Program-made: the position numbers and the translations under genes
Shown: positions 1 to 64,000 of the stretch, in pieces
Layout: the number at the start of each line of letters is the position of its first letter
How positions within the stretch are numbered: position 1 is the stretch's first letter
The notes under the pieces: generated by a model
Told to the model about the DNA's origin: nothing
Databases searched by the model: none
The model's input: the letters and a program-made list of their open reading frames with translations, nothing else
Assembly: GCA_003426165.1 (NCBI GenBank)
Contig: QUAH01000004.1
Coordinates: 69,501-133,500 of the forward strand
Origin: Candidatus Saccharicenans subterraneus
GTDB taxonomy: Bacteria; Acidobacteriota; Aminicenantia; Aminicenantales; Saccharicenantaceae
Reading direction: 5' to 3'
DNA: 64,000 bases

Positions 1-1
1 T

Positions 2-322
2 GATAACTCCTCGGGCCAGTCCCTGCCCCCCCGGGACCTGCCCCGCCACCGCCTGCCGCAGGACGAAAAAAACAGGGTCTTTCTCAGCCCGGACTTTTCC
101 CCCAACCTGTTTCTCTACGACAATTTTCCCGGTGGCATCGGTCTCAGCCCTGCCCTGTTCGAACTGAAGGCCAGCCTGCTCCAGGCCTGCCTGGGGACGA
201 TTGAAGCCTGTCCCTGCGAAGAGGGCTGCCCTTCCTGCGTGGGACCGGTCAGAGAAAGCGGGGAAAAGGCCAAGCAGGTGGCCCGTGCCATCCTGCAGAA
301 ACTACTTCTTGCAGGCGCATAA
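2..322 (+). CDS. C-terminal end of a DEAD/DEAH-box helicase with DUF1998-type zinc-binding tail (partial)
   Basis: The window opens inside a gene. The frame starting at base 2 is open to a TAA at 320-322 and gives about 106 residues. The tail holds 'NLFLYDNFPGGIGLS' followed by a four-cysteine cluster 'CPCEEGCPSCVGP' near its end. This layout is characteristic of the DUF1998 region that closes MrfA/YprA-type superfamily-2 DNA helicases, where the cysteines bind zinc. The helicase core lies upstream of the window and is not seen. The last 21 bases overlap the end of the convergent trkA-like gene, so the two share their 3' ends. The call rests on the cysteine motif and the preceding FPGG segment. 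Confidence 0.8.
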   Translation, partial: DNSSGQSLPPRDLPRHRLPQDEKNRVFLSPDFSPNLFLYDNFPGGIGLSPALFELKASLLQACLGTIEACPCEEGCPSCVGPVRESGEKAKQVARAILQKLLLAGA

Positions 323-958
323 ATCGGCGATGTTTTCTTCCTCGCCCATTACAACCAGTACATCGCTGTCCTTGACCACAAAGTCCGCCCCGGGGATGAA
401 AATCAGGCGGTCGGGCACCAGCTGCCTGACCGCTATGACCTGGACCCGGTAGCGGTTGGTCAGGTCCAGGTCCCGCAGTTTCTTGCCGATGAAGGCCTCG
501 GGCGGGACAATTTCCTGGATGCTGATGTTTTCGGCCAGGGGCAGGTACTCCAGGACATTCCTGGAGCTAAGGCGCTGGGCCAGCCTAACGGCCATGTCCC
601 GTTCGGGGTAGATGACCTCGGTGGCCCCGATGGCCTCCAGGATTTTGCCGTGGTCCGGGCTCAGGGCTTTGGCCAGGATGCGGTTGACACCCAGTTCATG
701 AAGGTAGAGCACCGTCAGAATCGAAGGTTCCATCTCCGGCCCGAGGCTGACCACCGCCACGTCCATGTCCTGAACGCCCAGGGCCTTAAGGCTTTCCTTG
801 TCGGCCGAGTCCATCCAGACAGCCTGGCTGGAAAAATCCTTGGCCTCTTCGACCTTATCCTTATCTTTGTCTATGACCAGGACTTCGTGGCCTTTTTCAT
901 AGAGCGTTTTAGCCAGATAACTGCCAAAACTTCCGAGACCGATAACGGCAAATCTCAT
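302..958 (-). CDS. ktrA: K+ uptake regulatory subunit, TrkA/KtrA family (RCK protein)
   Basis: This 218-residue cytoplasmic protein gates a K+ channel-like transporter in response to nucleotide. A Rossmann fold starts at once: the glycine motif G7-x-G9-x-x-G12 and the acidic residue D30 ending strand 2 (VLVID) fit NAD(H)/ATP binding. An RCK_C-like domain occupies about residues 140-218. The single RCK-N/RCK-C pair makes it KtrA-like; the duplicated TrkA is about 450 residues. It lies 38 bases downstream of the membrane partner gene on the same strand, so the two form a two-gene operon. Its 3' end overlaps the helicase gene tail by 21 bases. Confidence 0.93.
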   Translation of the reverse strand: MRFAVIGLGSFGSYLAKTLYEKGHEVLVIDKDKDKVEEAKDFSSQAVWMDSADKESLKALGVQDMDVAVVSLGPEMEPSILTVLYLHELGVNRILAKALSPDHGKILEAIGATEVIYPERDMAVRLAQRLSSRNVLEYLPLAENISIQEIVPPEAFIGKKLRDLDLTNRYRVQVIAVRQLVPDRLIFIPGADFVVKDSDVLVVMGEEENIADLCACKK

Positions 959-996
959 TTTGTTACTCCTGGATAAAGCCCGTTCTTGGGGATATT

Positions 997-2340
997 TTAG
1001 CCCACCATGATGCTTTCTTCAATAAACTGGTAATGACCGGCCGGCTTAACCCGGCTGAAGGCATAGAGCATGGTCAGTGGCCCGATCCGGCCAAGATACA
1101 TGGTAACCACCAGAATCAACTTGTTCAGGGGATGGAGGTTCGGGGTGATGCCCAGGGACAGGCCAACCGTGCCGAAGGCCGAGACCACCTCGAACAGGGC
1201 TTCTTTTAAAGCCAGCTGGGGCTGAATGATGAGCAGGGCCAGGGTCGAAGCAAAAACCAGAGACATGGCCAGCGAAACCAGGGTGTAGGCCTTGATGATG
1301 TCCTCGTTTTTAATAGCCCTGGAGAAAATCTGAGGGACTTCATGACCATGGATACGTGACCGGAGGAACGCGAAGATCACGCCGAAGGTGGTGGTCTTGA
1401 CCCCGCCTCCAGTCGAGCCCGGCGAAGCCCCGACAAACATTATTAAGATCAGCAACAGCAAAGAAGCTACCGACAGGCTGTTAAGGTCTACGGTGTTAAA
1501 GCCAGCGGTCCGGGCCGAAACCACCTGAAATACCGCGCCCAGGACCTTTTCTTTGAGCGGCAGGCTGGAAAAACCCCGGTCGAATTCCATCAGGAACAGC
1601 AGAATGGCCCCGGTCAGTATGATTCCCAGGGTAATGGCCACCACGAACTTGGTATGTAGAGAAAACCTGACCCTCTCTTTTTGCAGGCAACTTCTAAGAG
1701 CCAGCTTTATTTCCTGCAGGACAAAAAAGCCAAGACCTCCGAAAACAATCAGAAAGATCATGACCAGGTTGACCAGGGTGTCTCCGCGAAAGGCAGCCAG
1801 GTTATCAGAAAAAAGCGAAAAGCCAGCATTGCAAAAAGCGGAAACAGAGTGGAAGACGGACAGGGCCACGGCCCTGGACCAGGAACCAACCCCGGAGAAT
1901 TTCAACATGAGGAGGGCGGCTCCAATCAGTTCGAAACCGAAGGTAAACAGGAAAACATCCCGCAGCAACGACCGGAAATCTGAAATGGCCGCCGGGCGGA
2001 AGGAACCTTCGACCACCAGCTTGTCGGACAGGCTGACCCGCCTGCCGGCGGTCATCAGAATAAAGCTGGAAAAAGTCATGATCCCCAGACCGCCAAGCTG
2101 GATCAGGGCCAGCAGGATTCCTAGCCCCCAGGGGCTGAAGTAATTCGGGGTGTCAACCACGATCAGCCCGGTGACACAGATGGCCGAGGTGGAGGTGAAG
2201 AGGGCATCTATCAGGGGAATCCTCCCGGCCCGGGTGGAAAAAGGCAGGGAGAGAATGATGGTCCCGACGATGATGGCCGCCAGGAAGCTCAGGGCCAGCA
2301 ACCGGGGCGGATGCACCAGCTTTTTCTTAAAATTATTCAA
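997..2340 (-). CDS. ktrB: K+ transporter membrane subunit, TrkH/KtrB family
   Basis: This is a 447-residue polytopic inner-membrane protein. Four pore-loop repeats carry the selectivity-filter glycines typical of the superfamily: 'TSAICVTGL' near residue 52, then 'VSAFCNAGF', 'VSARTAGFN' and 'VSAFGTVGL'. It pairs with the downstream KtrA-type subunit to import K+. The predicted start is TTG at 2338-2340, supported by a GAGGG Shine-Dalgarno just upstream. A TTGACT-N17-TTTAAT promoter sits further up. Length matches KtrB (about 450 residues). Confidence 0.93.
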   Translation of the reverse strand: MNNFKKKLVHPPRLLALSFLAAIIVGTIILSLPFSTRAGRIPLIDALFTSTSAICVTGLIVVDTPNYFSPWGLGILLALIQLGGLGIMTFSSFILMTAGRRVSLSDKLVVEGSFRPAAISDFRSLLRDVFLFTFGFELIGAALLMLKFSGVGSWSRAVALSVFHSVSAFCNAGFSLFSDNLAAFRGDTLVNLVMIFLIVFGGLGFFVLQEIKLALRSCLQKERVRFSLHTKFVVAITLGIILTGAILLFLMEFDRGFSSLPLKEKVLGAVFQVVSARTAGFNTVDLNSLSVASLLLLILIMFVGASPGSTGGGVKTTTFGVIFAFLRSRIHGHEVPQIFSRAIKNEDIIKAYTLVSLAMSLVFASTLALLIIQPQLALKEALFEVVSAFGTVGLSLGITPNLHPLNKLILVVTMYLGRIGPLTMLYAFSRVKPAGHYQFIEESIMVG

Positions 2341-2362
2341 TCTGCCCTCTTATAAGTCCTTA

Positions 2363-2391
2363 ATTAAACCGCTTTAAAGCCCGGCAGTCAA
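2363..2391 (-). promoter_or_regulatory. Sigma-70-type promoter for ktrB-ktrA
   Basis: On the minus strand, TTGACT (2386-2391) is separated by exactly 17 bases from TTTAAT (2363-2368). The start codon of ktrB follows 22 bases downstream of the -10 box. The spacing and 5/6 matches in both boxes support the call; transcription has not been shown. Confidence 0.6.
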
Positions 2392-2473
2392 GTAGGCCAC
2401 CCTGTCCGCCATTAGCGGCAGCCTCAAACCCTGCCCCTCGAGCGGCCGGCCCGGCCAGCCTGACCCTATCTAA

Positions 2474-2502
2474 TTGACATACCCCGTTCCGTATGTTAAC
2501 TT
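2474..2502 (+). promoter_or_regulatory. Putative promoter of the tolQRAB operon
   Basis: TTGACA (2474-2479) is followed after 17 bases by TAACTT (2497-2502). The -10 match is only 3/6, so the call leans on the perfect -35 and the spacing. Only 9 bases separate the -10 box from the tolQ ATG, and there is no Shine-Dalgarno, so the transcript may be leaderless. Confidence 0.45.
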
Positions 2503-2511
2503 GAAAAAGTT

Positions 2512-3169
2512 ATGAATGTTTTCAGCCTGATATCTCAAGCCACCATAGTCGTCAAGCTTATCCTCCTCATATTGATCATTTTCTCTGTTTTTTCGTGGGC
2601 CATAATCATCTATAAAAGGCGAAGCATAAGGGCAGCCGAGGCCGCTTCCCAGAATTTCCTGGAAGTTTTCCGGCGCAGCAAATCCCTAAATGAAGTCAAC
2701 GAAGCGGCCCGCAAGTACAAGAACAGCCCCCTGGCCAGCCTGTTCCAGGCCGGCTTCAAGGAACTGGTCCACCTGACCAGGTCCAACCCGCAGCCCCAGG
2801 GGTCCATAAATGGAGAAAAGCTGGAAAGCATCAACCGCTCGCTGCTCAGGGCCTCCAACGCCGAAATCAACCGGCTGGAAAAAATGATGAGCTTCCTGGC
2901 CACCTGCGGCAGTGTCACCCCCTTCATCGGCCTGCTCGGCACCGTCTGGGGAATCATGGATTCTTTCCACAAAATCGGGGTGGTCCGCTCGGCCAGCCTG
3001 GTAACAGTGGCTCCCGGCATCGCCGAGGCCCTGATCGCCACAGCCGTGGGTCTGTTCGCGGCCATCCCGGCGGTCATTGCCTATAATTATTTCCTGGGCC
3101 GCATCAAGGAAATGATATCCATGATGGACGATTTCAGTCTTGAATTCTTAAATATCATAGAAAGGGCTT

Positions 3170-3180
<11 letters not shown>
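2512..3180 (+). CDS. tolQ: TolQ, MotA/TolQ/ExbB proton-channel family
   Basis: This 222-residue inner-membrane protein forms, with TolR, the proton-driven motor of the Tol-Pal system that helps constrict and stabilise the outer membrane. Three membrane spans are visible: about 14-34, and a C-terminal pair around 128-150 and 165-187. The conserved segment '[15 protein letters not shown]' lies between the cytoplasmic domain and the second span. It could be read as ExbB, but the downstream order tolR-tolA-tolB-pal-cpoB fixes the identity. Its stop overlaps the tolR start. Confidence 0.93.
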
Positions 3181-3627
<447 letters not shown>

Positions 3628-3628
<1 letters not shown>

Positions 3629-4470
3629 TGAAACCCTCCCTCGGCATGAGCAGTTCTTTCAAGAGAGCGGTCATCCTGTCCGTCTTCTTTCACATAATCC
3701 TGTTTGCCCTGATTGGCCTTTCCAATCAGCTGGCCGGGCCCAGGAAACCTGGAATGGTTCATTATGTGAACCTGAATTTTGTCGGTCTGCCCGGAGGAGG
3801 CGGCGGCGGGGGTGGCGGGGGCAGCGGCCCCGGGTCCGGACCCGGAGACGGAAAACCGGCTCAACCGGCTTCGCCCGTCCAGAAGGAAACCATGAAAGAA
3901 CTGACGGTTCCCCAGAAAACCCAGGCCAGCAGCGAATCCTCACTGCGGCACCCGGTCGAAAAAGCCAGGCCCGCCAGCAAGAAACCGGCCCCGGCCAAGA
4001 AGACTGAAATTTCTGCTCCCCAACCCGGTAACCGAACGGCGGCAGCCAGCGGCTCAGAAACCGGAGGCCAGGCAGGCGGGACGGGAACCGGAGGGGGCGG
4101 CGGCTCAGGCCTCAGAATAGGAGTTGGTGAAGGACCGGGTGGTTTCGGCGGCGGTTACGGCGACCCGCTGGGGACCTCATCCTTTCCGTTTACTTACTAT
4201 CTCCAGATCATAATAGACCGCGTCTCTTCCAACTGGTTCACCGCCACCAGCCATCTTGATTACAGCGGGGAATATCAGTCGGTGATCTATTTTAAGATCC
4301 TGCGCAACGGGCAGGTCGCCGACCTGAAGATAGAACAGCCCTCGGAGCTTCCAGCCCTGGACCTGACGGCCAGGCGGGCGGTGGAGCTGGCCGCTCCTTT
4401 CCCGCCACTCCCGAGGGACTTTGAAAACGACTACCTAGTCGTCCATCTTATTTTCGAGCGGAGCAAATGA
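3628..4470 (+). CDS. tolA: TolA-like energy transducer with TonB-type C-terminal domain
   Basis: This is a protein of about 280 residues with one N-terminal membrane anchor (about 13-32), a glycine-rich linker with an uninterrupted run of ten glycines near residue 60, a Pro/Ala/Lys stretch, a second Gly-rich patch, and a C-terminal TonB/TolA-type domain (about 185-280, '[14 protein letters not shown]' and later 'PPLPRDF'). It would span the periplasm and pass TolQR energy to TolB-Pal. The helical Ala/Lys domain of enterobacterial TolA is replaced by flexible glycine-rich linkers. ATG at 3628 overlaps the tolR stop and is preferred to the TTG one codon upstream. Confidence 0.88.
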
Positions 4471-5753
4471 AAAAATCAGCCACCTGGATCCTGTGCCTTT
4501 TCATCCTGACTGCCGGCGGCTTAAGCCTTTTCTCACAGCAGGAAATCGTCCTGACCATCAGGGAGGGCGTCCCGGCCATTTCTCTGGCCCTGCCGCCATT
4601 CATCTCCGATGCTTCATCGGCCGAAGCCCGGGAAGCGGCCGAGACCATCCACCGGGTTCTGGCCGACGACCTGCGCTACAGCCGGGTATTTTCCCTGGTA
4701 CCGCGGGAGCACCTGAACTACATCCGTCCTTTGAATCCTAAAGAAATATTTTTCAAAGACTGGGAATCCATCCAGACCAGAATCCTGGTCGTGGGCGAGG
4801 TCAGCCAGTCCCAGAACCGGGTCATCTTCGAGGTTAAAATCTACGATGTAAAAAGCGAAAAAATGATCCTGGGCAAAAGATACCAGGCCGACCCGGGCGT
4901 CTTCCGGCTGGTGGCTCACCGGGTGGCCGACGAGCTGATGAAGCTCTACGGGGAAAAACCCTATTTCACCACCAAGATAGTGTTTGTTTCCAACCGCGAC
5001 GGTAACGACGAGCTGTACATGATGGATTATGACGGGGCCAACCAGACCCGGCTGACCTTCAACAAGTGGCGCGATTACATGCCGGCCTGGTCGCCCGACC
5101 AGCGGGCCATCGTCTTTACCTCCTACCGGGCGGGAAATCCAGACCTGTACATTCTCCATCCCTACGAGGGCAAGCTGACCCCGGTCTCAACCAAAGGCAC
5201 TAACTTTTCAGGGGCCTTTTCTCCGGACGGCAAAAAGCTGGCTTTTTGCTCTACCAGGGATGGCAATTCCGAAATATACGTGGCCGAGGCCGACGGTAGC
5301 AATGCCCGGAGGATAACCTTTAACAGCGCCATAGATACCGCGCCCACCTGGTCGCCGACCGGTCGTGAAATTGCCTTCACCTCGGACCGGACGGGAACAC
5401 CGCAGATCTACATCATGGACGCGGAAGGGGGTAACGTCCGCAAGGTCAGCTTCGGCGGCAATTACCTGGATGCCCCGGCCTGGTCGCCCGACGGCGAAAG
5501 GATCGCTTTTGTCTCCCGGGTGGACAACTTTTTTGATATTTACATCCTGAACCTCAAAACCAATAAGATCACCAAGCTCACCGAAACCAGGGCCCGGAAC
5601 GAATCCCCCAGCTGGTCGCCCGACGGACGCCACATCATTTTCTCTTCCAATATGTCGGGCAGCATTCAGGTCTATTCGGTGGATTACGACGCCAGCAATC
5701 TGCGCTGCCTGACCTCCCAGGGAGAAAACAAGCTGGCCAACTGGACCAATTGA
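4467..5753 (+). CDS. tolB: Tol-Pal system periplasmic protein TolB
   Basis: This is a 428-residue exported protein. After a signal peptide (about 1-22) comes an N-terminal alpha/beta domain (to about 160), then a six-bladed beta-propeller built from repeats with the signature 'WSPD/WSPT' and 'I(A/V)F(T/V)S(D/N)R' (for example near residues 209, 296, 339 and 383). TolB binds Pal and relays the state of the Tol motor. The ATG overlaps the tolA stop (ATGA). It is the last gene before a fresh promoter for pal. Confidence 0.95.
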
Positions 5754-5766
5754 GCCGGTTATTCTG

Positions 5767-5795
5767 TTGACAGCCTGAAATCTTCATTGTATAAA
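5767..5795 (+). promoter_or_regulatory. Strong sigma-70-type promoter for pal-cpoB-ssb
   Basis: TTGACA (5767-5772), 17-base spacer, TATAAA (5790-5795). Both boxes are near consensus and the spacing is ideal. Predicted start of transcription is about 5802, leaving a leader of about 45 bases with an AGGAGG ribosome site before pal. Confidence 0.78.
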
Positions 5796-5799
5796 TTGA

Positions 5800-5828
5800 G
5801 TGGCTCTGAGGTCTGACTTTCGAGCCAC
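5800..5828 (+). other. Stem-loop at the 5' end of the pal mRNA
   Basis: GTGGCTC (5800-5806) and GAGCCAC (5822-5828) are perfect 7-base complements around a 15-base loop. The stem falls at or just after the predicted transcription start, and the AGGAGG of pal follows 9 bases later. A 5'-terminal hairpin could stabilise this abundant-lipoprotein mRNA; this is inference. Confidence 0.5.
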
Positions 5829-5847
5829 CACCAGATGAGGAGGAGTT

Positions 5848-6396
5848 ATGAAAAAATTTCTGGTTCTTTTTCTGACCGTAATCCTGGTTCTGTCCTTCGC
5901 CGCTTCCTGCAAGAAGAAGGCCAAGGAAGTCCCGCCCCCGCCGCCGCAGGCCCAGGAACAGCCGAAGGTGGAAAAGGTTGAAGAACCGGCCATCAAGGAG
6001 CCGGTGCTGACCGAAGAAGAAATCTTCATGAAGAAAACTCTGGAAGAGATCAACCAGGAAAAACCGCTGGCCATGATCCATTTCGACTATGACAAGTACA
6101 ATATCAGGCCCGATGCCGTTCCGGTCCTGGAAGCCAACGCTTCCTGGCTGAAAAAATTCCCCACGGTCAAGATCCTGGTCGAAGGCCACTGCGATGAGAG
6201 AGGAACCGAGGAGTACAACCTGGCCCTGGGCGAGAAGAGAGCCAAGAGCACCATGGATTACCTGGTCAGCCTCGGAATTTCGGCTGACAGAATAAGAATC
6301 ATATCCTACGGCAAGAGCCAACCCCTGGACCCGGGTCATGACGAAACGGCCTGGGCCAAGAACAGGAGAGCCCAATTCCTGATCATCGGGAAATAA
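5848..6396 (+). CDS. pal: Peptidoglycan-associated lipoprotein Pal
   Basis: This is a 182-residue outer-membrane lipoprotein. The lipobox 'LSFAASC' puts the lipidated cysteine at C21, followed by a Lys/Pro-rich tether. The OmpA-like domain (about 73-182) shows 'IHFDYDKYNIRPDA' and the peptidoglycan-binding stretch 'GHCDERGTEEYNLALGEKRA'. Pal anchors the outer membrane to the wall and is the partner of TolB, encoded just upstream. A strong AGGAGG site lies 7 bases before the ATG. Confidence 0.96.
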   Translation: MKKFLVLFLTVILVLSFAASCKKKAKEVPPPPPQAQEQPKVEKVEEPAIKEPVLTEEEIFMKKTLEEINQEKPLAMIHFDYDKYNIRPDAVPVLEANASWLKKFPTVKILVEGHCDERGTEEYNLALGEKRAKSTMDYLVSLGISADRIRIISYGKSQPLDPGHDETAWAKNRRAQFLIIGK

Positions 6397-6397
6397 A

Positions 6398-7246
6398 TTG
6401 TTAAAAAATTCTAAACTCTGTCTTTTTCTCGTCTGCAGCCTGGGCCTGATCTGGCTGGCCCCGGCCGCAGGACAGACCAAGAAGACTTACGAGTTGATGT
6501 ATGAGGACATCCAGGCCCTCAAGCTGCAGGTCCAGGAACTCAGCACCCTGCTCAAGAAGAACCAGGCTGACCTGCAGGAATTAAAAGACCAGGTCAAGCT
6601 GCTGGGAGACCTGGTAAGAAAAACCCAGGCCGAGCAGGTGGCGCTCAAGGAAGACTTCCGCAATATACCGGTACAGTTCCAGCTCCTTAACAGCAAGCTG
6701 GAAGAGGTCCAGTTCCAGACGGCCATACTGAACGACATCCTGCAGGCCATCCAGAACCTGACCCCGCCGGCCAGGGCGGATGAAAAGACCGGAAAAACCG
6801 CAAAAACCCAGGCCGGGAAGGGAGAGCCCCAGCCGGTTGAATCCAAGAAACCGGCCACGGTCAACATCCCGGCCCAGGAAATGTACAACAACGCTTACGG
6901 CGACTACCTGAAGGGCAACTATTCCCTGGCCATCGACAGCTTCAAGCTCTTCCTGCAACAGTACCCGAACACTCCCCTATCCGACAATGCCCTGTACTGG
7001 ATCGGCGAATGCCACTACAGCCAGGAACAGTACCAGCAGGCCATCGACGCCTTTAACGAGCTGCTGATCAGCTACCCGGCCGGGGACAAGGTTCCCGCCG
7101 CTTACCTGAAGAAGGGTATGAGCCTGGTCCAGCTGGGCCGGAAAGACGAGGCCCTGGCCACCTTCAAGCTGCTGGTGGCCAAGTACCCGACGCAGGAAGA
7201 AGCGCGCCTGGCCCAGCAAAAAATCAACGAACTGGGGAACAAATGA
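6398..7246 (+). CDS. cpoB: Tol-Pal accessory protein CpoB/YbgF
   Basis: This is a 282-residue exported protein: signal peptide (about 1-27), coiled-coil segment (about 30-105, 'LKLQVQELSTLLKKNQADL'), Lys/Pro-rich linker, and three TPR-like repeats at the C terminus (about 165-280, 'AYGDYLKGNYSLAIDSFKLF', 'ALYWIGECHYSQEQYQQAI'). CpoB links Tol-Pal to septal wall synthesis. The start is a TTG one base after the pal stop, which implies coupled translation. Placement after pal is the classical order. Confidence 0.9.
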   Translation: MLKNSKLCLFLVCSLGLIWLAPAAGQTKKTYELMYEDIQALKLQVQELSTLLKKNQADLQELKDQVKLLGDLVRKTQAEQVALKEDFRNIPVQFQLLNSKLEEVQFQTAILNDILQAIQNLTPPARADEKTGKTAKTQAGKGEPQPVESKKPATVNIPAQEMYNNAYGDYLKGNYSLAIDSFKLFLQQYPNTPLSDNALYWIGECHYSQEQYQQAIDAFNELLISYPAGDKVPAAYLKKGMSLVQLGRKDEALATFKLLVAKYPTQEEARLAQQKINELGNK

Positions 7247-7716
7247 GAGATAGAAACAGTTTTAACAAAGTCATCCTGGTGGGAAACCTCGTAAAAAAAC
7301 CCGAAATCCGGCACATACCATCAGGCCGGGCCGTGGCCAGGTTCCAGGTGGCCACCAACGAGCAGATCTATAATCGCGAGACCAGGCAGGCCACGGATCG
7401 GACCGAGTATCATCGCATCGTGGCCTGGGGACCGCTGGCCGAGTTCTGCGACCGGTTCCTCGAGACCGGAAGACAGGTCATGGTCGAAGGCCGGTTGCGC
7501 TGGCGTTCCTGGGAAGACCGCGACGGCAACCGCCGCAACAGCACCGAGGTGGAAGCGGTTAACATCGTTCTCCTCGGTAAGAGAGTGCCGCCCCAGGCCG
7601 AGGCCCAGGTCGAGGCCGGGGCCGTTGAGGACTTCCCCGAAATTTCTGAGCCGGCCACCGAGGAATTCCCCGAGGAGACCCCGTCGACCGAAGGGGACGA
7701 CGAAATTCCCTTTTAG
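7243..7716 (+). CDS. ssb: Single-stranded DNA-binding protein
   Basis: This is a 157-residue SSB. An OB-fold (about 5-112) opens with 'FNKVILVGNLVKKPEIRH' and includes 'RTEYHRIVAWGPLAEF'. An acidic, proline-containing tail ends in the partner-binding tip DDEIPF. It binds ssDNA in replication, repair and recombination. Its ATG overlaps the cpoB stop (ATGA), so it is translationally coupled to the envelope operon, an unusual partner for ssb. Confidence 0.95.
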   Translation: MRDRNSFNKVILVGNLVKKPEIRHIPSGRAVARFQVATNEQIYNRETRQATDRTEYHRIVAWGPLAEFCDRFLETGRQVMVEGRLRWRSWEDRDGNRRNSTEVEAVNIVLLGKRVPPQAEAQVEAGAVEDFPEISEPATEEFPEETPSTEGDDEIPF

Positions 7717-7739
7717 CTTTACTGCCTGACCGGAGGCAT

Positions 7740-8120
7740 GTGGTGACCGAGGTTCCAGATTCCGAAAAAATCCGCCGGCTTATATACGAGGAAATCAGGC
7801 CCTGGGGCAAGTTCCGCAGCTATCCCCACGAGCTGGCCTCCAGCCTGAAAATAATTACCGTCAATCCCGGTGGACTGCTGTCCCTTCAATACCACCGGAA
7901 GCGCAGCGAGTACTGGGTGGTTCTGGATGCCGGCCTGGAAATAACCCTCGGAGAAAAGACCTGGCAACCGCAGCCGGGAGAAGAAATATTCATTCCGGCC
8001 GGAACTCCACACCGCCTGAAGGGTCTCGGACCACTTCCGGCCAGGGTGATGGAACTGTGGCTGGGGGACTCCGGCGAGGATGACATCGTCCGGCTGGAAG
8101 ACGTTTACGGGCGGGATTAG
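7740..8120 (+). CDS. Mannose-6-phosphate isomerase-like cupin protein
   Basis: This 126-residue single-domain cupin resembles the type II phosphomannose-isomerase domain found at the C terminus of ManC. Visible are 'RPWGKF', 'LSLQYHRKRSEYWVVL' and 'EEIFIPAGTPHRL', giving the HxH-type and final His metal ligands of the cupin barrel. It may isomerise a sugar phosphate, but free-standing copies often have other substrates, so the reaction is not assigned. Start is GTG at 7740 (or the next GTG at 7743), with GGAGG just upstream. It is the last gene of the plus-strand run and converges on the PTS block. Confidence 0.75.
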   Translation: MVTEVPDSEKIRRLIYEEIRPWGKFRSYPHELASSLKIITVNPGGLLSLQYHRKRSEYWVVLDAGLEITLGEKTWQPQPGEEIFIPAGTPHRLKGLGPLPARVMELWLGDSGEDDIVRLEDVYGRD

Positions 8121-8124
8121 AAAA

Positions 8125-9891
8125 TCAGCTTATAATCTGGCTCATCAGAAAAGCCTCGGGGTGCCGGCGCAAAATTGCCTCTATCATGAATTCTTCTATT
8201 TCCCTGGCCGTTTTCAGCTTCAGGGCCTCGGCCACCGCCTCTTCCGCTGTTTTTAATTCCACTGCCCGCAGGGCTTTTTTTACCTTGGGAATAAAAATCG
8301 GGTTCATGCTGAAGGTTCTCAGTCCCATGCCCAGCAGCATGATGGCCGACAACGGATCGGCGGCCATCTCGCCGCACACCGTCACTTCCTTTCCCTCACG
8401 GTTAACGACCTTGATGACCCGGTCCAGCAACCTGAGCACAGCCGGGTGGTGAGGCTTGAAGAGATAGGAAACCGATTCGTTGCCACGGTCCACTGCCAGG
8501 TAGTACTGGATCAAGTCGTTGGTCCCGATGCTGACATAATCAACTTCCTTGATGATACTCTCAATCAGCACGGCCGCGGCCGGGACCTCGATCATAACTC
8601 CAATGGGAATGTTCTCGTCAAAGGGCACTTTCTTTTCTTTCAGTTCGGCCTTCAGCTCCGCGACGATGCGCTTTAACTCGATGACCTCCTCCACCTCGGT
8701 GATCATCGGCACCATCAACCTGACGTTCTTCCTGGCGCTGGCTTTGAGGATAGCCCGGATCTGGGTGCGGAACAGTTCCCGGTTTTTCAAGGAAAAACGG
8801 ATGGCCCGCAGGCCCAGGGCCGGGTTGGGTTCTTTCTCGATGTTGAGCTGGGGCAGGCTCTTTTCCCCGCCAATATCAATGGTTCTGATGTAAACCGGCC
8901 GGGGATGAGTGCTGCTGGCCATCTTCTGGTATATGGCCAGGTGGTCTTCCTCCGAGGGCAGGCTGGGACGCTGCAGGTAGATAAATTCCGACCGGAACAG
9001 CCCGATTCCCTCGGCCCCGTAAGAAAAGGCGGCCTCCACTTCTTCCGGAAGTTCGATGTTGGCCAGGGGTTTGAACCTGGCCCCGTCCAGGGTCTCCGGC
9101 TTGAGCCTGGCGATCTTCTTCAGCTCCCGCTGGTAGACTTCGTATCTTTCCTTCTTGCTCTGGAATTCTCTCCTGACGGCCGGGGTGGGGTTGATGATGA
9201 CCTCTCCGTCGGTCCCGTCCACGATGATAAAATCTCCGCTCTTTACCTGAAGACTGACATCGTGGAGGCCAACCACGGCCGGGATGCCCAGGGACCTGGC
9301 CAGGATGGCCGTGTGAGAGGTCTGGCCGCCCATGTCCAGGGCCATCCCGATGATCTTCTTGCGGCTGATGTTCAGGGCCACCTCGGAGGGCAGGAGTTCG
9401 TGAGCCACCAGGATGGTCGGCTTGTCCGGGTCCTCTTTCTTGTCCCTTTTCCTTTCCAGGTTGCGGTAAATTCTGGCCAGAACGTCTGACAGGTCAGTCT
9501 TCCTCTGCTGGAAATACTCGTCGGTCAGGGAATCAAACAGGGTCTCAAAGTGAGTATTGACCCGGGAAATGGCCCATTCCGTCCTGACCTTTTCTTCCCT
9601 GATGATTTTTTCCAGGCTGCTCAGCAGCATCTGGTCGTCGAGCATCATCAGGTGGGCGTCAAATATGAAGGCCTGTTCGTCCCCGATTCTTTCCCGGACG
9701 TGTTCCTTGAGCTCGGTGAGTTCCTGCCTGGTCCTGTCCAGGGCTCGCTGCAGCCTTTTGAGTTCATCTTCCACCTGGCGCTCGCCGATGGGTTCCCGCC
9801 TGGAGGTAAAAACCACCCGCTCAGACAGCGAGGCTTCTCCCATGGCAATGCCCGGGGAAACTCCAAGACCGCGCAGCCTGATGATTTCCAT
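8125..9891 (-). CDS. ptsI: Phosphoenolpyruvate-protein phosphotransferase (PTS enzyme I)
   Basis: This cytosolic enzyme of about 588 residues takes phosphate from PEP to its active-site His and on to HPr. The phospho-His motif is 'GGQTSHTAILARSLGIP'. The PEP-binding barrel shows 'GLFRSEF', 'LGLRAIRF' and the 'VCGEMAADP' catalytic loop. ATG at 9891 begins 'MEIIRLRGLGVSPGIA' and lies one base after the HPr stop; an upstream in-frame TTG (9909) would overlap HPr and is less likely. It is the last gene of the PTS block. No sugar-specific EIIB/EIIC is nearby, so a regulatory role is suggested. Confidence 0.95.
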   Translation of the reverse strand: MEIIRLRGLGVSPGIAMGEASLSERVVFTSRREPIGERQVEDELKRLQRALDRTRQELTELKEHVRERIGDEQAFIFDAHLMMLDDQMLLSSLEKIIREEKVRTEWAISRVNTHFETLFDSLTDEYFQQRKTDLSDVLARIYRNLERKRDKKEDPDKPTILVAHELLPSEVALNISRKKIIGMALDMGGQTSHTAILARSLGIPAVVGLHDVSLQVKSGDFIIVDGTDGEVIINPTPAVRREFQSKKERYEVYQRELKKIARLKPETLDGARFKPLANIELPEEVEAAFSYGAEGIGLFRSEFIYLQRPSLPSEEDHLAIYQKMASSTHPRPVYIRTIDIGGEKSLPQLNIEKEPNPALGLRAIRFSLKNRELFRTQIRAILKASARKNVRLMVPMITEVEEVIELKRIVAELKAELKEKKVPFDENIPIGVMIEVPAAAVLIESIIKEVDYVSIGTNDLIQYYLAVDRGNESVSYLFKPHHPAVLRLLDRVIKVVNREGKEVTVCGEMAADPLSAIMLLGMGLRTFSMNPIFIPKVKKALRAVELKTAEEAVAEALKLKTAREIEEFMIEAILRRHPEAFLMSQIIS

Positions 9892-9892
9892 G

Positions 9893-10162
9893 CTACTCTT
9901 CTTCGCCAAACTTGTTGTTAATGAGATCGCAGAGGGCCTTCATGGCCTGGGCCTCGTCGCGGCCGTTGACCACCAGCTTGATCGGTGTCCCCTGGGAAGC
10001 GGCCAGGGTCAGGATGCCCAGGATGCTCTTGCCGTCCACCTCGTTGCTGTCCTTGACGATTTTGACCGATGAGCTGTAACGGTTGGCCAGGTTGACGAAC
10101 TTGACCGCCGCCCTGGCATGCAGGCCCAGTTTATTTTTTATAACAATTTTCTTTTCAATCAT
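9893..10162 (-). CDS. ptsH: Phosphocarrier protein HPr
   Basis: This is an 89-residue HPr. The EI-dependent phosphorylation site is the His in 'KLGLHARAAVKFV'. The serine in 'DGKSILGILTLAA' matches Ser46, the target of HPr kinase, whose gene lies three genes upstream in the same block. Having both sites points to dual control as in Firmicutes and many other phyla with HprK. It lies between EIIA and EI in a tight run (12 and 1 bases apart). Confidence 0.95.
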   Translation of the reverse strand: MIEKKIVIKNKLGLHARAAVKFVNLANRYSSSVKIVKDSNEVDGKSILGILTLAASQGTPIKLVVNGRDEAQAMKALCDLINNKFGEEE

Positions 10163-10174
10163 GGCCGTTCGATT

Positions 10175-10582
10175 TTATTTTGACCTGGAACTGAGCAGCG
10201 CGCTGGCCAGGTGAATGTTCTTTTTGCCCTGCTCGGCCACCTTCCTGGCCACATCCTTGAGGTTGTTGCTCCGCTGCAGGGAAACGAACTTGATCAACAT
10301 CGGCAGGTTGACCCCGGTTATGATTTCAATCTTGTTCTCGGCCAGGAAGCTGAAGCTCAGGTTGGAGGGAGTGCCGCCGAACATGTCGGTAAAGATGATC
10401 ACCCCGTTTTTCTGGTCAACCTTCTTCAGGCTCTGGCTGATCTTTTTCTTTGATTCTTCCACGTCGTCATACCAGCCGATGGAAATGGGCTCGATGTTCG
10501 GGGCCTCACCCAGGATGATGGTCAGAGCATTGAGCAGCTCTTCGGCCAGGCGCCCGTGGGATACTATAACTCCGCCGATCAT
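10175..10582 (-). CDS. PTS EIIA component, mannose/fructose (EIIA-Man) family
   Basis: This is a protein of about 135 residues. It opens 'MIGGVIVSHGRLAEELLNAL', which carries the phosphorylated His of the family, and contains 'IIFTDMFGGTPSN', the conserved DxFGGTP loop. It accepts phosphate from HPr. EIIA-Man proteins usually pass it to an EIIB, but none is encoded here, so this may be a stand-alone regulatory EIIA. ATG at 10582 is chosen over a GTG two codons upstream because it gives the canonical MIG start. Confidence 0.88.
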   Translation of the reverse strand: MIGGVIVSHGRLAEELLNALTIILGEAPNIEPISIGWYDDVEESKKKISQSLKKVDQKNGVIIFTDMFGGTPSNLSFSFLAENKIEIITGVNLPMLIKFVSLQRSNNLKDVARKVAEQGKKNIHLASALLSSRSK

Positions 10583-10629
10583 GCACACCGCCCGGAAAAA
10601 TTTTCCTGTATATTTTAACCGATTCGGCC

Positions 10630-11493
10630 TTACTTATAAATATCCCGGTGAATTATTTTTACGGCCTGTTTCCTGGCCTTCAGGTGGGCCTTCAGGGCCT
10701 CGGCGATGACCACCGAGCGGTGCCGGCCGCCGGTGCAACCCACGGAAATGGTCAGGCTGCTTTTGCCCTCTTTCAGGAACCCGGGCAGAAGGTAATCGAC
10801 GAAATCGTAGAGCCTGGTTAGAAAAGCCCTGGTTTCTTCAGAGTTCAGAACGAAGTCCCGGACCTTCTGGCTGCGGCCATCGAGCTGGCGCAGGTTGTCC
10901 AGGTAATAAGGATTGGGTAGAAACCTGGTGTCAAAAACCAGGTCGGAATCAAGCGGCAAACCGTATTTGTAGCCAAAACTGATCACGAAGACCTGAAGGT
11001 GCCGCTGCTTTTTCCTTAAAATCCGGTCGAAAACCTGTTCCTTGAGCTGGGAAATGGTCAGGCCGGTGGTGTCAATGACCTCATCGGCCATATCCCTGAT
11101 ATGGGCCAGTTTCTTTCTCTCCAGCCTGACCCCGGAGAGGACCGATTTGTTCCTGGCCAGGGGATGGGGACGACGGCTTTCGCTGAACCTCTTGACCAGG
11201 GCTTCATCCGTCGCTTCCAGGAAGATAAGAAAGGGCTTGACCTTGAGCTGCCTGACAATATCCGGGAACTCGGCCAGGAACCTGGGCTCGCGGATGTCCA
11301 CCACCAGGGCCATCCGGTCGATTTCCACCTTTTTCCTGAGCCACAGGTCAACCAGCTCCGGGATCAGCTTGGCCGGCAGGTTATCGACGCAATAATAACC
11401 CAGGTCCTCCAGAAACCGGCTGACCACGGTCTTGCCGGACCCGGACAGACCGGTGACCACGATAAAGTCGGTACCCTTACGATGATTTTTCAT
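10630..11493 (-). CDS. rapZ: RNase adapter protein RapZ (YvcJ family)
   Basis: This is a nucleotide-binding protein of about 287 residues. Walker A is 'GLSGSGKTVVSRFLEDLGYYCVDNLP', a hallmark of RapZ/YvcJ (shown here in two halves: GLSGSGKT, then DLGYYCVDNLP). The C-terminal half carries 'GCTGGRHRSVVIAE'. In E. coli RapZ steers RNase E to a small RNA controlling glucosamine-6-phosphate synthase; in Bacillus YvcJ affects competence. The start is taken at ATG 11493 (MKNHRKG), overlapping hprK by 17 bases; a longer frame to 11547 would run far into hprK. The hprK-rapZ-PTS order is widely conserved. Confidence 0.93.
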   Translation of the reverse strand: MKNHRKGTDFIVVTGLSGSGKTVVSRFLEDLGYYCVDNLPAKLIPELVDLWLRKKVEIDRMALVVDIREPRFLAEFPDIVRQLKVKPFLIFLEATDEALVKRFSESRRPHPLARNKSVLSGVRLERKKLAHIRDMADEVIDTTGLTISQLKEQVFDRILRKKQRHLQVFVISFGYKYGLPLDSDLVFDTRFLPNPYYLDNLRQLDGRSQKVRDFVLNSEETRAFLTRLYDFVDYLLPGFLKEGKSSLTISVGCTGGRHRSVVIAEALKAHLKARKQAVKIIHRDIYK

Positions 11494-12118
11494 TTTTTCT
11501 GGCCAGTTTCCTGTCCAGCCGCCGGACGATGTCCTGGGCGGCTTCATAGCCCTTTTTTCTCAGGACGAATACCCGGCAGGCCACCTCGATCAGGGTGGCG
11601 ATGTTACGACCGGGCGCCACAGGGATATGTAACTGGGGAACGGTCATACCGGCCAGTCGGAAGTCCTCGGGGAATTTCAGACCGAGCCGGTCAATTTCCA
11701 TCTTCTTGCTCCACTTTTTGAGCCTGATGACCAGGTCGATCGGGGTCTCCTCCAGGATGGCCCGGGCCCCAAAAATCTCCTTGATGTTGATGATGCCCAG
11801 CCCCCTGATTTCCATGAAATTCCTGGTCAGCCGGGGAGAACGGCCGTGAAGCAGGCCTCTTTCGTCCCGGAAAATTTCCACCACGTCATCGGAGACAAAT
11901 TTATGACCGCGGGCGATGAGCTCCAGCGAACTCTCGCTCTTGCCCACCCCGCTGTCGCCGATGATCAGGGTGCCCACCCCGAAAATCTTCAGCAGGCCGG
12001 CGGAAATCACCACCTGAGGAGAAGTTTCAGTGCCGGGGAGAAAACCGGAGGCCCCGCCGCCAAGCGGCCTGCCCTTTTCAGACTGACCCGCATTCTTTTT
12101 AGTCTTGCCGGCGGCCAT
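11477..12118 (-). CDS. hprK: HPr kinase/phosphorylase, short form (catalytic domain only)
   Basis: This is a 213-residue protein. The P-loop 'GDSGVGKS' is at residues 54-61, followed by 'RGHKFVSDDVVEI', and the HprK signature 'EIRGLGIINIKEIFG' is near residue 100. It would phosphorylate the regulatory serine of HPr. A typical HprK has about 310 residues with an N-terminal domain of about 130; here only about 45 low-complexity Gly/Lys-rich residues precede the catalytic core. Its ATG overlaps the ptsN stop (ATGA), and its 3' end overlaps rapZ. Confidence 0.9.
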   Translation of the reverse strand: MAAGKTKKNAGQSEKGRPLGGGASGFLPGTETSPQVVISAGLLKIFGVGTLIIGDSGVGKSESSLELIARGHKFVSDDVVEIFRDERGLLHGRSPRLTRNFMEIRGLGIINIKEIFGARAILEETPIDLVIRLKKWSKKMEIDRLGLKFPEDFRLAGMTVPQLHIPVAPGRNIATLIEVACRVFVLRKKGYEAAQDIVRRLDRKLARKNEKSS

Positions 12119-12582
12119 CAGGCTTTTTCTTCCTGCTCTCTTATGATTTCCAGGGCTTCCCGGGCGTCCTCGGCGGCCAGCAGCTTTGATTTGAGCTCGG
12201 GAGACTTTTTAACCAGCTGGGCGATCAGGGCCAGGATCTGCAGGTTCAGGCTGGGATCATCAGGAGAAGTAATCAGCAGGAAAAAGATCTTGACCGGTTT
12301 GCCGTCTGGCGCTTCGAAATTGACCCCGTTCCGGGATATTCCCACCATCAGGATCGGGCTCTTGATCCCCTTGGCCTTGCAGTGAGGAATGGCAATTCCC
12401 TCCCCCAGGGCCGTGCTGCCGAGGGTTTCCCGCTGCAACAGCTTTTCTATAATTTCCTTCTCGTGGTTGATAAGCTTCTGTTTCTTGAGATGGGTGGCCA
12501 GTTCGGCCAGGGCTTCTTCCTTCTTCTGGGCCTTCATTTCCAGCAGAACGTTTTTTTCCTTGATGATGTTCGACAATCTCAC
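12118..12582 (-). CDS. ptsN: PTS EIIA, nitrogen/fructose type (PtsN-like)
   Basis: This is a 154-residue EIIA of the Fru/Ntr family. The phosphorylated His lies in 'GEGIAIPHCKAKGI', followed by 'FFLLITSPDDPSLNLQ' typical of the fold. PtsN proteins act in regulation (K+ homeostasis, sigma-54 genes) rather than sugar import, which fits its place next to hpf and rpoN. Start is GTG at 12580-12582 with an AAGGAG site about 10 bases upstream. It overlaps hprK by 4 bases. Confidence 0.9.
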   Translation of the reverse strand: MRLSNIIKEKNVLLEMKAQKKEEALAELATHLKKQKLINHEKEIIEKLLQRETLGSTALGEGIAIPHCKAKGIKSPILMVGISRNGVNFEAPDGKPVKIFFLLITSPDDPSLNLQILALIAQLVKKSPELKSKLLAAEDAREALEIIREQEEKA

Positions 12583-12630
12583 TGCGTCCGACTCCTTATT
12601 TCAATCTTTTTCCTTTAGTTTCTCTATATG

Positions 12631-13155
12631 TTATCCTTCAGGATCAACCAGGGCAATTTTACCATCCTTCCGGCGGAAAACGGCGGCCCAGCTTTCGCTG
12701 CCTTCCTTGCGGAACAGGAAAACTTCTTTCTTGCCCTCTTCCAGCTGCAGCAGGGCTTCCTGGACACTGATCGGCTTGTCCGAGAAATAGGGAAGACGCA
12801 GGAGACGCGGGGCCGGTTCAACCATCTCCAGCCCGGCCAGGGACTCCTCCCGGCCAGCCGGCCGGCGCCTTCTCTGTATCATTTTTCTTCTTTCCTTGAC
12901 TATCTTTTTCTCCAGGCTGTCGAAGGCCTGGTTCAGGGAATTGAAGATATCGTTGGTCTCCTCGGAGATGACAAAATCCTCGCCCCGCCGCTTGACCTGC
13001 AGGTCCACTCTTTTCCGGTTGCGCTGCTCGCTCAGAATAATATCGATCTGAAGAATATCCCTTAAGATCTTCTCCATCCTTTCCAGCCTCTTCTGGCAGT
13101 AGTCTTTGATCTCATCCGTCAGCTCGGTGCGCCGGGCGGTAAAATTAACAATCAT
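12631..13155 (-). CDS. hpf: Ribosome hibernation promoting factor, long form
   Basis: This is a 174-residue protein. The N-terminal RaiA/YfiA domain (about 1-100, 'IVNFTARRTELTDEIKDY', 'QVKRRGEDFVISEETNDIF') binds the 30S decoding region. A basic linker is followed by a C-terminal dimerisation domain (about 120-174, 'PISVQEALLQLEEGKKEVFL'), which makes it the long form that drives 100S ribosome dimers alone. The gene overlaps the rpoN stop, the same rpoN-hpf-ptsN arrangement as in Proteobacteria. Confidence 0.93.
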   Translation of the reverse strand: MIVNFTARRTELTDEIKDYCQKRLERMEKILRDILQIDIILSEQRNRKRVDLQVKRRGEDFVISEETNDIFNSLNQAFDSLEKKIVKERRKMIQRRRRPAGREESLAGLEMVEPAPRLLRLPYFSDKPISVQEALLQLEEGKKEVFLFRKEGSESWAAVFRRKDGKIALVDPEG

Positions 13156-14603
13156 GTTACTTCCTCCATCATAAATTTCTTTTTCCTTATATGAGAAGGC
13201 GGGATGTCAAGCTGACCCCGGTACTTGGCCACGGTCCTCCGGGCAATCTGGATATTCTCTCTGGATAATATATCAACAATTTCATCGTCGCTCAAGGGGC
13301 TATTTCGGTCCTCGTTCTCGATGAGCTTCCTGATTCTCTCCTTGATCCGGAGCGAGGACACTTCCTCTCCGTAGGTCCCGCTGAGCGACTTGTGGAAGAA
13401 AAATTTCAGGGGATACAGACCCAGCGGGGTCATCATGTACTTGTTGGCCACCACCCGCCCGATGGTTGACTCGTGCAGCCCGAGCTCCCGGGCCACCTCC
13501 AGCAGGGTCATCGGCTTGATGTGGTCCAGGCCCTGCTCCAGGAAATCCTTCTGGCGGTCGACTATGTACCTGGCCACCCGGTAAATAGTCCGGTTTCTCT
13601 GGTCCAGGCTGCGAATGAACCACAGGGCCCTTTTCATCTTCTCTTTGAGAAACCGGGTGGTCTCGCGGTCATCCTTGAGACCAGCCTCGATAAGATGGCG
13701 GTAATACTGGTTGAGGCGAAGCCGGGGCAGGTCCTCCTCGTTGAGGTAAACCTTCCACTCCCCGTCTTCCTTGACCACGAAGATGTCGGGCACCACGTAG
13801 AGGTCGCGGTCCTCGCTGTATTTATGCCCGGGGGCGGGGTCCAGGTTCTTGATCAGGTCCAGGTGAAGTTTCAACTCGGGCAGGCTCAGGTTGAGCAACC
13901 GGGCCAGTTCCTGGTGGTCAGCTTTCTGGAGGTAAGGAAGGTAGTCGCTGATAATCTTCCGGGCCACCTCGTCCTGCAGGTTGAGGGAATCCATCTGGGC
14001 CAGCAGGGCTTCGCTCAGGACCAGGCTGCCGCAGCCCGGCGGGTCAAACATCTTGATTTTTTGCCGGACTGTTTCCACCTTTTCCAGCGGCTTCTGCAGA
14101 CGGTCGGCAATCTCTTCCGGGCTGATGGTCAGGTAGCCATCGTCATTCAGGTTGCCGATGATGAACTCGGCTATCTCCAGCTCGTCGGCTTCAAAAAAAG
14201 TCAGGCCAGCCTGCCAGCTCAGGTGGTCCCACAGGGAGGGGCTCCGGGAAACCAGGTTTTCAAACGGCACCCGGTCCTGTTCTCCCTGCCCGGAATATGG
14301 AATCTCTTCGTCAAAATAATCCTGGAAACCGGCGGCAAAGATGATTTCGTCAAATTCATCCGGGGCCCCGCTGGCCGGTTCCAGTTCCTCCTCGCTTTTT
14401 ACTTCTTCAGCGGCCGGACTGGAAGCCAATATTTCCTGCGGCGCCTCTTCTTCGGTTTCCAGCAGAGGGTTTTCTTCCAGCTCCTGATTGATAACCTCCT
14501 GCAGCTCCAGGTTGGTCAGCTGGAGCAGACGGATAGCCTGCTGCAGGGCGGGCGCCATCACCAGCTTCTGCACCTGTTTCTGGTCGAGTTTCTGCTTCAT
14601 CAT
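13152..14603 (-). CDS. rpoN: RNA polymerase sigma-54 factor
   Basis: This is a 483-residue sigma factor. Region I (about 1-50) is Gln/Leu-rich ('APALQQAIRLLQLTNLELQ', 'ELEENPLLE'); an acidic region II follows; the core-binding region and HTH lie in the centre; and the C terminus carries the RpoN box 'ARRTVAKYR' that reads the -24 element. It needs an AAA+ activator such as the PilR encoded at 56201-57622. A near-perfect target promoter lies before the pilin gene (55421-55436). The gene sits between lptB and hpf, its usual context. Confidence 0.96.
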   Translation of the reverse strand: MMKQKLDQKQVQKLVMAPALQQAIRLLQLTNLELQEVINQELEENPLLETEEEAPQEILASSPAAEEVKSEEELEPASGAPDEFDEIIFAAGFQDYFDEEIPYSGQGEQDRVPFENLVSRSPSLWDHLSWQAGLTFFEADELEIAEFIIGNLNDDGYLTISPEEIADRLQKPLEKVETVRQKIKMFDPPGCGSLVLSEALLAQMDSLNLQDEVARKIISDYLPYLQKADHQELARLLNLSLPELKLHLDLIKNLDPAPGHKYSEDRDLYVVPDIFVVKEDGEWKVYLNEEDLPRLRLNQYYRHLIEAGLKDDRETTRFLKEKMKRALWFIRSLDQRNRTIYRVARYIVDRQKDFLEQGLDHIKPMTLLEVARELGLHESTIGRVVANKYMMTPLGLYPLKFFFHKSLSGTYGEEVSSLRIKERIRKLIENEDRNSPLSDDEIVDILSRENIQIARRTVAKYRGQLDIPPSHIRKKKFMMEEVT

Positions 14604-14614
14604 GGCTGCATAAG

Positions 14615-15343
14615 TTATAGACGGAAGTCGGGGCCGAGGTATATCTCTCGCACCTCTTTTTTCTCCAGGACCTCGTCCGGCCTTCCTTCTGCAATAATTT
14701 TACCACCATTCATAATGTAAATTCTATCCAGGACGCCCAGGGCCTCCCGGAGTCGGTGGTCGGTCAACAGGATCCCTATTCCCCTGTCTTTCAGTTTACG
14801 GATAATTCCCTGAAGGTCGGCCACGGCCATGGGGTCTAGCTCACTGAACGGTTCGTCCAGCAACAAAAAGACCGGCCGCCGGGCCATGGCCCGGGCGATT
14901 TCCAGCCTGCGGCGCTCACCACCAGACAGGCGGTCGGCCCGGCTCCGGGCCAGGGAAGCCAGCCCGAAATCCTCAAGCAGGATGGCGGTTGTTTCTTTAA
15001 TGTTTCCGGGGGTGGCAGTTCCCGGGCAGCTCTGTAGTACCAGCTGCAGGTTTTCCTCGACGCTGAGCCCGCGGAAAACTGAAGGTTCCTGGGGAAGGAA
15101 TCCAAGCCCTTTCCTGGCCCTCAGATAGGCTGGAAGAGAAGTCAACTCCTCCCCGTCCAGCCAGACCTGGCCACCATCCGCTTCGACCAGACCGATGATT
15201 ATGGAAAAAGTGGTAGTTTTGCCGGCCCCGTTGGGGCCCAGAAGCCCGACGGCCTCCCCGGTGCTGACTTCAAGGCTAAGGTTATCGACGACCCGGCGCT
15301 GACCATACCTTTTGCTCAGATTGACGGGTTTCAGGAATCTCAT
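14615..15343 (-). CDS. lptB: LPS export ABC transporter ATP-binding protein LptB
   Basis: This is a 242-residue ABC ATPase. Walker A 'GPNGAGKTTTF', signature 'LSGGERRRLEIARAMA', Walker B 'FLLLDEPFSELDP', and the H-loop 'LLTDHRL'. With LptFG it powers extraction of LPS from the inner membrane. The identity is set by sequence and by its position between an lptC/A-like gene and rpoN. The D-loop 'DEPFSELDP' differs slightly from the common 'DEPFAGVDP'. It overlaps the upstream gene by 4 bases. Confidence 0.93.
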   Translation of the reverse strand: MRFLKPVNLSKRYGQRRVVDNLSLEVSTGEAVGLLGPNGAGKTTTFSIIIGLVEADGGQVWLDGEELTSLPAYLRARKGLGFLPQEPSVFRGLSVEENLQLVLQSCPGTATPGNIKETTAILLEDFGLASLARSRADRLSGGERRRLEIARAMARRPVFLLLDEPFSELDPMAVADLQGIIRKLKDRGIGILLTDHRLREALGVLDRIYIMNGGKIIAEGRPDEVLEKKEVREIYLGPDFRL

Positions 15344-17151
15344 TGGCCCCTGACAAGGATGGTCAACGACCTCTCTCTCTTCTGGTTCTCAAGGCGGATT
15401 CTATCATCGGCCAGAAACAAAGTCAATTTATCGGCTTCCAGCCTTTCTCCGCTGGCGGTTACGAGTTTCGGGGTCCCGACCAGGGTAAGCGTTTCATTTA
15501 CAAGATCAACCTCGGCCCGAGTCCCGAAGGCTCGATAGCCCTTCCAGGAGAAATTGACCCGGCCCCGGGCCTCAAGCCGGGACAGCCGGCCGGGATTTTC
15601 TTCGGAGAAGACCAGCTCAAGTTCGTCAGAGCTAAGGCCTAAATTACCAAGCTTGAACTCCACCTTTCCGCCAAGATCTGCCCGGTTCTCGCCGGGCTGG
15701 AGCCTGGCCTGTTCGGCCCGCAGGTCCAGCCTTTCCTGACGGCCGTCTGCCCTTTCCACCAGCCAGCTGGATTCGGTAAGCTTTTCCAGGATGACCCGCC
15801 CGGTTTTACCATCCAGGCCAGCCTTTTCTGCCCGGCAGAATTCTCCGGTCTGCCAGATTCTGACCCGCCCGTTCAGGTCAAAAAAACCAGGCCGGCCGGT
15901 CAGCTGCTCGCCGGAAAGATAAATTGATGCTCCTGCTTTAAAAAACATTGCAGGGGATTCGAAAAATTCGGGTCTGATTTCCAGGTTGAAGCCCGGGGCC
16001 AAAAAGCTCCTGTCATTAAGGCTAAATTCCAGGCTGGCTGAATCCAGGTTAAAATGCCGGTGCCGGGCCTCAGCCTGGCCGCCGAGCCGGAGCCGGCCCA
16101 AAGCCAGGTCATAATCCGCTTTCTGGCCGGCCAGCTGAAATTCTTCGCCCGCAACCTCCTTCAAGCTGGACCTGAAGCGGCTGGCTTTAAGACGACGGGC
16201 CAGCTGTCCATTCTCCATGTAAAGCTCAAGCCCTTCGCCCTGGCCGGTCAGTATCCATTCCTGTCCGGAACTTTCAACCGCGAAAGCTCCCGGCGTCCTT
16301 ATGACCGCCCCATCTCGCCCTGACTGAAGAAACATTTGTTCGGAGGATAAATTAACTTCCTGAAATCGAGATTCCTCTGCCCGCAACCTGCATCGGGCCC
16401 GGGCCCCGCCTTCCAGGCTGACCGAATCAAGGGCAGAACCGACCTCCTTTAACCTGAACCGGGCCCGGCCGGCGGCCAGGTTTATCAGACCGAAGGCCAG
16501 CTTCAAATCGGTTCCCTGAAAGCTCAGGCCGTCGGATTCCATAATAAGCCCGGTGCTCGAGAAAGAAAGAGGAGCCTGCTTCCGTTTGATTTCCCCAGAA
16601 ATACCTTCTTTTAACTCAAGGCGCCCGTTTCCTGCCTGGTAGACCAGGCGACCGGCGCTCAGGCTGAGGTCCATCCGCTCCAGCCTGGCCTGCTTAGCCC
16701 TGGCCACCTTATCCTTTAAGTCGTATTCAAACTCCTGGGCTTCAAGCCACAAATTTCCCGAAACCAGCCTGGCTCCTCCTTCCGTCCGGGCCAGTTTCTT
16801 TTCCGGGTCAAGCACCAGGCCGGAAGTCATAATCCTGACTCCCCCGGCCGGTTCTTCATCGGTGATTTCAACGTTGCCTTCCAGGCGCTGCCTGCCGTTA
16901 GTATCAACCGAAAACTGATCGGCTTTCAGTCCGAGACGCATTTTTTCGCCGGCAAACTCCAGGGCCTGGAATTTTTCATGATAGGCCTGGACTGAGGATG
17001 GCCTGGAGTTTATGGCTTCAGGCTGCCGGTTCCTGTTCTTCAGGTTATAAAAGATCGAGCCGGCGATGAAAATAACCAGGAGCAAAAACAGCAGGAGGGC
17101 AGCCAGCCCCAGGACCGAGGGCAGTCCTCTATGTTTAATTCTCACTGGCAT
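15340..17151 (-). CDS. LptC/LptA-like (OstA-type) LPS transport protein, unusually long
   Basis: This is a 603-residue protein with one N-terminal membrane anchor (about 13-35) and a long periplasmic part rich in short alternating beta-strand patterns ('VDTNGRQRLEGNVEITDEEP', 'ARTEGGARLVSGNLWLEA'). That pattern fits the stacked beta-jelly-roll (OstA) fold of LptC and LptA. LptC and LptA are each about 190 residues, so one chain of this size could merge both and supply a long periplasmic bridge. No separate lptA is seen here. It overlaps recJ by one base and lptB by four. Confidence 0.7.
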   Translation of the reverse strand: MPVRIKHRGLPSVLGLAALLLFLLLVIFIAGSIFYNLKNRNRQPEAINSRPSSVQAYHEKFQALEFAGEKMRLGLKADQFSVDTNGRQRLEGNVEITDEEPAGGVRIMTSGLVLDPEKKLARTEGGARLVSGNLWLEAQEFEYDLKDKVARAKQARLERMDLSLSAGRLVYQAGNGRLELKEGISGEIKRKQAPLSFSSTGLIMESDGLSFQGTDLKLAFGLINLAAGRARFRLKEVGSALDSVSLEGGARARCRLRAEESRFQEVNLSSEQMFLQSGRDGAVIRTPGAFAVESSGQEWILTGQGEGLELYMENGQLARRLKASRFRSSLKEVAGEEFQLAGQKADYDLALGRLRLGGQAEARHRHFNLDSASLEFSLNDRSFLAPGFNLEIRPEFFESPAMFFKAGASIYLSGEQLTGRPGFFDLNGRVRIWQTGEFCRAEKAGLDGKTGRVILEKLTESSWLVERADGRQERLDLRAEQARLQPGENRADLGGKVEFKLGNLGLSSDELELVFSEENPGRLSRLEARGRVNFSWKGYRAFGTRAEVDLVNETLTLVGTPKLVTASGERLEADKLTLFLADDRIRLENQKRERSLTILVRGQ

Positions 17152-18854
17152 CAGGCCCGGTGGGCCCTGAGGTCTTCCAGGGCCAGCGTGATCTGTCTTT
17201 TTCCGCGGTAATCGGAAAATTGCAGGGAGTAAGCCAGGTCCAGAGAGCTTCCCCGGCGAAGGTGCGGCCAGAACCTGGCCTTTTCCCAGGCCATGACTTC
17301 AAATACCCGGCCCGACTGCCGGGCCCAGAACTTCAGGTGCCGGTTCTGAACAACCGAGGGTTCGCTGAGGACATCGGCCTCTTCGGCCACAAACACCGGT
17401 CGCGGGTTACCCACGCCAAACGGCAGGAGCCTGGAATAAAAATCCAGGAAAGACGGGCTGATGGAGGAAAAATTCAGCCGGCAGTCAATCTGTAATTTTC
17501 TTTCCAATAGCTCGTCTGTAATCCTGGCCCGGGCCAGGCTGTTTATCCTGTCCTTGAAATCGGGTAACCGGTCATGGCTTAGGGTGCAGCCCACGGCCTG
17601 CTTGTGGCCACCAAAATTCTGGCACAGGTCAGCGCACTCGTTAACCAGGTCGATCAGTGAGAGCTCCGGGACGCTCCGGCCGGAACCGTAGGCCTGGCCG
17701 TTTTCATAGGCGAACAGGATCACCGGGCGGTAGAAAATTTCTTTTACCCGGGAAGCCACGATGCCGATGACCCCGCGGTGCCAGTTTTCGCTGCCCAGGA
17801 CCAGCAAACGGTACTTCTGATGCAGCTGGCGGGCCTCAATCTTTTCCACCGCTTCCTTGAGAATTTTCTCTTCAATCCTCTGCCGGGCCGAGTTGAGCTC
17901 GTTAAGTTTCTTGACCAGGGAGTTGCATTCCTCGGGCGATTCGGAGAAAAAGAGCTGCAGGGCAATTTCGGTCATGCCCAGCCGGCCGGCGGCATTTATC
18001 CGCGGCCCCAGCCGGAAACCCAGGTCCACCTCGTTGAGTTTCCGGTTGTTCAGGCCGGAACCATCGAGCAGGCTTCTCAGGCCGGGAGTCCTGGCTTCCT
18101 TTAGCTTCTTCAGTCCCTCCCGGACCAGGATGCGGTTTTCACCCTTGAGCTCGGCCACGTCGGCCACGGTGCCGATGCTGACCAGCTTCAGGAAATGGTT
18201 CAGGTCCTGGTTAATCCCGAGACGCAAGAAGATGGCCTGGATCAGCTTGAAGACCACACCCACGCCGGCCAGGTTCCGGTCAGGATAACCGGAGCTTTCC
18301 AGGACCGGGTTCAGGATGGCCAAAGCCTCGGGCAGCACCTCGCCCGGATGATGATGGTCGGTTATTATTACGTCCAGCCCATGCCTTCGGGCCTCGCGAA
18401 CAAAATCAACCGCTTTTATGCCGCAGTCGACGCTGATGAGCAGGTCGGTCTTCATCTGAAGAATATTTTCCAGGTGGTGGAGCTTCAGACCGTAGCCGTC
18501 TTTCATCCTTTCGGGAATGAAATATTCAACCCTTCCTCCCAGCAGGTTTAGAGCCTTGACCAGCATCACTACCGATAGAATGCCGTCGACATCATAATCT
18601 CCGAAAATAACTATCTTTTCTTTCTTCTCTATGGCCCGGCGAATCCGGTCCACGGCTTCCTTCATCCCCTTCATCAGGAAAGGATCGTGGAGTTCATTCA
18701 GGCCACCGTAGAGGAAGAAAGCTGCCTCGGAGGCCGAGCGCAGGCCGCGGTTGACCAGGATGGTGGCAATCTCGTGGGGCAGGTTGAGTTCCTGGGCCAG
18801 AATCCAGGCCTCGGGGTCAGGCGGGGCAATCTGCCATCGGTAACGGGCCTCCAT
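17151..18854 (-). CDS. recJ: Single-stranded-DNA-specific exonuclease RecJ
   Basis: This is a 5'-3' ssDNA exonuclease of about 567 residues. DHH-family motifs are present: 'VIFGDYDVDGILSVV' and 'VIITDHHHPGE', followed by the DHHA1 region ('GSGRSVPELSLIDLVNE', 'FGGHKQAVGCTL') and an OB-like C-terminal part. The start is taken at ATG 18854 (MEARYRWQ), which matches where RecJ proteins begin; the open frame extends 44 more codons but those residues are unlike RecJ and run into the ftsY promoter. The first gene of the 10-kb minus-strand block. Confidence 0.93.
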   Translation of the reverse strand: MEARYRWQIAPPDPEAWILAQELNLPHEIATILVNRGLRSASEAAFFLYGGLNELHDPFLMKGMKEAVDRIRRAIEKKEKIVIFGDYDVDGILSVVMLVKALNLLGGRVEYFIPERMKDGYGLKLHHLENILQMKTDLLISVDCGIKAVDFVREARRHGLDVIITDHHHPGEVLPEALAILNPVLESSGYPDRNLAGVGVVFKLIQAIFLRLGINQDLNHFLKLVSIGTVADVAELKGENRILVREGLKKLKEARTPGLRSLLDGSGLNNRKLNEVDLGFRLGPRINAAGRLGMTEIALQLFFSESPEECNSLVKKLNELNSARQRIEEKILKEAVEKIEARQLHQKYRLLVLGSENWHRGVIGIVASRVKEIFYRPVILFAYENGQAYGSGRSVPELSLIDLVNECADLCQNFGGHKQAVGCTLSHDRLPDFKDRINSLARARITDELLERKLQIDCRLNFSSISPSFLDFYSRLLPFGVGNPRPVFVAEEADVLSEPSVVQNRHLKFWARQSGRVFEVMAWEKARFWPHLRRGSSLDLAYSLQFSDYRGKRQITLALEDLRAHRA

Positions 18855-18916
18855 GTTTTTCAATTTAACACAAGATAACCGCTTCCACAACCGCCGAGCT
18901 GACCGGTGGCCGCTGT

Positions 18917-18945
18917 TTGACATAGCCGGCAGCCAAAAATATAAT
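18917..18945 (+). promoter_or_regulatory. Consensus sigma-70 promoter directly before ftsY
   Basis: TTGACA (18917-18922), 17-base spacer, TATAAT (18940-18945): both boxes are perfect. The GTG taken as the ftsY start lies only 9 bases after the -10 box and no Shine-Dalgarno is present, so transcription would begin about 2-3 bases before the start codon. Confidence 0.8.
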
Positions 18946-18954
18946 TCAAAAGCC

Positions 18955-19839
18955 GTGTTCGATAAATTAAAGCAGAAGCTCAGCAAAACCAGGGAAATCT
19001 TCAGCCGGATGGAACAGCTGTTTCAGAGCAGCCGGCCGCGGGAAGAACTGCTGGAAGAGCTGTACGAACTCCTGATCCTGGCCGACGTCGGGGTCAGCAC
19101 TACTGACCGCATTATCTCAGGTCTTCGAGACCGGGCCAGGAAGACTGGCTCGGCCGACCTCAAGGCCCTGCTCAAGCAGGAACTGGTAAACCTGCTTTCC
19201 AGCCAGCCAGCAGCGGTGAATGAGACCTGGCCGGCAGTCTGGATGCTGGTCGGGGTCAACGGTGGCGGGAAAACCACCTCGGCCGCCAAGCTGGCCTATC
19301 GGTACCAGAGCCAGGGGAAAAAGGTGATGCTGGCGGCAGCCGACACCTTCCGGGCCGCTGCCCAGGAGCAGCTTCAACTCTGGGGGAAAAAACTCAACCT
19401 GCCGGTGGTCCAGGGCCAGAGCGGAGCCGACCCGGCGTCCGTTGTTTATGACGCCATTCAATCTTTCAAGGCCAGAAATTATGACCTGCTGCTGGTGGAC
19501 ACGGCCGGGCGCCTTCATACCTACTCCAACCTGATGGCCGAACTGGAAAAAATAAAGAGGGTAATCAGCCGCGAAATTGCCGGGGCTCCCCAGGAGATCC
19601 TGCTGGTGCTGGACTCGACCATCGGCCAGAATGCCATCGTTCAGGCCCGCGAGTTCAATCGGTTCTCCGGAATAACCGGAATCTTTCTGACCAAGCTCGA
19701 CGGAACGGCCCGGGGAGGCAGTGTCCTGGCCGTAACCGACGAGCTGCACCTTCCGGTAAAATTCATGGGCATCGGGGAAAGCGAGAAAGACCTGCTGGAA
19801 TTTTCTGCGGAATCTTTTGTCGAGGCTTTGCTGTCATGA
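18955..19839 (+). CDS. ftsY: Signal recognition particle receptor FtsY
   Basis: This SRP-receptor GTPase of about 294 residues docks ribosome-SRP complexes at the membrane. A short N domain ('MFDKLKQKLSKTREIF') is followed by the G domain: G1 'GVNGGGKTTSAAKLA' near residue 100, 'AAADTFRAAAQEQL', 'LLVDTAGRLH', 'TKLDGTARGG' and 'GIGESEKDL'. The acidic A domain of E. coli FtsY is absent. GTG at 18955 is chosen because it starts the N domain and sits just after a perfect promoter; the frame is open further upstream to 18853, but that part overlaps the promoter. Confidence 0.93.
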   Translation: MFDKLKQKLSKTREIFSRMEQLFQSSRPREELLEELYELLILADVGVSTTDRIISGLRDRARKTGSADLKALLKQELVNLLSSQPAAVNETWPAVWMLVGVNGGGKTTSAAKLAYRYQSQGKKVMLAAADTFRAAAQEQLQLWGKKLNLPVVQGQSGADPASVVYDAIQSFKARNYDLLLVDTAGRLHTYSNLMAELEKIKRVISREIAGAPQEILLVLDSTIGQNAIVQAREFNRFSGITGIFLTKLDGTARGGSVLAVTDELHLPVKFMGIGESEKDLLEFSAESFVEALLS

Positions 19840-20939
19840 GCAGCCAAGGCAGAGACCTGGAATTCATGGAAATGGCCTATTCCCTGGCAGAAAAGGCCAG
19901 GGGCCGGACCAGCCCCAATCCCTGCGTCGGGGCGGTGGTGGTAAAGGCCGGACAGATAGTCGGCTGGGGCTATCACCAGGAAGCCGGTAAACCGCACGCT
20001 GAAATAGAGGCCCTGGAGAGGGCCGGCCGGCGGGCCATTGGGGCCACCCTTTACCTAACGCTCGAACCCTGCGTGCACTGGGGCCGCACCCCACCCTGCG
20101 TTGACCGACTTCTCCAGACCGGCTTGAAAAGGGTGGTGGTTTCGGCTTACGACCCGAACCCCCTGGTTAACAAAAAGGGCGTGGCCCGGTTGCGACAGGC
20201 CGGGATTAAAGTCGAAACCGGGTTGCTGGGCCATTTGAACATAAGGCTCAATGAATCCTACATTAAATATATTACTGCTCGTATCCCCTTCGTCACGCTC
20301 AAGGCGGCGCTCAGCCTGGACGGGAAAATGGCCGCGGCTTCGGGCGATTCCCGGTGGATTTCCTGCCCCGAATCCAGATACTTCGTCCAGAACCTGCGGG
20401 CTGAACACGACGGTATCCTGGTGGGCATCAACACCATCCTCAAGGACGACCCGGAACTGACCTTAAGGCTGGAAGACACTTTCGGGAAAAAATGGCACCG
20501 GGTGGTGCTGGATACCCATTTGCGTTTTCCGGCTGAAGCCAGGTTGTTGAAAAATCTGCGTGGTGGGCGGGTGATTATTTTTGCCGGGCCGGAGGGGCCC
20601 GAGGACAGGGCCGTCAGGCTAAGGCAAAAAGGAGCGGAAATAATCCGGGTACCGGCAACGAACGGACAGCTCGACCTGAAAGCAGTTCTGGAAGAACTCG
20701 GGCGCCGGGAAATTTCTTCGGTCCTGGTCGAGGGCGGAGCCGGTGTTCTCACTTCCTTCATCCAGCAGAAACTGGCCGACAAGGTATATCTCTTTTTCTC
20801 ACCGCGCTTTATCGGGGGAGAAAAATCGCCGACTCCCTTCGAGGGTCGAGGGGCGGAAACGGTGGCCGAGGCCCTGGAGCTCAAAAAAGTGCGGCATTTT
20901 GCCATAAGAAACGATATAATTGTTGAAGGATATTTCTGA
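19836..20939 (+). CDS. ribD: Bifunctional riboflavin deaminase-reductase RibD
   Basis: This is a 367-residue enzyme for the second and third steps of riboflavin synthesis. The N-terminal zinc deaminase domain shows 'KPHAEIEALERAG' and 'LEPCVHWGRTPPC' (His and two Cys ligands). The C-terminal NADPH reductase domain (about 145-367) shows 'AALSLDGKMA', 'GINTILKDDPELTLR' and 'SVLVEGGAGVL'. It overlaps ftsY and ribE by 4 and 1 bases. The rib genes appear to be driven from the ftsY promoter; no FMN riboswitch was seen. Confidence 0.95.
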   Translation: MSSQGRDLEFMEMAYSLAEKARGRTSPNPCVGAVVVKAGQIVGWGYHQEAGKPHAEIEALERAGRRAIGATLYLTLEPCVHWGRTPPCVDRLLQTGLKRVVVSAYDPNPLVNKKGVARLRQAGIKVETGLLGHLNIRLNESYIKYITARIPFVTLKAALSLDGKMAAASGDSRWISCPESRYFVQNLRAEHDGILVGINTILKDDPELTLRLEDTFGKKWHRVVLDTHLRFPAEARLLKNLRGGRVIIFAGPEGPEDRAVRLRQKGAEIIRVPATNGQLDLKAVLEELGRREISSVLVEGGAGVLTSFIQQKLADKVYLFFSPRFIGGEKSPTPFEGRGAETVAEALELKKVRHFAIRNDIIVEGYF

Positions 20940-21532
20940 TGTTTACCGGGCTGATTTCCTACCGGGGCCGCTTCCGGGAATTCCGTCGGAGCCGGGCCGA
21001 GCTGGTAATTGAGGTCCCGGCCGAGCTGAACCGCCGCCTGGAAAAGGGCCAGAGCCTGGCTGTGGACGGGGTCTGCCTGACCGTGGCCGCCAGAGAAACC
21101 GATTCGCTGGTCTTCAACCTGTCCAGGGAAACCCTGGAGAAGACCACCCTGGGCCGGCTGCGTCCCGGGCAGGAAGTTAATTTGGAGCCGCCGGTGACCC
21201 CGGAAACTCTGCTTGGTGGCCACCTGGTCACAGGCCACATAGACGGCCTGGGCCAGGTCCTGGAAGTCAAACCGCGCCGACCGGGAAAACGCCTGAAAAT
21301 CCGGGTCGGCCGTGAGCTCAGGAAATTCCTGGTGGCCAAGGGCTCGGTAGCTGTCAACGGGGTCAGCCTGACCGTGGCCGCCCTGGGAGCCGGTTATTTT
21401 GAAGTGGAACTGATACCGGCCACCCTCCAGGAAACCAACCTTGACCGCCTTCGCCCGGGAGACCGGGTCAACCTCGAATGTGACATTATCGGCAAATACG
21501 TGTATAATTTTATGTCCGGAAACAAATACTGA
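20939..21532 (+). CDS. ribE: Riboflavin synthase alpha chain
   Basis: This is a 197-residue enzyme that dismutates two 6,7-dimethyl-8-ribityllumazines to riboflavin. It begins with the family-typical 'MFTGLI' and holds two homologous barrels, each with a 'V(A/D)GV(C/S)LTV' motif: 'LAVDGVCLTVAARE' and 'VAVNGVSLTVAALG', plus 'GGHLVTGHIDGLG'. It starts on the last base of ribD. Confidence 0.94.
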   Translation: MFTGLISYRGRFREFRRSRAELVIEVPAELNRRLEKGQSLAVDGVCLTVAARETDSLVFNLSRETLEKTTLGRLRPGQEVNLEPPVTPETLLGGHLVTGHIDGLGQVLEVKPRRPGKRLKIRVGRELRKFLVAKGSVAVNGVSLTVAALGAGYFEVELIPATLQETNLDRLRPGDRVNLECDIIGKYVYNFMSGNKY

Positions 21533-21552
21533 CCTTTAAGATCCGCATAGAA

Positions 21553-22770
21553 ATGGAAAACCGGCCCATGACTATCAGTGTCGAAGAAGCCCTGGAGGCG
21601 GTCCGCGCCGGGCGCCTGATCATCATCGTCGACGACGAAGACCGCGAGAACGAGGGCGACCTGATGGTGGCGGCCGAAAAGGTTACCCCGGAAATAATTA
21701 ATTTCATGGCCAAGTTCGGACGGGGCCTGATCTGCCTGTCCCTCACCCGCCAGCGGGTGGAAGAGCTCCAGCTACCGCCAATGGTCCAGGAAAACACGGC
21801 CAGGTTCGGGACAGCTTTTACCGTTTCCATCGATGCCCGGGAAGGCATCACCACCGGCATCTCCGCCTACGACCGGGCCCGGACCATCCTGACGGCCATT
21901 AACCCGGCCACCAAACCGGAAGACCTGGCCAGGCCGGGGCACATTTTCCCGCTGGAAGCCAGGGAAGGCGGCGTGCTGGCCAGGGCCGGGCAGACCGAAG
22001 CCTCGGTCGACCTGGCCAGGCTGGCCGGTCTTTACCCGGCCGGGGTTATCTGCGAAATAATGAAGGAAGACGGGACGATGGCCCGGATGCCCGACCTCGA
22101 GGCCTTCAGCCGCGAACACGGCATTCCCATCCTGACCATTGCCGACCTGATCTCCTACCGGATGCGGACTGAGACCCTGGTCCGGAAGATTTCCGAGGCC
22201 GACCTGCCCACCAGGTACGGCCACTTCCGGATAGCGGTTTTTGAAGACATAATTCACGGAGAACATCACGTGGCCCTGATCAAGGGCCTAATCTCCGCCG
22301 ACCGCCCGACCCTGGTCCGGGCTCATTCTCAGTGTCTGACCGGTGATGCCTTTGCCTCGCTGCGCTGCGACTGCGGAGAACAGCTGCACACGGCCATGCA
22401 GATGATAGAGCAGGAAGGAGCAGGAGTCATTCTCTACATGCTCAACCACGAGGGCCGGGGCATCGGCCTGGCCAACAAGATCAAAGCCTACGGCCTGCAG
22501 GACGAGGGCTGCGACACGGTGGAAGCCAACTGCCGGCTGGGCTTCAAGCCTGACCAGCGTGATTACGGAATCGGGGCCCAGATCCTGGCCGCCCTGGGTA
22601 TCCGGAAGATTCGCCTGATAACCAACAACCCCAGGAAGTTCCGCGGGCTGAGCGGCTACGGCCTGGAAATCGTGGAAAGGGTGCCCATCCAGATCCCGCC
22701 CACTGAAGAAAACCTGGAATACCTCAGGGCCAAGAAAGAAAAGATGGGCCACCTGCTGGACATAATTTAA
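21553..22770 (+). CDS. ribBA: RibBA: DHBP synthase / GTP cyclohydrolase II
   Basis: This is a 405-residue bifunctional enzyme that makes both riboflavin precursors. The DHBP-synthase domain (about 1-205) has 'IIIVDDEDRENEGDLMVAA' and 'HIFPLEAREGGVL'. The GTP-cyclohydrolase-II domain (about 206-405) has the zinc motif 'CLTGDAFASLRCDCGEQL' and 'LNHEGRGIGL'. Lumazine synthase (ribH), often the next gene, is absent downstream. It lies 20 bases after ribE. Confidence 0.95.
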   Translation: MENRPMTISVEEALEAVRAGRLIIIVDDEDRENEGDLMVAAEKVTPEIINFMAKFGRGLICLSLTRQRVEELQLPPMVQENTARFGTAFTVSIDAREGITTGISAYDRARTILTAINPATKPEDLARPGHIFPLEAREGGVLARAGQTEASVDLARLAGLYPAGVICEIMKEDGTMARMPDLEAFSREHGIPILTIADLISYRMRTETLVRKISEADLPTRYGHFRIAVFEDIIHGEHHVALIKGLISADRPTLVRAHSQCLTGDAFASLRCDCGEQLHTAMQMIEQEGAGVILYMLNHEGRGIGLANKIKAYGLQDEGCDTVEANCRLGFKPDQRDYGIGAQILAALGIRKIRLITNNPRKFRGLSGYGLEIVERVPIQIPPTEENLEYLRAKKEKMGHLLDII

Positions 22771-23446
22771 AAACTGCGCCTGCCCGCCCCACCCGTTTCA
22801 TCTTCTCCCCTTGACCAGGAGCCTTTCAATTCAGCTCTTGCGCTTAGATCTTTCAGGGCTGCCTTAACGTTCAATTCTGCCTTAACCCGGTTCCTGCTCG
22901 GAATTCCCAAAGTGGCTGCTTACCGGCTAACCACCGACTCTAATAGTAACCCCGGCGGCAAAAAGGACCGGCAGGCAATCAATGGGAAAAAGATGCGCCC
23001 CCGTTAAATTGCCTTCAGGAAAGTATCAGGGGAATTTCAGTCCAGACCTGGCCGGTCGCCAGAAGGGTTCGAGGTCACTTCAATCTTGATTTCTTCGGTC
23101 TTTATAAAAAATCAATTATCACCAGTTGAATCCCGGCGGCCGTCAACATATGAATGGTTATTCATATGTCACCCCCACGGACAATCCAAATATTATTTCA
23201 ACCGGGGTCCTGTTTACACTTTCCTTGACCGGCTGATGTCTCTATCCTGGCCGGTGGTTTCATTCTTGGTGACTCCAGGTGGTTCACTCGCCTGCCATCT
23301 TGCCACCCGAATCCAGCTTCTTCGGGCCGACAGCTTTCCTGGTTGTGTTTTCAACTTTGATTCCAAATTAGTTGAGCTGTTGCCGGTAGCCACGGATTAC
23401 CCCGCCAGTCGGGCAACCTCTCGGGTAGCCGGTCCGTTCCTTCTCC
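22771..23446. other. Gene-free region between ribBA and dtd
   Basis: This is 676 bases with no convincing gene. One frame (23086-23478) is open but has no family-like features, starts without a ribosome site and runs into dtd on the other strand. The only clear structure is the perfect palindrome at 23146-23169. No tRNA, riboswitch, terminator with a T-run or consensus promoter was recognised here. Confidence 0.6.
23146..23169. repeat. Perfect 10-bp inverted repeat with 4-base loop
   Basis: ACATATGAAT (23146-23155) and ATTCATATGT (23160-23169) are exact complements around GGTT. It is AT-rich in a GC-rich setting and has no T-run, so it is more like an operator or cruciform than an intrinsic terminator. 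Function is unknown. Confidence 0.7.
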
Positions 23447-23899
23447 TTAAAGCTGCTTCAGGCGCGAGTCCAGGATGAAGGTCACCGGCCCGTCGTTAAT
23501 CAGGTGGACTTCCATCATGGCCTGGAAGACGCCGGTCTGGACCTCAAGACCCTGCTCCCGCAACTTCCTGACGAAATAGTCAAAAAGTTCGGAGGCCCTC
23601 CCCGGGGTCTCGGCGTTGTCGAAGCTCGGACGGCGCCCCTTTCTGATGGAACTGGCCAGCGTGAACTGGGAAACCGCCAGGACGCTGCCCCCGACCTCCT
23701 TTACCGACAGGTTCATTTTGTCGTTTTCATCGGGGAAGATGCGGAGTTCGGCCACCTTGGCCGCCAGCCAGTCGGCTTCGACTTCCCTGTCCCCTTTTTC
23801 CACCCCGACCAGAAGGCACAGGCCCCGGCCGATGCTTCCTTCCACCCGGCCTTCCACCGTAACCCTGGCTTCTTTTACCCTCTGCAGTACTATTTTCAT
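23447..23899 (-). CDS. dtd: D-aminoacyl-tRNA deacylase
   Basis: This 150-residue enzyme hydrolyses D-amino acids (and glycine) mischarged on tRNA. It opens '[17 protein letters not shown]'. The catalytic/substrate motif '[20 protein letters not shown]' matches the family 'SQFTL' segment, and '[14 protein letters not shown]' matches the family 'NxGPVT' C-terminal motif. Length is typical. It is a single gene, divergent from rpsT. Confidence 0.95.
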
Positions 23900-23947
23900 C
23901 CTGGTTCTCCCGAGACCACCCCCGGAGCCAGGCCCTGGCCCGGAGTG

Positions 23948-23976
23948 TTGACTTTAAGTTGGAGTTATTCTATCAT
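23948..23976 (+). promoter_or_regulatory. Promoter of rpsT
   Basis: TTGACT (23948-23953), 17-base spacer, TATCAT (23971-23976). A GGAG ribosome site follows, 8 bases before the rpsT ATG. Same box variants as the leuS promoter. Confidence 0.68.
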
Positions 23977-23999
23977 ATGGCACTCAAAAGGAGATAGAG

Positions 24000-24278
24000 A
24001 TGGCGCTCAGACACAAATCGGCTATCAGACAGCACCGTCGCAGCCTGCGGAGACGGGCCGTAAACCAGAGAAATAAATCCCTGATGAAGACCCTGATCAA
24101 GAAGCTCAGGGAAAAGATAGAGGCCGAAGACCGGGAAGCCGCCCTGGCTCTCCTGCCGTCAGTTTTCAAGGCCATAGACAGGGCCGTGGCCAAGGGAACT
24201 ATCAAGAAGAATACCGGCTCCCGCTACAAGTCCCGCCTGTCCAGGCAAGCCCAGAGCCTGCCGGTCAAGGCCGGTTAA
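24000..24278 (+). CDS. rpsT: 30S ribosomal protein S20
   Basis: This is a 92-residue basic protein starting 'MALRHKSAIRQHRRSLRRR', with the S20 segments 'NQRNKSLMKTLIKKLR' and 'KNTGSRYKSRLSRQA'. It binds 16S rRNA in the small subunit. A GGAG site precedes the ATG. Its 3' end overlaps the convergent holA gene by 14 bases. Confidence 0.95.
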   Translation: MALRHKSAIRQHRRSLRRRAVNQRNKSLMKTLIKKLREKIEAEDREAALALLPSVFKAIDRAVAKGTIKKNTGSRYKSRLSRQAQSLPVKAG

Positions 24279-25410
24279 ATTCCCGCTTTTTTCTATCCCG
24301 CAACTGAAAAAACCTGACCAGGAAGGTTTCTATCATTATGCCGGCGTCCAGGTCGCTTGATTTCAGCTTGATGTCAATCCGGCCCAGCTCTCTCACCAGC
24401 TCATCGAGTTCTTTCTGGCTGAAGGCCTTAAGGCAGGCAGAAAAGGCCTCCAGCTTGCGGTCAAACAGGCTCCAGCCCTCGCTCAACTGGGGTCGCATCT
24501 TGCTGAAGACCTCCTTGACCGGAACCTTCTTCTCTTCCACTTCCACCTTGGCCCGGGCCAGGGAAAGTATGTACCGGCTGAGCCCGGTAAAATAGTTGAT
24601 AACCTCGGAGGCATCCGGCTGCTCGGCCAGGAACCTGGAGGTAATGCTCAGCGCTTCCTGCAGGCTTCCGGACTCCAGGGCGTCTTCGAGGGCAAACCGG
24701 TCATAGGTCTTTTGAAAGGCGCAGACGGCCAGGATGTCTTCTTCGGTGATGACCGCCCGGTCAGCGGAATAAAGGCTCAATTTTTCCAGTTCCTGTTCCA
24801 GGAGCAAAAGGTCGGTCCCGGCCGCTTCCAGCAGACGGTTGATGGCCTGGGGGCTGGTTTTTTTGCCCCGCTTCCTGAGTTCCTCGTGAACCCAGGCGGT
24901 AAGTTCCGGCGGACGCGGGGTTTTCATCTCCAGCAACCGGAGATTGCCACCCGCGCCTGTCTTCAGCCGGCTGAAAAAATCCAGCAGCCGGTTACCCTTC
25001 TTCAACTTTCCCGGATAGACAATTACCAAATACACTCCATCTGGCGGGGAGGCAAAGTACCTTTCTATCTCTTTCTCAAAAGGAACAACCAGCTGCCTGA
25101 AGGCCCGCTCGGCCAGCTGGGGATCATCTTCCTCTGGCTCGGGAAAGTAAACCACCAGGATTTTCCTGGTGGTGAACAGAAACATGTCCGGGCTCTGGGC
25201 TTCCTCCAGGATTTCCGACCAGTCTTTATCAAAAAGAAAATAGGTCTTAAGCTGGATCTGCTCCCCGCTCTTCCGGGCTTTTTCGACCGCTTCCTGCAGC
25301 TGCTTTCTCAGGTACGCGGCCTGTTCGCCGTAAACGAAAAGACCGGGGCCCAGGTTGTCGGGGGAAATTTCCTTTTTCCAGAGAAGGTAGAAAGGTTCGC
25401 GGGTTGACAT
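24265..25410 (-). CDS. holA: DNA polymerase III delta subunit
   Basis: This is a 381-residue clamp-loader subunit. The N-terminal AAA+-like domain lacks a working Walker motif, as usual for delta. Recognisable stretches are 'GLFVYGEQAAYLRKQLQEAV', 'LLEAAGTDLLLLEQELEKL' and the C-terminal collar part 'RIDIKLKSSDLDAGIMIETFL'. It lies directly after lptE, in the usual leuS-lptE-holA order. Confidence 0.88.
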   Translation of the reverse strand: MSTREPFYLLWKKEISPDNLGPGLFVYGEQAAYLRKQLQEAVEKARKSGEQIQLKTYFLFDKDWSEILEEAQSPDMFLFTTRKILVVYFPEPEEDDPQLAERAFRQLVVPFEKEIERYFASPPDGVYLVIVYPGKLKKGNRLLDFFSRLKTGAGGNLRLLEMKTPRPPELTAWVHEELRKRGKKTSPQAINRLLEAAGTDLLLLEQELEKLSLYSADRAVITEEDILAVCAFQKTYDRFALEDALESGSLQEALSITSRFLAEQPDASEVINYFTGLSRYILSLARAKVEVEEKKVPVKEVFSKMRPQLSEGWSLFDRKLEAFSACLKAFSQKELDELVRELGRIDIKLKSSDLDAGIMIETFLVRFFQLRDRKKREFNRP

Positions 25411-25929
25411 CTAAAATCCTTCTACCAGGTTAACCACCAGCTGCCGGGCATACTTTTCGGCGGCCCGGTCGATGGCCCGGGTTTCCATCGTTTCGTAATC
25501 CAGGCCCTCCGGGATGTCGTACTCCTCGGTGTAAACGAAATTTTCGTCGGAAAACAGGACCTTCTGGTTGACCAGGTCGGAAAAGACAACGCTGGTGGTT
25601 ATGGTTATCTTGAACCTGGTGGCCGTCCCGGCCGGCGAGAAGGCAATCGGCTGGACGCTGAAGGCCCGGACCTCGCCGCTCAGCAGCCCGTCGGCCTGGC
25701 TGCGCTCGCTGACGATGACCACCCCGGTCCTGGCCACCAGTTCGTTGATGACGCTCCTGGTGAGCTTGAGGTCCAGCTCGAACCGCCCGGAAGAATTCTT
25801 GAAGACCGGGACCTGGACCCTCTTCATCTGTGGAGGCCAGAAGCTGCCCTTCCCCCGGAGTTGATAACCGCAGGCAGCCAGGCAGGCCAGGAGCAGGCAG
25901 CAGGCTATGTATCTCGGCCAGAATTTCAT
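25411..25929 (-). CDS. lptE: LPS-assembly lipoprotein LptE-like
   Basis: This is an outer-membrane lipoprotein of about 172 residues. The signal 'YIACCLLLACLAAC' ends in a lipobox cysteine, followed at once by 'GYQLRGKGSFWPPQMKRVQV', typical of LptE, the plug of the LptD translocon. The C-terminal end 'AIDRAAEKYARQLVVNLVE' also fits. ATG at 25929 is preferred to the TTG just before it. Placement between leuS and holA matches the family context. Confidence 0.88.
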   Translation of the reverse strand: MKFWPRYIACCLLLACLAACGYQLRGKGSFWPPQMKRVQVPVFKNSSGRFELDLKLTRSVINELVARTGVVIVSERSQADGLLSGEVRAFSVQPIAFSPAGTATRFKITITTSVVFSDLVNQKVLFSDENFVYTEEYDIPEGLDYETMETRAIDRAAEKYARQLVVNLVEGF

Positions 25930-25938
25930 CAACTCAGT

Positions 25939-28419
25939 TCAGACCACCAGGCTAACCAGCTTGTTCCTGACGCAGACCACCTTCTTGGGCTGTTTCCCAG
26001 AAAGGATTTCCTGGATCCGGGGCAGGGCCAGGGCCCTTTCCTTCAGGACATCCTCTTCCGTATCGGCGGGCACTTCGAACTTGTCCCGGAGCTTGCCGTT
26101 AACCTGGACGACGATGGTTACCATTTCTTCCCGGGCCAGTTCCGGGTCATAAGCCGGCCATGGGCTTTCAGCCACCAGCGTTCGGTGCCCGGTCCTTTCC
26201 CAGAGCTCCTCGGCCACATGGGGAGCAAAGGGAGCCAGCATCAGGTTCAGGGCTTCCAGGGACTGGCGCAGCAGTTCCCGGCCCTTGTGGCTGGAGAACA
26301 GCTGGTCTCTTTCTTTTTTCAGGGTGTTGACCAGCTCCATCAGGGCGCTGATGGCCGTGTTCAGGTGGAAGCGGAGTTCAATGTCCTCGCTCACCTTCTT
26401 TATAGTCTGGTGCAGTTTCTTGAGCAGGCGCTGGTAGCTCTGCTCGTCGTGTTTTTCCGGGGCAGAGGGCGCCTCGCCTGAAAACAGGTCCCTGTTTTCT
26501 TCGAACATGTTCCAGATTCTCAGGATGAAGCGGTAGCATCCTTCCAGGCCCTCTTCCGACCAGGCAAATTCTTTCTCCGGCGGCGAGGCGAACAGGATAA
26601 AGACCCGCAGGGCATCGGCCCCGTACCTTTTGATCATGTCGTCCGGGTCCACCACGTTGCCCCGTGACTTGGACATGGCCGAGCCGTCCTTGGTTACCAT
26701 CCCCTGGGCCAGGTAATGCGGGAAAGGCTCGTCAACCTCAGTCAGGCCGAGGTCGCGCAGGTACTTGGTGAAGAACCTGGAATATATGAGGTGCAGAATG
26801 GCGTGCTCCACCCCGCCAATGTAAAGGTCCACCGGCATCCAGTATTTGGCCTTTTCCGGTACAAACGGAATCTTGTCCTCGCGAGGCGAACAGTAGCGGA
26901 AGAAGTACCAGGAAGAATCGACGAAGGTATCCATGGTATCGGTTTCCCGCCGGGCGGGGCCACCGCACTTAGGGCAGGTAGTCCGGACAAAGCGGGGCAC
27001 CTTTTCCAGCGGTGAACCTTCTTCCCCGGTGAACTGGGCCTCGTAGGGAATTTCCACCGGAAGTTGCTCGTAAGGCACCGGCTGAACCCCGCACCTGTCG
27101 CAGTAGATTATTGGAATCGGCGTTCCCCAGTACCGCTGCCGGGAGATTCCCCAGTCTCTAAGGCGGTAGGTAACGCTGGCCTGGCCAAAGCCTTTTTCCC
27201 TGGCATAGGCGGCCATTTTTTCCATGGCTTCTTCCGAGGATAACCCGTTGAATGGCCCCGAGTTGACCAGCACCCCGTAACTCTCGAAGGCCTTCCCTTC
27301 TTCAGGCTTGATATCCGGGGAAGCTGGGGCGATGACCGTCCTGATGGGCAGCCGGTACTTGACGGCAAACTCGTAGTCGCGCTGGTCGTGAGCCGGCACG
27401 GCCATGATGGCTCCCGTTCCGTAATCCATCAAAACATAGTTAGCCAGAAAGATGGGCACCTGCTCGCCGCTAAAGGGATTCAGGGCTTTGACTCCGGTAT
27501 CATAGCCCACCTTTTCTTCGTCCCGCTCTTCCCTTCTCAACCTGGACTCGGCAATGGTTCTGGCCATCCATTCCTTAAGGGTTTCCCGGTCAGGATGGTT
27601 GGCCACCAGCTCGGCCGCCAGCGGATGCTCTGGACTCAGCACCAGGAAGGTGGCCCCGTAGATGGTGTCGATCCGGGTGGTGAAGACTTCAATGGCTTTA
27701 TTGAGAGAGGGCACGGGAAAGTTGACCAGGGCCCCGGTGCTCCGGCCGATCCAGTTCTTCTGCATCTGGAGCACATGCTCCGGCCAGCGGCTGAGTTGCT
27801 CATGCCCGCTGAGCAGTTCATCGGCGTAGGCTGTAATCTTCAGGAACCACTGCTCCATCTTTTTCTGGGTCACCTGGCTGTCGCAACGCCAGCAGCTTCC
27901 GGCTATGACCTGCTCGTTGGCCAGGACCGTCCGGCACTGGGGACACCAGTTAACCCAGCTCATGCGGCGGTAGGCCAGGCCCTGCTCGAACATCTTCAGG
28001 AAAATCCACTGGTTCCACTTGTAGTATTCAGGCAGGCAGGTGTTCACCTCCCGGCTCCAGCAATAACTGAAGCCCATTTTTTTTAGCTGGGAGCGCATGT
28101 AGTCTATGTTGTCCAGGGTCCATTTTTGGGGATGAATGCCGTGCTTGATGGCCGCGTTCTCGGCCGGCATGCCCAGGGCATCCCAGCCGATGGGGTGAAG
28201 GACATTATAACCCTTCATCTTCTTGAAGCGGGCCAGGACGTCGCCTATGGAATAATTCCGTACATGACCCATGTGAATCCGCCCGGAAGGATATGGATAC
28301 ATCTCCAGGAGATAATATTTCGGACGGTCAGAGTCTTCGCTGACCTCGAAGACCTGCTTTTCCTCCCAGATTTTCTGCCACTTCTTCTCGATCTGTTCAA
28401 AATTGTAGGCTTCTTTCAT
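25939..28419 (-). CDS. leuS: Leucyl-tRNA synthetase
   Basis: This is an 826-residue class I synthetase. HIGH-type motif 'PSGRIHMGHVRNYSIGD', editing domain in the middle ('TTRIDTIYGATFLVLSPEH', 'AVPAHDQRDYEFA'), zinc-like cysteines ('CPQCRTVLANE') and the KMSKS motif 'SAMSKSRGNVVDPDDM'. The C-terminal anticodon-binding and leucine-specific parts are present. Length is typical for bacterial LeuRS. It heads a leuS-lptE-holA operon with its own promoter. Confidence 0.97.
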   Translation of the reverse strand: MKEAYNFEQIEKKWQKIWEEKQVFEVSEDSDRPKYYLLEMYPYPSGRIHMGHVRNYSIGDVLARFKKMKGYNVLHPIGWDALGMPAENAAIKHGIHPQKWTLDNIDYMRSQLKKMGFSYCWSREVNTCLPEYYKWNQWIFLKMFEQGLAYRRMSWVNWCPQCRTVLANEQVIAGSCWRCDSQVTQKKMEQWFLKITAYADELLSGHEQLSRWPEHVLQMQKNWIGRSTGALVNFPVPSLNKAIEVFTTRIDTIYGATFLVLSPEHPLAAELVANHPDRETLKEWMARTIAESRLRREERDEEKVGYDTGVKALNPFSGEQVPIFLANYVLMDYGTGAIMAVPAHDQRDYEFAVKYRLPIRTVIAPASPDIKPEEGKAFESYGVLVNSGPFNGLSSEEAMEKMAAYAREKGFGQASVTYRLRDWGISRQRYWGTPIPIIYCDRCGVQPVPYEQLPVEIPYEAQFTGEEGSPLEKVPRFVRTTCPKCGGPARRETDTMDTFVDSSWYFFRYCSPREDKIPFVPEKAKYWMPVDLYIGGVEHAILHLIYSRFFTKYLRDLGLTEVDEPFPHYLAQGMVTKDGSAMSKSRGNVVDPDDMIKRYGADALRVFILFASPPEKEFAWSEEGLEGCYRFILRIWNMFEENRDLFSGEAPSAPEKHDEQSYQRLLKKLHQTIKKVSEDIELRFHLNTAISALMELVNTLKKERDQLFSSHKGRELLRQSLEALNLMLAPFAPHVAEELWERTGHRTLVAESPWPAYDPELAREEMVTIVVQVNGKLRDKFEVPADTEEDVLKERALALPRIQEILSGKQPKKVVCVRNKLVSLVV

Positions 28420-28481
28420 GGTCGCATCCTCGGTTCAGGGAAAAACTACCCGGGTAAATTACTCGCAAAAATCAGTTTATA

Positions 28482-28510
28482 ATGATAATTTTTGATGCCC
28501 TAAAAGTCAA
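28482..28510 (-). promoter_or_regulatory. Promoter of leuS-lptE-holA
   Basis: On the minus strand TTGACT (28505-28510) is separated by 17 bases from TATCAT (28482-28487). The leader before the leuS ATG is about 55 bases. No T-box motif was seen in this leader. Confidence 0.68.
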
Positions 28511-28544
28511 CTTAAAGCCGGACGGGGGCCAACTGCCTTCTGCC

Positions 28545-28587
28545 GAATAGCTTATAAGAGAGAATAAATCTATAATATAGGCTATTC
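28545..28587 (+). promoter_or_regulatory. Operator-like inverted repeat around a TATAAT box
   Basis: GAATAGCTTATA (28545-28556) and TATAGGCTATTC (28576-28587) are complementary at 11 of 12 positions. A perfect TATAAT (28571-28576) lies inside; the region where a -35 would lie coincides with the left arm and is poor, which suggests an activator- or repressor-controlled promoter. The regulated gene would be the ABC importer ATPase at 28614. Confidence 0.5.
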
Positions 28588-28613
28588 AGCCAGCGAACAA
28601 GGCTACTGCAGCG

Positions 28614-29459
28614 ATGAAATTTCTGTCGGTCGAAAACCTGGAAGCCGGTTACGGCGGGCCCCCGGTAATTTCCGGAATTTCCCTGGAACTGGAACCGGGG
28701 GAATTCCTGGCCGTCTGCGGCCCCAACGGCTCCGGCAAAAGCACCCTGGTCAAAGCCATTCAGAAGCTGACCCCCTGGCTCAGGGGGAAAATTACGGTCA
28801 ATGGCCGCAACCTGTTCGAACTCAGGACCCGCCAAATTGCTTCGCTCCTGGCCTATGTTCCCCAGGTGTTCGAGCCGATCTTTGATTTCAGCGTGGAAGA
28901 AACCGTGGCCATGGCTCGCTATTACCGGCAGCCGGGGCGCCTGGCCGGATTTTCAGAACGGGACCGGGCGGCCGTGGAAGAAGCCATGAAGCTGGCCGAA
29001 GTCTTCGAACTCAGAGAAAAAAAGCTCAATGAATTGAGCGGCGGCGAGAGGCAGCGGGTGCTGATTTCAAGGGCCCTGGCCCAGGACACCCCGGTGCTTC
29101 TGCTGGATGAGCCGAGTTCCCACCTGGACCTGAATTTCCAGCTACAGGTCTACCGGTTATTACAGGAACTTCAAAAGGACCGGGGCAAAGCCATCCTGGT
29201 AGCCGAGCATAACCTCAACCTGGCCGCCGCCTATTGCTCCAGCCTCGTCTTCATAAAGGACGGGAAAATTATCGCCCGGGGCCGGCCACAAGAGCTTCTG
29301 GAAAAAGAGCTAATCAAGAAAACCTTCAGAGTGGAAGTCGAGGTCAGAACGAACCGGTCAACCGGCCTGCCAGAGATCTCGCTCGTTCACCCGGGCCCTG
29401 ACCGGGGATTAATACAAACCAGGGCTGCGACGAGGAACGCCGCAGAGGAAGAAAGATGA
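28614..29459 (+). CDS. ABC transporter ATP-binding protein, iron-siderophore/cobalamin type
   Basis: This is a 281-residue ATPase of the FecE/BtuD family. Walker A 'CGPNGSGKSTLV', signature 'LNELSGGERQRVLISRAL', Walker B 'VLLLDEPSSHLDL', H-loop 'LVAEHNL'. About 25 residues at the end ('HPGPDRGLIQTRAATRNAA') extend past the usual length. First gene of an importer operon (ATPase, binding protein, permease), each overlapping the next by 4 bases. Substrate is not fixed by sequence: cobalamin, haem and ferric siderophores use this family. No cobalamin riboswitch was found upstream. Confidence 0.88.
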   Translation: MKFLSVENLEAGYGGPPVISGISLELEPGEFLAVCGPNGSGKSTLVKAIQKLTPWLRGKITVNGRNLFELRTRQIASLLAYVPQVFEPIFDFSVEETVAMARYYRQPGRLAGFSERDRAAVEEAMKLAEVFELREKKLNELSGGERQRVLISRALAQDTPVLLLDEPSSHLDLNFQLQVYRLLQELQKDRGKAILVAEHNLNLAAAYCSSLVFIKDGKIIARGRPQELLEKELIKKTFRVEVEVRTNRSTGLPEISLVHPGPDRGLIQTRAATRNAAEEER

Positions 29460-30514
29460 GGAAAAAGAACGCCGCGGTCCCGGGCAAAATTTCAAGCGCC
29501 AAAGCCCGGGATATTTCCGACCGGTACCCATCCCCGGACCGGTCACCTATTACAATTGACTGGCAAGATAAATTTCCAGGAAAAGCTGGCCACAGAACCT
29601 GGTTACTGCCAAGGTTTTCCCTGCTGATTGCCACACCTCTGCTCTTGACCACATTCCTGGCTGCCCAGGCCCTGGAATTTCGAGACGACCTGGGTCACCA
29701 GATTCGCCTGGCTTCCTGTCCGCAGAGAATTATCTCCCTGGCGCCCAATTTGACCGAAATTCTTTTTGCCCTCGGCCTGAATCAGGAAATTATCGGGGTC
29801 ACCAGGTATTGCGATTACCCGGAAGAGGCCAAAAACAGGGAGGTCGTGGGCGGCCTGGTTGACCTTAACCTGGAAAAGATTCGCAGCCTGAAGCCAGACC
29901 TGGTGCTGGGATTCCGAGGAAACCCGCGGCGGGTGATAGACCGGCTCTGGGAGCAGGAGATCCCGGTCTGTGTTTTCGACTCGGGACGGACCTTCGATGA
30001 CCTGTTCACCCTCATCACCAGAATCGGTCAGCTTACCTGCCGGCAGGAAAGCTCAACCAGCCTGATCACCACCCTGAAGCAGCAAATCACGGCAATAGAA
30101 AAAGCCCTTCCCCCGCCCGGACAGAAGAAAAGGGTCTTCCTGACCATGTATGGCCAGGGTTCCGGGCTCTGGACCTGCGGCCGCGATAGTTATCTCAGCT
30201 ACCTTCTCCAGAGGGCACAGGCCGAAAACCTTGCCTCCGGGCAAAAGGGAAACTGGCTGGTTTACAACCGCGAGAAACTGATCAAGGACGACCCGGAGCT
30301 GATTCTTATTCTGTGCCGGAGCCGGGAAGACTTTGACCGGGCCAGGGCCTGGTTTTCTGCCCAGCCAGCCCTCCAGAAAATTTCAGCAGTTCGTGGCGGT
30401 CACTTTTATTTTCTCGACGAGGACCCGTTTAGCCGGTTTGCTCCAAGGCTGGTGGAAGCTTACCGGCAGCTGGTCATGACACTCTACCCTGGCCCGAAAG
30501 TTGGAAAGCAATGA
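29456..30514 (+). CDS. Periplasmic substrate-binding protein, BtuF/FecB-like
   Basis: This is a 352-residue protein. About 45 polar residues precede a hydrophobic export segment (about 52-70, 'FSLLIATPLLLTTFLAA'), so the true start may lie later or the leader is long; no better start was seen. The mature part has the class III binding fold: 'QRIISLAPNLTEILFALGL', 'DYPEEAKNREVVGGLVDLN', 'IRSLKPDLVLG'. It captures the substrate for the flanking permease and ATPase. The 'GVTRYCDYP' segment is common in BtuF-type proteins, which mildly favours cobalamin. Confidence 0.82.
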   Translation: MRKKNAAVPGKISSAKARDISDRYPSPDRSPITIDWQDKFPGKAGHRTWLLPRFSLLIATPLLLTTFLAAQALEFRDDLGHQIRLASCPQRIISLAPNLTEILFALGLNQEIIGVTRYCDYPEEAKNREVVGGLVDLNLEKIRSLKPDLVLGFRGNPRRVIDRLWEQEIPVCVFDSGRTFDDLFTLITRIGQLTCRQESSTSLITTLKQQITAIEKALPPPGQKKRVFLTMYGQGSGLWTCGRDSYLSYLLQRAQAENLASGQKGNWLVYNREKLIKDDPELILILCRSREDFDRARAWFSAQPALQKISAVRGGHFYFLDEDPFSRFAPRLVEAYRQLVMTLYPGPKVGKQ

Positions 30515-31509
30515 AAACCACCTCGCGCCTGAGATTTTTGCAGCTGGCCCTGCTGCTTTTCACGCTCCTGGGATTCCTGCTATCACTGAAGCTGGGCCCG
30601 GTAAAAACCTCGCTTGACGAGGTTTTCCGGGCAATCATTTCCGGGAAAAGCGAGCTCACGGATATCATCCTGGGTCTTCGCCTTCCCCGGGCCCTGCTCG
30701 CCTACCTGGTCGGAACCTGTCTGTCTCTGTCCGGAGCCATCCTCCAGGGTTATTTTCGAAACCCCCTGGCTGACCCCTTTATCCTCGGGGCATCATCGGG
30801 GGCTTCACTGGGTGCTGTTCTTAGCCTGCAACTGGGCCTGGTCCTCAACCTGGCCGGCCTATCGGCCCAGAGCCTGCTGGCCCTTCTGGCCAGCCTGCTC
30901 CTGGTAAGCGGCGTTTACCTGATTTCGGAAAGAAGGCGTTTCCAGACAACCGAGTCCCTGCTGCTGACCGGGATTGCGGCCGGGGCCCTGGCCTCGGCCC
31001 TGACCTCTTTCCTGCTTTTCCACCGGGCTGATGCCTATGAACAGGCTGTTTTCTGGTTGTTGGGTAGCTTTTCCCTGGCCGAGTGGCAGCAGGTCTGGCT
31101 GATTCTCGGCACCCTGGTTCTGGCCGTTTTGGTTTCTCAATACCTGGCCCGGGACATGAATTTGCTAAGCCTCGGTGACGAAACAGCCCGGTCGCTCGGC
31201 TGCCCCGTCCGGTCGGTCAGAAGGGTCTTCCTGCTCCTGGCCACGCTGCTGGCTTCCTTCTCGGTTTCGGTGGCGGGAATAATAGGATTTGTCGGCCTGA
31301 TTGTGCCGCACGGGGTCAGACTGATTGTCGGGCCCGACCACCGGAGGCTGTTTCTCCATTCGGCCCTGGCCGGGGGCCTGTTCCTGCTTGTCTCCGACCT
31401 CCTGGCCAGGCTGGTCCTGGCCCCGTCAGAGCTCCCGGTGGGAGTGGTCACGGCCGCTTTCGGAGCTCCGTTTTTTATCTACTTATTAAACCGCCCGCAT
31501 TCCTCCTGA
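30511..31509 (+). CDS. ABC transporter permease, FecCD/BtuC family
   Basis: This is a 332-residue polytopic protein with about ten predicted spans. Family motifs: 'LRLPRALLAYLVGTCLSLSGA', here split as 'LRLPRALLAYLVG' and 'GAILQGYFRNPLADPFILG', then 'GFVGLIVPHGVRLIVGPDHR'. It forms the channel of the importer and overlaps the binding-protein gene by 4 bases. A TonB-dependent outer-membrane receptor would be expected but is not in the window. Confidence 0.92.
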   Translation: MKTTSRLRFLQLALLLFTLLGFLLSLKLGPVKTSLDEVFRAIISGKSELTDIILGLRLPRALLAYLVGTCLSLSGAILQGYFRNPLADPFILGASSGASLGAVLSLQLGLVLNLAGLSAQSLLALLASLLLVSGVYLISERRRFQTTESLLLTGIAAGALASALTSFLLFHRADAYEQAVFWLLGSFSLAEWQQVWLILGTLVLAVLVSQYLARDMNLLSLGDETARSLGCPVRSVRRVFLLLATLLASFSVSVAGIIGFVGLIVPHGVRLIVGPDHRRLFLHSALAGGLFLLVSDLLARLVLAPSELPVGVVTAAFGAPFFIYLLNRPHSS

Positions 31510-31532
31510 CCGCGGGCCTTAATTCTTTAAGA

Positions 31533-31562
31533 TTGACAATCGCGTCCGTTTTGCCTTAATGT
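31533..31562 (+). promoter_or_regulatory. Putative promoter of the small membrane protein gene at 31572
   Basis: TTGACA (31533-31538), 18-base spacer, TAATGT (31557-31562). The ATG lies 9 bases after the -10 box and has no Shine-Dalgarno. The -10 match is weak. Confidence 0.45.
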
Positions 31563-31571
31563 AAAGATATC

Positions 31572-31943
31572 ATGCTGCTGACTTTCAACCAGGTTCTATT
31601 CCTGATCTTGACTGTGGCTGCAGCGGTGCTGGCGGTATTCCTGGTTCTGTTCCTGGCCCAGCTCAGGCGGACGGCCAGGGAAGCGGAAAAATCCTTCCAG
31701 GACCTGCAGCTGGTCCTGCATAAGCTGGAAAGAATCGAGGACAAGCTCGACCGTCGCCTGGATGAGGCCGGAGTCATAATCGACTCTACCAGAAAGACCC
31801 TGTCCGGGCTGTCGGAACTTTCCATGTTCATGACCACCAGGCTGGTCAGGCCGGCCTCGCGTTTCTGGCCGGTGCTCTTTCCCCTGCTGCGCTTTGGTTG
31901 GCAGCTAATGAAAAAAAGAAAGGAGAAGAAAAATGTCAGATAA
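31572..31943 (+). CDS. Small membrane protein with coiled coil (DUF948-like)
   Basis: This is a 123-residue protein. One membrane span at about 7-27 ('VLFLILTVAAAVLAVFLVLF') is followed by a heptad-like coiled coil (about 30-75, 'FQDLQLVLHKLERIEDKLDRR') and a basic tail. The layout resembles DUF948 proteins, which often stand next to YtxH genes, as here. Function unknown; a stress- or envelope-related role is only suggested by the partner. Its stop overlaps the next gene by 11 bases. Confidence 0.65.
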   Translation: MLLTFNQVLFLILTVAAAVLAVFLVLFLAQLRRTAREAEKSFQDLQLVLHKLERIEDKLDRRLDEAGVIIDSTRKTLSGLSELSMFMTTRLVRPASRFWPVLFPLLRFGWQLMKKRKEKKNVR

Positions 31944-32259
31944 CAAAGGGTCCTCTTTCGTTGACTATTTACTGACTTTCATGGCCGGCGCAGCCACCGG
32001 CTTCATCCTTGGGATTCTGTTTGCCCCGGCCAGCGGCAAGGAAACCAGGCAGAAGATTAAAGAGCAGGCCAAGAAGGGCCAGCAACTGGCGGCCGAAGGT
32101 TACCAGAGGATGGCCCGGGAAGCGGAAAAAGGGGTCAAGATAGCCAGGGAAAAAGCCGAAGAAGGCATCGAAGCCATAAAGGAATTCATCGAAAAGAAAA
32201 AAGGTGAATATGTAAGAAAGGAACCCGAGTTCCCGGAAGACCTGGACACCGAAAAATAA
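31933..32259 (+). CDS. YtxH-domain protein
   Basis: This is a 108-residue protein. A glycine-rich membrane span (about 11-29, 'FMAGAATGFILGILFAP') followed by 'SGKETRQKIKEQAKKG' is the YtxH signature. The rest is a charged amphipathic helix rich in Glu/Lys. Members are small general-stress membrane proteins of unknown mechanism. Coupled to the DUF948-like gene by overlap. Confidence 0.8.
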   Translation: MSDNKGSSFVDYLLTFMAGAATGFILGILFAPASGKETRQKIKEQAKKGQQLAAEGYQRMAREAEKGVKIAREKAEEGIEAIKEFIEKKKGEYVRKEPEFPEDLDTEK

Positions 32260-32310
32260 CAAATAAATTTTTTTAACCTGACTGTATCACCAATAAGGGG
32301 GCAGGTGCTC

Positions 32311-33645
32311 ATGAGGAGCAGGACCGCAAAATTTATATCCGGTTGCTTGCTTTTAGGTCTGATTCTCTGGCCGCGACCGGCTCCGGCTCAGTCCGATATC
32401 GAACAGAAACTGGCCCAGGCCATCGACCAGGAGATAGAGAAGAACCGGGCCGAGATGATCAAGGTCCGGCGTTTCCTGCACATGAATCCTGAGCTCGGCA
32501 ATCGCGAGTTTGAAACAGCCAAGCTGGTGGCCAGCAAGCTGAGTTCCCTCGGACTGGAAGTTAAAACCGGGGTGGCCGGCACCGGAGTGGTCGGCCTGTT
32601 AAGGGGAGCCCTGAGCGGGCCTACCGTGGCCATCAGGGCCGACCTGGATGCCCTGCCCATTCAAGAACTGAACACTTTCCCTTACCGCTCGCTTAACCCG
32701 GGAGTGATGCATGCCTGCGGGCACGATTTCCATACGACCATTGCCCTGGGTACGGCTGCCGTTCTATCAAAAATAAAGGATAGAATTCGGGGCAACGTCA
32801 AGTTCATCTTCCAGCCGGCCGAAGAAGGACTGCCCGCTGGCCAGGAAGGTGGAGCTGCCCTGATGATCAAGGAGGGGGTTCTGGATAACCCACCTGTCCG
32901 GGCCATCTTCGCCCTCCACGTCTGGCCTGAACTGAAAGTGGGCGAAGTCGGCTATGCTGCCGGTTATCTCATGGCCAGCTCGGATAACTTCGTTATAACC
33001 ATTGAAGGCAAGAGCGCTCACGCGGCCAGGCCCCAGGAAGGCATAGACGCGGTGGTGCTGGCTGCCCAAGTCATAACCAACCTGCAGACCATCATCAGCC
33101 GGGCCATCGACCCGACCGAACCGGCTGTCATCACCATCGGAAAAATCCAGGGGGGCATGAAGGCCAATATCATCGCCGAGAAGGTGGAAATGGAGGGCAC
33201 GGTCCGAACCCTGAACGAGAAGGTCAGGGAAAGGATGCCGGTTCTCATGGAAAATATCATCAGGGGCCTCACCGGAAGCTACGGGGCCAGCTATAGCTTC
33301 AAGTATGAAAAGGGTACTCCCCCGGTTTATAACCACCCGGACCTGGTCCAGGCCATGGTACCGGTCCTGGAAAACGCCCTCAATCCCGACCAGGTGGTGC
33401 CGGTTAAACCCCAGATGGTGGCCGAGGACTTTGCCCTGCTGGCCGAAAGGGTCCCGGCCTTCATGTACCTGCTCGGAGTCAGGAGCCCGGGCCAGGCCAG
33501 CGCCGCCCCGCTTCACAGTCCCTATTTCAACCCGGATGAAAGGGCTATACCGGTGGGCATCAAGGCCATGTGCCACCTGGTCCTGAGCGCCCTGGAACAA
33601 CAGGCTTCCCTGAAAGGCACGGACCGCCCGGCCGCCATCAAATAG
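32311..33645 (+). CDS. Secreted M20-family amidohydrolase/peptidase
   Basis: This is a metallohydrolase of about 444 residues with a signal peptide (about 1-26, ending 'RPAPAQS'). The M20D layout (IAA-amino-acid hydrolase, hippurate hydrolase, N-acyl-amino-acid amidohydrolase) is clear: 'MHACGHDFHT', 'FIFQPAEEG', the dimerisation insert starting 'KSAHAARPQEGIDAV', and 'KPQMVAEDFA'. It probably removes acyl groups from amino acids or peptides outside the cytoplasm. ATG 32311 is chosen over GTG 32305 because the GGGGG ribosome site (32297-32301) is spaced correctly only for it. Confidence 0.88.
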   Translation: MRSRTAKFISGCLLLGLILWPRPAPAQSDIEQKLAQAIDQEIEKNRAEMIKVRRFLHMNPELGNREFETAKLVASKLSSLGLEVKTGVAGTGVVGLLRGALSGPTVAIRADLDALPIQELNTFPYRSLNPGVMHACGHDFHTTIALGTAAVLSKIKDRIRGNVKFIFQPAEEGLPAGQEGGAALMIKEGVLDNPPVRAIFALHVWPELKVGEVGYAAGYLMASSDNFVITIEGKSAHAARPQEGIDAVVLAAQVITNLQTIISRAIDPTEPAVITIGKIQGGMKANIIAEKVEMEGTVRTLNEKVRERMPVLMENIIRGLTGSYGASYSFKYEKGTPPVYNHPDLVQAMVPVLENALNPDQVVPVKPQMVAEDFALLAERVPAFMYLLGVRSPGQASAAPLHSPYFNPDERAIPVGIKAMCHLVLSALEQQASLKGTDRPAAIK

Positions 33646-33648
33646 TAA

Positions 33649-36033
33649 ATGCCCGCTCCCCTGCTGCTGCCGGCGCTCAGTTTCATCGCCGGGATTTTAT
33701 TCTCCATTGTCTTGAAATCGGCTTACTCCTGGCACCTGGTGCTGCTTACAGGAATTACCATTGCCGTCGGCTGGTTAGGATATTGCTTCAGGAAAGAACG
33801 CGCTGCTTTCTGGTTGATACTGGCCGGCTTTTTCCTGGCCGGGTTCGGCCTGTGCAGCCTGGAATACAGCCGGCACCAGAATAACGAGCTGAGACAGCTC
33901 AGGGTAGAAGGCTATCTTGATTTCAAGGGCCGGGTTCTCCGCTCGCCCGAACGACGAGCTGACCGCGATATACTGATCATCAAGGTTGAAGAGGTCCGGG
34001 TAAGCGGGGTTGAAAAAAGAATAAAAGGCCATCTCCGGCTAACCGTGGCCCACTCTTCCACCAGCCAGGAGCCGCTCGAGCTCCTGGCCGGAGACCGGGT
34101 AGAATTCTCAGCCACTCTGAGTCCGGAAGATACCTTCAGAAATTTTTTTCCTGATTTCATGCCGCGTTACCTGCGCAGCCAGCGAATCCAGGCCCGGGCC
34201 TTTGCCAAGAGCCCGCTGCTCATCAAGAAGATAAACCAGAAAAACCATACCCCCGCCGGCTTTTTTTCCGGCCTGAGAAGAAAACTGCAAAAGGGAATAG
34301 AAAAAGACTTTCCCGGCCCGGACCGCTTCACCCTGGCGGCCGAGGGGGCGGTGCTGGAAGCCCTGCTCCTGGGAGCCGACGGACGACTCGACCCGGAAAC
34401 CGACCGGCAATTTCAGAAGACCGGGCTCTATCACCTGCTGGCCATTTCCGGGGCGCACGTGGCCGTGGTCAGTCTCTTGTTTTATTCTTTCCTCGGTCTG
34501 TTCATCACCAGGAAGAGGACCATCCAGCTCATCCTGCTGGCCGTGCTCATCTTTTATGCCTTCCTGGTCGAGGGTCAGCCCTCGGTATTCCGGGCGGTCA
34601 TCATGACTTCTCTTTTCCTGCTGGGCAAGTTAATCTCGGCCGACACCAACCTTCTCAACACCCTGGCCCTGTCGGCACTGGTGCTCCTGGTGATAAATCC
34701 GTTCAGCCTGGAAGATGTCGGCTTCCAGCTGACCTTCCTGGCCACCCTGAGCCTGGTGCTGTTCTTCAAACCGATCTTCAAGGTGTTGCCGAAGTTGCCT
34801 TTCCGGGTTTCCGAGATGACAGCCATGTCTCTGGCCGCCGTGGCCGGCACCATGCCGGTCATAATCAGTAATTTTAACCGGGTGACCTTCGCTTCCCTTA
34901 TTCTTAACCTGCCGGCGGCTCCGCTCATGGGACTCATCATGGCTGTCGGCTACATCTACCTGGCGGTGAACCTTATGCTGCCAGCAGCCGGCCACCTCCT
35001 GTCATTTGTCCTTAAGTACCTGATAAGATTTTTTTCCTGGGTGGCTGCCTGGCTCGAACCCTTTAACTCTCTTTCCTACCGACTCCCGTCACCCCCAACG
35101 ATGGTGGTCATCGGGTTTTACCTGTGCCTGCTGTTGCTCCTGGCAAAACCCCGCTTCCGCTATCAGAAACTCTTAACGGCAGCCGGGCTGTCTGTTTTTT
35201 TCTTAGTGATGATCATCTATCCTTTTCGACCCCACAACGAGAGGCTAACCGTAACCTTCATGGATGTCGGGCAGGGAGATTCCCTGGTGGTGGAGTTTCC
35301 AGGCAGCCGGGTGATGGTCATCGATGCCGGGGGTTTTGTCCAGGGCAGCTTTGACCCGGGCGAAAGCCTGGTTTCACCCTACCTCTGGCACCGCGGTTAT
35401 AAGAAGATTGACTACCTGGTCTGCAGCCATTTTCACCCGGACCATGCCGGTGGACTGCCGGCCCTGGCCCGAAATTTTCGGGTCGGGGAATTCTGGTCCG
35501 TGGAGGAAAAGGGGAACCGCCTGTCAGAAGAAATTAACCGGGTTCTTTCCCGGAAAACCAGGAAAAAAATGCTGAGGGCGGGTCTCAGCCAGGTGATAGA
35601 CGGCTGCCGGGTTGAGGTGCTCTATCCCGATGAACAGGCCGAGGCCCTTTTCCATCCCGGGAATGACCTGTCGGTGATCCTGAAGTTGGACTGCGCAGAA
35701 CAATCGTTTCTCTTGGCAGCCGACATCACTGCTCCGGTCGAAGATTACCTGGTCCGCCTGTGGCCAGGAAAATTAGAAGCCACCGTCCTCAAAGTTCCCC
35801 ATCATGGCAGTCGTTCCTCCGCCAGCCCCACCTTCCTGGAAGCAGTGTCCCCGCGCTGGGCCGTGATCACGGCCGGCAGAAACAACGTCTACGGCTTTCC
35901 CGACCTCGAGGTCCTGGAAAGACTGGAAGCAGCGGGAATTGAAGTCTTGAGAATTGACCGGGACGGGGCGGTCAGGTTTGAGCAGGGGGCCTCTGGCCTT
36001 GTCATCAGGACGGCTGCCGCCGGAATGAACTGA
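33649..36033 (+). CDS. comEC: ComEC/Rec2 DNA-uptake channel
   Basis: This is a 794-residue inner-membrane protein. Domains in order: hydrophobic N terminus with OB-like DUF4131 region (about 1-190), competence membrane domain (about 225-500, 'LLLGADGRLDPETDRQF', 'LLAISGAHVAVVSLLFY'), and a metallo-beta-lactamase domain (about 530-785, 'MDVGQGDSLVVEFPG', 'CSHFHPDHAGG', 'VPHHGSRSS'). It imports single-stranded DNA during transformation; the hydrolase domain may degrade the other strand. It starts 4 bases after the M20 gene. With the type IV pilus locus at 55-63 kb it suggests natural competence. Confidence 0.92.
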   Translation: MPAPLLLPALSFIAGILFSIVLKSAYSWHLVLLTGITIAVGWLGYCFRKERAAFWLILAGFFLAGFGLCSLEYSRHQNNELRQLRVEGYLDFKGRVLRSPERRADRDILIIKVEEVRVSGVEKRIKGHLRLTVAHSSTSQEPLELLAGDRVEFSATLSPEDTFRNFFPDFMPRYLRSQRIQARAFAKSPLLIKKINQKNHTPAGFFSGLRRKLQKGIEKDFPGPDRFTLAAEGAVLEALLLGADGRLDPETDRQFQKTGLYHLLAISGAHVAVVSLLFYSFLGLFITRKRTIQLILLAVLIFYAFLVEGQPSVFRAVIMTSLFLLGKLISADTNLLNTLALSALVLLVINPFSLEDVGFQLTFLATLSLVLFFKPIFKVLPKLPFRVSEMTAMSLAAVAGTMPVIISNFNRVTFASLILNLPAAPLMGLIMAVGYIYLAVNLMLPAAGHLLSFVLKYLIRFFSWVAAWLEPFNSLSYRLPSPPTMVVIGFYLCLLLLLAKPRFRYQKLLTAAGLSVFFLVMIIYPFRPHNERLTVTFMDVGQGDSLVVEFPGSRVMVIDAGGFVQGSFDPGESLVSPYLWHRGYKKIDYLVCSHFHPDHAGGLPALARNFRVGEFWSVEEKGNRLSEEINRVLSRKTRKKMLRAGLSQVIDGCRVEVLYPDEQAEALFHPGNDLSVILKLDCAEQSFLLAADITAPVEDYLVRLWPGKLEATVLKVPHHGSRSSASPTFLEAVSPRWAVITAGRNNVYGFPDLEVLERLEAAGIEVLRIDRDGAVRFEQGASGLVIRTAAAGMN

Positions 36034-36155
36034 TCCCCCGATTTCTCCTGACCGGTGAATTTTTCTTTCCATTCATATCGATAATTTGCCCATATGCCCG
36101 TTCAACCCTTCTCCCTAAGGTAGTGTTGATACCTATTGCTTTGCTCAAAAAAACA

Positions 36156-36213
36156 CGGGCCTGCCCGAAATCCTGAAACACAATTCGTGCCCTATAAGCT
36201 ACCGTCAGGCCCG
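36156..36213. repeat. Inverted repeat in the comEC-36328 gap
   Basis: CGGGCCTG (36156-36163) and CAGGCCCG (36206-36213) are exact complements around 42 bases. The 294-base gap (36034-36327) otherwise holds the promoter at 36288-36316. It could be a structured RNA or a weak terminator; no T-run follows. Confidence 0.4.
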
Positions 36214-36287
36214 GGGCGACAGGAATAAGCAGGGCTCCCCCTATAACTAGGTTCCGAAATATGACCCGAAGCCTGTTGACGGTCAGT

Positions 36288-36316
36288 TTGACAGGCTTAA
36301 CCTGGGGCTGTATTAT
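36288..36316 (+). promoter_or_regulatory. Strong promoter of the exported protein gene at 36328
   Basis: TTGACA (36288-36293), exactly 17 bases, TATTAT (36311-36316). The ATG lies 11 bases after the -10 box, so the predicted leader is at most about 5 bases (GAGGG). Confidence 0.75.
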
Positions 36317-36327
36317 TATATTGAGGG

Positions 36328-36957
36328 ATGAAATTGCTCAAGAAGATAATTTCTATTTTTCTGTCCATCAGCTTCTGCGGGCTGACCATGGCCCTGGCCC
36401 AGGAGGAAAACCTGGCCGAGCTGGCCAGAAAAGAGCGGGAAAGACGGGAAAGTCTCAAGGACAAGAAAGTCCGGGTGGTAACCAATAAAGACCTGGAGAA
36501 GCTGACCAAGACCGAAGCGCTGACCCTCCCACCTCAAACCCTGGAAACGGCCGGGGCTGAAGCCACTTTCCCGCCAGCCGGGCAACAGGTATCCGGCTCA
36601 CAGCAGTCAACCCCCGCCACCGTTCACCGGGTCAACGTGGAAAATCCACCCCAGGGTTCAGGCGGCATTTTCCCGGGAACGGCCGGGGCACAGGATGTCA
36701 GTGGCGGCTCCCTGGAAGAAGCCTGGAAGAAAGCTAAAGAATACGTGGAGTTGTTGACCCTGAAGCTGAATTCTCTCTGGGCCGAGTTTTACGGCCAGAC
36801 CGACATGAAATCCAAAGACTATGTCCAGATGCAAATCAGCGAAACCTACGAGAAGCTCACCAAGGCCCAGGAAGAGGAAGCCCGCCTGCGTCAGCAATAT
36901 GAGAACCAAATCAACCGCAAGAAGAGCGAGTCGGCTTCGCCCATCTGGATTAAATAA
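36328..36957 (+). CDS. Exported coiled-coil protein of unknown function
   Basis: This is a 209-residue protein with a signal peptide (about 1-24, ending 'MALAQEEN'). Next comes a charged helix 'LARKERERRESLKDKKVRV' leading to 'VTNKDLEKL', a Pro/Gly/Ser-rich low-complexity centre (about 60-125), and a C-terminal coiled coil (about 130-200, 'AEFYGQTDMKSKDYVQMQIS'). I do not recognise the family. The N-terminal 'KERRE..K..KV.VVTN.DL' pattern looks like a short conserved module. Own strong promoter; converges on the lipoprotein gene 36967-37845. Confidence 0.7.
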   Translation: MKLLKKIISIFLSISFCGLTMALAQEENLAELARKERERRESLKDKKVRVVTNKDLEKLTKTEALTLPPQTLETAGAEATFPPAGQQVSGSQQSTPATVHRVNVENPPQGSGGIFPGTAGAQDVSGGSLEEAWKKAKEYVELLTLKLNSLWAEFYGQTDMKSKDYVQMQISETYEKLTKAQEEEARLRQQYENQINRKKSESASPIWIK

Positions 36958-36966
36958 AGTCAAGCC

Positions 36967-37845
36967 TCAGCGGAAATAGACCTTTTCAATCTTGAGCCCA
37001 ACGGGACTGCTTTCAGCGGAGTCCGGGTAGACCTTGTTGAGGGGAATGGTCCTATCCACCGCAATCGTCAGGCGCAACTCCGGGTCGGAAGCCGTCGGGA
37101 ACGGACCGATGGGGTAGATTTTTCGGAATTCCCCGGGACCCAGCTTGAATTCGTCAAACAGGCCTTCATCCAGGTACAGGGAAACGGCAACCTGGTCTGA
37201 ATAATTCCTGCCTTTTATCATCAGGATGGCCGGCCGGCCCGTATTCTTCAGGAGGCAGACAGCCCTCTCCCCGGTCCAGTATTCGCTAAGAGGCAAACCG
37301 GGACCGGCCGGAAGCCGGCTGACCTTTTTCCAGCCTTCCATGAAAACCACGTCGGGAGAGTCAGCCGGGCGCGGCAGCAACTTGATTATCCTGGAATAAA
37401 GAATGATCGGTTCACCCCCCGAGCCATTTTCCAGAACTATCCTGAATTCTACTTTCAGGCCAGAAACCATGCCGGGATTGAAGGGGTCGATAATCGCTGG
37501 GAAATATAGGTATCTTTCAACCTCGTAGACCCGGCCGGCCTGCCATTTTAGGGGAGGGGTCTCCGGTTCAAGGTTTTCTCTAAAAAGGACTCTATCCTGC
37601 CGGGTGGCCACGGCCACAACCCGGAAGTCCCTGTCAAAAGGCTGGAAACTGGAGGTGGTGATATACTTGACTTTTAACCTGGTAACCAGGTCATCGGTGA
37701 GCACCCGGTCCCCAAAAATGGCATTTACTGCCAGGCCCCTGATTGGCTGCCTTTCAATACAACCGGACAGCAACAGAATTAGAAAAATGAGTAGCAGGGA
37801 GGCAGGGGAAAAATACTTTTTATTCTTCAAAGGAAGATGTCTCAT
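36967..37845 (-). CDS. Predicted lipoprotein of unknown function
   Basis: This is a 292-residue protein. The N-terminal hydrophobic segment ends in the lipobox 'LLLSGC' (about residue 28), followed by 'IERQPIRGLAVNAIFGDRVL'. The mature part is mostly beta-like with no motif I recognise ('QVAVSLYLDEGLFDEFKLGP'). Probably attached to the outer or inner membrane on the periplasmic side. It has its own promoter and is divergent from rph. Confidence 0.72.
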   Translation of the reverse strand: MRHLPLKNKKYFSPASLLLIFLILLLSGCIERQPIRGLAVNAIFGDRVLTDDLVTRLKVKYITTSSFQPFDRDFRVVAVATRQDRVLFRENLEPETPPLKWQAGRVYEVERYLYFPAIIDPFNPGMVSGLKVEFRIVLENGSGGEPIILYSRIIKLLPRPADSPDVVFMEGWKKVSRLPAGPGLPLSEYWTGERAVCLLKNTGRPAILMIKGRNYSDQVAVSLYLDEGLFDEFKLGPGEFRKIYPIGPFPTASDPELRLTIAVDRTIPLNKVYPDSAESSPVGLKIEKVYFR

Positions 37846-37871
37846 TTTAGCGGCCCGGAAATTGTTTACAA

Positions 37872-37900
37872 ATTATAATCTAAGAAATAGGCTTTATCAA
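37872..37900 (-). promoter_or_regulatory. Promoter of the lipoprotein gene
   Basis: On the minus strand TTGATA (37895-37900), 17 bases, TATAAT (37872-37877). The start codon follows 26 bases after the -10 box and lacks a clear Shine-Dalgarno. Confidence 0.7.
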
Positions 37901-37977
37901 AGCTCCTTCTTTCCTGGCCAACAGAGCTTATCTACTATCCAGACCTTCAGGATCAGGAAAGGGCAGGCACCGGTCGG

Positions 37978-38006
37978 TTGAAAAAGCCGGGTTTCTGGCA
38001 TATGAT
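37978..38006 (+). promoter_or_regulatory. Promoter of rph
   Basis: TTGAAA (37978-37983), 17 bases, TATGAT (38001-38006), both 5/6 matches. A leader of about 40 bases with AAGGAG precedes the GTG start. Confidence 0.62.
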
Positions 38007-38052
38007 TATGGTAATTGGATTTCCCGCGTTCTGAGATTTTAAGGAGAAATAG

Positions 38053-38841
38053 GTGAGCAGAAAAAAAGCCGTAAAGGAACAGGTCAAGAAGCAGGTATTC
38101 AAGAGGCCTTCCGGCCGGAGTTACAATGAGCTAAGACCGATCGTCATCAAGCCCGATTATATGGAGTTTGCCGAAGGCTCGGCCTACCTGGAAATGGGCA
38201 AGACCAGGGTGGTGGCCACGGCCACCATAGAAGAAAAAGTGCCCCAGTTCCTGAAAGGCACCGGTTCCGGCTGGATAACGGCTGAATACTCCATGCTGCC
38301 CCGGTCCACGGAAAAGAGGACCCCGCGGGAGAGGACCCAGGGCAAAATTTCCGGTCGCACCCAGGAAATCCAGCGACTGATTGGACGGGCCCTTCGGGCC
38401 ACCACCGACCTGAACCTCATCGGAGAAAGGACCATCATCATAGACTGCGATGTCATCCAGGCCGACGGAGGGACCAGAACGGCCTCGGTCAATGCCGGCT
38501 GCATCGCCCTGGCCATCTGCTTCAAGAAATTGCTCGACGAAGGCCTGCTGCAGACTTTTCCCCTCCGACACCTGGTGGCGGCAGTCAGCGTGGGCCTGGT
38601 CGAAGGACAGCATCTGCTGGACCTGGACTATATTGAAGACTCCCAGGCCGAGGTTGACATGAACGTTATTCAAACCGACAACGGCCGCCTGGTGGAGGTT
38701 CAGGCCGCGGCCGAGAAGCTGCCCTTTTCCAGGCAAGAACTGAATCAGCTTCTAAAACTGGCCGACAAGGGGTTGAAAGAAATCATGGCCGCCCAGAGGG
38801 CCGTCCTAAAGAAAATCCACCCGGTCTTTATCGCCTACTAA
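38053..38841 (+). CDS. rph: Ribonuclease PH
   Basis: This is a 262-residue phosphorolytic 3'-5' exoribonuclease that trims tRNA 3' ends. Motifs: 'GSAYLEMGKTRVVATATIEE', 'AEYSMLPRSTEKRTPRE', 'SGRTQEIQRLIGRALRA', 'DCDVIQADGGTRTASV' and 'VDMNVIQTDNGRLVEVQ'. About 20 basic residues at the N terminus exceed the usual 240. Start is GTG with AAGGAG upstream. The 3' end overlaps the convergent HD-GYP gene by 14 bases. Confidence 0.95.
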   Translation: MSRKKAVKEQVKKQVFKRPSGRSYNELRPIVIKPDYMEFAEGSAYLEMGKTRVVATATIEEKVPQFLKGTGSGWITAEYSMLPRSTEKRTPRERTQGKISGRTQEIQRLIGRALRATTDLNLIGERTIIIDCDVIQADGGTRTASVNAGCIALAICFKKLLDEGLLQTFPLRHLVAAVSVGLVEGQHLLDLDYIEDSQAEVDMNVIQTDNGRLVEVQAAAEKLPFSRQELNQLLKLADKGLKEIMAAQRAVLKKIHPVFIAY

Positions 38842-40216
38842 AGTTATAGTCTTTCTCTCTGAACAGTTTGAGGCACACTTCGGCCACTTTTTCGTCGTAT
38901 AAAATTCCCTTATTCTTTTCGATCTCGGCCATGGTCTCTTCAATCGAATGAGCTTCCCGGTAAGGACGATGGGAAGACATGGCCTCGACCACATCGGCCA
39001 CGGCCAGGATCCGGGCTTCGATAATTATCTGTTCACCCTTAAGTCCCCGGGGATAACCGGAGCCATTCATTCTCTCATGGTGCTGGTATATGATCTCGGC
39101 CACCGGCCAGGGAAATTCTATGTCCTTAAGCAATTCATAACCGACCTTGACATGGTTCTTCACCAGGCCCCACTCGCTTTCGCTGATCACGCCCGGCTTG
39201 CTCAGTATTTCCGATGGCACTATTATCTTCCCAATGTCATGAATCTCGGCGGCCAATCTCAACCCATCAATTCGCTCGGCCGGTAATTCCATTTCCGTGG
39301 CTATAGTCCTGGACAGGTCGGCCACCCGCTTTTGATGCCCGCCGGTGTAGGGATCCTTGGCCTCGACCAGGTTGTTCAGGACCCTGATGGTGGCCCCGAA
39401 AGCAGCCCTGATCCTGGCCAGGGCCCGGGCCTGGAAGGCCTCCATATCCTTCCTGGCGGTGATATCGTGCATAACCACTATTTCCGCCGGAATCCCATCG
39501 TAGGATACCAGATTGACCTCAATCTCAACCTCGACCCTCCGGCCATTCTTGTGCTTCAAGCCCATTTCCAGTCTTTTCTTGATAGGCTTTCCGGCCAGTC
39601 TCTCCTGATAGAGTTGCATTATCCTGTCTTTTTCTTCTTCCATCAGGTACCGGTCTATGCCCGTTCCGATCAGCTCCTCGGGACAATAGCCGAAGAGATC
39701 GAACACGACTTTATTGGCAAACCGTATCCGGCCATCCTGAACGATAAAGACCGGGGTACTGGCTTCATCAATCATGCCGGCCAGAATTTTTTCCTGCTCC
39801 TGAAGACGGAGATGACAATTGGAAAGTTCTGTGACATCGCGGGCCAGGATAATCGTGCGTTCTTTATTTCCCCCGACTTCGTTCAGATAGAGGGCTATGC
39901 TCCGGCCGGACCCGGACAGAAGCCGGAAGGGCCCCAGAGACATGGGACGCTGCAATTTATTTTTATTATTACTCCAGTCTTCAATCCTTTTCCGGTCTGC
40001 CAGCTCCAGGCCAGCCCAGAGGGTTTCTCCGTCCGCAGCATCGATCTCCTCTTCCTTCAGACCCATAAGATCGAGAAAAGCCGAATTGCAGTACTCGATC
40101 CTTCCGCCTGTCCGGACACAAATGCCGTCTGCCGACTCTTCCACCAGCAGCCGGCACAGGTCTTCCTTGAGCTCAAATAGCACTTTCCTTTCTTGAATTT
40201 GATTTTGTCTTTTCAA
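38828..40216 (-). CDS. PAS-domain HD-GYP protein (putative c-di-GMP phosphodiesterase)
   Basis: This is a 462-residue cytoplasmic signalling protein with no membrane spans. Two PAS domains (about 17-130 and 145-260; 'CVRTGGRIEYCNSAFLDLMG', 'VQDGRIRFANKVVFDLFGY') precede an HD-GYP domain (about 270-455) with 'KDPYTGGHQKRVADLS', the metal pair 'EIHDIGK', 'YQHHERMNGSGYPRGL' and 'ILAVADVVEAM'. It probably degrades c-di-GMP in response to a ligand or redox cue bound by PAS. It is transcribed alone, convergent with rph. A second PAS/HD-GYP protein begins at 63487. Confidence 0.9.
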   Translation of the reverse strand: MKRQNQIQERKVLFELKEDLCRLLVEESADGICVRTGGRIEYCNSAFLDLMGLKEEEIDAADGETLWAGLELADRKRIEDWSNNKNKLQRPMSLGPFRLLSGSGRSIALYLNEVGGNKERTIILARDVTELSNCHLRLQEQEKILAGMIDEASTPVFIVQDGRIRFANKVVFDLFGYCPEELIGTGIDRYLMEEEKDRIMQLYQERLAGKPIKKRLEMGLKHKNGRRVEVEIEVNLVSYDGIPAEIVVMHDITARKDMEAFQARALARIRAAFGATIRVLNNLVEAKDPYTGGHQKRVADLSRTIATEMELPAERIDGLRLAAEIHDIGKIIVPSEILSKPGVISESEWGLVKNHVKVGYELLKDIEFPWPVAEIIYQHHERMNGSGYPRGLKGEQIIIEARILAVADVVEAMSSHRPYREAHSIEETMAEIEKNKGILYDEKVAEVCLKLFREKDYNFSRR

Positions 40217-40821
40217 TTTTCTCCTCAGCCCTCGCTATTCCTGCCGGTCTTTGGCCCGGCCAAGCCATGTCAACTTCTCGATTCTTTTTTCCATGACCAC
40301 CCTTGACCTATTACGGTCCAGGTTGGGCCATTGTTGCTGATTATTAGAATAAAATCAGAGCAAAATCAAGCATTTTTTGTGCGGGCGGTAACCTAAATTG
40401 CCAAAAATTGTACTTTGGTTTTCTAACTGGATCAGGTCGCCAGGCCCCGAGTTATCTCTGCGGCCGGGTTTTCCCAAATCAGGGCTGGCATCAGGGCAAG
40501 ATTTATATTAACGGAACCCTCCTGGCCAGACTGACTCCAATCAAGCTCGCCCGGCCAGAAAACACAGGCCGAGGTCAAGCTCCCCCCGGGTCCCGGGGCG
40601 AATCCAGGGAAGCCGGCTACAAATTTGGCTTGACTTTAATTATGGGAAGAATTAATATCTTTCCTTGAAAAAAAAGACCTTTCAAAATAGCCTGAAAAGG
40701 GTAAGTCAGAAGACCATGACCAGAAGTGAAGGTGTTTCTTTTTTCCCCGGTCGGGTTATGCCCTGTCTCAGGCCAGTCCCCTTATTTATCATAAAATCAT
40801 CATAGTTGGAGGGAGGTTATC
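40217..40821. other. Gene-free region before the flotillin gene
   Basis: This is 605 bases. A frame at 40408-40668 is open but lacks codon pattern, ribosome site or recognisable motif. A possible promoter for the flotillin gene, TTGACT (40630-40635), 17 bases, TAATAT (40653-40658), would give a leader of about 160 bases. No known riboswitch was recognised. The flotillin ribosome site GGAGGGAGG lies at the end. Confidence 0.5.
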
Positions 40822-42258
40822 ATGCCTTTAACCACCTGGCTAATAATCATTGGCGCCATAGTTGTTTTTCTGGCCATAGTGGGAGTGGTGCTGGCCACTC
40901 AATACCGGAAGGTTGGACCTAACGAGGCCCTGATCATCGCCGGCGGTCGCAAGAGAACCGTCACCCTGCCCGACGGGACGAAAAAGAAAGTTGGCTATAG
41001 ATATAAACTGGGCGGCGGTACCTTCGTCTGGCCGTTCATTGAAAAGGTCTATACCCTGCCCCTCGAAGTCATAACCATTTATATCAAAACGCCGGAAGTC
41101 CTGACCCATGGCGGCATTCCCATCCTGGCTGAAGCCGCAGCTCAGGTCAAGGTGGATTCTACCGACCTGGCCATACGCTTGGCCGCCGAGCAGTTCCTGG
41201 GAAGCGGAAAGGAAGGAATTCGTGATGTGGCCATGACCGTGCTGGAAGGCAAGGTCAGGGAAATAATCGGCACCATGACTGTCGAGGAAATCTACCGCGG
41301 TCGCCAGGAATTTTCCAGGCGGGTGGCCCAGGCCGCCAAGGAAGATTTCGCCAACATGGGCCTGGTCCTGCTGAGTTTCTCACTCAAGGACATCAGCGAC
41401 ACCCAGGGTTATATCGATGCCCTTAGCAAGCCGGTAATTGCCGCGGCCAAGCGGGATGCGGCCATTGCCCAGGCCGAAACCGAGAAAGAAGCTGTCATCA
41501 AGTCGTCTCAGGCCCGAAAAGAAGCCGAGGTGGCCAGGCTGCAGGCTGAAGCCCAGATAGCCAAGGCCCAGTGGGAGAACGAAGCCAAGAAAGCCGAGTC
41601 CCAGACCTTCGTCAACCAGAAAAAAGCCCAGGCCGATTTTTCCTACGAGCTGGAACGCACCCGGGTCAGCCAGGAAATAAAGAAAGAAGAAGCCAGGGTT
41701 AAACAGATTGAAAAGGAAGAGGCCATCAAGATAGAAGAGCTGGAAATCAAGCGCAAGGAAAAAGAACTGGAAGCCAACGTCCTTAAACCGGCTGATGCCC
41801 GCAAGTACCAGATCCAGGCCGAAGCCGAGGCCGAAGAAATCCGGCTGATGGCCGAAGGCAAGGGCAAGGCCGAAGCCATGAAACTGGAAGCCATGGTCAA
41901 GGCAGATGAGATCAGGCTGCGCGGCCTGGCCGAGGCCGAGGCCATGCTGAAGAAAGCCCAGACCTGGGAAAGGTACAACGAAGCAGCCCTGCTGGAAAGC
42001 TTCATCAAGGTGCTGCCCGAGCTGGCCCGGGCCGTGGCTGAACCGCTGGCCAGGGTGGACAAAATCGTGGTCATCGGAGGCGATAAGGGACTGGGCACCA
42101 ACCAGATTACCGGCCAGGTAACCCAGATCCTGGCCCAGATGCCGGAAGTGCTCAAGGCCCTGACCGGAGCCGACCTGGCCAGGTTCCTGAGGGATAAACT
42201 GGGTTCGGCCACCGAAGCCAGACCCGAGCCCCAGGAAAAGAAATCCGAGAAGAAATAA
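40822..42258 (+). CDS. Flotillin-like SPFH-domain membrane protein
   Basis: This is a 478-residue protein. One N-terminal membrane hairpin/span (about 5-27) is followed by the SPFH domain (about 28-200, 'GPNEALIIAGGRKRTVTLPD', 'AEQFLGSGKEGIRDVAMTV') and a long Glu/Ala/Lys coiled coil (about 205-390, 'AAKRDAAIAQAETEKEAVIK'), then a Gly-containing tail. Flotillins assemble into membrane microdomains. A strong GGAGG site precedes the ATG. The aminotransferase fusion gene follows 21 bases later, so they are probably co-transcribed, which is an unusual pairing. Confidence 0.92.
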   Translation: MPLTTWLIIIGAIVVFLAIVGVVLATQYRKVGPNEALIIAGGRKRTVTLPDGTKKKVGYRYKLGGGTFVWPFIEKVYTLPLEVITIYIKTPEVLTHGGIPILAEAAAQVKVDSTDLAIRLAAEQFLGSGKEGIRDVAMTVLEGKVREIIGTMTVEEIYRGRQEFSRRVAQAAKEDFANMGLVLLSFSLKDISDTQGYIDALSKPVIAAAKRDAAIAQAETEKEAVIKSSQARKEAEVARLQAEAQIAKAQWENEAKKAESQTFVNQKKAQADFSYELERTRVSQEIKKEEARVKQIEKEEAIKIEELEIKRKEKELEANVLKPADARKYQIQAEAEAEEIRLMAEGKGKAEAMKLEAMVKADEIRLRGLAEAEAMLKKAQTWERYNEAALLESFIKVLPELARAVAEPLARVDKIVVIGGDKGLGTNQITGQVTQILAQMPEVLKALTGADLARFLRDKLGSATEARPEPQEKKSEKK

Positions 42259-42279
42259 TCCCGGAAAAGCAGGCAAGCC

Positions 42280-44604
42280 ATGGTTTCAGAAAGAGTAACC
42301 AAAATAGGAGCTTCTCCCACCTTAAAGATTTCGGCCAAGGCCAGGTCCATGAAGGCCGAGGGCATCGATGTTATTGATTTAAGCGTGGGCGAACCCGATT
42401 TCCCGACGCCGGAAAACGTCAAGGCGGCCGCGGTCAAAGCCATAGAGCAGAATTTCACCAAGTACACCGAAAACGACGGCATCCCGGAGCTGAGAAAGGC
42501 GGTCTGCAAAAGGCTCAAGGAAGATTACGGGCTGGAATACAAGCCCAACGAAGTCCTGGTCTCCAGCGGTGCCAAGAGCTCCCTTTACCACCTGGTTCAG
42601 GCCATCGTCAACGAAGGCGACGAGGTCATCATCCCGGCTCCCTACTGGGTAACCTATCCCGAGTGCGTGAACCTGGCCAAGGGTAAGCCGGTTATAGTTG
42701 AAACGCGGGAGGAGGACGGTTTCTTGCTCACTCCCGAGCAGCTAAAGGCCGCAATCTCCCCGTCGACCCGGGCCCTGGTGTTGAACAATCCCAGCAACCC
42801 GACCGGGGCCACTTACACCCGGGAGCAGCTGCTGGCCCTGGCCGAGGTCCTCCGCAAGGAAGACATTTACATCATTGCCGACGAGATCTACAGCCGCCTG
42901 GTTTACGACGGGTTTCAGTTTGTGAGCTTTGCCTCCCTGGGTGAAGACCTGAAGAAGAAGACCATCATTGTCAACGGCGTTTCCAAGAGCTATTCCATGA
43001 CCGGCTGGAGAATAGGCTATGCGGCCGGGCCGGCCGAGGTCATCAGCGCCATGAGCAAGATCCAGAGCCACACCACTTCCAACGCCTGCTCTATATCGCA
43101 GAAGGCCAGCGTCGAAGCCCTGGCCGGGCCGCAGTATGAAGTTAACCGCATGGCCGCCGAGTTCCAGAGAAGGCGAAACTACGTGCTGATGAGGCTGCAG
43201 CAGATTCCCGGGATTTCCTGCTTCAAGCCCCAGGGCGCTTTTTACCTGTTCCCAAACGTGAGTTCCTACTACGGCAAGGAAGCCGGAGGCATCCAGATCA
43301 GGAATTCCTACGGCCTGGCCTATTACCTGCTGCGGGAAGCCCGGGTGGCCATAGTCCCCGGTGACGCCTTCGGGGCCGACAACTACATCCGGATTTCCTA
43401 CGCCACCTCCATGGAAAACCTGGAAAAAGGAATGGACCGGATAGCCGAGGCCATGAGCCGGCTTAAGACGGCCAAAAAGGTTAAGAAAATCTATCTGCAA
43501 AATTACGTGACGAAGGTCAAAAAATCGGTTCCGGTGGAAGTGGTGGCAGAGGGCAAGCTGAGAGACGCCCTGGTGGCAGAGATGGAAGCCCACCTGGGTT
43601 ACGACAACTACTACGAGTGGAACGCCAACATCAACGGAACCATCGTCCAGCTCAGGACCAACGTCGGACATCTTTACGATTTCTGGGTGGAAAACTGGTT
43701 CCCGGGCCAGATTGAAGCCGGACTGGAACCGCACGCCGTGATTTACGCGGTGGACAACGTGCCGGGCAGAGAACCGCGGGCTTATTACCACCCGGAGACC
43801 CGGACGGGCATCCTGGTCAACACCGACAATTACGGGCCGTTGAGGAAACTGGCCCTGGGCATGGTTCTTGATTCTTCAGAGCACCTGGGCATAAACGCCG
43901 TGCGGGGCATGGCCGTCGGGCTGGACGGAAACGGTCTGATCCTGGTGGGGCAGCCCGGGACGAAAAAGACCGAGCTGTTTTTTGACCTGCTCAAGCTGCC
44001 GAAAGTCCAGGCCCAGACCAATGAAATCGTCTTCGTTCGCTTCTCGGGCAACCGGGCAGTGGCCGACGCCGTCGAGAGGAAATTTTACATCCCGACCAAT
44101 ACGGTTGAACTCCACGACAGACTGGCCAGGCTTTTTGACCACAGCAAGTGCGAAAACGTGGTTGCCAGGCGCGAGGACTGCACCGACCGCACCTGCCCGA
44201 TTCAGGACGACTGCCGGCTGGACAAGGGTGCTCCCTACTGCTTCCGGGCCTCGGGGGAAGCCCAGGCCATGCTCGACCCTAACTGGCTGGCCGGGCCGCA
44301 GGGCTACACCAGGAGAACCAGCCTCAAGAGCCTGGTGATTCTACGAAACGACCAGGTCTCGCCGGCGGTGGTGGAGCTCGGCAAGGAAGAGGCCCTCAGA
44401 ATCCTGGAAAGCGGAGAGCCTTCAGGCGCGGTCAGGTCACTGTCGGCTAAGGCTCAGCCGTTTTTCAACCCGCACCTTCTGGTTTTGAACGAGGACAAGC
44501 TCGCCATGCAGCGGATGTTTTTCAGCCGCCTGCTGGACCAGGTCAGGTGCTATCTCGTCAACAGCGGCGTGGCCGGGGCCGACCAGCTCAAACCCCTCTT
44601 ATAA
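42280..44604 (+). CDS. Fusion: aspartate aminotransferase + HprK/PEPCK-like P-loop domain
   Basis: This is a 774-residue two-part protein. Residues 1 to about 400 form a complete class I PLP aminotransferase of the AspAT-Ib type: 'SVGEPDFPTPENVK', 'YTENDGIPELR', 'NNPSNPTGATY', the PLP lysine K236 in 'GVSKSYSMTGWRIGY', and 'ISYATSMENLEKGM'. About 370 further residues follow without a stop. They contain 'AVRGMAVGLDGNGLILVGQP' running into a P-loop-like G557-T564 (GQPGTKKT, where HprK/PEPCK have G-x-S-G-x-G-K-S/T), and a cysteine cluster C624, C634, C639, C645, C654. The layout recalls HPr kinase or PEP carboxykinase. The second activity is unknown; the sixth P-loop position is Lys, not Gly. It may be co-transcribed with the flotillin gene. 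Confidence 0.85.
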   Translation: MVSERVTKIGASPTLKISAKARSMKAEGIDVIDLSVGEPDFPTPENVKAAAVKAIEQNFTKYTENDGIPELRKAVCKRLKEDYGLEYKPNEVLVSSGAKSSLYHLVQAIVNEGDEVIIPAPYWVTYPECVNLAKGKPVIVETREEDGFLLTPEQLKAAISPSTRALVLNNPSNPTGATYTREQLLALAEVLRKEDIYIIADEIYSRLVYDGFQFVSFASLGEDLKKKTIIVNGVSKSYSMTGWRIGYAAGPAEVISAMSKIQSHTTSNACSISQKASVEALAGPQYEVNRMAAEFQRRRNYVLMRLQQIPGISCFKPQGAFYLFPNVSSYYGKEAGGIQIRNSYGLAYYLLREARVAIVPGDAFGADNYIRISYATSMENLEKGMDRIAEAMSRLKTAKKVKKIYLQNYVTKVKKSVPVEVVAEGKLRDALVAEMEAHLGYDNYYEWNANINGTIVQLRTNVGHLYDFWVENWFPGQIEAGLEPHAVIYAVDNVPGREPRAYYHPETRTGILVNTDNYGPLRKLALGMVLDSSEHLGINAVRGMAVGLDGNGLILVGQPGTKKTELFFDLLKLPKVQAQTNEIVFVRFSGNRAVADAVERKFYIPTNTVELHDRLARLFDHSKCENVVARREDCTDRTCPIQDDCRLDKGAPYCFRASGEAQAMLDPNWLAGPQGYTRRTSLKSLVILRNDQVSPAVVELGKEEALRILESGEPSGAVRSLSAKAQPFFNPHLLVLNEDKLAMQRMFFSRLLDQVRCYLVNSGVAGADQLKPLL

Positions 44605-44608
44605 AATT

Positions 44609-44900
44609 GGGGACACAATCTATATTTCCTAATTTTTTAATCGTGTTTCCCTGTTTTTTCTCTATCTAAACAATAGCCTTTTCCCCGGGCCGATGACACC
44701 AACCATCACCCCGGGCCAAAAGCTTTGATGCTTTGCCATTCGTCTTTTGCCCGTTTGCGCCGGGCGAGAAACAACCAAAAGGGGAAGATCTAAAATAGCA
44801 TCGTTTACAAAAAGCCACTTGGCTTTTTGGCAAAGGAAAAAGGCTAAATAAACAACGAAATTCAAATCCTCGAAAATCGGGGAATGAGTATTGTATCCCC
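44609..44900. mobile_element. REP-associated element remnant (decayed RAYT-like)
   Basis: The gap between the fusion gene and metK is bounded by related ends: GGGGACACAATC at 44609-44620 followed by TATATTTCC, and, inverted, the complement of GGGGATACAAT at 44890-44900. The minus strand inside encodes a short broken frame (44662-44865) with 'FWPGVMVGVIGPGKRLLFR', which vaguely resembles the 'PG-hydrophobic-HV-x-RG-x-RRxIF' start of REP-associated tyrosine transposases. Also present: two CCCCGGGCC copies (44683-44691, 44709-44717) and a tight hairpin AAAAAGCCA/TGGCTTTTT (44809-44828). This reads as an internally deleted, non-autonomous relic. Confidence 0.4.
44879..44900 (-). terminator. Weak terminator-like hairpin after metK
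   Basis: Reading the minus strand past the metK stop, GGGGA (44896-44900) and TCCCC (44879-44883) can pair around 12 bases and are followed by GATTTT. The same bases form the inverted end of the REP-like element, so the end may have been co-opted as terminator. Confidence 0.4.
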
Positions 44901-44904
44901 CGTT

Positions 44905-46095
44905 TTAATAAATGGGCCAGCGGCGCTCGACAAAGCCGTTGCGGATTGCCCGCCAGTCGCCAAGCACCTCGTCGGCAATTTTCTTTATCTTGTCCCGAAC
45001 CTTGCTGACCTCCAGGCCCCAGAGTTCGACATTCAGAGCCTGCGGTTCGGTGATGGGTTCGTTGATCTGGCTGACCATATAGACATAAACCTGGGTGGTT
45101 TCCGGCAGGGTGGCCACGATCCGGTCGGCGATCAATTGACTCATGATGCTGTAAATCTTTCCCACATGGCTGACCGGGTTCTTTCCGGCCACAGCTTCCA
45201 GACTCATCGGGCGGTAGGGGGTTATCAGACCGTTGGCCCGGTTGCCGCGGCCGACCTGACCGTCGTCGCCGGCCTCGGCGCTGGTGCCGGTTACGGTCAG
45301 ATAAACCGAATCGGCTGTATCGGCATGGTTGATGACAATTTCCACCGGCCGGGCGGTATATTGCTGGACAAATCCTTGCTTCAGATAATTGACGATGTCT
45401 CGTTTCACCGATTCATAGGTTGCCCGGTCTTTAATTTCAGAAGCCACAAAAGCCGCGGCTATGGTTAGATTTATGGCTTGGCCTTTGCGAACGCCCATAA
45501 CTTTTATGTCTTCGCCGAGAGCCGGAAATTTCTCCTTTCCAGCCGGGCTGTTGAGAAATTTTTCAGTCTCCAGAACTAGCCTTTCGAGCTGACTCAGCGG
45601 GGCGTAACCGACGGCCAGGGAAGTGTCGTTGGCCATGGGCGGGACGTCGTTATCGGCAAAGATGTTGGTCAGGTCTTTGCTGCCCGACCTGATTAAAAGC
45701 TTGACCTCAAGGTGTTCTTTTTTTAGATGGGGCAGCTGCCCCATCATCCAGTCTTTCATTCGGGTTTCCAGCGCCGGTTTGTCAATCAGGTTCTTGCCCT
45801 GGATGTCCCCGGTCGCCCGGCCGACTATGTACAGCAGCGCCGGGTCAATTACCTTGCCGCCGCCAAAATCAGCCTCGGAGCTGCCGCCGACCAGAACGGC
45901 TTTATCGACGTTATGATGCAGGATGCGTCCGGTTTCCCGGCGGTATATTTCAGAAAGAGCCACAGAAAGTTCTTCCGACGCTCCGTCGCATAGAGAATCG
46001 GGATGCCCTTTCCCCTTTCGTTCGACGATTTCCACCGGCATCTCTTCGGCCAGGAAATCCCGGCCTTCGCGAACCTCAAAATAGAATTTAGACAT
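44905..46095 (-). CDS. S-adenosylmethionine synthetase, archaeal type
   Basis: This 396-residue enzyme makes S-adenosylmethionine from methionine and ATP. It belongs to the archaeal-type MAT family (PF01941) and not to bacterial MetK: it starts 'MSKFYFEVREGRDFLAEEMP' and carries 'EIVERKGKGHPDSLCDGASE' and 'NHADTADSVYLTVTGTSAE', plus the glycine/asparagine-rich 'GDDGQVGRGNRANGLITPYR'. Bacterial MetK has GHPDK and a different order. It is preceded by a SAM-I riboswitch, a bacterial control element, and has a GGAGG ribosome site. Neighbours are not methionine genes. Confidence 0.93.
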   Translation of the reverse strand: MSKFYFEVREGRDFLAEEMPVEIVERKGKGHPDSLCDGASEELSVALSEIYRRETGRILHHNVDKAVLVGGSSEADFGGGKVIDPALLYIVGRATGDIQGKNLIDKPALETRMKDWMMGQLPHLKKEHLEVKLLIRSGSKDLTNIFADNDVPPMANDTSLAVGYAPLSQLERLVLETEKFLNSPAGKEKFPALGEDIKVMGVRKGQAINLTIAAAFVASEIKDRATYESVKRDIVNYLKQGFVQQYTARPVEIVINHADTADSVYLTVTGTSAEAGDDGQVGRGNRANGLITPYRPMSLEAVAGKNPVSHVGKIYSIMSQLIADRIVATLPETTQVYVYMVSQINEPITEPQALNVELWGLEVSKVRDKIKKIADEVLGDWRAIRNGFVERRWPIY

Positions 46096-46283
46096 TTCTA
46101 CCTCCAGAAATTACAGTAATTAAGGGGAACGGCAACCAGGCGGGAGTGTCTATCGGTAGGATATAAAGTCTGCCGGAGTAACAACCAGCCCACCGCGGTC
46201 TCCGCTCCAAAATCTCTGGCGAGGCGCCTCTCTTCTGCTCGAGAGGAGCGGGACCTGGTGGCGACGATCGCTTTCGCCCCACT

Positions 46284-46403
46284 CCTCTCATCTTTCGTTC
46301 CGACCGAAGCCGGAACTCAACGCTTTTGGCACCTTGCTTCACGGGGAAGCAGGTTGCCGGGCTTCTTCGGGCGCGTTAACCCTCTGCCTCTCTGGATGAG
46401 AGG
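46284..46403 (-). promoter_or_regulatory. SAM-I (S-box) riboswitch upstream of the SAM synthetase gene
   Basis: Read on the minus strand, the region shows the SAM-I aptamer: P1 strands CCTCTCATC (46403-46395) and GATGAGAGG (46292-46284) are exact complements; then CAGAGAGGCAGAGGG, the hallmark GAAGCCCGGCAACC (46365-46352), and AAGGTGCCAA (46335-46326), with AAAGATGAGAGG closing P1. After it, GAGAGGAG (46289-46282) can pair with CTCCTCTC (46248-46241) in competition with P1, and CTCTC can alternatively pair with GAGAGG (46232-46227). This makes a switching platform, though no clean T-run follows. About 145 bases separate the competing hairpins from the ATG. SAM binding should lower expression of the synthetase. 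Confidence 0.9.
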
Positions 46404-46426
46404 ATGAGAACGCCAGCGCCACCGCT

Positions 46427-46455
46427 ATTATAGTCAAAAAAAACGGGGGACACAA
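46427..46455 (-). promoter_or_regulatory. Promoter feeding the SAM riboswitch and SAM synthetase
   Basis: A perfect TATAAT lies on the minus strand at 46427-46432. Seventeen bases upstream is TTGTGT (46450-46455), a poor -35, supplied by the GGGGACACAA element. Transcription would start near 46420, just before the riboswitch. Confidence 0.55.
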
Positions 46456-46501
46456 TACATATTCACCAATTTTTAAATTCGGAAATATAGAAGGCGTCCC
46501 C
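46446..46501 (-). terminator. REP-like palindrome acting as terminator for the 46504-47886 gene
   Basis: GGGGAC (46446-46451) and GTCCCC (46496-46501) pair, with further pairing inside (ATATT..CC against GG..AATAT). The element shares GGGGACACAATa and TATATTTCC blocks with the ends at 44609 and 44900. On the minus strand the hairpin starts right after the stop of the upstream gene and ends in CG then eight T (46443-46436), so it can serve as an intrinsic terminator. Confidence 0.62.
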
Positions 46502-46503
46502 GA

Positions 46504-47886
46504 TTAGAAGACGCGCTTGACGCGGGTGCGGTAATCGAGCGGATGGCCCCTGAAAATCACCAGCCGGGCTTCCTTTCCGGCCGCGATGCTTCCGAGCCTG
46601 TCGGCGACTCCCAGCACTTCAGCCGCGTTGATCGTTATTGCCTTAAGGGCCTCTTCTTCAGGTAAGCCGCCGCGCACCGCCAAAGCGGCAATGAGCGGCA
46701 GCTCCTCCAGGTTGCCGAGTCCGTACTGAACTTCGCTCTGCAGCACGACCTTGACGCCGGCGGCCTGCAGACGGGCGGCATTGCTTATTTCCACCTTCTC
46801 TGTTTCTGTCCTTTTCGGCCCGATGCTCATCGGTCCGACAATCACCGGAATTTTCCGGCGGGCAATTTCATCCGCCAGCAGATAGCCTTCAGCGCAGCCG
46901 ACAAAAACCGCCTTCAGCCCGAACTCGTCAACCAGCCTCAGCGCGGCGCCAATATCGTCCATCCGGTAGCACTCAATAAAGGCCGGAATTTCGCGCCGAA
47001 TGACTTTGGCCAGCGCTTCCAGCTTGAGGTCCTTTTTTGGCGCCTGTATTTCCTCGGCCTTTTTCTTAGTTTTCGCGGCTTCGGCCCGCTCTTTTTCGTA
47101 TTTCGCCAGTTTATCGGCATATTCCCGGGCTTCGAGCAGCGCCTGCCTGATTACATAGACATTGCCCATCCGCGTTGATGGCAGCCTCCCCTTTTCGCCA
47201 AAGGCCTGTTTCGGCCCTTCGCCGATCGAAAACTTAATTCCGGCCGGGGACAGCATCACCATTTCGTCAACCGTGCGGCCCTGGAGGCGAACCACAGCCA
47301 TCTGACCGCCGATGACCGACCGCCGGCCCGGCGTGATCAGCGCCGCCGCAATGCCGGCTGCCCGCGCCTGGGCGATTCTCTTATCAAACGGATAAAAGCC
47401 GTCAACGACGCTTAACTGAGCGACATTCGGCTCCGAAAGCTCTTCATTCTCGCTGCGGCCGGTTTCATCCGTCAGACCGAGAGAAGAATGGGCGTCAATC
47501 AAACCCGGGAGAACCCAGCCCTCTGGTTCCTCTATGATTTCAGCTCCGTCTGGAATGGAAAGTTCTTTTCCGACGGCTTTTATCCGGCCGTTCTCGATAA
47601 GAATAACTCCGTTTTCCAGCACCGGCCCGGCCATGGTGAGAATCCGGCCGGCTTTTATCGCCAGCGGGCGGGAGGCAGCCTTCTCGGCGGGCTCGGTCTG
47701 CCCGCCGGCAGCATTGGATGCCCCGAGCGACCGGGCGCTAAAATTTGTAAGCAGAAATAGAATCAACAGACAGGCACAGCCCGCCAAAAAACCCTTAAGC
47801 GGCTTTCTCAAGTTATATGATTTAAGGCCGGAATCTGCCGTATCGCCGACGTTCACTGCGGTTTTTATTTCTTTTATAAAATCCAT
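46504..47886 (-). CDS. Membrane-anchored amidohydrolase-like protein, probably inactive
   Basis: This is a protein of about 460 residues with an N-terminal membrane segment (about 30-50, 'GFLAGCACLLILFLLTNFSA'). The composite amidohydrolase fold is recognisable ('AIKAGRILTMAGPVLENGVI', 'WVLPGLIDAH', 'EEEALKAITINAAEVLGVAD'). Metal-binding positions are lost compared with its downstream paralogue: HxH is H133-S-S135, the mid-barrel 'VHIHVG' is 'AFIECY', 'LAHAEE' is 'VGCAEG', and the 'MTDAD' region reads 'LQSEV'. It is therefore likely a pseudo-enzyme. Start at ATG 47886 is set by AGGAGG; the frame runs 37 codons further up without a ribosome site. Confidence 0.8.
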   Translation of the reverse strand: MDFIKEIKTAVNVGDTADSGLKSYNLRKPLKGFLAGCACLLILFLLTNFSARSLGASNAAGGQTEPAEKAASRPLAIKAGRILTMAGPVLENGVILIENGRIKAVGKELSIPDGAEIIEEPEGWVLPGLIDAHSSLGLTDETGRSENEELSEPNVAQLSVVDGFYPFDKRIAQARAAGIAAALITPGRRSVIGGQMAVVRLQGRTVDEMVMLSPAGIKFSIGEGPKQAFGEKGRLPSTRMGNVYVIRQALLEAREYADKLAKYEKERAEAAKTKKKAEEIQAPKKDLKLEALAKVIRREIPAFIECYRMDDIGAALRLVDEFGLKAVFVGCAEGYLLADEIARRKIPVIVGPMSIGPKRTETEKVEISNAARLQAAGVKVVLQSEVQYGLGNLEELPLIAALAVRGGLPEEEALKAITINAAEVLGVADRLGSIAAGKEARLVIFRGHPLDYRTRVKRVF

Positions 47887-48216
47887 CTTTTTCCTCCTTT
47901 TTATAAAAAACTGCTGACTGCCTGACGCTCGAGCCTCTCCCGAAAGAAGGCTATTACAATTTCTCTGTTTGTCCATTTTCTTTCTCTGTTCTCTCAATAA
48001 ATATCAACGCTTCGCCGTTTAATCCATTTAATTGGACGATTGTCGGCCGCCGGAAATATTTTCGGAAATTTTTCCTTCCCAACATATTATCTGAAATCCC
48101 CTGAAATCTATTCGGCTCACACGGGAGCTTTTCACGACTCATAAAACTCATCTTGGCGCCATTTTTTCCGCATGATTTTTTCTGATTTGAATCTCCCCAG
48201 AAAATATTTCCTCTCC
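47887..48216. other. Gap between the two amidohydrolase genes
   Basis: This is 330 bases, AT-richer than the neighbours. It holds the AGGAGG ribosome site of the downstream gene at its edge and the motif GGAAAAATTTCC next to GAAAATATTTCC (about 48057-48080), a short imperfect repeat. No convincing promoter, RNA gene or coding frame was recognised. Confidence 0.5.
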
Positions 48217-49569
48217 TCACTCCTCCGAAAGTCCCGGCGCCCTGAACACCTCCCGGCCATCGATAAAAACGCGAAGGGCCGGCTGCCTGATATCAAACAG
48301 ATCGCCGCTCCAGACAACCAGGTCGGCGTCCTTGCCCTTCTCCAGGCTGCCGAGACGCTCAGCCACTCCGGCCAGCCTGGCGGGATTTATGGTAATCGCC
48401 CGCAAAGCGGCATCCGGGTCCATCCCGTACTTTACGGCAATGGCCGCCTGGGTTCTCAGAAACGGCTGCTGAATCACATCGGCATCGGTCATAATCGACA
48501 CTTCAATCCCGCGCCGGTGGAGATAATCGGCCAGGTTGACCAGCCGGTTCTGGTCGTCATAGGTAATCATCCGCGGGCCGACGACCACTTTCACCCGGTG
48601 GCGAGCGAGCTCCTCAGCCACCTTGTAAGCTTCCTCAGCATGGGCTAACGACAGCTCCTTAAAACCGAACTCTTCAGCCAGACGCACCGCGGTCATGATA
48701 TCGTCAGCCGAACCGACATGAATATGAACCGGAATTTTTTTGTCGAGCACCAGAAGCAGGGCTTCTTTCTTGAGGTCGCGCGGGGGCGCACTGGCCGCCG
48801 GATTTTTCTTCCTCTCACGCTCATAATTTTCGAGAGCTTTTCTGTGCTCAGCCGCCTCCAGCATCGCCTGCCGCACGAGAAAAGCCGTTCCCATCTTGGT
48901 CATCGGCATCTGACCCTTCGAAGCGTAAAAGACCTTACGTCCGAGGGCCATCTTCATGCAGGCAGGGAATTTGATACACATCTCGTCGACTGTCCGTCCC
49001 CGGAGCTTAAGCACTGCCGATTGCCCGCCGATGACATTGCCAGAGCCGGGGTGGACCAGCGCCGCCGTAACTCCCTCAGCCACCGCGTGGAGGAATTGAT
49101 TTTTATCGGGCCCGACTCCTTCCGGGTGGATGGAATCAATGATGCGGAGTTGAGGCGTGACCGGGTCGGTCATCTCGTTATCTTCGGTAACCCCGCCGCT
49201 CGGGCCGAGGCCCAGGTGAGAATGCGCGTCGACCAGTCCAGGAGTGATCAGGCAGCCTGAAGCGTTAACGACCCGGGCGCCGGCTGGAATTTTAACCTCC
49301 GCCCCGATATCCAGAATCTTGCCGTCCTTGATGAGAATCGTCCCGCGTTCATAGCTCTGGCCGGCAGCAGTTAGAATTCGAGCTCCGGTGATGGCAATTA
49401 GTTCGCCGCTCTGACTTTCGGCCAGGCCGGTTACGAAAAACAACGAAATCAGCCCGACACTAAGGACAATCCTGAAACTCAAGAGTGGCCAGTTTCCTGA
49501 AGCCTTACCTCCGCCAGGAAGCCAATTAAGGAACCATAACCTGAAGAATTTTTCCCCGGATTTACTCAT
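48217..49569 (-). CDS. Secreted amidohydrolase, imidazolonepropionase-like
   Basis: This is a 450-residue metal hydrolase with an N-terminal signal/anchor (about 33-50, 'IVLSVGLISLFFVTGLA'). The metal site looks intact: H116-S-H118 in 'GLVDAHSHLGLG', His in 'KIPVHIHVGSADD', His in 'LSLAHAEEAY' and Asp in 'SIMTDADV'. The C-terminal 'RAITINPARLAGVAERLGSL' and 'GKDADLVVWSGD' are typical of the superfamily. It probably cleaves cyclic amides or dipeptides outside the cytoplasm; substrate not assignable. It lies upstream of its inactive-looking paralogue, same strand. Confidence 0.87.
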   Translation of the reverse strand: MSKSGEKFFRLWFLNWLPGGGKASGNWPLLSFRIVLSVGLISLFFVTGLAESQSGELIAITGARILTAAGQSYERGTILIKDGKILDIGAEVKIPAGARVVNASGCLITPGLVDAHSHLGLGPSGGVTEDNEMTDPVTPQLRIIDSIHPEGVGPDKNQFLHAVAEGVTAALVHPGSGNVIGGQSAVLKLRGRTVDEMCIKFPACMKMALGRKVFYASKGQMPMTKMGTAFLVRQAMLEAAEHRKALENYERERKKNPAASAPPRDLKKEALLLVLDKKIPVHIHVGSADDIMTAVRLAEEFGFKELSLAHAEEAYKVAEELARHRVKVVVGPRMITYDDQNRLVNLADYLHRRGIEVSIMTDADVIQQPFLRTQAAIAVKYGMDPDAALRAITINPARLAGVAERLGSLEKGKDADLVVWSGDLFDIRQPALRVFIDGREVFRAPGLSEE

Positions 49570-49647
49570 GCTTACTCCCGAACTGAAATTTCAGCTTTCT
49601 AATATACTACAAATCAAAACGGAAAAAACAACAGATATTATTCCGTT

Positions 49648-50346
49648 TTAAGAGGAGGCGATGGCCTGGCGGACAGCCTCAAGAAGCGCCGGGATGTCTT
49701 CCACCGTTCGCCCGGCGGTCTCCACCGGCTGGTGGAAAATAATTCTGATCGGCCCGCGCCGCGGGAAAATTCTTCCCTTCGGCATCAGTTCGAACGTGCC
49801 TTTAATGGTAATCGGAATGATAGGCGCCCCGGCCGCCAGAGCCAGAAAGAATCCACCCCGCTTGAACGGCTGCAGTTTTCCCGTTCGACTTCTGGTTCCC
49901 TCGGGAAAAATCAGGAAGGAATAGCCCCTTTCCTTCATCATCCTGGCGGCTTCGTCAATGCTTCGCTTCCCGCCGCTGGCCCGCTTCCGGTCAACCGGCA
50001 CAAACCCGACAAAGCGCATACCCTGCCCGACGATCGGGATGCGGAAGACGCTCTTCTTCAGGATCACCCTTACCCGCTGCGGAATTACATAGAAAAGAAG
50101 CGGCCCGTCGAGGAAGCTCAGGTGGTTGGCCATATAAACATAGCTTCTTCCGGGTTCGACATTTTCCAGCCCGGAGACTTCTATTTTGAGCCCGAGGATA
50201 CGCCGGCTGACAGCCATCGCCCACTTGGCCACCCGAAGAAGCGGATCCCTGATGCCGAGCGGCCAGAAAACCAGCAGCACCGGCGTCAGCAGCGCCACCA
50301 GCACCACATAAAAAACAAGCAGAATTACCGTCCTTACCACCGCCAT
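49648..50346 (-). CDS. plsC: 1-acyl-sn-glycerol-3-phosphate acyltransferase (PlsC family)
   Basis: This 232-residue membrane enzyme makes phosphatidic acid. A hydrophobic N terminus (about 5-28) precedes the catalytic HxxxxD motif 'MANHLSFLDGPL', 'FVPVDR', and 'FPEGTRSRTGKLQPF'. The C-terminal part 'IPITIKGTFELMPKG' is family-like. An extended -10 box lies only 9 bases before the ATG. Confidence 0.92.
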   Translation of the reverse strand: MAVVRTVILLVFYVVLVALLTPVLLVFWPLGIRDPLLRVAKWAMAVSRRILGLKIEVSGLENVEPGRSYVYMANHLSFLDGPLLFYVIPQRVRVILKKSVFRIPIVGQGMRFVGFVPVDRKRASGGKRSIDEAARMMKERGYSFLIFPEGTRSRTGKLQPFKRGGFFLALAAGAPIIPITIKGTFELMPKGRIFPRRGPIRIIFHQPVETAGRTVEDIPALLEAVRQAIASS

Positions 50347-50355
50347 AACTTAGAA

Positions 50356-50364
50356 ATTTTACCA
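50356..50364 (-). promoter_or_regulatory. Extended -10 promoter element before plsC
   Basis: On the minus strand TGG-TAAAAT (50364-50356) matches the extended -10 form (TGn-TATAAT, 5/6). No -35 is visible at 16-18 bases. Nine bases separate it from the ATG and there is no Shine-Dalgarno, so the mRNA may be leaderless. Confidence 0.45.
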
Positions 50365-50538
50365 TAATCGGCAAAAAGGTTTCGCCAGGAACCTGTAACT
50401 TCAAAGCTGGCAATAAAAAGCCAGGCGAATGAGTTTGCCCGACGCTGTTTGTACTTACTGATTAATTTTATATGCCGGCTCTTTAATATAATAATAAATC
50501 AAATGAAATATTGAAAAAGGATCTTTTAATTTAATAGA

Positions 50539-52512
50539 ATGTTTTCAATGGGCGATCGGGAGGAAGTAAAAAAGATACCCGCTGTCGTTTTGCTTCTGGC
50601 GCTTCTCGCTTTTGCCGGTTCATTGATCATCTCAGAAATCGTTTTCGCCAGATCTCCCTTTATACATGACGAGTTCGGATATATATTCCAGGCAAAAATT
50701 TTTCTCGCCGGCAAGCTTTATGCGCCATCTCCCTGTCCTAGAGAAGCCTTTGATTTTCCTCACATCATAAACAACGGTCGATGGTACAGCCAGTATCCGC
50801 CCGGTTTCCCGATGTTGCTAATGCCATTTGTATTTTTAGGTGTCCCCTGGCTCCTTAATCCCCTTCTGGCTTCGCTCTCAGTCATAGTAATCTATTTTCT
50901 GGCCCTGGAATTATTTGGCAAGCGCGTGGCGCTTCTCTCTTCATTGCTGTGCGCGTTATCAATCTGGTTTCTTGTGACTTCCGCCACCTATCTGTCGCAT
51001 ACGGCCAACCTGTTTTTCTTTTCTCTGTTCCTTCTGTTCATGTTTCGGTCCATAAAATCGCCCAGGATATTATCGGGAATTCTGGCTGGAGCCAGCCTCG
51101 GTTTTGCTTTTCTCGTCAGGCCCTATGAAACCGCCTGGGCAAGTTTGCCGGTCTTAATTTATTATCTGATAAGATTCTTAAAGACACCTGGGGAATATAT
51201 TAAAAACGTTCTGGCCTTTGCGGCCGCCACCGGATTCTTTATGCTGCTGTTCCTGACCTATAACTTCCTGACGAACGGACATCCGCTGGTTATGGGTTAT
51301 CAAGTTCGCTACGGCCCCGAACATGGAATAGGCTTCGGCAAAAAAGGATATACTGATACACCTCATACCCCATTCCGGGGAGCACTTCTTCTCGGAGACA
51401 ATTTCAAGGCCATCAACGACTACCTTTTCGGCTGGCCGATTTCTTCTCTTTTCCCATTAGTATTTTTATTTCTGCACAAAAAGGATAAAAAGAGTAAGCT
51501 ACCTGAGGTTATGCTATTTTTTATTATTATAGCCAGTCTGAGTTTAGGGCTATTTTTTTACTGGGGGTCTGTTGTTTTTCTTGGTCCAAGACTTTTCTTT
51601 AATATACTACCCTGCCTAATTGTTCTTTGCGCCTCAGGACTATCCAGATTAGAAGACCTTTTACCTCAAGTTATACGAATATCTAAAATTGGCATTTTAA
51701 TAAACAAAAGGATTCTGCTCGGCTTGATGCTGATGTTATTGTTTTCCTATTCTTTCCTAATCATTCTTCCAAAAGAAGGACAGCATAATGGGCGAGGTGT
51801 TTTAGTCACCTTTACCGCGCATCCTTTTCAATCTGATTATTTTATACACACATTCCGAAAAATAGATTTGACAAACTCGTTAATCGTTGTTAAATTCTTA
51901 AACACGAACTTGAAAGAATTCCCGAATGGCGATTGGGGACCTGCTTTTTATTTTAATGATCCCTGGATGCGCAATTCAGTGATTTTCGCACGAAAAGCCG
52001 AGATTCCATATTATGAAGTTTTCAGATGCTTTCCCGAAAGGAAAATCTATTACTACTGGGGAACTTACAGAAAAGGAATGCTGGTGGAGGTAACAAAGAA
52101 AGATGGACAGTTTACCTACGGGAATCCGGTTGTTTTTCGAGAAAAAAAATTGAACTTGTTTGCTGAGTTGGTATCCTCTCCCGAAGAAGTTTTTTTCCTT
52201 TACAGCCAGGACTTCCGTGAATTCCTCAAGGAAATTTTTCAAAATAAGCCCTTTGATTCTGTTGATGCCGCCTGGCTGGAAGAACAGGCCAAGCTCTCTT
52301 ACCGGGCAAACGATTTTAAAAAAGCCATGTATTATCTTGAAGCTGCTCTTCAGGTAGAAAACAATTATGAGGCCCGCTACCGAATGCTGACCATGCTGGC
52401 GGGCCTCTATCGCGGGCATAATCTTAACGGCCTGAGCAATAAAATTTTACAGCGAGTAAGCAAGGTCGACTTGAAGGACGTTTATGACGTTATTCCTGAA
52501 AGAGGCTTTTAA
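50539..52512 (+). CDS. GT-C-fold integral-membrane glycosyltransferase-like protein with TPR-like tail
   Basis: This is a 657-residue protein with about 11-12 spans over residues 10-420. The first extracytoplasmic loop holds 'SPFIHDEFGYIFQAKIF', where the DE pair matches the catalytic acidic motif of GT-C (ArnT/PMT-type) enzymes. After the spans comes a soluble part and, at about 575-650, TPR-like helices ('AKLSYRANDFKKAMYYLEAA'). It probably transfers a sugar from a polyprenyl-phosphate donor to a lipid, glycan or protein. First of three AT-richer genes; it touches the next gene. Confidence 0.78.
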   Translation: MFSMGDREEVKKIPAVVLLLALLAFAGSLIISEIVFARSPFIHDEFGYIFQAKIFLAGKLYAPSPCPREAFDFPHIINNGRWYSQYPPGFPMLLMPFVFLGVPWLLNPLLASLSVIVIYFLALELFGKRVALLSSLLCALSIWFLVTSATYLSHTANLFFFSLFLLFMFRSIKSPRILSGILAGASLGFAFLVRPYETAWASLPVLIYYLIRFLKTPGEYIKNVLAFAAATGFFMLLFLTYNFLTNGHPLVMGYQVRYGPEHGIGFGKKGYTDTPHTPFRGALLLGDNFKAINDYLFGWPISSLFPLVFLFLHKKDKKSKLPEVMLFFIIIASLSLGLFFYWGSVVFLGPRLFFNILPCLIVLCASGLSRLEDLLPQVIRISKIGILINKRILLGLMLMLLFSYSFLIILPKEGQHNGRGVLVTFTAHPFQSDYFIHTFRKIDLTNSLIVVKFLNTNLKEFPNGDWGPAFYFNDPWMRNSVIFARKAEIPYYEVFRCFPERKIYYYWGTYRKGMLVEVTKKDGQFTYGNPVVFREKKLNLFAELVSSPEEVFFLYSQDFREFLKEIFQNKPFDSVDAAWLEEQAKLSYRANDFKKAMYYLEAALQVENNYEARYRMLTMLAGLYRGHNLNGLSNKILQRVSKVDLKDVYDVIPERGF

Positions 52513-53924
52513 TGACTGAGTCAAGCAGGGTAATCATCATCGGAGCCGGGCCAGCCGGCCTGACTGCAGCCTATGAACTCGCCAAATCAGGTTATGAAGT
52601 AATCGTCGTGGAAAAAGATAAAAATGTTGGAGGGATTTCGAAAACTATCAATTACAAAGGATACTTATTCGACCTTGGAGGGCACCGCTTTTTTACTAAA
52701 TATCCCGAAGTAAAAAAAATCTGGGAAGAAGTTCTTCCTGAAGATTTTTTACTAAGGCCCCGTCTTTCGAGAATTTATTACAAACGGAAGTTTTTTTATT
52801 ATCCTCTGCGGCCATTTAATGCCTTCTGGAATCTAGGACCGATAAGCTCTGTCCTGGCCTTCCTGAGTTTTTTTAAGGCAAAAATAAAGCCCTATCCCCA
52901 TCCGGAAAATTTTGAACAGTGGGTGGTTAACCATTTTGGAAGAAAACTCTACGAAATCTTCTTCAAGACCTATACTGAAAAGGTCTGGGGAATTCCCTGC
53001 ACTAAAATAAGCGCTGACTGGGCAGCCCAGAGGATCAAGGGCCTGTCGCTGGGAAAAGCTGCGCTGAATGCCCTGGGCCTCAAAGAGAAAGAGGCAGTCC
53101 GGACACTGATCGATCAATTCCATTATCCAAGGCGGGGACCAGGCCAGTTCTGGGAAAAAATGGCTGAAATCATAGCCCGGCATGGCGGGAAGCTGATTCT
53201 GGGAGCCGAGGCTTTAGAAATAATAAGGAAGCCAGGAGGATTTTTTTCAATAAAAATAAAAACCGAAAATTCAATAGAAGAAATTGAGGCCGCCAGCGTT
53301 ATTTCATCCATGCCTCTTTCGGAACTCATTCTATCTCTGCAACCGTTACCGCCAGATAACGTTATCAAGGCAGCGCGTCGGCTGGGTTATCGAGATTTTT
53401 ATACAGTAGGCCTTATAATAAACAAAGAAAAAATCTTTCCTGACAACTGGATTTATATCCATTCTCCTGAAATTAGAGCAGGACGCCTCCAGAATTTCAA
53501 GAATTGGAGCCCGGAAATGGTTCCCGACCAAAAGAAAACCATGCTGGGGCTTGAATATTTCTGCTTTTCTACCGAGCCGGCCTGGTCTCTGGCAGATAAA
53601 GAACTTATTCAAATTGCCATCGATGATTTAGAAAAACTGAAATTTGCCAGAAAGGAAGAGGTTATTGATGGATCGATTGTAAGAATTCATAAAGCTTATC
53701 CCGTTTATTTGCCAGGATACAAGGAAAACGCTTTAATTATAAAAGAATACCTTGAGAATATAAAAAATCTCCTGACGATAGGTCGCAACGGACTGCACCG
53801 CTACAACAACCAGGACCATTCAATGTTATCAGGAATTCTGGCTGCTAAATGCATTCTTGGAGAAAATTGCTCTCCGTGGCAGGTTAATGTTGATGATGAA
53901 TATCACGAAATTGCTCAAAGATAA
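52512..53924 (+). CDS. FAD-dependent oxidoreductase, UDP-galactopyranose-mutase/amine-oxidase-like
   Basis: This is a 470-residue flavoprotein. It starts with the dinucleotide motif 'VIIIGAGPAGLTAAYELAKS', then 'EKDKNVGGISKT' and 'FDLGGHRFFTKYPEV', the arrangement of UDP-galactopyranose mutase and related FAD proteins. 'NGLHRYNNQDHSMLSG' near the end completes the FAD site. It may act on a nucleotide sugar or polyprenyl substrate; next to a GT-C transferase this is plausible but unproven. It shares one base with the upstream gene. Confidence 0.8.
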   Translation: MTESSRVIIIGAGPAGLTAAYELAKSGYEVIVVEKDKNVGGISKTINYKGYLFDLGGHRFFTKYPEVKKIWEEVLPEDFLLRPRLSRIYYKRKFFYYPLRPFNAFWNLGPISSVLAFLSFFKAKIKPYPHPENFEQWVVNHFGRKLYEIFFKTYTEKVWGIPCTKISADWAAQRIKGLSLGKAALNALGLKEKEAVRTLIDQFHYPRRGPGQFWEKMAEIIARHGGKLILGAEALEIIRKPGGFFSIKIKTENSIEEIEAASVISSMPLSELILSLQPLPPDNVIKAARRLGYRDFYTVGLIINKEKIFPDNWIYIHSPEIRAGRLQNFKNWSPEMVPDQKKTMLGLEYFCFSTEPAWSLADKELIQIAIDDLEKLKFARKEEVIDGSIVRIHKAYPVYLPGYKENALIIKEYLENIKNLLTIGRNGLHRYNNQDHSMLSGILAAKCILGENCSPWQVNVDDEYHEIAQR

Positions 53925-53984
53925 GGTCGATAAAATGCGCCTTATCAGGTATCAAATTTATCAGTTTTATTAATAACGTCATCT

Positions 53985-54506
53985 ATGAAAATGCAACCAT
54001 TATTTAGTGAGCTTTCAAGAAGAAGGAAACTAAATCTCCTATTAGGGTATCTTAAGCCAAAATCGTTAATTATGGAGGTTGGAGCCGGGGATGGGTGGTT
54101 TTCAAACAGGCTTAGAAAATGCGGATTCCGAGTTATTACTCTTGACCTTAAGGAGCCTGCTGATATTATCGGCAACATAATGGATTGGAAATTCCTTGGA
54201 CTTCAAGAACGTTCATTCGATGTGATAGTGGCACTTGAAGTTATTGAGCACGTTGATTGCCTTGAAGCTCTTTGCACACTTTGCAAAAAAAACGGACTGA
54301 TCATGCTTTCATCTCCTCATCCAAAATGGGACTGGCTGATGAAAATCTTGGAAACATTGAGATTAACTCAGAAAAGGACTTCCGAACATGTTAATCTTAT
54401 AGATTTTCATAAAATAAACCTTAAACCTCTAACTATCAAACGTCCTCTTTATATCCATCAAATCGGAATATTCATTAACAGACCCAAGAACAAGTCGCCA
54501 AATTAA
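53985..54506 (+). CDS. Class I SAM-dependent methyltransferase
   Basis: This is a 173-residue protein. Motif I 'IMEVGAGDGWFSNRL', then 'VITLDLKEPADI', 'SFDVIVALEVIEHVDC' and 'KNGLIMLSSPHPKWDW' form the Rossmann methyltransferase core. It is somewhat short, with a brief C-terminal cap. Probably modifies a glycan or lipid, given the two genes upstream. Base composition is AT-richer than the window average. Confidence 0.8.
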   Translation: MKMQPLFSELSRRRKLNLLLGYLKPKSLIMEVGAGDGWFSNRLRKCGFRVITLDLKEPADIIGNIMDWKFLGLQERSFDVIVALEVIEHVDCLEALCTLCKKNGLIMLSSPHPKWDWLMKILETLRLTQKRTSEHVNLIDFHKINLKPLTIKRPLYIHQIGIFINRPKNKSPN

Positions 54507-54740
54507 GATTTGGCCATTGCTAAAAAACAAGAAAAGCCATTTTATGGATTTCTATTAAGTCATGAAAAGCAAGCATATATAAATACAGGTTTAGAGTATC
54601 AATCTATTATCATAAAGCCATCTGGTTCCACAAGTTAAAGATTACATTAATCGCCTTTTATGAAAAGCAATATCAGAAATTATTATGGTAGCGATGTAAA
54701 CAAAAAATATTATTTTGGGATAAATTAACAAATAAAAAAA

Positions 54741-54758
54741 GGGCGGCCGAAGCCGCCC
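54741..54758. terminator. Bidirectional intrinsic terminator between the methyltransferase and pilin genes
   Basis: GGGCGGC-CGAA-GCCGCCC is a perfect 7-base stem with a tetraloop. On the minus strand it is followed by seven T (54740-54734), ending the pilin transcript; on the plus strand by TTTT. The rest of the 280-base gap (54507-54788) shows nothing else. Confidence 0.85.
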
Positions 54759-54788
54759 TTTTCAGGCCATCATAACATTTGGCGATTA

Positions 54789-55355
54789 TCAGGTTGTAGT
54801 GCCACCCGTGGTGCCGGCGGCGGTGCGAGGACCGATCACCAGACTACCGTTCCAGTTGACTATATCCTCATTAAAATCCGCCATCTTTGAAACCTCATAC
54901 AGGGACCCCGACGGATTTTGTGGATCATAATCAATATTAGGTCCTACGCCACCATCTCTTCCATAGGAACCAACGACAAAATCATCATCACCAGGTTCAG
55001 CCCCATCAGCATAAACACAATTCCACGTAGAAGCAATTTGATCCTGAGTATCAACTATATAAGGATTGCCCCACTGATCTCTCTGGGGAAATACTTTCAT
55101 ATAAAACCCCTGCAGCGCTTGTATCAAAGCATCGCTGTCCTGAAGCGCACCAGAGTGTGCCGGAACGTTCCCTTTATCCGTCACATAGTCCATCAGGCCG
55201 GTGGCGATGGTGTTGATGTCCTTAATGGTGCCCTTCTGTTTGGCCTTCTGCAGGGCGCTCATGGCGTTGGGGATAAGCAGGGCGGCCAGAATACCGATGA
55301 TGGCCACGACGATGAGCATTTCGATGAGGGTGAATCCTCTCATCCTTTTTAACAT
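54789..55355 (-). CDS. GspG-like major pilin/pseudopilin
   Basis: This is a 188-residue type IV pilin-like protein. The prepilin leader 'MLKRMRG' is cut before 'FTLIEMLIVVAIIGILAALL', with the conserved Glu at position 5 of the mature form. The body matches the GspG type: 'DQWGNPYIVDT', 'DDDFVVGSYGRDGGVG', 'NEDIVNWNGSLV'. A Thr/Gly tail ends the protein. In GspG proteins, conserved Asp residues of this region bind Ca2+. It is expressed from a sigma-54 promoter, as PilA is, so it may be the main pilus subunit. A GGAGG site precedes the ATG. Confidence 0.88.
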   Translation of the reverse strand: MLKRMRGFTLIEMLIVVAIIGILAALLIPNAMSALQKAKQKGTIKDINTIATGLMDYVTDKGNVPAHSGALQDSDALIQALQGFYMKVFPQRDQWGNPYIVDTQDQIASTWNCVYADGAEPGDDDFVVGSYGRDGGVGPNIDYDPQNPSGSLYEVSKMADFNEDIVNWNGSLVIGPRTAAGTTGGTTT

Positions 55356-55420
55356 GTTAAACCTCCTTAATTCTCGCCGACTATCCGCCGGCTGAGATGT
55401 TTTTCACTCGCTTTATTAAT

Positions 55421-55436
55421 AGCAATATTCGTGCCA
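55421..55436 (-). promoter_or_regulatory. Sigma-54 (-24/-12) promoter of the pilin gene
   Basis: On the minus strand TGGCACGAATATTGCT matches the consensus TGGCACG-N4-TTGCW at every fixed position. Transcription would start near 55410, about 55 bases before the pilin ATG. rpoN and a PilR-type activator are encoded in the window. Confidence 0.9.
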
Positions 55437-55510
55437 GACACAACCATTTTATTAAATATATGATAATAAACAAGATACAAAAATAATCCCCCTGAAATTC
55501 TTTATTATGG

Positions 55511-55526
55511 GGCAATTATTGTCAAC
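55511..55526. promoter_or_regulatory. Upstream activator site 1 of the pilin promoter
   Basis: GGCAATTATTGTCAAC, 14/16 identical to the site at 55544-55559 and 33 bases from it centre to centre (about three helical turns, same face). It lies about 100-115 bases upstream of the predicted start, the usual distance for a sigma-54 enhancer. It contains TTGTC, similar to the TGTC core bound by PilR in Pseudomonas. Confidence 0.6.
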
Positions 55527-55543
55527 ACCCCGCCCTAAGTCGG

Positions 55544-55559
55544 GACAAATATTGTCAAC
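55544..55559. promoter_or_regulatory. Upstream activator site 2 of the pilin promoter
   Basis: GACAAATATTGTCAAC contains the palindrome GACAA-ATA-TTGTC. A 12/13 match occurs over the pilB promoter (63166-63178). About 135-150 bases upstream of the pilin transcription start. The remaining 640 bases up to the pilR stop show no gene; a frame at 55734-56123 has no support. Confidence 0.6.
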
Positions 55560-56145
55560 CTTGTTTTTCAATCCCTCCCTGTTTTCTTTCATCTTCCCTT
55601 TTATCAACGTCTTCTCCATGGCTTTTCCGCTCTAAAACCAATCTTTCCAGGCTTTAACCATTCCAGAGGGTCAACTCTCAAAGCTAATTCCGCCCTTCAG
55701 GACGCTACTTTCCGGCACAGATATTCTTCTTCCTTGATCGATCTGGACAGGGATATCATCGAAAATGGCGTCGGGATGTTAACAGCCGGCCCAGTTATTA
55801 TGCCTCTTTTCATACTTTTTTCTATGTCCTTCCTGATTGATCCGGATGCCTTCTTAAAAACGACATCCCCTTTTCAACCTCAACAATTAGGCTATGCCTC
55901 TATCTCTTCAAACAAATCCTTTTCTGCCGCCATCGCCCTGACACCGGGAAACAGTATCTTTCCTCCTCTCCTCCACCCCCCGGCAGGCCACGATAACCGC
56001 TCAATTCTCGATTCCCGGTTCCCGGGTCTCAGGCCCACCCGCGGTATTCCTGGCGGGATCTATCACAGCGACCGCTTGCCCCTTTGCCTTGATTACTCGC
56101 CGTGGCATTATATCACAAAATAAACCTTGTCGGGTCTTACCGGGC

Positions 56146-56203
56146 CGCCTCTCCGCCTCTCTACACCTCTACCTCTACGCCTCTCAACCCCTCTGCCTCT
56201 CTA
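56146..56203. repeat. Degenerate CCTCT-rich tandem repeat at the 3' end of pilR
   Basis: About 58 bases consist of irregular copies of CCTCT joined by TAC, CTAC or CG units (for example CGCCTCTCTACACCTCTACC). It begins at the pilR stop. It may be slippage-prone. On the minus strand it is a purine-rich GAGG tract in the mRNA tail. Confidence 0.6.
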
Positions 56204-57622
56204 CCTTTCGCTTTCCCCGGCATTGAGCTGGTTGTTCTCTTCTTCCCCTTCCCTTATCTTAGTCTTCAAATCATATTTATCAATAAGATAGCGCAACGTC
56301 CGATAGCTCACCCCCAGCAGCGGCGCGGCCTTCTTCATCCGCCCCCCGCTTTTCTCCAGCGCCTTGATGATATATTTTTTGGCCAGGTCGTCGAGATGGC
56401 GGTTGAGGTCAAACCCCGGCCCCAGCTCGACCATTTGCTCTTCCCTCTTCACCATGCCCAGCATCTCGGGCGGAAGGCAGGCCGGGGTTATGGTCTCCCG
56501 GTCTTCAATGGCCACAATCCGTTCTATCACATTCTCTAACTCCCTGATATTCCCGGGCCAGGGATACTGTTCAAAAATCCCCACCACTTCCGGAGCCAGC
56601 CTCTTCATCTTCTTTCCCATCTGCTGGCAGTACTTCTGGAGAAAATGCTGCGTCAGCAGCGGAATGTCCTCAACCCGGCTCCTCAGCGGCGGCATCTCAA
56701 AAGAAATTACATTCAGCCGGTAATAAAGGTCTTCCCGAAATTTTCCCTCCTCAATCCGCTTTTTCAAATCCTGGTTGGTGGCGGCGATCACCCGAACATC
56801 GACCGGAATCTCCTCGGTCCCGCCGACCCGCCTGATTTTCCTCTCCTGCAGGGCTCGCAGCAACTTCACCTGGGTCCAGGGCGACATCTCGCCGATTTCA
56901 TCCAGAAACAGCGTCCCTTTATGAGCCACCTCAAACATTCCTTTTTTATCAGAGATGGCTCCGGTAAATGAGCCTTTGGTATGGCCGAACAGCTCGCTCT
57001 CTAACAAATTCTCCGGCAGGGCGGCGCAGTTTATGGTCACAAACGGTTTATCCTTGCGCCGGCTCAAACTGTGAATGGCCCTGGCGGCCATCTCCTTGCC
57101 GGTGCCGCTTTCGCCCGTGACCAGGACCGTGCTGTCGGTGCCGGCCACCTTGTCTATCAACAGGTAAATTTCCTGCATCAGCCGGCTTTTGCCGATCATA
57201 TTTTCGAATTTATACTTTTCCTTAAGGTCCTTCTTCAGCAGGATGTTTTCCTGCTCTAAGTGCTTCCTCTCCAGCCCCCTGGCCACCAGTATCTTCAGCT
57301 CCTCGACGTCGAAGGGCTTGACGATGTAGTCCAGCGCCCCGGCCTTCAGTGCCTCCACCGCCTGGGCGATGCTGCCGTAGGCGGTGATGACGATCACCGG
57401 GATCTCGGGCTGGTTTTCCTTCACATATCTCAGGACTTCCATTCCGCTGATATGGGGCATCCGGATATCGGTTATCACCAGGTCCACCGATTTGCTGTTT
57501 AAGATGTCCAGTCCCTCAGCCCCGGAAGTTGCGGTTTTGACTTCATAGCCTTCTTTCCTGAAAACCACATTCAGAACTTCCAGCAGGCCCTTTTCGTCGT
57601 CGATTATCAATAAGGTGTCCAT
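56201..57622 (-). CDS. pilR: Sigma-54-dependent response regulator PilR
   Basis: This is a 473-residue NtrC-type activator. The receiver domain has D52 in 'LVITDIRMP' and acidic DD at 8-9. The AAA+ domain (about 143-370) has Walker A 'GESGTGKE', the sigma-54 contact loop as GSFTGA (Ser in place of the usual Ala), Walker B 'GTLFLDEIGEM' and 'VRVIAATNQDL'. A Fis-type HTH (about 430-458, 'KKAAPLLGVSYRTLRYLIDKY') binds DNA. It overlaps nothing, and lies 21 bases after pilS. Likely target: the pilin promoter at 55421. Confidence 0.93.
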   Translation of the reverse strand: MDTLLIIDDEKGLLEVLNVVFRKEGYEVKTATSGAEGLDILNSKSVDLVITDIRMPHISGMEVLRYVKENQPEIPVIVITAYGSIAQAVEALKAGALDYIVKPFDVEELKILVARGLERKHLEQENILLKKDLKEKYKFENMIGKSRLMQEIYLLIDKVAGTDSTVLVTGESGTGKEMAARAIHSLSRRKDKPFVTINCAALPENLLESELFGHTKGSFTGAISDKKGMFEVAHKGTLFLDEIGEMSPWTQVKLLRALQERKIRRVGGTEEIPVDVRVIAATNQDLKKRIEEGKFREDLYYRLNVISFEMPPLRSRVEDIPLLTQHFLQKYCQQMGKKMKRLAPEVVGIFEQYPWPGNIRELENVIERIVAIEDRETITPACLPPEMLGMVKREEQMVELGPGFDLNRHLDDLAKKYIIKALEKSGGRMKKAAPLLGVSYRTLRYLIDKYDLKTKIREGEEENNQLNAGESER

Positions 57623-57643
57623 TTTCGTTTTCCTTTTTCTATT

Positions 57644-58924
57644 TCATTCCCTTTCAGTCCTCTTCTCGTTCAGCAGCGGCAGGGTGATGATAACCTCGGT
57701 TCCCCGGCCGACTTCGGAATTCACCTGAATCTTCCCTTCGTAATCCTCAACCAGCTTTCTGACGGTGGCCAGCCCCAGCCCCCGGCCCTCGCCGAATCCG
57801 GAGTAAAACGGAACAAACAGGTTCTCTTTGTCCTTTTCGCTCAGGCCGATTCCGGTATCGGCAATGACTATCTTCAGCCCTTCGCGGCGGGAGTTGTAAA
57901 AATTAAGGCTCAGCTTGCCGCCCTCGGGCATGGCCTTCAGGGCGTTCTTGACCAGATTCCAGAAAATCTGCTTGAAATGGTTGGGATTGCCGTAATAAAC
58001 AATTCGCCTGAAAAGATAATTGCCGTCGATTCGAACCTTCTCGCCGTCCAGCTCTCCGCTCGACCTGAGCATCTCTATGGTCTCGTTAAGCAACATCCCC
58101 AGGTCAATCTCGCTGAACATTTTCTTTGAGGGGGCGGAAAAATCAAGAAACTGTTCGAGAAGCTGGGAAACCCGGTTGGATTCCCTGACGATTATTTCCA
58201 TCATCCGACCGACATCGCCGTTTCCGGTGTATTCGGATTTTAAGACCTGGACGGCGCTGGAAATGGCCGCCAGCGGATTTCTGATTTCATGGGCCAGGGT
58301 GGCTGAAACCCGCCCGGCCTCGGCCAGCCTTTCGCGCAGAATTAGCTCCTTCTGCGCCTTTTCCAGTTCCTGTCTGGCCCGGCGGAGACTGCGAGAAAGT
58401 GAGCTCATAAAGAAAGCCACGGCAAAAAACACCGCCCAGGCTAACATCAGGTTGAAAAGCACCGAACCAAAATCCTGTTTGATCGCCTGGTCGGGATGGA
58501 AATAAGGAATCAGGCCGAAATAGGTGGCATCCACCAAAAATCCGAATAGAACGGCCGACAGACCGGCCGCTAAATATGTGGCTTTCTCGGAAATCACCAG
58601 GCTGGCGGCGATGATGGCAAAAATATAAAGAAAATAGGTGGAGGTGGTCATGCCGCCCGAAATGTAGACCAGCCAGGTGATCAGAATCAGGTCCATAATC
58701 AACTGAAAGTAAGCCTGAAAAACCAGCAGCTTTCCCCACAGGTAAAGCAGAAAATAAACCAGCGACAGCCCGTAAAAAACAATTATCCCCAGTATGAAGA
58801 TCAGCGGGAAATCAGTCCCCGTGGAGTACTGAATGATAAAAGCGGCAATCAGGATGGAGGTGATAATGAGCAGTCTTATCAGGGTGTATCGCAGAAGGTC
58901 TTTTCTTTCGATTTTTTCTTTCAT
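57644..58924 (-). CDS. pilS: Sensor histidine kinase PilS
   Basis: This is a 426-residue kinase. Six hydrophobic segments (about 13-170) make a membrane input domain, as in PilS. The HisKA motif 'LAHEIRNPLAAISSAVQVL' holds the phosphorylated His; ATPase boxes follow: 'NLVKNALKAMPEGG' (N), 'DTGIGLSEKDKE' (G1) and 'GEGRGLGLATVRKLVEDYEG' (G2). It pairs with the PilR gene just downstream. In Pseudomonas PilS senses pilin in the membrane. Confidence 0.92.
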   Translation of the reverse strand: MKEKIERKDLLRYTLIRLLIITSILIAAFIIQYSTGTDFPLIFILGIIVFYGLSLVYFLLYLWGKLLVFQAYFQLIMDLILITWLVYISGGMTTSTYFLYIFAIIAASLVISEKATYLAAGLSAVLFGFLVDATYFGLIPYFHPDQAIKQDFGSVLFNLMLAWAVFFAVAFFMSSLSRSLRRARQELEKAQKELILRERLAEAGRVSATLAHEIRNPLAAISSAVQVLKSEYTGNGDVGRMMEIIVRESNRVSQLLEQFLDFSAPSKKMFSEIDLGMLLNETIEMLRSSGELDGEKVRIDGNYLFRRIVYYGNPNHFKQIFWNLVKNALKAMPEGGKLSLNFYNSRREGLKIVIADTGIGLSEKDKENLFVPFYSGFGEGRGLGLATVRKLVEDYEGKIQVNSEVGRGTEVIITLPLLNEKRTERE

Positions 58925-59037
58925 GGCCTTCTATCCGCCCGTTACTTCCCGCCCGGCCGGTCGCCCGGGACTTAATCCCACTCCCACGCCGGCAGCCGGC
59001 AGCCGGCCGGCCCTTCCCTTCCGGCTCGCTTTTTTCC

Positions 59038-60246
59038 TCAGAACTGCTGGATCAGGTTAAACAGCGGCAGATACATCGAAATGACCAGTCCGCCGACAAT
59101 ACCGCCGACGAAGATCAACACCATCGGTTCCAGAGCCGCCAGCAATGAGGTCACCGCATCATCGACTTCGTCGTCAAAGAAGTTGGCCAGCTTGCTCAGC
59201 ATTTCATCCAGGGTGCCGGTCGATTCGCCGACGTTAACCATCTGGATCATCATCGGGGGGAACTGTCCCTGACCGGCTTCCTTCAGGGCATCATTCAGGC
59301 TCTTGCCTTCCGATACCAGTTGCCTGGCCTGCAGAATCTGGCCTTCGATGATCACGTTGCCGGTGGTGGTGGAGGCTATTTTCAAGCTTTCCAGCATCGG
59401 CACGCCGCCCGAAATCAGGGTGCTGAGGGTTCTGGTGAACCGGGACAGAGCAATCTTTTTCATCAGGTTGCCCATGACCGGAAACTTTATCATCCCCCGG
59501 TCAACCGCCTGCCGGCCGGGAGGCGTGTTTCTCCAGTACCGGAAACCAACCACCAGAGCCACCAGGCCGATGAATATGATCACGATAAATTTCTGCACAA
59601 ACCGGCTCAGCGTCAGAACAAAGGCCGTCAGGGCCGGCAGCTGGGCTCCAAGTTCCTGGTAGATGCTGCCGAAAACCGGAATAACCTTCCACAGCATGAA
59701 GATGGCCACCAGTATGGCGAAAGTGATGATGGCCGTGGGATAAATCATGGCCTGCCGCACCTTGGCCCTCAGTTTGATCATGCTCTCCTGATAGTCAGCC
59801 AGTCTTCTGAGCATGGTATCCAGCGAACCGCTCTGCTCGCCCGAAGCCACTAAGTTGCAGTAGAGGTCGTCGAATACCTTGGGGTGCTTCCTCAGCGCCT
59901 GGTGCAGGGCCGAACCGGCCTCGACGTCTTCCTTGACCTCGGTTATAACCCGGTTGAAATACTTATTCTTCTGCTGTTCGGCCAGCAATCCCAGGCTCTG
60001 GATGAGCGGCAGCTCGGCATCGATCAGCACTGATAGCTGCCGGCTGAAAAAGGCCAGTTCTTTTAGCCTGACCTTTTCCCTCTTGAGGAAAGGAATAGCC
60101 GGCATAGCCCTTTTCTGTTTTATGCTGATGACCGCAATCTGGTCTTTCTGAAGAGCCCTGGTCAGTTCTTCAGCCGATTCAGCCACCCTTTCCCCGCCCA
60201 CCATGTCGCCGTAACGATTTTTACCCGTCCAGACATAAACTGGCAT
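59038..60246 (-). CDS. pilC: Type IV pilus/T2SS inner-membrane platform protein PilC
   Basis: This is a 402-residue protein with two GspF domains (about 68-190 and 270-395) and three hydrophobic segments. Characteristic stretches: 'FFSRQLSVLIDAELPLIQSL', 'ALRKHPKVFDDLYCNLVASG', 'TLSTLISGGVPMLESL', and 'MVNVGESTGTLDEMLSKLA'. It anchors the PilB and PilT motors. AAGGAG precedes the ATG. It lies 34 bases after pilT. Confidence 0.93.
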   Translation of the reverse strand: MPVYVWTGKNRYGDMVGGERVAESAEELTRALQKDQIAVISIKQKRAMPAIPFLKREKVRLKELAFFSRQLSVLIDAELPLIQSLGLLAEQQKNKYFNRVITEVKEDVEAGSALHQALRKHPKVFDDLYCNLVASGEQSGSLDTMLRRLADYQESMIKLRAKVRQAMIYPTAIITFAILVAIFMLWKVIPVFGSIYQELGAQLPALTAFVLTLSRFVQKFIVIIFIGLVALVVGFRYWRNTPPGRQAVDRGMIKFPVMGNLMKKIALSRFTRTLSTLISGGVPMLESLKIASTTTGNVIIEGQILQARQLVSEGKSLNDALKEAGQGQFPPMMIQMVNVGESTGTLDEMLSKLANFFDDEVDDAVTSLLAALEPMVLIFVGGIVGGLVISMYLPLFNLIQQF

Positions 60247-60280
60247 CGCCCTTCTCCTTATTTATTTCTCGTTCTCAAAT

Positions 60281-61393
60281 CTATTTGCCGGTATAAGAAC
60301 CGGATCCTCTTTTGACCATCGTTCCTTCATGCCTCTGGATGATATCGATCAACTCTTCCTGGTTGGAGGTGACGGCCATGGCCGTATCCAGAGTGATCAG
60401 CCTCCTGAAATACAAACTGGCTAAGCTCTGGTTCATGGTCTGCATGCCGAATTTTTCCTGGCCCATCTGCATGGCGGAATAGATCTGGTGAATTTTGTTC
60501 TCCCGGATCAGGTTTCTGATGGCCGGATTGGGAATCAGAATTTCCATCGCCAGAACCCGCCCCTTGCCGTCGGCCCGGGGCAGCAGGGCCTGAGTCAAGA
60601 CGGCTTCCAGAATCATCGACAGGGTTACCCTGACTTGAGCTTGATACTGGCTGGGGAAAATATCGATAATTCTCGATATCGATTCGCAGGCGGAATTGGT
60701 GTGCAGGGTGGAAAAAGTCAAATGGCCCGTCTCGGCTACCCGCATGGTCGCTTCCACCGTCTCTAAGTCCCTCATCTCTCCGACCAGGACCACGTCCGGG
60801 TCCTCCCGCAGCACCGACCGCAGGGCGTTGGCGTAGGACAGGGTGTCGGTGAACAGCTCCCTCTGGTTGATGATGGCCCGCTTGGGCGTGAAATAGTATT
60901 CGATGGGGTCCTCAACCGTGACGATGTGGACATCCCTTTCATGGTTGATATGGTCCAGCATACAGGCTAAGGTGGTTGATTTGCCGCAGCCGGTAGGCCC
61001 GGTCACCAGGATTAAGCCTCGCGGCAGGTAGCAGAGCTGAGACACCCGCTGCGGAATGCCCAGCTGGGCAAAACTCCACATAGTCGGCAAAAACCGCCTG
61101 AAAGCCGCGGCCACCGAACCTTTTTGCTTGAAAACATTAACCCGGAACCGGCCCAGCTCCTTGATTCCAAAAGACAGGTCGAGTTCCATCTTTTCTTCAA
61201 AGATTTTTTTCTGCTTGTCATTGAGGATGCTGTAAATCAGGTCCTGGGTCTCACCCGGCTGAAGGGGCGGATGGTCGATGTTCTTCAGCCGGCCGTGAAC
61301 CCTGATCCGCGGAGGGACATAAGCTGTGATATGCAGGTCGCTGGCGTCCTCCTCCACCGCAATTTTCAACAGTTCATAGATTGGTTTTGCCAT
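60281..61393 (-). CDS. pilT: Pilus retraction ATPase PilT
   Basis: This 370-residue hexameric ATPase drives pilus retraction. Walker A 'GPTGCGKSTTLACMLDHIN', Asp box/Walker B 'DPDVVLVGEMRDLETVEATM', and the His box 'TGHLTFSTLHTNSA'. The PilT-specific 'AIRNLIRENKIHQIYSAMQM' is present, and it lacks the N-terminal domain of PilB. Ten bases after pilB. Confidence 0.95.
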   Translation of the reverse strand: MAKPIYELLKIAVEEDASDLHITAYVPPRIRVHGRLKNIDHPPLQPGETQDLIYSILNDKQKKIFEEKMELDLSFGIKELGRFRVNVFKQKGSVAAAFRRFLPTMWSFAQLGIPQRVSQLCYLPRGLILVTGPTGCGKSTTLACMLDHINHERDVHIVTVEDPIEYYFTPKRAIINQRELFTDTLSYANALRSVLREDPDVVLVGEMRDLETVEATMRVAETGHLTFSTLHTNSACESISRIIDIFPSQYQAQVRVTLSMILEAVLTQALLPRADGKGRVLAMEILIPNPAIRNLIRENKIHQIYSAMQMGQEKFGMQTMNQSLASLYFRRLITLDTAMAVTSNQEELIDIIQRHEGTMVKRGSGSYTGK

Positions 61394-61402
61394 TCATGCC
61401 TC

Positions 61403-63139
61403 CTAATCCCAATCCCTGACGGTTTCTCTCAGGACTTCCTCGACCGAGGTAATCCCGTTCTTGATTTTGATCAACCCGCTTCTTCTCAGGGTAATCATGC
61501 CGTTCTCTAAAGCCCGGCGCTTTATTTCCCTGGTGGTCGAGCGGTTCAAAATCATCTCTTTTATTTCGTCGGTTATCTTCATCACTTCAAACAAAGCCGT
61601 CCGGCCCTTGTAGCCTGTGTTGTTGCAGCCCTCGCAACCCCGGGCCTTGAAAATGTGGAGGTCGTCAACCTCGTTCTCCCCGTAGCCCATATCCAGAAGC
61701 GCCCTTTTGGGCAGGTCATGAGGCTCACAACATTTTTTGCACAGGCGACGGACCAGCCTCTGGGCCACTATCAGGACCACCGAATCGGCTATCAGGAAGG
61801 GCTCCACGTTCATGTTGATCAAACGGCTGATGGTGCTGGGAGCGTCGTTGGTATGAACAGTGGAAAAAACCAGGTGGCCGGTCAGGGCCGCTTTGATGGC
61901 CACGTCTATGGTATCGAAGTCGCGGATTTCTCCGACCAGCATGATGTCCGGGTCCTGACGCAGGAAGGACCTCAGGGCGTTGGCGAAAGTCAGCCCGATT
62001 TCCTCCTTGATCTGAACCTGGTTAATCCCGGGAATATAGAATTCCACCGGGTCTTCGGCGGTCATGATATTGACATCGGGCGTGTTCAGGGTGGAAATGG
62101 CCGAATACAGGGTGTTGGTCTTGCCGCTTCCGGTCGGTCCGGTAACCAGGATGATTCCCCAGGGCCGGTGGATGGCTTCCTGGAAAATTTCCAGCGACTC
62201 CGGCTCAAAGCCCAGCTGGGTCAGGTCCAGGCGGAGCATTTCCTTGTCTAAGATACGAGCCACGATCTTCTCGCCGAACATGGTGGGCAGCGAGCTGACG
62301 CGCATATCCACTTCTTTTTTCTTGCCGTTTTCCAGCTTAACCCTCATTTTGATACGGCCGTCCTGGGGCAGGCGCTTTTCGGCAATGTCCATGTTAGCCA
62401 GGATTTTCACCCTGGACAGCACGGGGTTCTTGAACTTCATCGGCAGGTCGGCAATCTCATAAAGGTCGCCGTCGATGCGGTAGCGAATGCGAAACTGCTG
62501 TTCGTAGGGCTCGAAATGAACGTCGCTGGCGCCTCTCTTGATGGCGTCTATAAAGGTCTGGTTGACCAGGGTGATGATGGGAGCTTCGTTGCTGGCCTGC
62601 TCCAGCTCGGTGATGTCATAATCATTCTTGAGTTCGGTTTCATCAATGACGTTAACCCGGCCCTCGTCAGCCAGCTCGATATCTTTGATGAGTATCTTCA
62701 CCTTCAGGGCATCGCTGGCGCCGTAATACTTATTGATGGCATTCATGACTCCGGTTTCGGTGGAGATGACCGGCTGAATGCTCAGAGATGTCCGGAACCT
62801 GATGTCCTCTATGACTTCCAGGTCGGTGGGGTCAACCATGGCCAGCGTCAGGAAACTCTTGATCTTGTGGATGGGCATGACCATGTATTTTTTGGCCACG
62901 TCGGCCGGAATCAGGCTTATGACTTCGGGGAAAACCTCGAACTGGTCCAGGTCGATGTAAGGATAGCCCAGTTGTCGGCTCAGCGCCTGAGCAATTTCCT
63001 CCTCGGTAACGAAGCCCAGGGCCACCAGAGCCGAACTGACCGGCAGATTATTCTTCTTTTGATAGTCCAGGGCCTGCTTTAGCTGGTCGGAATCAATAAT
63101 CTTTTCCCTCAGCAGGATGTCGCCAAGCTTCGATGCCAT
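61403..63139 (-). CDS. pilB: Pilus assembly ATPase PilB
   Basis: This 578-residue ATPase powers pilin polymerisation. A GspE/PilB N-terminal domain (about 1-160, 'YPYIDLDQFEVFPEVISLIP') precedes the ATPase core: Walker A 'GPTGSGKTNTLYSAISTLN', 'DPDIMLVGEIRDFDT', 'TGHLVFSTVHTNDAPS'. A zinc-type four-cysteine motif follows ('RLCKKC' and 'CEGCNNTGYKGR'). First gene of the pilB-T-C-S-R run. The ATG lies 12 bases after its -10 box with no Shine-Dalgarno. Confidence 0.95.
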   Translation of the reverse strand: MASKLGDILLREKIIDSDQLKQALDYQKKNNLPVSSALVALGFVTEEEIAQALSRQLGYPYIDLDQFEVFPEVISLIPADVAKKYMVMPIHKIKSFLTLAMVDPTDLEVIEDIRFRTSLSIQPVISTETGVMNAINKYYGASDALKVKILIKDIELADEGRVNVIDETELKNDYDITELEQASNEAPIITLVNQTFIDAIKRGASDVHFEPYEQQFRIRYRIDGDLYEIADLPMKFKNPVLSRVKILANMDIAEKRLPQDGRIKMRVKLENGKKKEVDMRVSSLPTMFGEKIVARILDKEMLRLDLTQLGFEPESLEIFQEAIHRPWGIILVTGPTGSGKTNTLYSAISTLNTPDVNIMTAEDPVEFYIPGINQVQIKEEIGLTFANALRSFLRQDPDIMLVGEIRDFDTIDVAIKAALTGHLVFSTVHTNDAPSTISRLINMNVEPFLIADSVVLIVAQRLVRRLCKKCCEPHDLPKRALLDMGYGENEVDDLHIFKARGCEGCNNTGYKGRTALFEVMKITDEIKEMILNRSTTREIKRRALENGMITLRRSGLIKIKNGITSVEEVLRETVRDWD

Positions 63140-63151
63140 TTTTTTAAAACC

Positions 63152-63180
63152 TTTCTACCATCAAAGACAAAATTTGTCAA
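63152..63180 (-). promoter_or_regulatory. Promoter of the pilBTCSR operon
   Basis: On the minus strand TTGACA (63175-63180), 17 bases, TAGAAA (63152-63157). The -35 box is consensus, the -10 a 4/6 match. The palindrome at 63166-63178 lies across its -35 region. Confidence 0.6.
63166..63178. promoter_or_regulatory. Operator-like palindrome over the pilB -35 box
   Basis: On the minus strand GACAAATTTTGTC, a 6-1-6 perfect inverted repeat (GACAAA/TTTGTC). It matches the pilin upstream site GACAAATATTGTC at 12 of 13 bases. Its overlap with the -35 would favour repression when occupied, opposite to the enhancer position at the pilin gene. Confidence 0.55.
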
Positions 63181-63486
63181 AGAGAATTTTGCCCTTTACC
63201 ATCGACGCACCAAGTCTCTTCTTGTTATACCCGACGGTCAATCCTCAACCAAGACTATTCCCGGGGTGAAAATAACATTTTTTGTCTCACCCCTGCGGGA
63301 GCATAAAAGGGCTATTCTCGAACAATCCCTGTTATCCATCAGCCTCAACCCTTCTGCGTCATACTTTTAACCGGCACGTTTAATGATAATAATCCGGCCG
63401 GGTAATTTTTTCAAGATTTCGAATAAATTTCTCAACTTTTGTCGATCCCGACCGACTAAACTCTCGGAAGCGGGAGAGAATTTATT

Positions 63487-64000
63487 ATGACCGCTGATGA
63501 TATTAAGAATAACAGCCTCGAGATAATAAAGGCCATAATAGACAACACCAGAGACAGCATCTATGTGGTCTCTTCCCGAGGATTCGAATTCGTCAACCAG
63601 GCTTTCGAAAAACTTACCGGCTACGCCGAAAAAGAAATTTTATCTAATTCGTTTAATCTGTTAAAGCTGGTTCACCCGGAAGACCGGCACCTTTTTTCTC
63701 ACAGGAGAGCTCCGCTGGCCAGACCCAACCTGCCGGCTGATTCCGGCCTGATAGAGTTCCGGCTTATTACTCGCAGCGGTGAACTCAGATACGTGGAGGC
63801 CAGCACCTCCCGGCTGAAAGAAAATCCTGACCAGACCCTGACCATCCTGCGGGACATTACTTCCAGAAAGCAGGCTCAACAGGAACTCAACCAGACCCTG
63901 GAAAAACTGAGAAAGACCATGTCGGCCACCATTCAGGCCATCTCCCTGACGGTGGAATCCCGCGACCCTTATACCGCCGGTCATCAGCGCCGGGTTTCCG
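63487..64000 (+). CDS. PAS-domain protein with start of an HD-GYP domain (partial)
   Basis: The first 171 codons of a gene cut by the window end. A PAS domain (about 12-130; 'AIIDNTRDSIYVVSSRGFEF', 'LTGYAEKEIL', 'LIEFRLITRSGELRYVEAST', 'LTILRDITSRKQAQQEL') is followed by a coiled linker and 'QAISLTVESRDPYTAGHQRR', the opening of an HD-GYP phosphodiesterase domain, as in the protein at 38828-40216. ATG at 63487 with GGGAGAG upstream. It is divergent from the pilus operon, which suggests c-di-GMP control of pili. Confidence 0.85.
   Translation, partial: MTADDIKNNSLEIIKAIIDNTRDSIYVVSSRGFEFVNQAFEKLTGYAEKEILSNSFNLLKLVHPEDRHLFSHRRAPLARPNLPADSGLIEFRLITRSGELRYVEASTSRLKENPDQTLTILRDITSRKQAQQELNQTLEKLRKTMSATIQAISLTVESRDPYTAGHQRRVS

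Follow-up and report, generated by a model that had tools for sequence, protein, structure and literature searches.

A conserved fusion of an aspartate-type aminotransferase to a predicted and probably inactive PEPCK-fold domain, encoded next to a flotillin

The window analysed here is a 64,000-nucleotide stretch of contig QUAH01000004.1 of Candidatus Saccharicenans subterraneus, from an assembly of 2.9 Mb that is 93% complete. It holds an open reading frame (42280-44604, + strand) that starts with ATG, has no internal stops and encodes 774 amino acids, in which an aminotransferase is joined to a second domain (Table 1). The upstream flotillin gene (Band_7, PF01145, 1.7e-30; NF058507 FloT, 380 bits, under the cut-off of 700) stops 21 bp short of the ATG of the fusion. 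On the other side, and on the - strand, lie a SAM synthetase gene (44905-46095; PF01941, 2.8e-139), from what we take to be the archaeal-type family of this enzyme, here in a bacterial genome, and beyond it two adjacent amidohydrolase genes (46504-47997 and 48217-49569). At the amidohydrolase position, related loci have pairs of similar-sized and apparently related genes.

Table 1. Coordinates, in the window, of the fusion gene's features and of its upstream neighbour
Feature	Position	Strand	Basis or conservation
Flotillin/SPFH gene, directly upstream, probably in the same operon	40822..42258	+	Band_7; same-strand neighbour 54/54
Aminotransferase domain, aspartate type (residues 1-395)	42280..43464	+	PF00155; K236 = 42985-42987
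Probable flexible linker (residues 396-406)	43465..43497	+	Full-length model
Predicted PEPCK-fold domain, catalytically degenerate (residues ~407-774)	43498..44601	+	AF2, Foldseek, hhalign
R522 at the PEPCK Lys212 position	43843..43845	+	R 54/54 fused, K 14/14 stand-alone
R542 at the PEPCK His232 position	43903..43905	+	Fused: R 49/54, H 4, Y 1; stand-alone: H 14/14
Altered P-loop GQPGTKKT (557-564)	43948..43971	+	GK[ST] 5/54 fused, 14/14 stand-alone
N581-E582 at the kinase-2 Asp-Asp position	44020..44025	+	DD 3/54 fused, 14/14 stand-alone
Cysteine-rich insert C624, C634, C639, C645, C654	44149..44241	+	Around and after the invariant Glu-Asn; five Cys within 31 residues

Both the 774-codon frame and the fusion it encodes are genuine. 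Of 79 fused relatives with frames that do not run off a contig end, 77 have a single frame of 769-812 amino acids, which rules out a sequencing error or a merger of two genes. A preliminary description of the locus had proposed the fusion and allowed for a stop between codons 400 and 430 in related genomes; the relatives instead read through, and the proposal is borne out. Its placement of K236 (within SKSYSMTGWRIGY), of GQPGTKKT at 557-564 and of five cysteines at 624-654 also proved correct. The two exceptions to the full frame, L041 (6276-8279, 667 amino acids) and L058 (557-2719, 720 amino acids), are broken copies or assembly errors. The fused relatives were drawn from two overlapping collections, and their 78 rows, including the query, represent 68 distinct sequences.

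The scan of genome contigs for relatives used a single query and under-samples distant relatives; the best 80 of its 86 matches correspond to 79 loci with two architectures, 16 being stand-alone frames of the second domain and the rest fusions. These best 80 of 86 matches include, as the nearest relative with a name, Candidatus Saccharicenans (L002), at 99% over the C-terminal half. Two Aminicenantes-like fusions (L009 and L019; 84% and 61% identity) stand under the titles Thermoplasmatota archaeon and Clostridiales bacterium, respectively, and are probably misassigned contigs. The second domain occurs in 43 of 396 Acidobacteriota genomes, for part of which fusion was called by frame length only: 41 matches lie within frames of 769-799 amino acids and the remaining two within frames of 557 and 276 amino acids, both at contig starts. 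In an unrooted tree of the C-terminal half, which carries a long-branch warning, a single branch (support 100/100) sets the fused rows apart from the rest, a topology that may be read as compatible with a single fusion event.

Its sequence marks the first half as an aminotransferase of the aspartate type whose catalytic residues are intact. PF00155 (Aminotran_1_2) spans residues 30-388 (E = 2.4e-84; 284 bits against a curated cut-off of 19.7), the closest solved relative is aspartate aminotransferase B (6f35, 4.2e-115), and the best NCBIfam model is PRK06107, aspartate transaminase (467.6 bits, under the cut-off of 617). Y62, K99, N173, D201, Y204, K236, R244 and R371 are invariant in all 78 fused rows (68 distinct), which comprise the query and 77 relatives whose frames are complete and no shorter than 740 amino acids. 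We take K236, N173, D201, Y204, R244 and R371 to be the PLP lysine, the Asn, Asp, Tyr and Arg, and the substrate Arg. The fused protein is the best of eight PF00155 matches at E ≤ 1e-5 in the genome.

In a model of the full-length protein (pTM 0.55, mean pLDDT 88.4) residues 401-406 are the only stretch of at least three residues under pLDDT 50. Because of this low-confidence linker and the pTM value, we read the model as predicting two confident domains with no fixed arrangement in the monomer. Modelled separately from 68 sequences, the second domain reaches a pLDDT of 90.5 and a pTM of 0.89. Its best Foldseek row is 9a4u_A, a PCKA-QOX2 entry (E = 5.8e-18, TMq 0.72), and the top 50 of 138 rows at E ≤ 0.001 are PEPCK entries. 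Aligned to 13 ATP-PEPCKs with hhalign, the domain gives a probability of 98.2 and an E-value of 3.4e-14 over 250 columns; for the fused rows alone against the same 13 the E-value is 3.9e-11.

Sequence searches give local matches to HPr kinase. Pfam returns no match, Hpr_kinase_C included, for residues 391-774 (at E ≤ 10) or 396-774 of the query, and NCBIfam gives two weak matches for residues 391-774, one of them PEPCK at 0.11. Members of the family match, at E ≤ 1, Hpr_kinase_C (PF07475; 24 of 68, best 2.8e-6), TIGR00679 HPr kinase (37 of 68, best 5.8e-8), the NCBIfam PEPCK model NF006821 (19 of 68, best 5.9e-13) and PF01293 (1 of 68). HPr-kinase models are thus matched by more members than PEPCK models, with the bit scores of two members lying far under the curated cut-offs. 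A profile search against PDB sequences puts HPr kinases on top (1ko7, 4.2e-4, about 60 residues) with 1ii2, at 0.2, as the sole PEPCK, and favours HPr kinase locally. We prefer PEPCK because the predicted fold decides so: according to the model, the second half is a PEPCK fold despite the local HPr kinase matches around the P-loop. Membership of the HPr kinase family is ruled out by the lack of a Pfam match in the query and by the replacement of the P-loop GxxGxGK[ST] by GQPGTKKT. The earlier assignment to a P-loop domain of the wider HprK/PEPCK superfamily is upheld by the profile matches, Foldseek and hhalign. An anti-phage defence protein was also considered and discarded, with no PADLOC match at E ≤ 1.

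The linkage to flotillin, first noted as probable co-transcription, is that of a conserved gene pair. All 54 fused loci for which 500 bp or more of upstream sequence is available have a flotillin/SPFH gene immediately before the fusion and on its strand; so do 10 of 10 further chosen Acidobacteriota loci, some of which may be among the 54. In relatives, the fusion also lies near a gene for a divergent PEPCK_ATP homologue of about 610 residues, p610; the three tested match PF01293 at 1.7e-22 to 9.5e-27 and NF006821 at 2.8e-82 or better (277-290 bits against a cut-off of 369). Of 46 loci with 2.8 kb or more of sequence past the fusion, 24 have this gene close by: in 23 it is downstream on the same strand and in one, L038, upstream on the opposite strand; it was not seen in the other 22 of these 46 fused loci. 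Counted by label, p610 is downstream in 0 of 11 Saccharicenans-type loci, 4 of 11 other Aminicenantes, the one Fischerbacteria locus, 6 of 6 from Bacteroidota, Ignavibacteria and Calditrichota, 11 of 14 Zixibacteria, 0 of 1 TA06 and 1 of 2 unlabelled loci. In 11 of 14 testable loci labelled Zixibacteria, and in 1 of 2 that have no label, the next gene after the fusion is NDK. Seven of ten chosen Acidobacteriota stretches have p610, either divergent beyond the flotillin (L163, L164, L166 and L171), convergent (L165) or downstream (L169 and L170), and three (L167, L168 and L172) have none. Flotillin is the most constant neighbour, also where p610 is missing, which would suit a domain that acts as a structural or flotillin-binding module to localise the aminotransferase, its link to PEPCK being incidental. 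However, the linkage of p610 takes several forms (downstream, divergent, convergent or with NDK in between), which would not be expected of incidental linkage, and we consider this explanation quite unlikely.

In 55 rows from two collections, fragments included and not de-duplicated, p610 keeps Y207, K212, K213, H232, K254, D268, D269 and E297 throughout and the R65 position in 54; the R333 position is Arg in only 33 of the 55, and R in 8 and K in 5 of the 13 canonical sequences. At E ≤ 1e-180, a cut-off set post hoc from the list (at 1e-20, 50 of the 396 Acidobacteriota genomes match), 24 of the 43 Acidobacteriota genomes carrying the fused protein's second domain have p610, as do 4 of the 353 others. 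Among the 43, 17 of the 19 genomes that lack p610 have GTP-PEPCK, against 2 of the 24 that have p610 (Fisher p = 1e-7, a value that ignores relatedness and is too strong). One or other gene is found in 41 of the 43, and neither in G224 and G146. Because this complementary pattern follows clades, the independent events behind it are few; the swap suggests that p610 serves as a PEPCK. Canonical ATP-PEPCK was searched for in the window's own genome and 12 chosen genomes; in the 93%-complete assembly of the window genome, neither PEPCK_ATP nor p610 was found, and one GTP-PEPCK is encoded on another contig. The PEPCK-like neighbour of the relatives, which was not found in this genome, independently supports the idea that the extra domain couples the aminotransferase to oxaloacetate metabolism.

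L147 and the genomes G004, G020 and G232, three genomes of one family, have p610-like matches with one TGA inside the aligned stretch; the search may have run past a terminal stop, the gene may be broken, or the codon may be recoded.

The catalytic residues of the second half were compared in alignment A1. From 110 loci, L041 and four loci cut at the 3′ end were dropped to leave 105, and a filter (90% identity, 340 residues) left 76; A1 consists of the window sequence, in place of its own copy, and 67 of the other 75, with L007, L009, L013, L015, L024, L094, L096 and L102 left out. The full K/H/GK[ST]/DD set is present in 14 of 14 stand-alone rows and 0 of 54 fused rows, and 45 of the 54 have none of H542, GK[ST] and DD. 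The window reads R522, R542, GTKKT and N581-E582 at the K212, H232, P-loop and Asp-Asp positions of PEPCK (E. coli numbering), so the query has neither the Lys-Lys and His nor the GxxGTGKT/S P-loop nor the kinase-2 Asp-Asp of a PEPCK. K523, beside R522 in the query, is kept in only 4 of 54 fused rows, most of which have Ser. The hhalign alignment begins past the Arg65-bearing N-terminal segment. Counted in E. coli numbering, the part of the domain that precedes the K212 position falls about 85 residues short of its counterpart in E. coli PEPCK, and the R65 region is therefore probably missing. From these residues the fused domain is probably not active as a PEPCK or kinase, and phosphorylation by it, as had been suggested, is not supported.

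The C-terminal half is nevertheless under purifying selection, because its dN/dS is 0.042-0.073 (6 of 8 pairs with usable dS, several dS values being near saturation); the values for the aminotransferase half are lower, at 0.022-0.050. Together with E599-R600-K601, E625-N626 and N761, which are invariant in the 54 fused rows of A1 and also in the fused rows of A2, these ratios count against a plain relic. Such constraint, and the predicted PEPCK fold, might also be expected if the domain were still a working kinase or carboxykinase whose catalytic residues had been rebuilt, which would make the fusion a bifunctional aspartate-to-PEP (or phosphorylating) enzyme. We regard this as very unlikely, given the replacement of K212, H232, D268 and the P-loop Gly positions in the query, the absence of the full set from every fused row, the probably missing R65 region and the fact that 41 of the 43 domain-holding genomes of the phylum already have a p610 or GTP-PEPCK gene. 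L037, L038 and L042 are among the fused rows that keep two of H542, GK[ST] and DD, and such rows would fit a stepwise loss; as the tree is unrooted, loss rather than original absence is what we infer.

Nucleotide sensing, the other role suggested for the domain, keeps part of its ground: the usual kinase residues are lacking, and binding is still conceivable because K563 and T/S564 persist in 34 of 54 fused rows. A domain that binds ATP or ADP through the altered P-loop and tunes the aminotransferase allosterically, with no physical link to a PEPCK, would also accord with G560 in 54 of 54 fused rows, with the low-confidence linker and with the failure to find p610 in the window's own genome. 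Nucleotide binding is unlikely as a shared function, however, because residue 563 is Arg in 20 and residue 564 Gly in 16 of the 54 fused rows, and a sensor leaves the adjacency of p610 unexplained; we judge it unlikely.

The preliminary description had noted the five-cysteine cluster and raised the question of bound metal. Cysteine occupies position 624 in 51, 634 in 38, 639 in 34, 645 in 52 and 654 in 50 of the 54 fused rows. Within residues 622-656, 32 rows have five cysteines, one has six, one four, 18 three and two two. We reject a five-cysteine metal site as a shared core feature, since the count varies among fused rows and 13 of 14 stand-alone rows lack the insert.

The 16 stand-alone homologues (L063-L074 and L076-L079; frames of 358-420 amino acids) come from Deltaproteobacteria, Nitrospirae and an Acetothermia record. 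In the DNA fetched around them, 0 of 16 loci have a flotillin or p610 and 0 of 16 have an aminotransferase of the fusion's type, so this DNA gives no sign of a link between the stand-alone domain and that enzyme. Inspected by eye, nine of these loci are preceded by guaB-/guaA-like genes, and nine then have a signal-peptide-peptidase-like gene; the motif-intact L063-L068, L071, L073, L076 and L078 lie, by the same inspection, near guaB, guaA, LOG-family and signal-peptide peptidase genes. The stand-alone, motif-intact relatives are a candidate for an uncharacterised PEPCK/HprK-like kinase.

Aspartate aminotransferase and PEPCK share oxaloacetate. With middling confidence, we favour reading the locus as an aspartate/oxaloacetate/PEP module, with the PEPCK pseudoenzyme domain serving to dock or to regulate the aminotransferase. 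This reading takes in what the computations show of the locus: the fusion and its predicted fold, aminotransferase residues that are intact, PEPCK or kinase residues that are absent, purifying selection, and linkage to a flotillin and, in many loci, to a PEPCK-like gene. Weighing against it are the local matches to HPr kinase, the failure to find p610 in this genome or in 22 of 46 loci, the position of the GTP-PEPCK gene on a separate contig, the variable R333 position and low NCBIfam scores of p610, and the two Acidobacteriota genomes in which neither p610 nor GTP-PEPCK was seen. The aminotransferase would interconvert aspartate and oxaloacetate, and a competent PEPCK, either p610 nearby or, as here, a GTP-PEPCK encoded elsewhere, would interconvert oxaloacetate and PEP, with flux possible in either direction. 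The pseudo-PEPCK domain would dock the aminotransferase to this PEPCK, or regulate it by sensing nucleotide or oxaloacetate, and the flotillin would assemble the module at the membrane; contact among fusion, PEPCK and flotillin is what this docking mechanism would entail. More tentatively, and with considerable doubt, we envisage a cross-phylum, flotillin-anchored aspartate-oxaloacetate-PEP metabolon in which the fused pseudoenzyme recruits or gates a true PEPCK at the membrane. If this is so, a metabolic pseudoenzyme of the PEPCK family would be joined to the enzyme that supplies PEPCK with its substrate, and bacterial flotillins would gain a concrete client in central carbon metabolism across uncultured phyla. 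In p610 there is, in addition, a divergent PEPCK-like family that may replace GTP-PEPCK in some Acidobacteriota.

The domains and their superfamily are known; the titles and abstract beginnings searched, in literature outside subscription journals and preprints, contain no description of the fusion or the gene pair, and the degeneracy and the conserved gene set were likewise not met there. The second half resembles ATP-PEPCK (PF01293; 1oen, 1j3b, 9a4u) in predicted fold, in motif order, in a Glu-Asn-Val past the core and in a C-terminal Asn region, but the query domain has no Pfam match, its catalytic Lys, His and Asp are replaced, its N-terminal part is shorter and it is fused to an aminotransferase. 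The likeness to HPr kinase/phosphorylase (PF07475, TIGR00679) is local, around the P-loop: the PDB match covers only about 60 residues, the query itself is unmatched and does not have GxxGxGK[ST], and the profile-profile comparison covers the PEPCK side only. The stand-alone homologues are homologous over most of the domain, at 33-38% identity, and, unlike the fused domain, keep the canonical nucleotide and metal motifs. With class I/II aspartate aminotransferases (PF00155; 6f35) the fusion shares the whole first domain, the PLP lysine and the substrate-binding residues; it falls short of the cut-offs of its best NCBIfam equivalogs, and it adds a C-terminal domain of about 370 residues that is foreign to that family.
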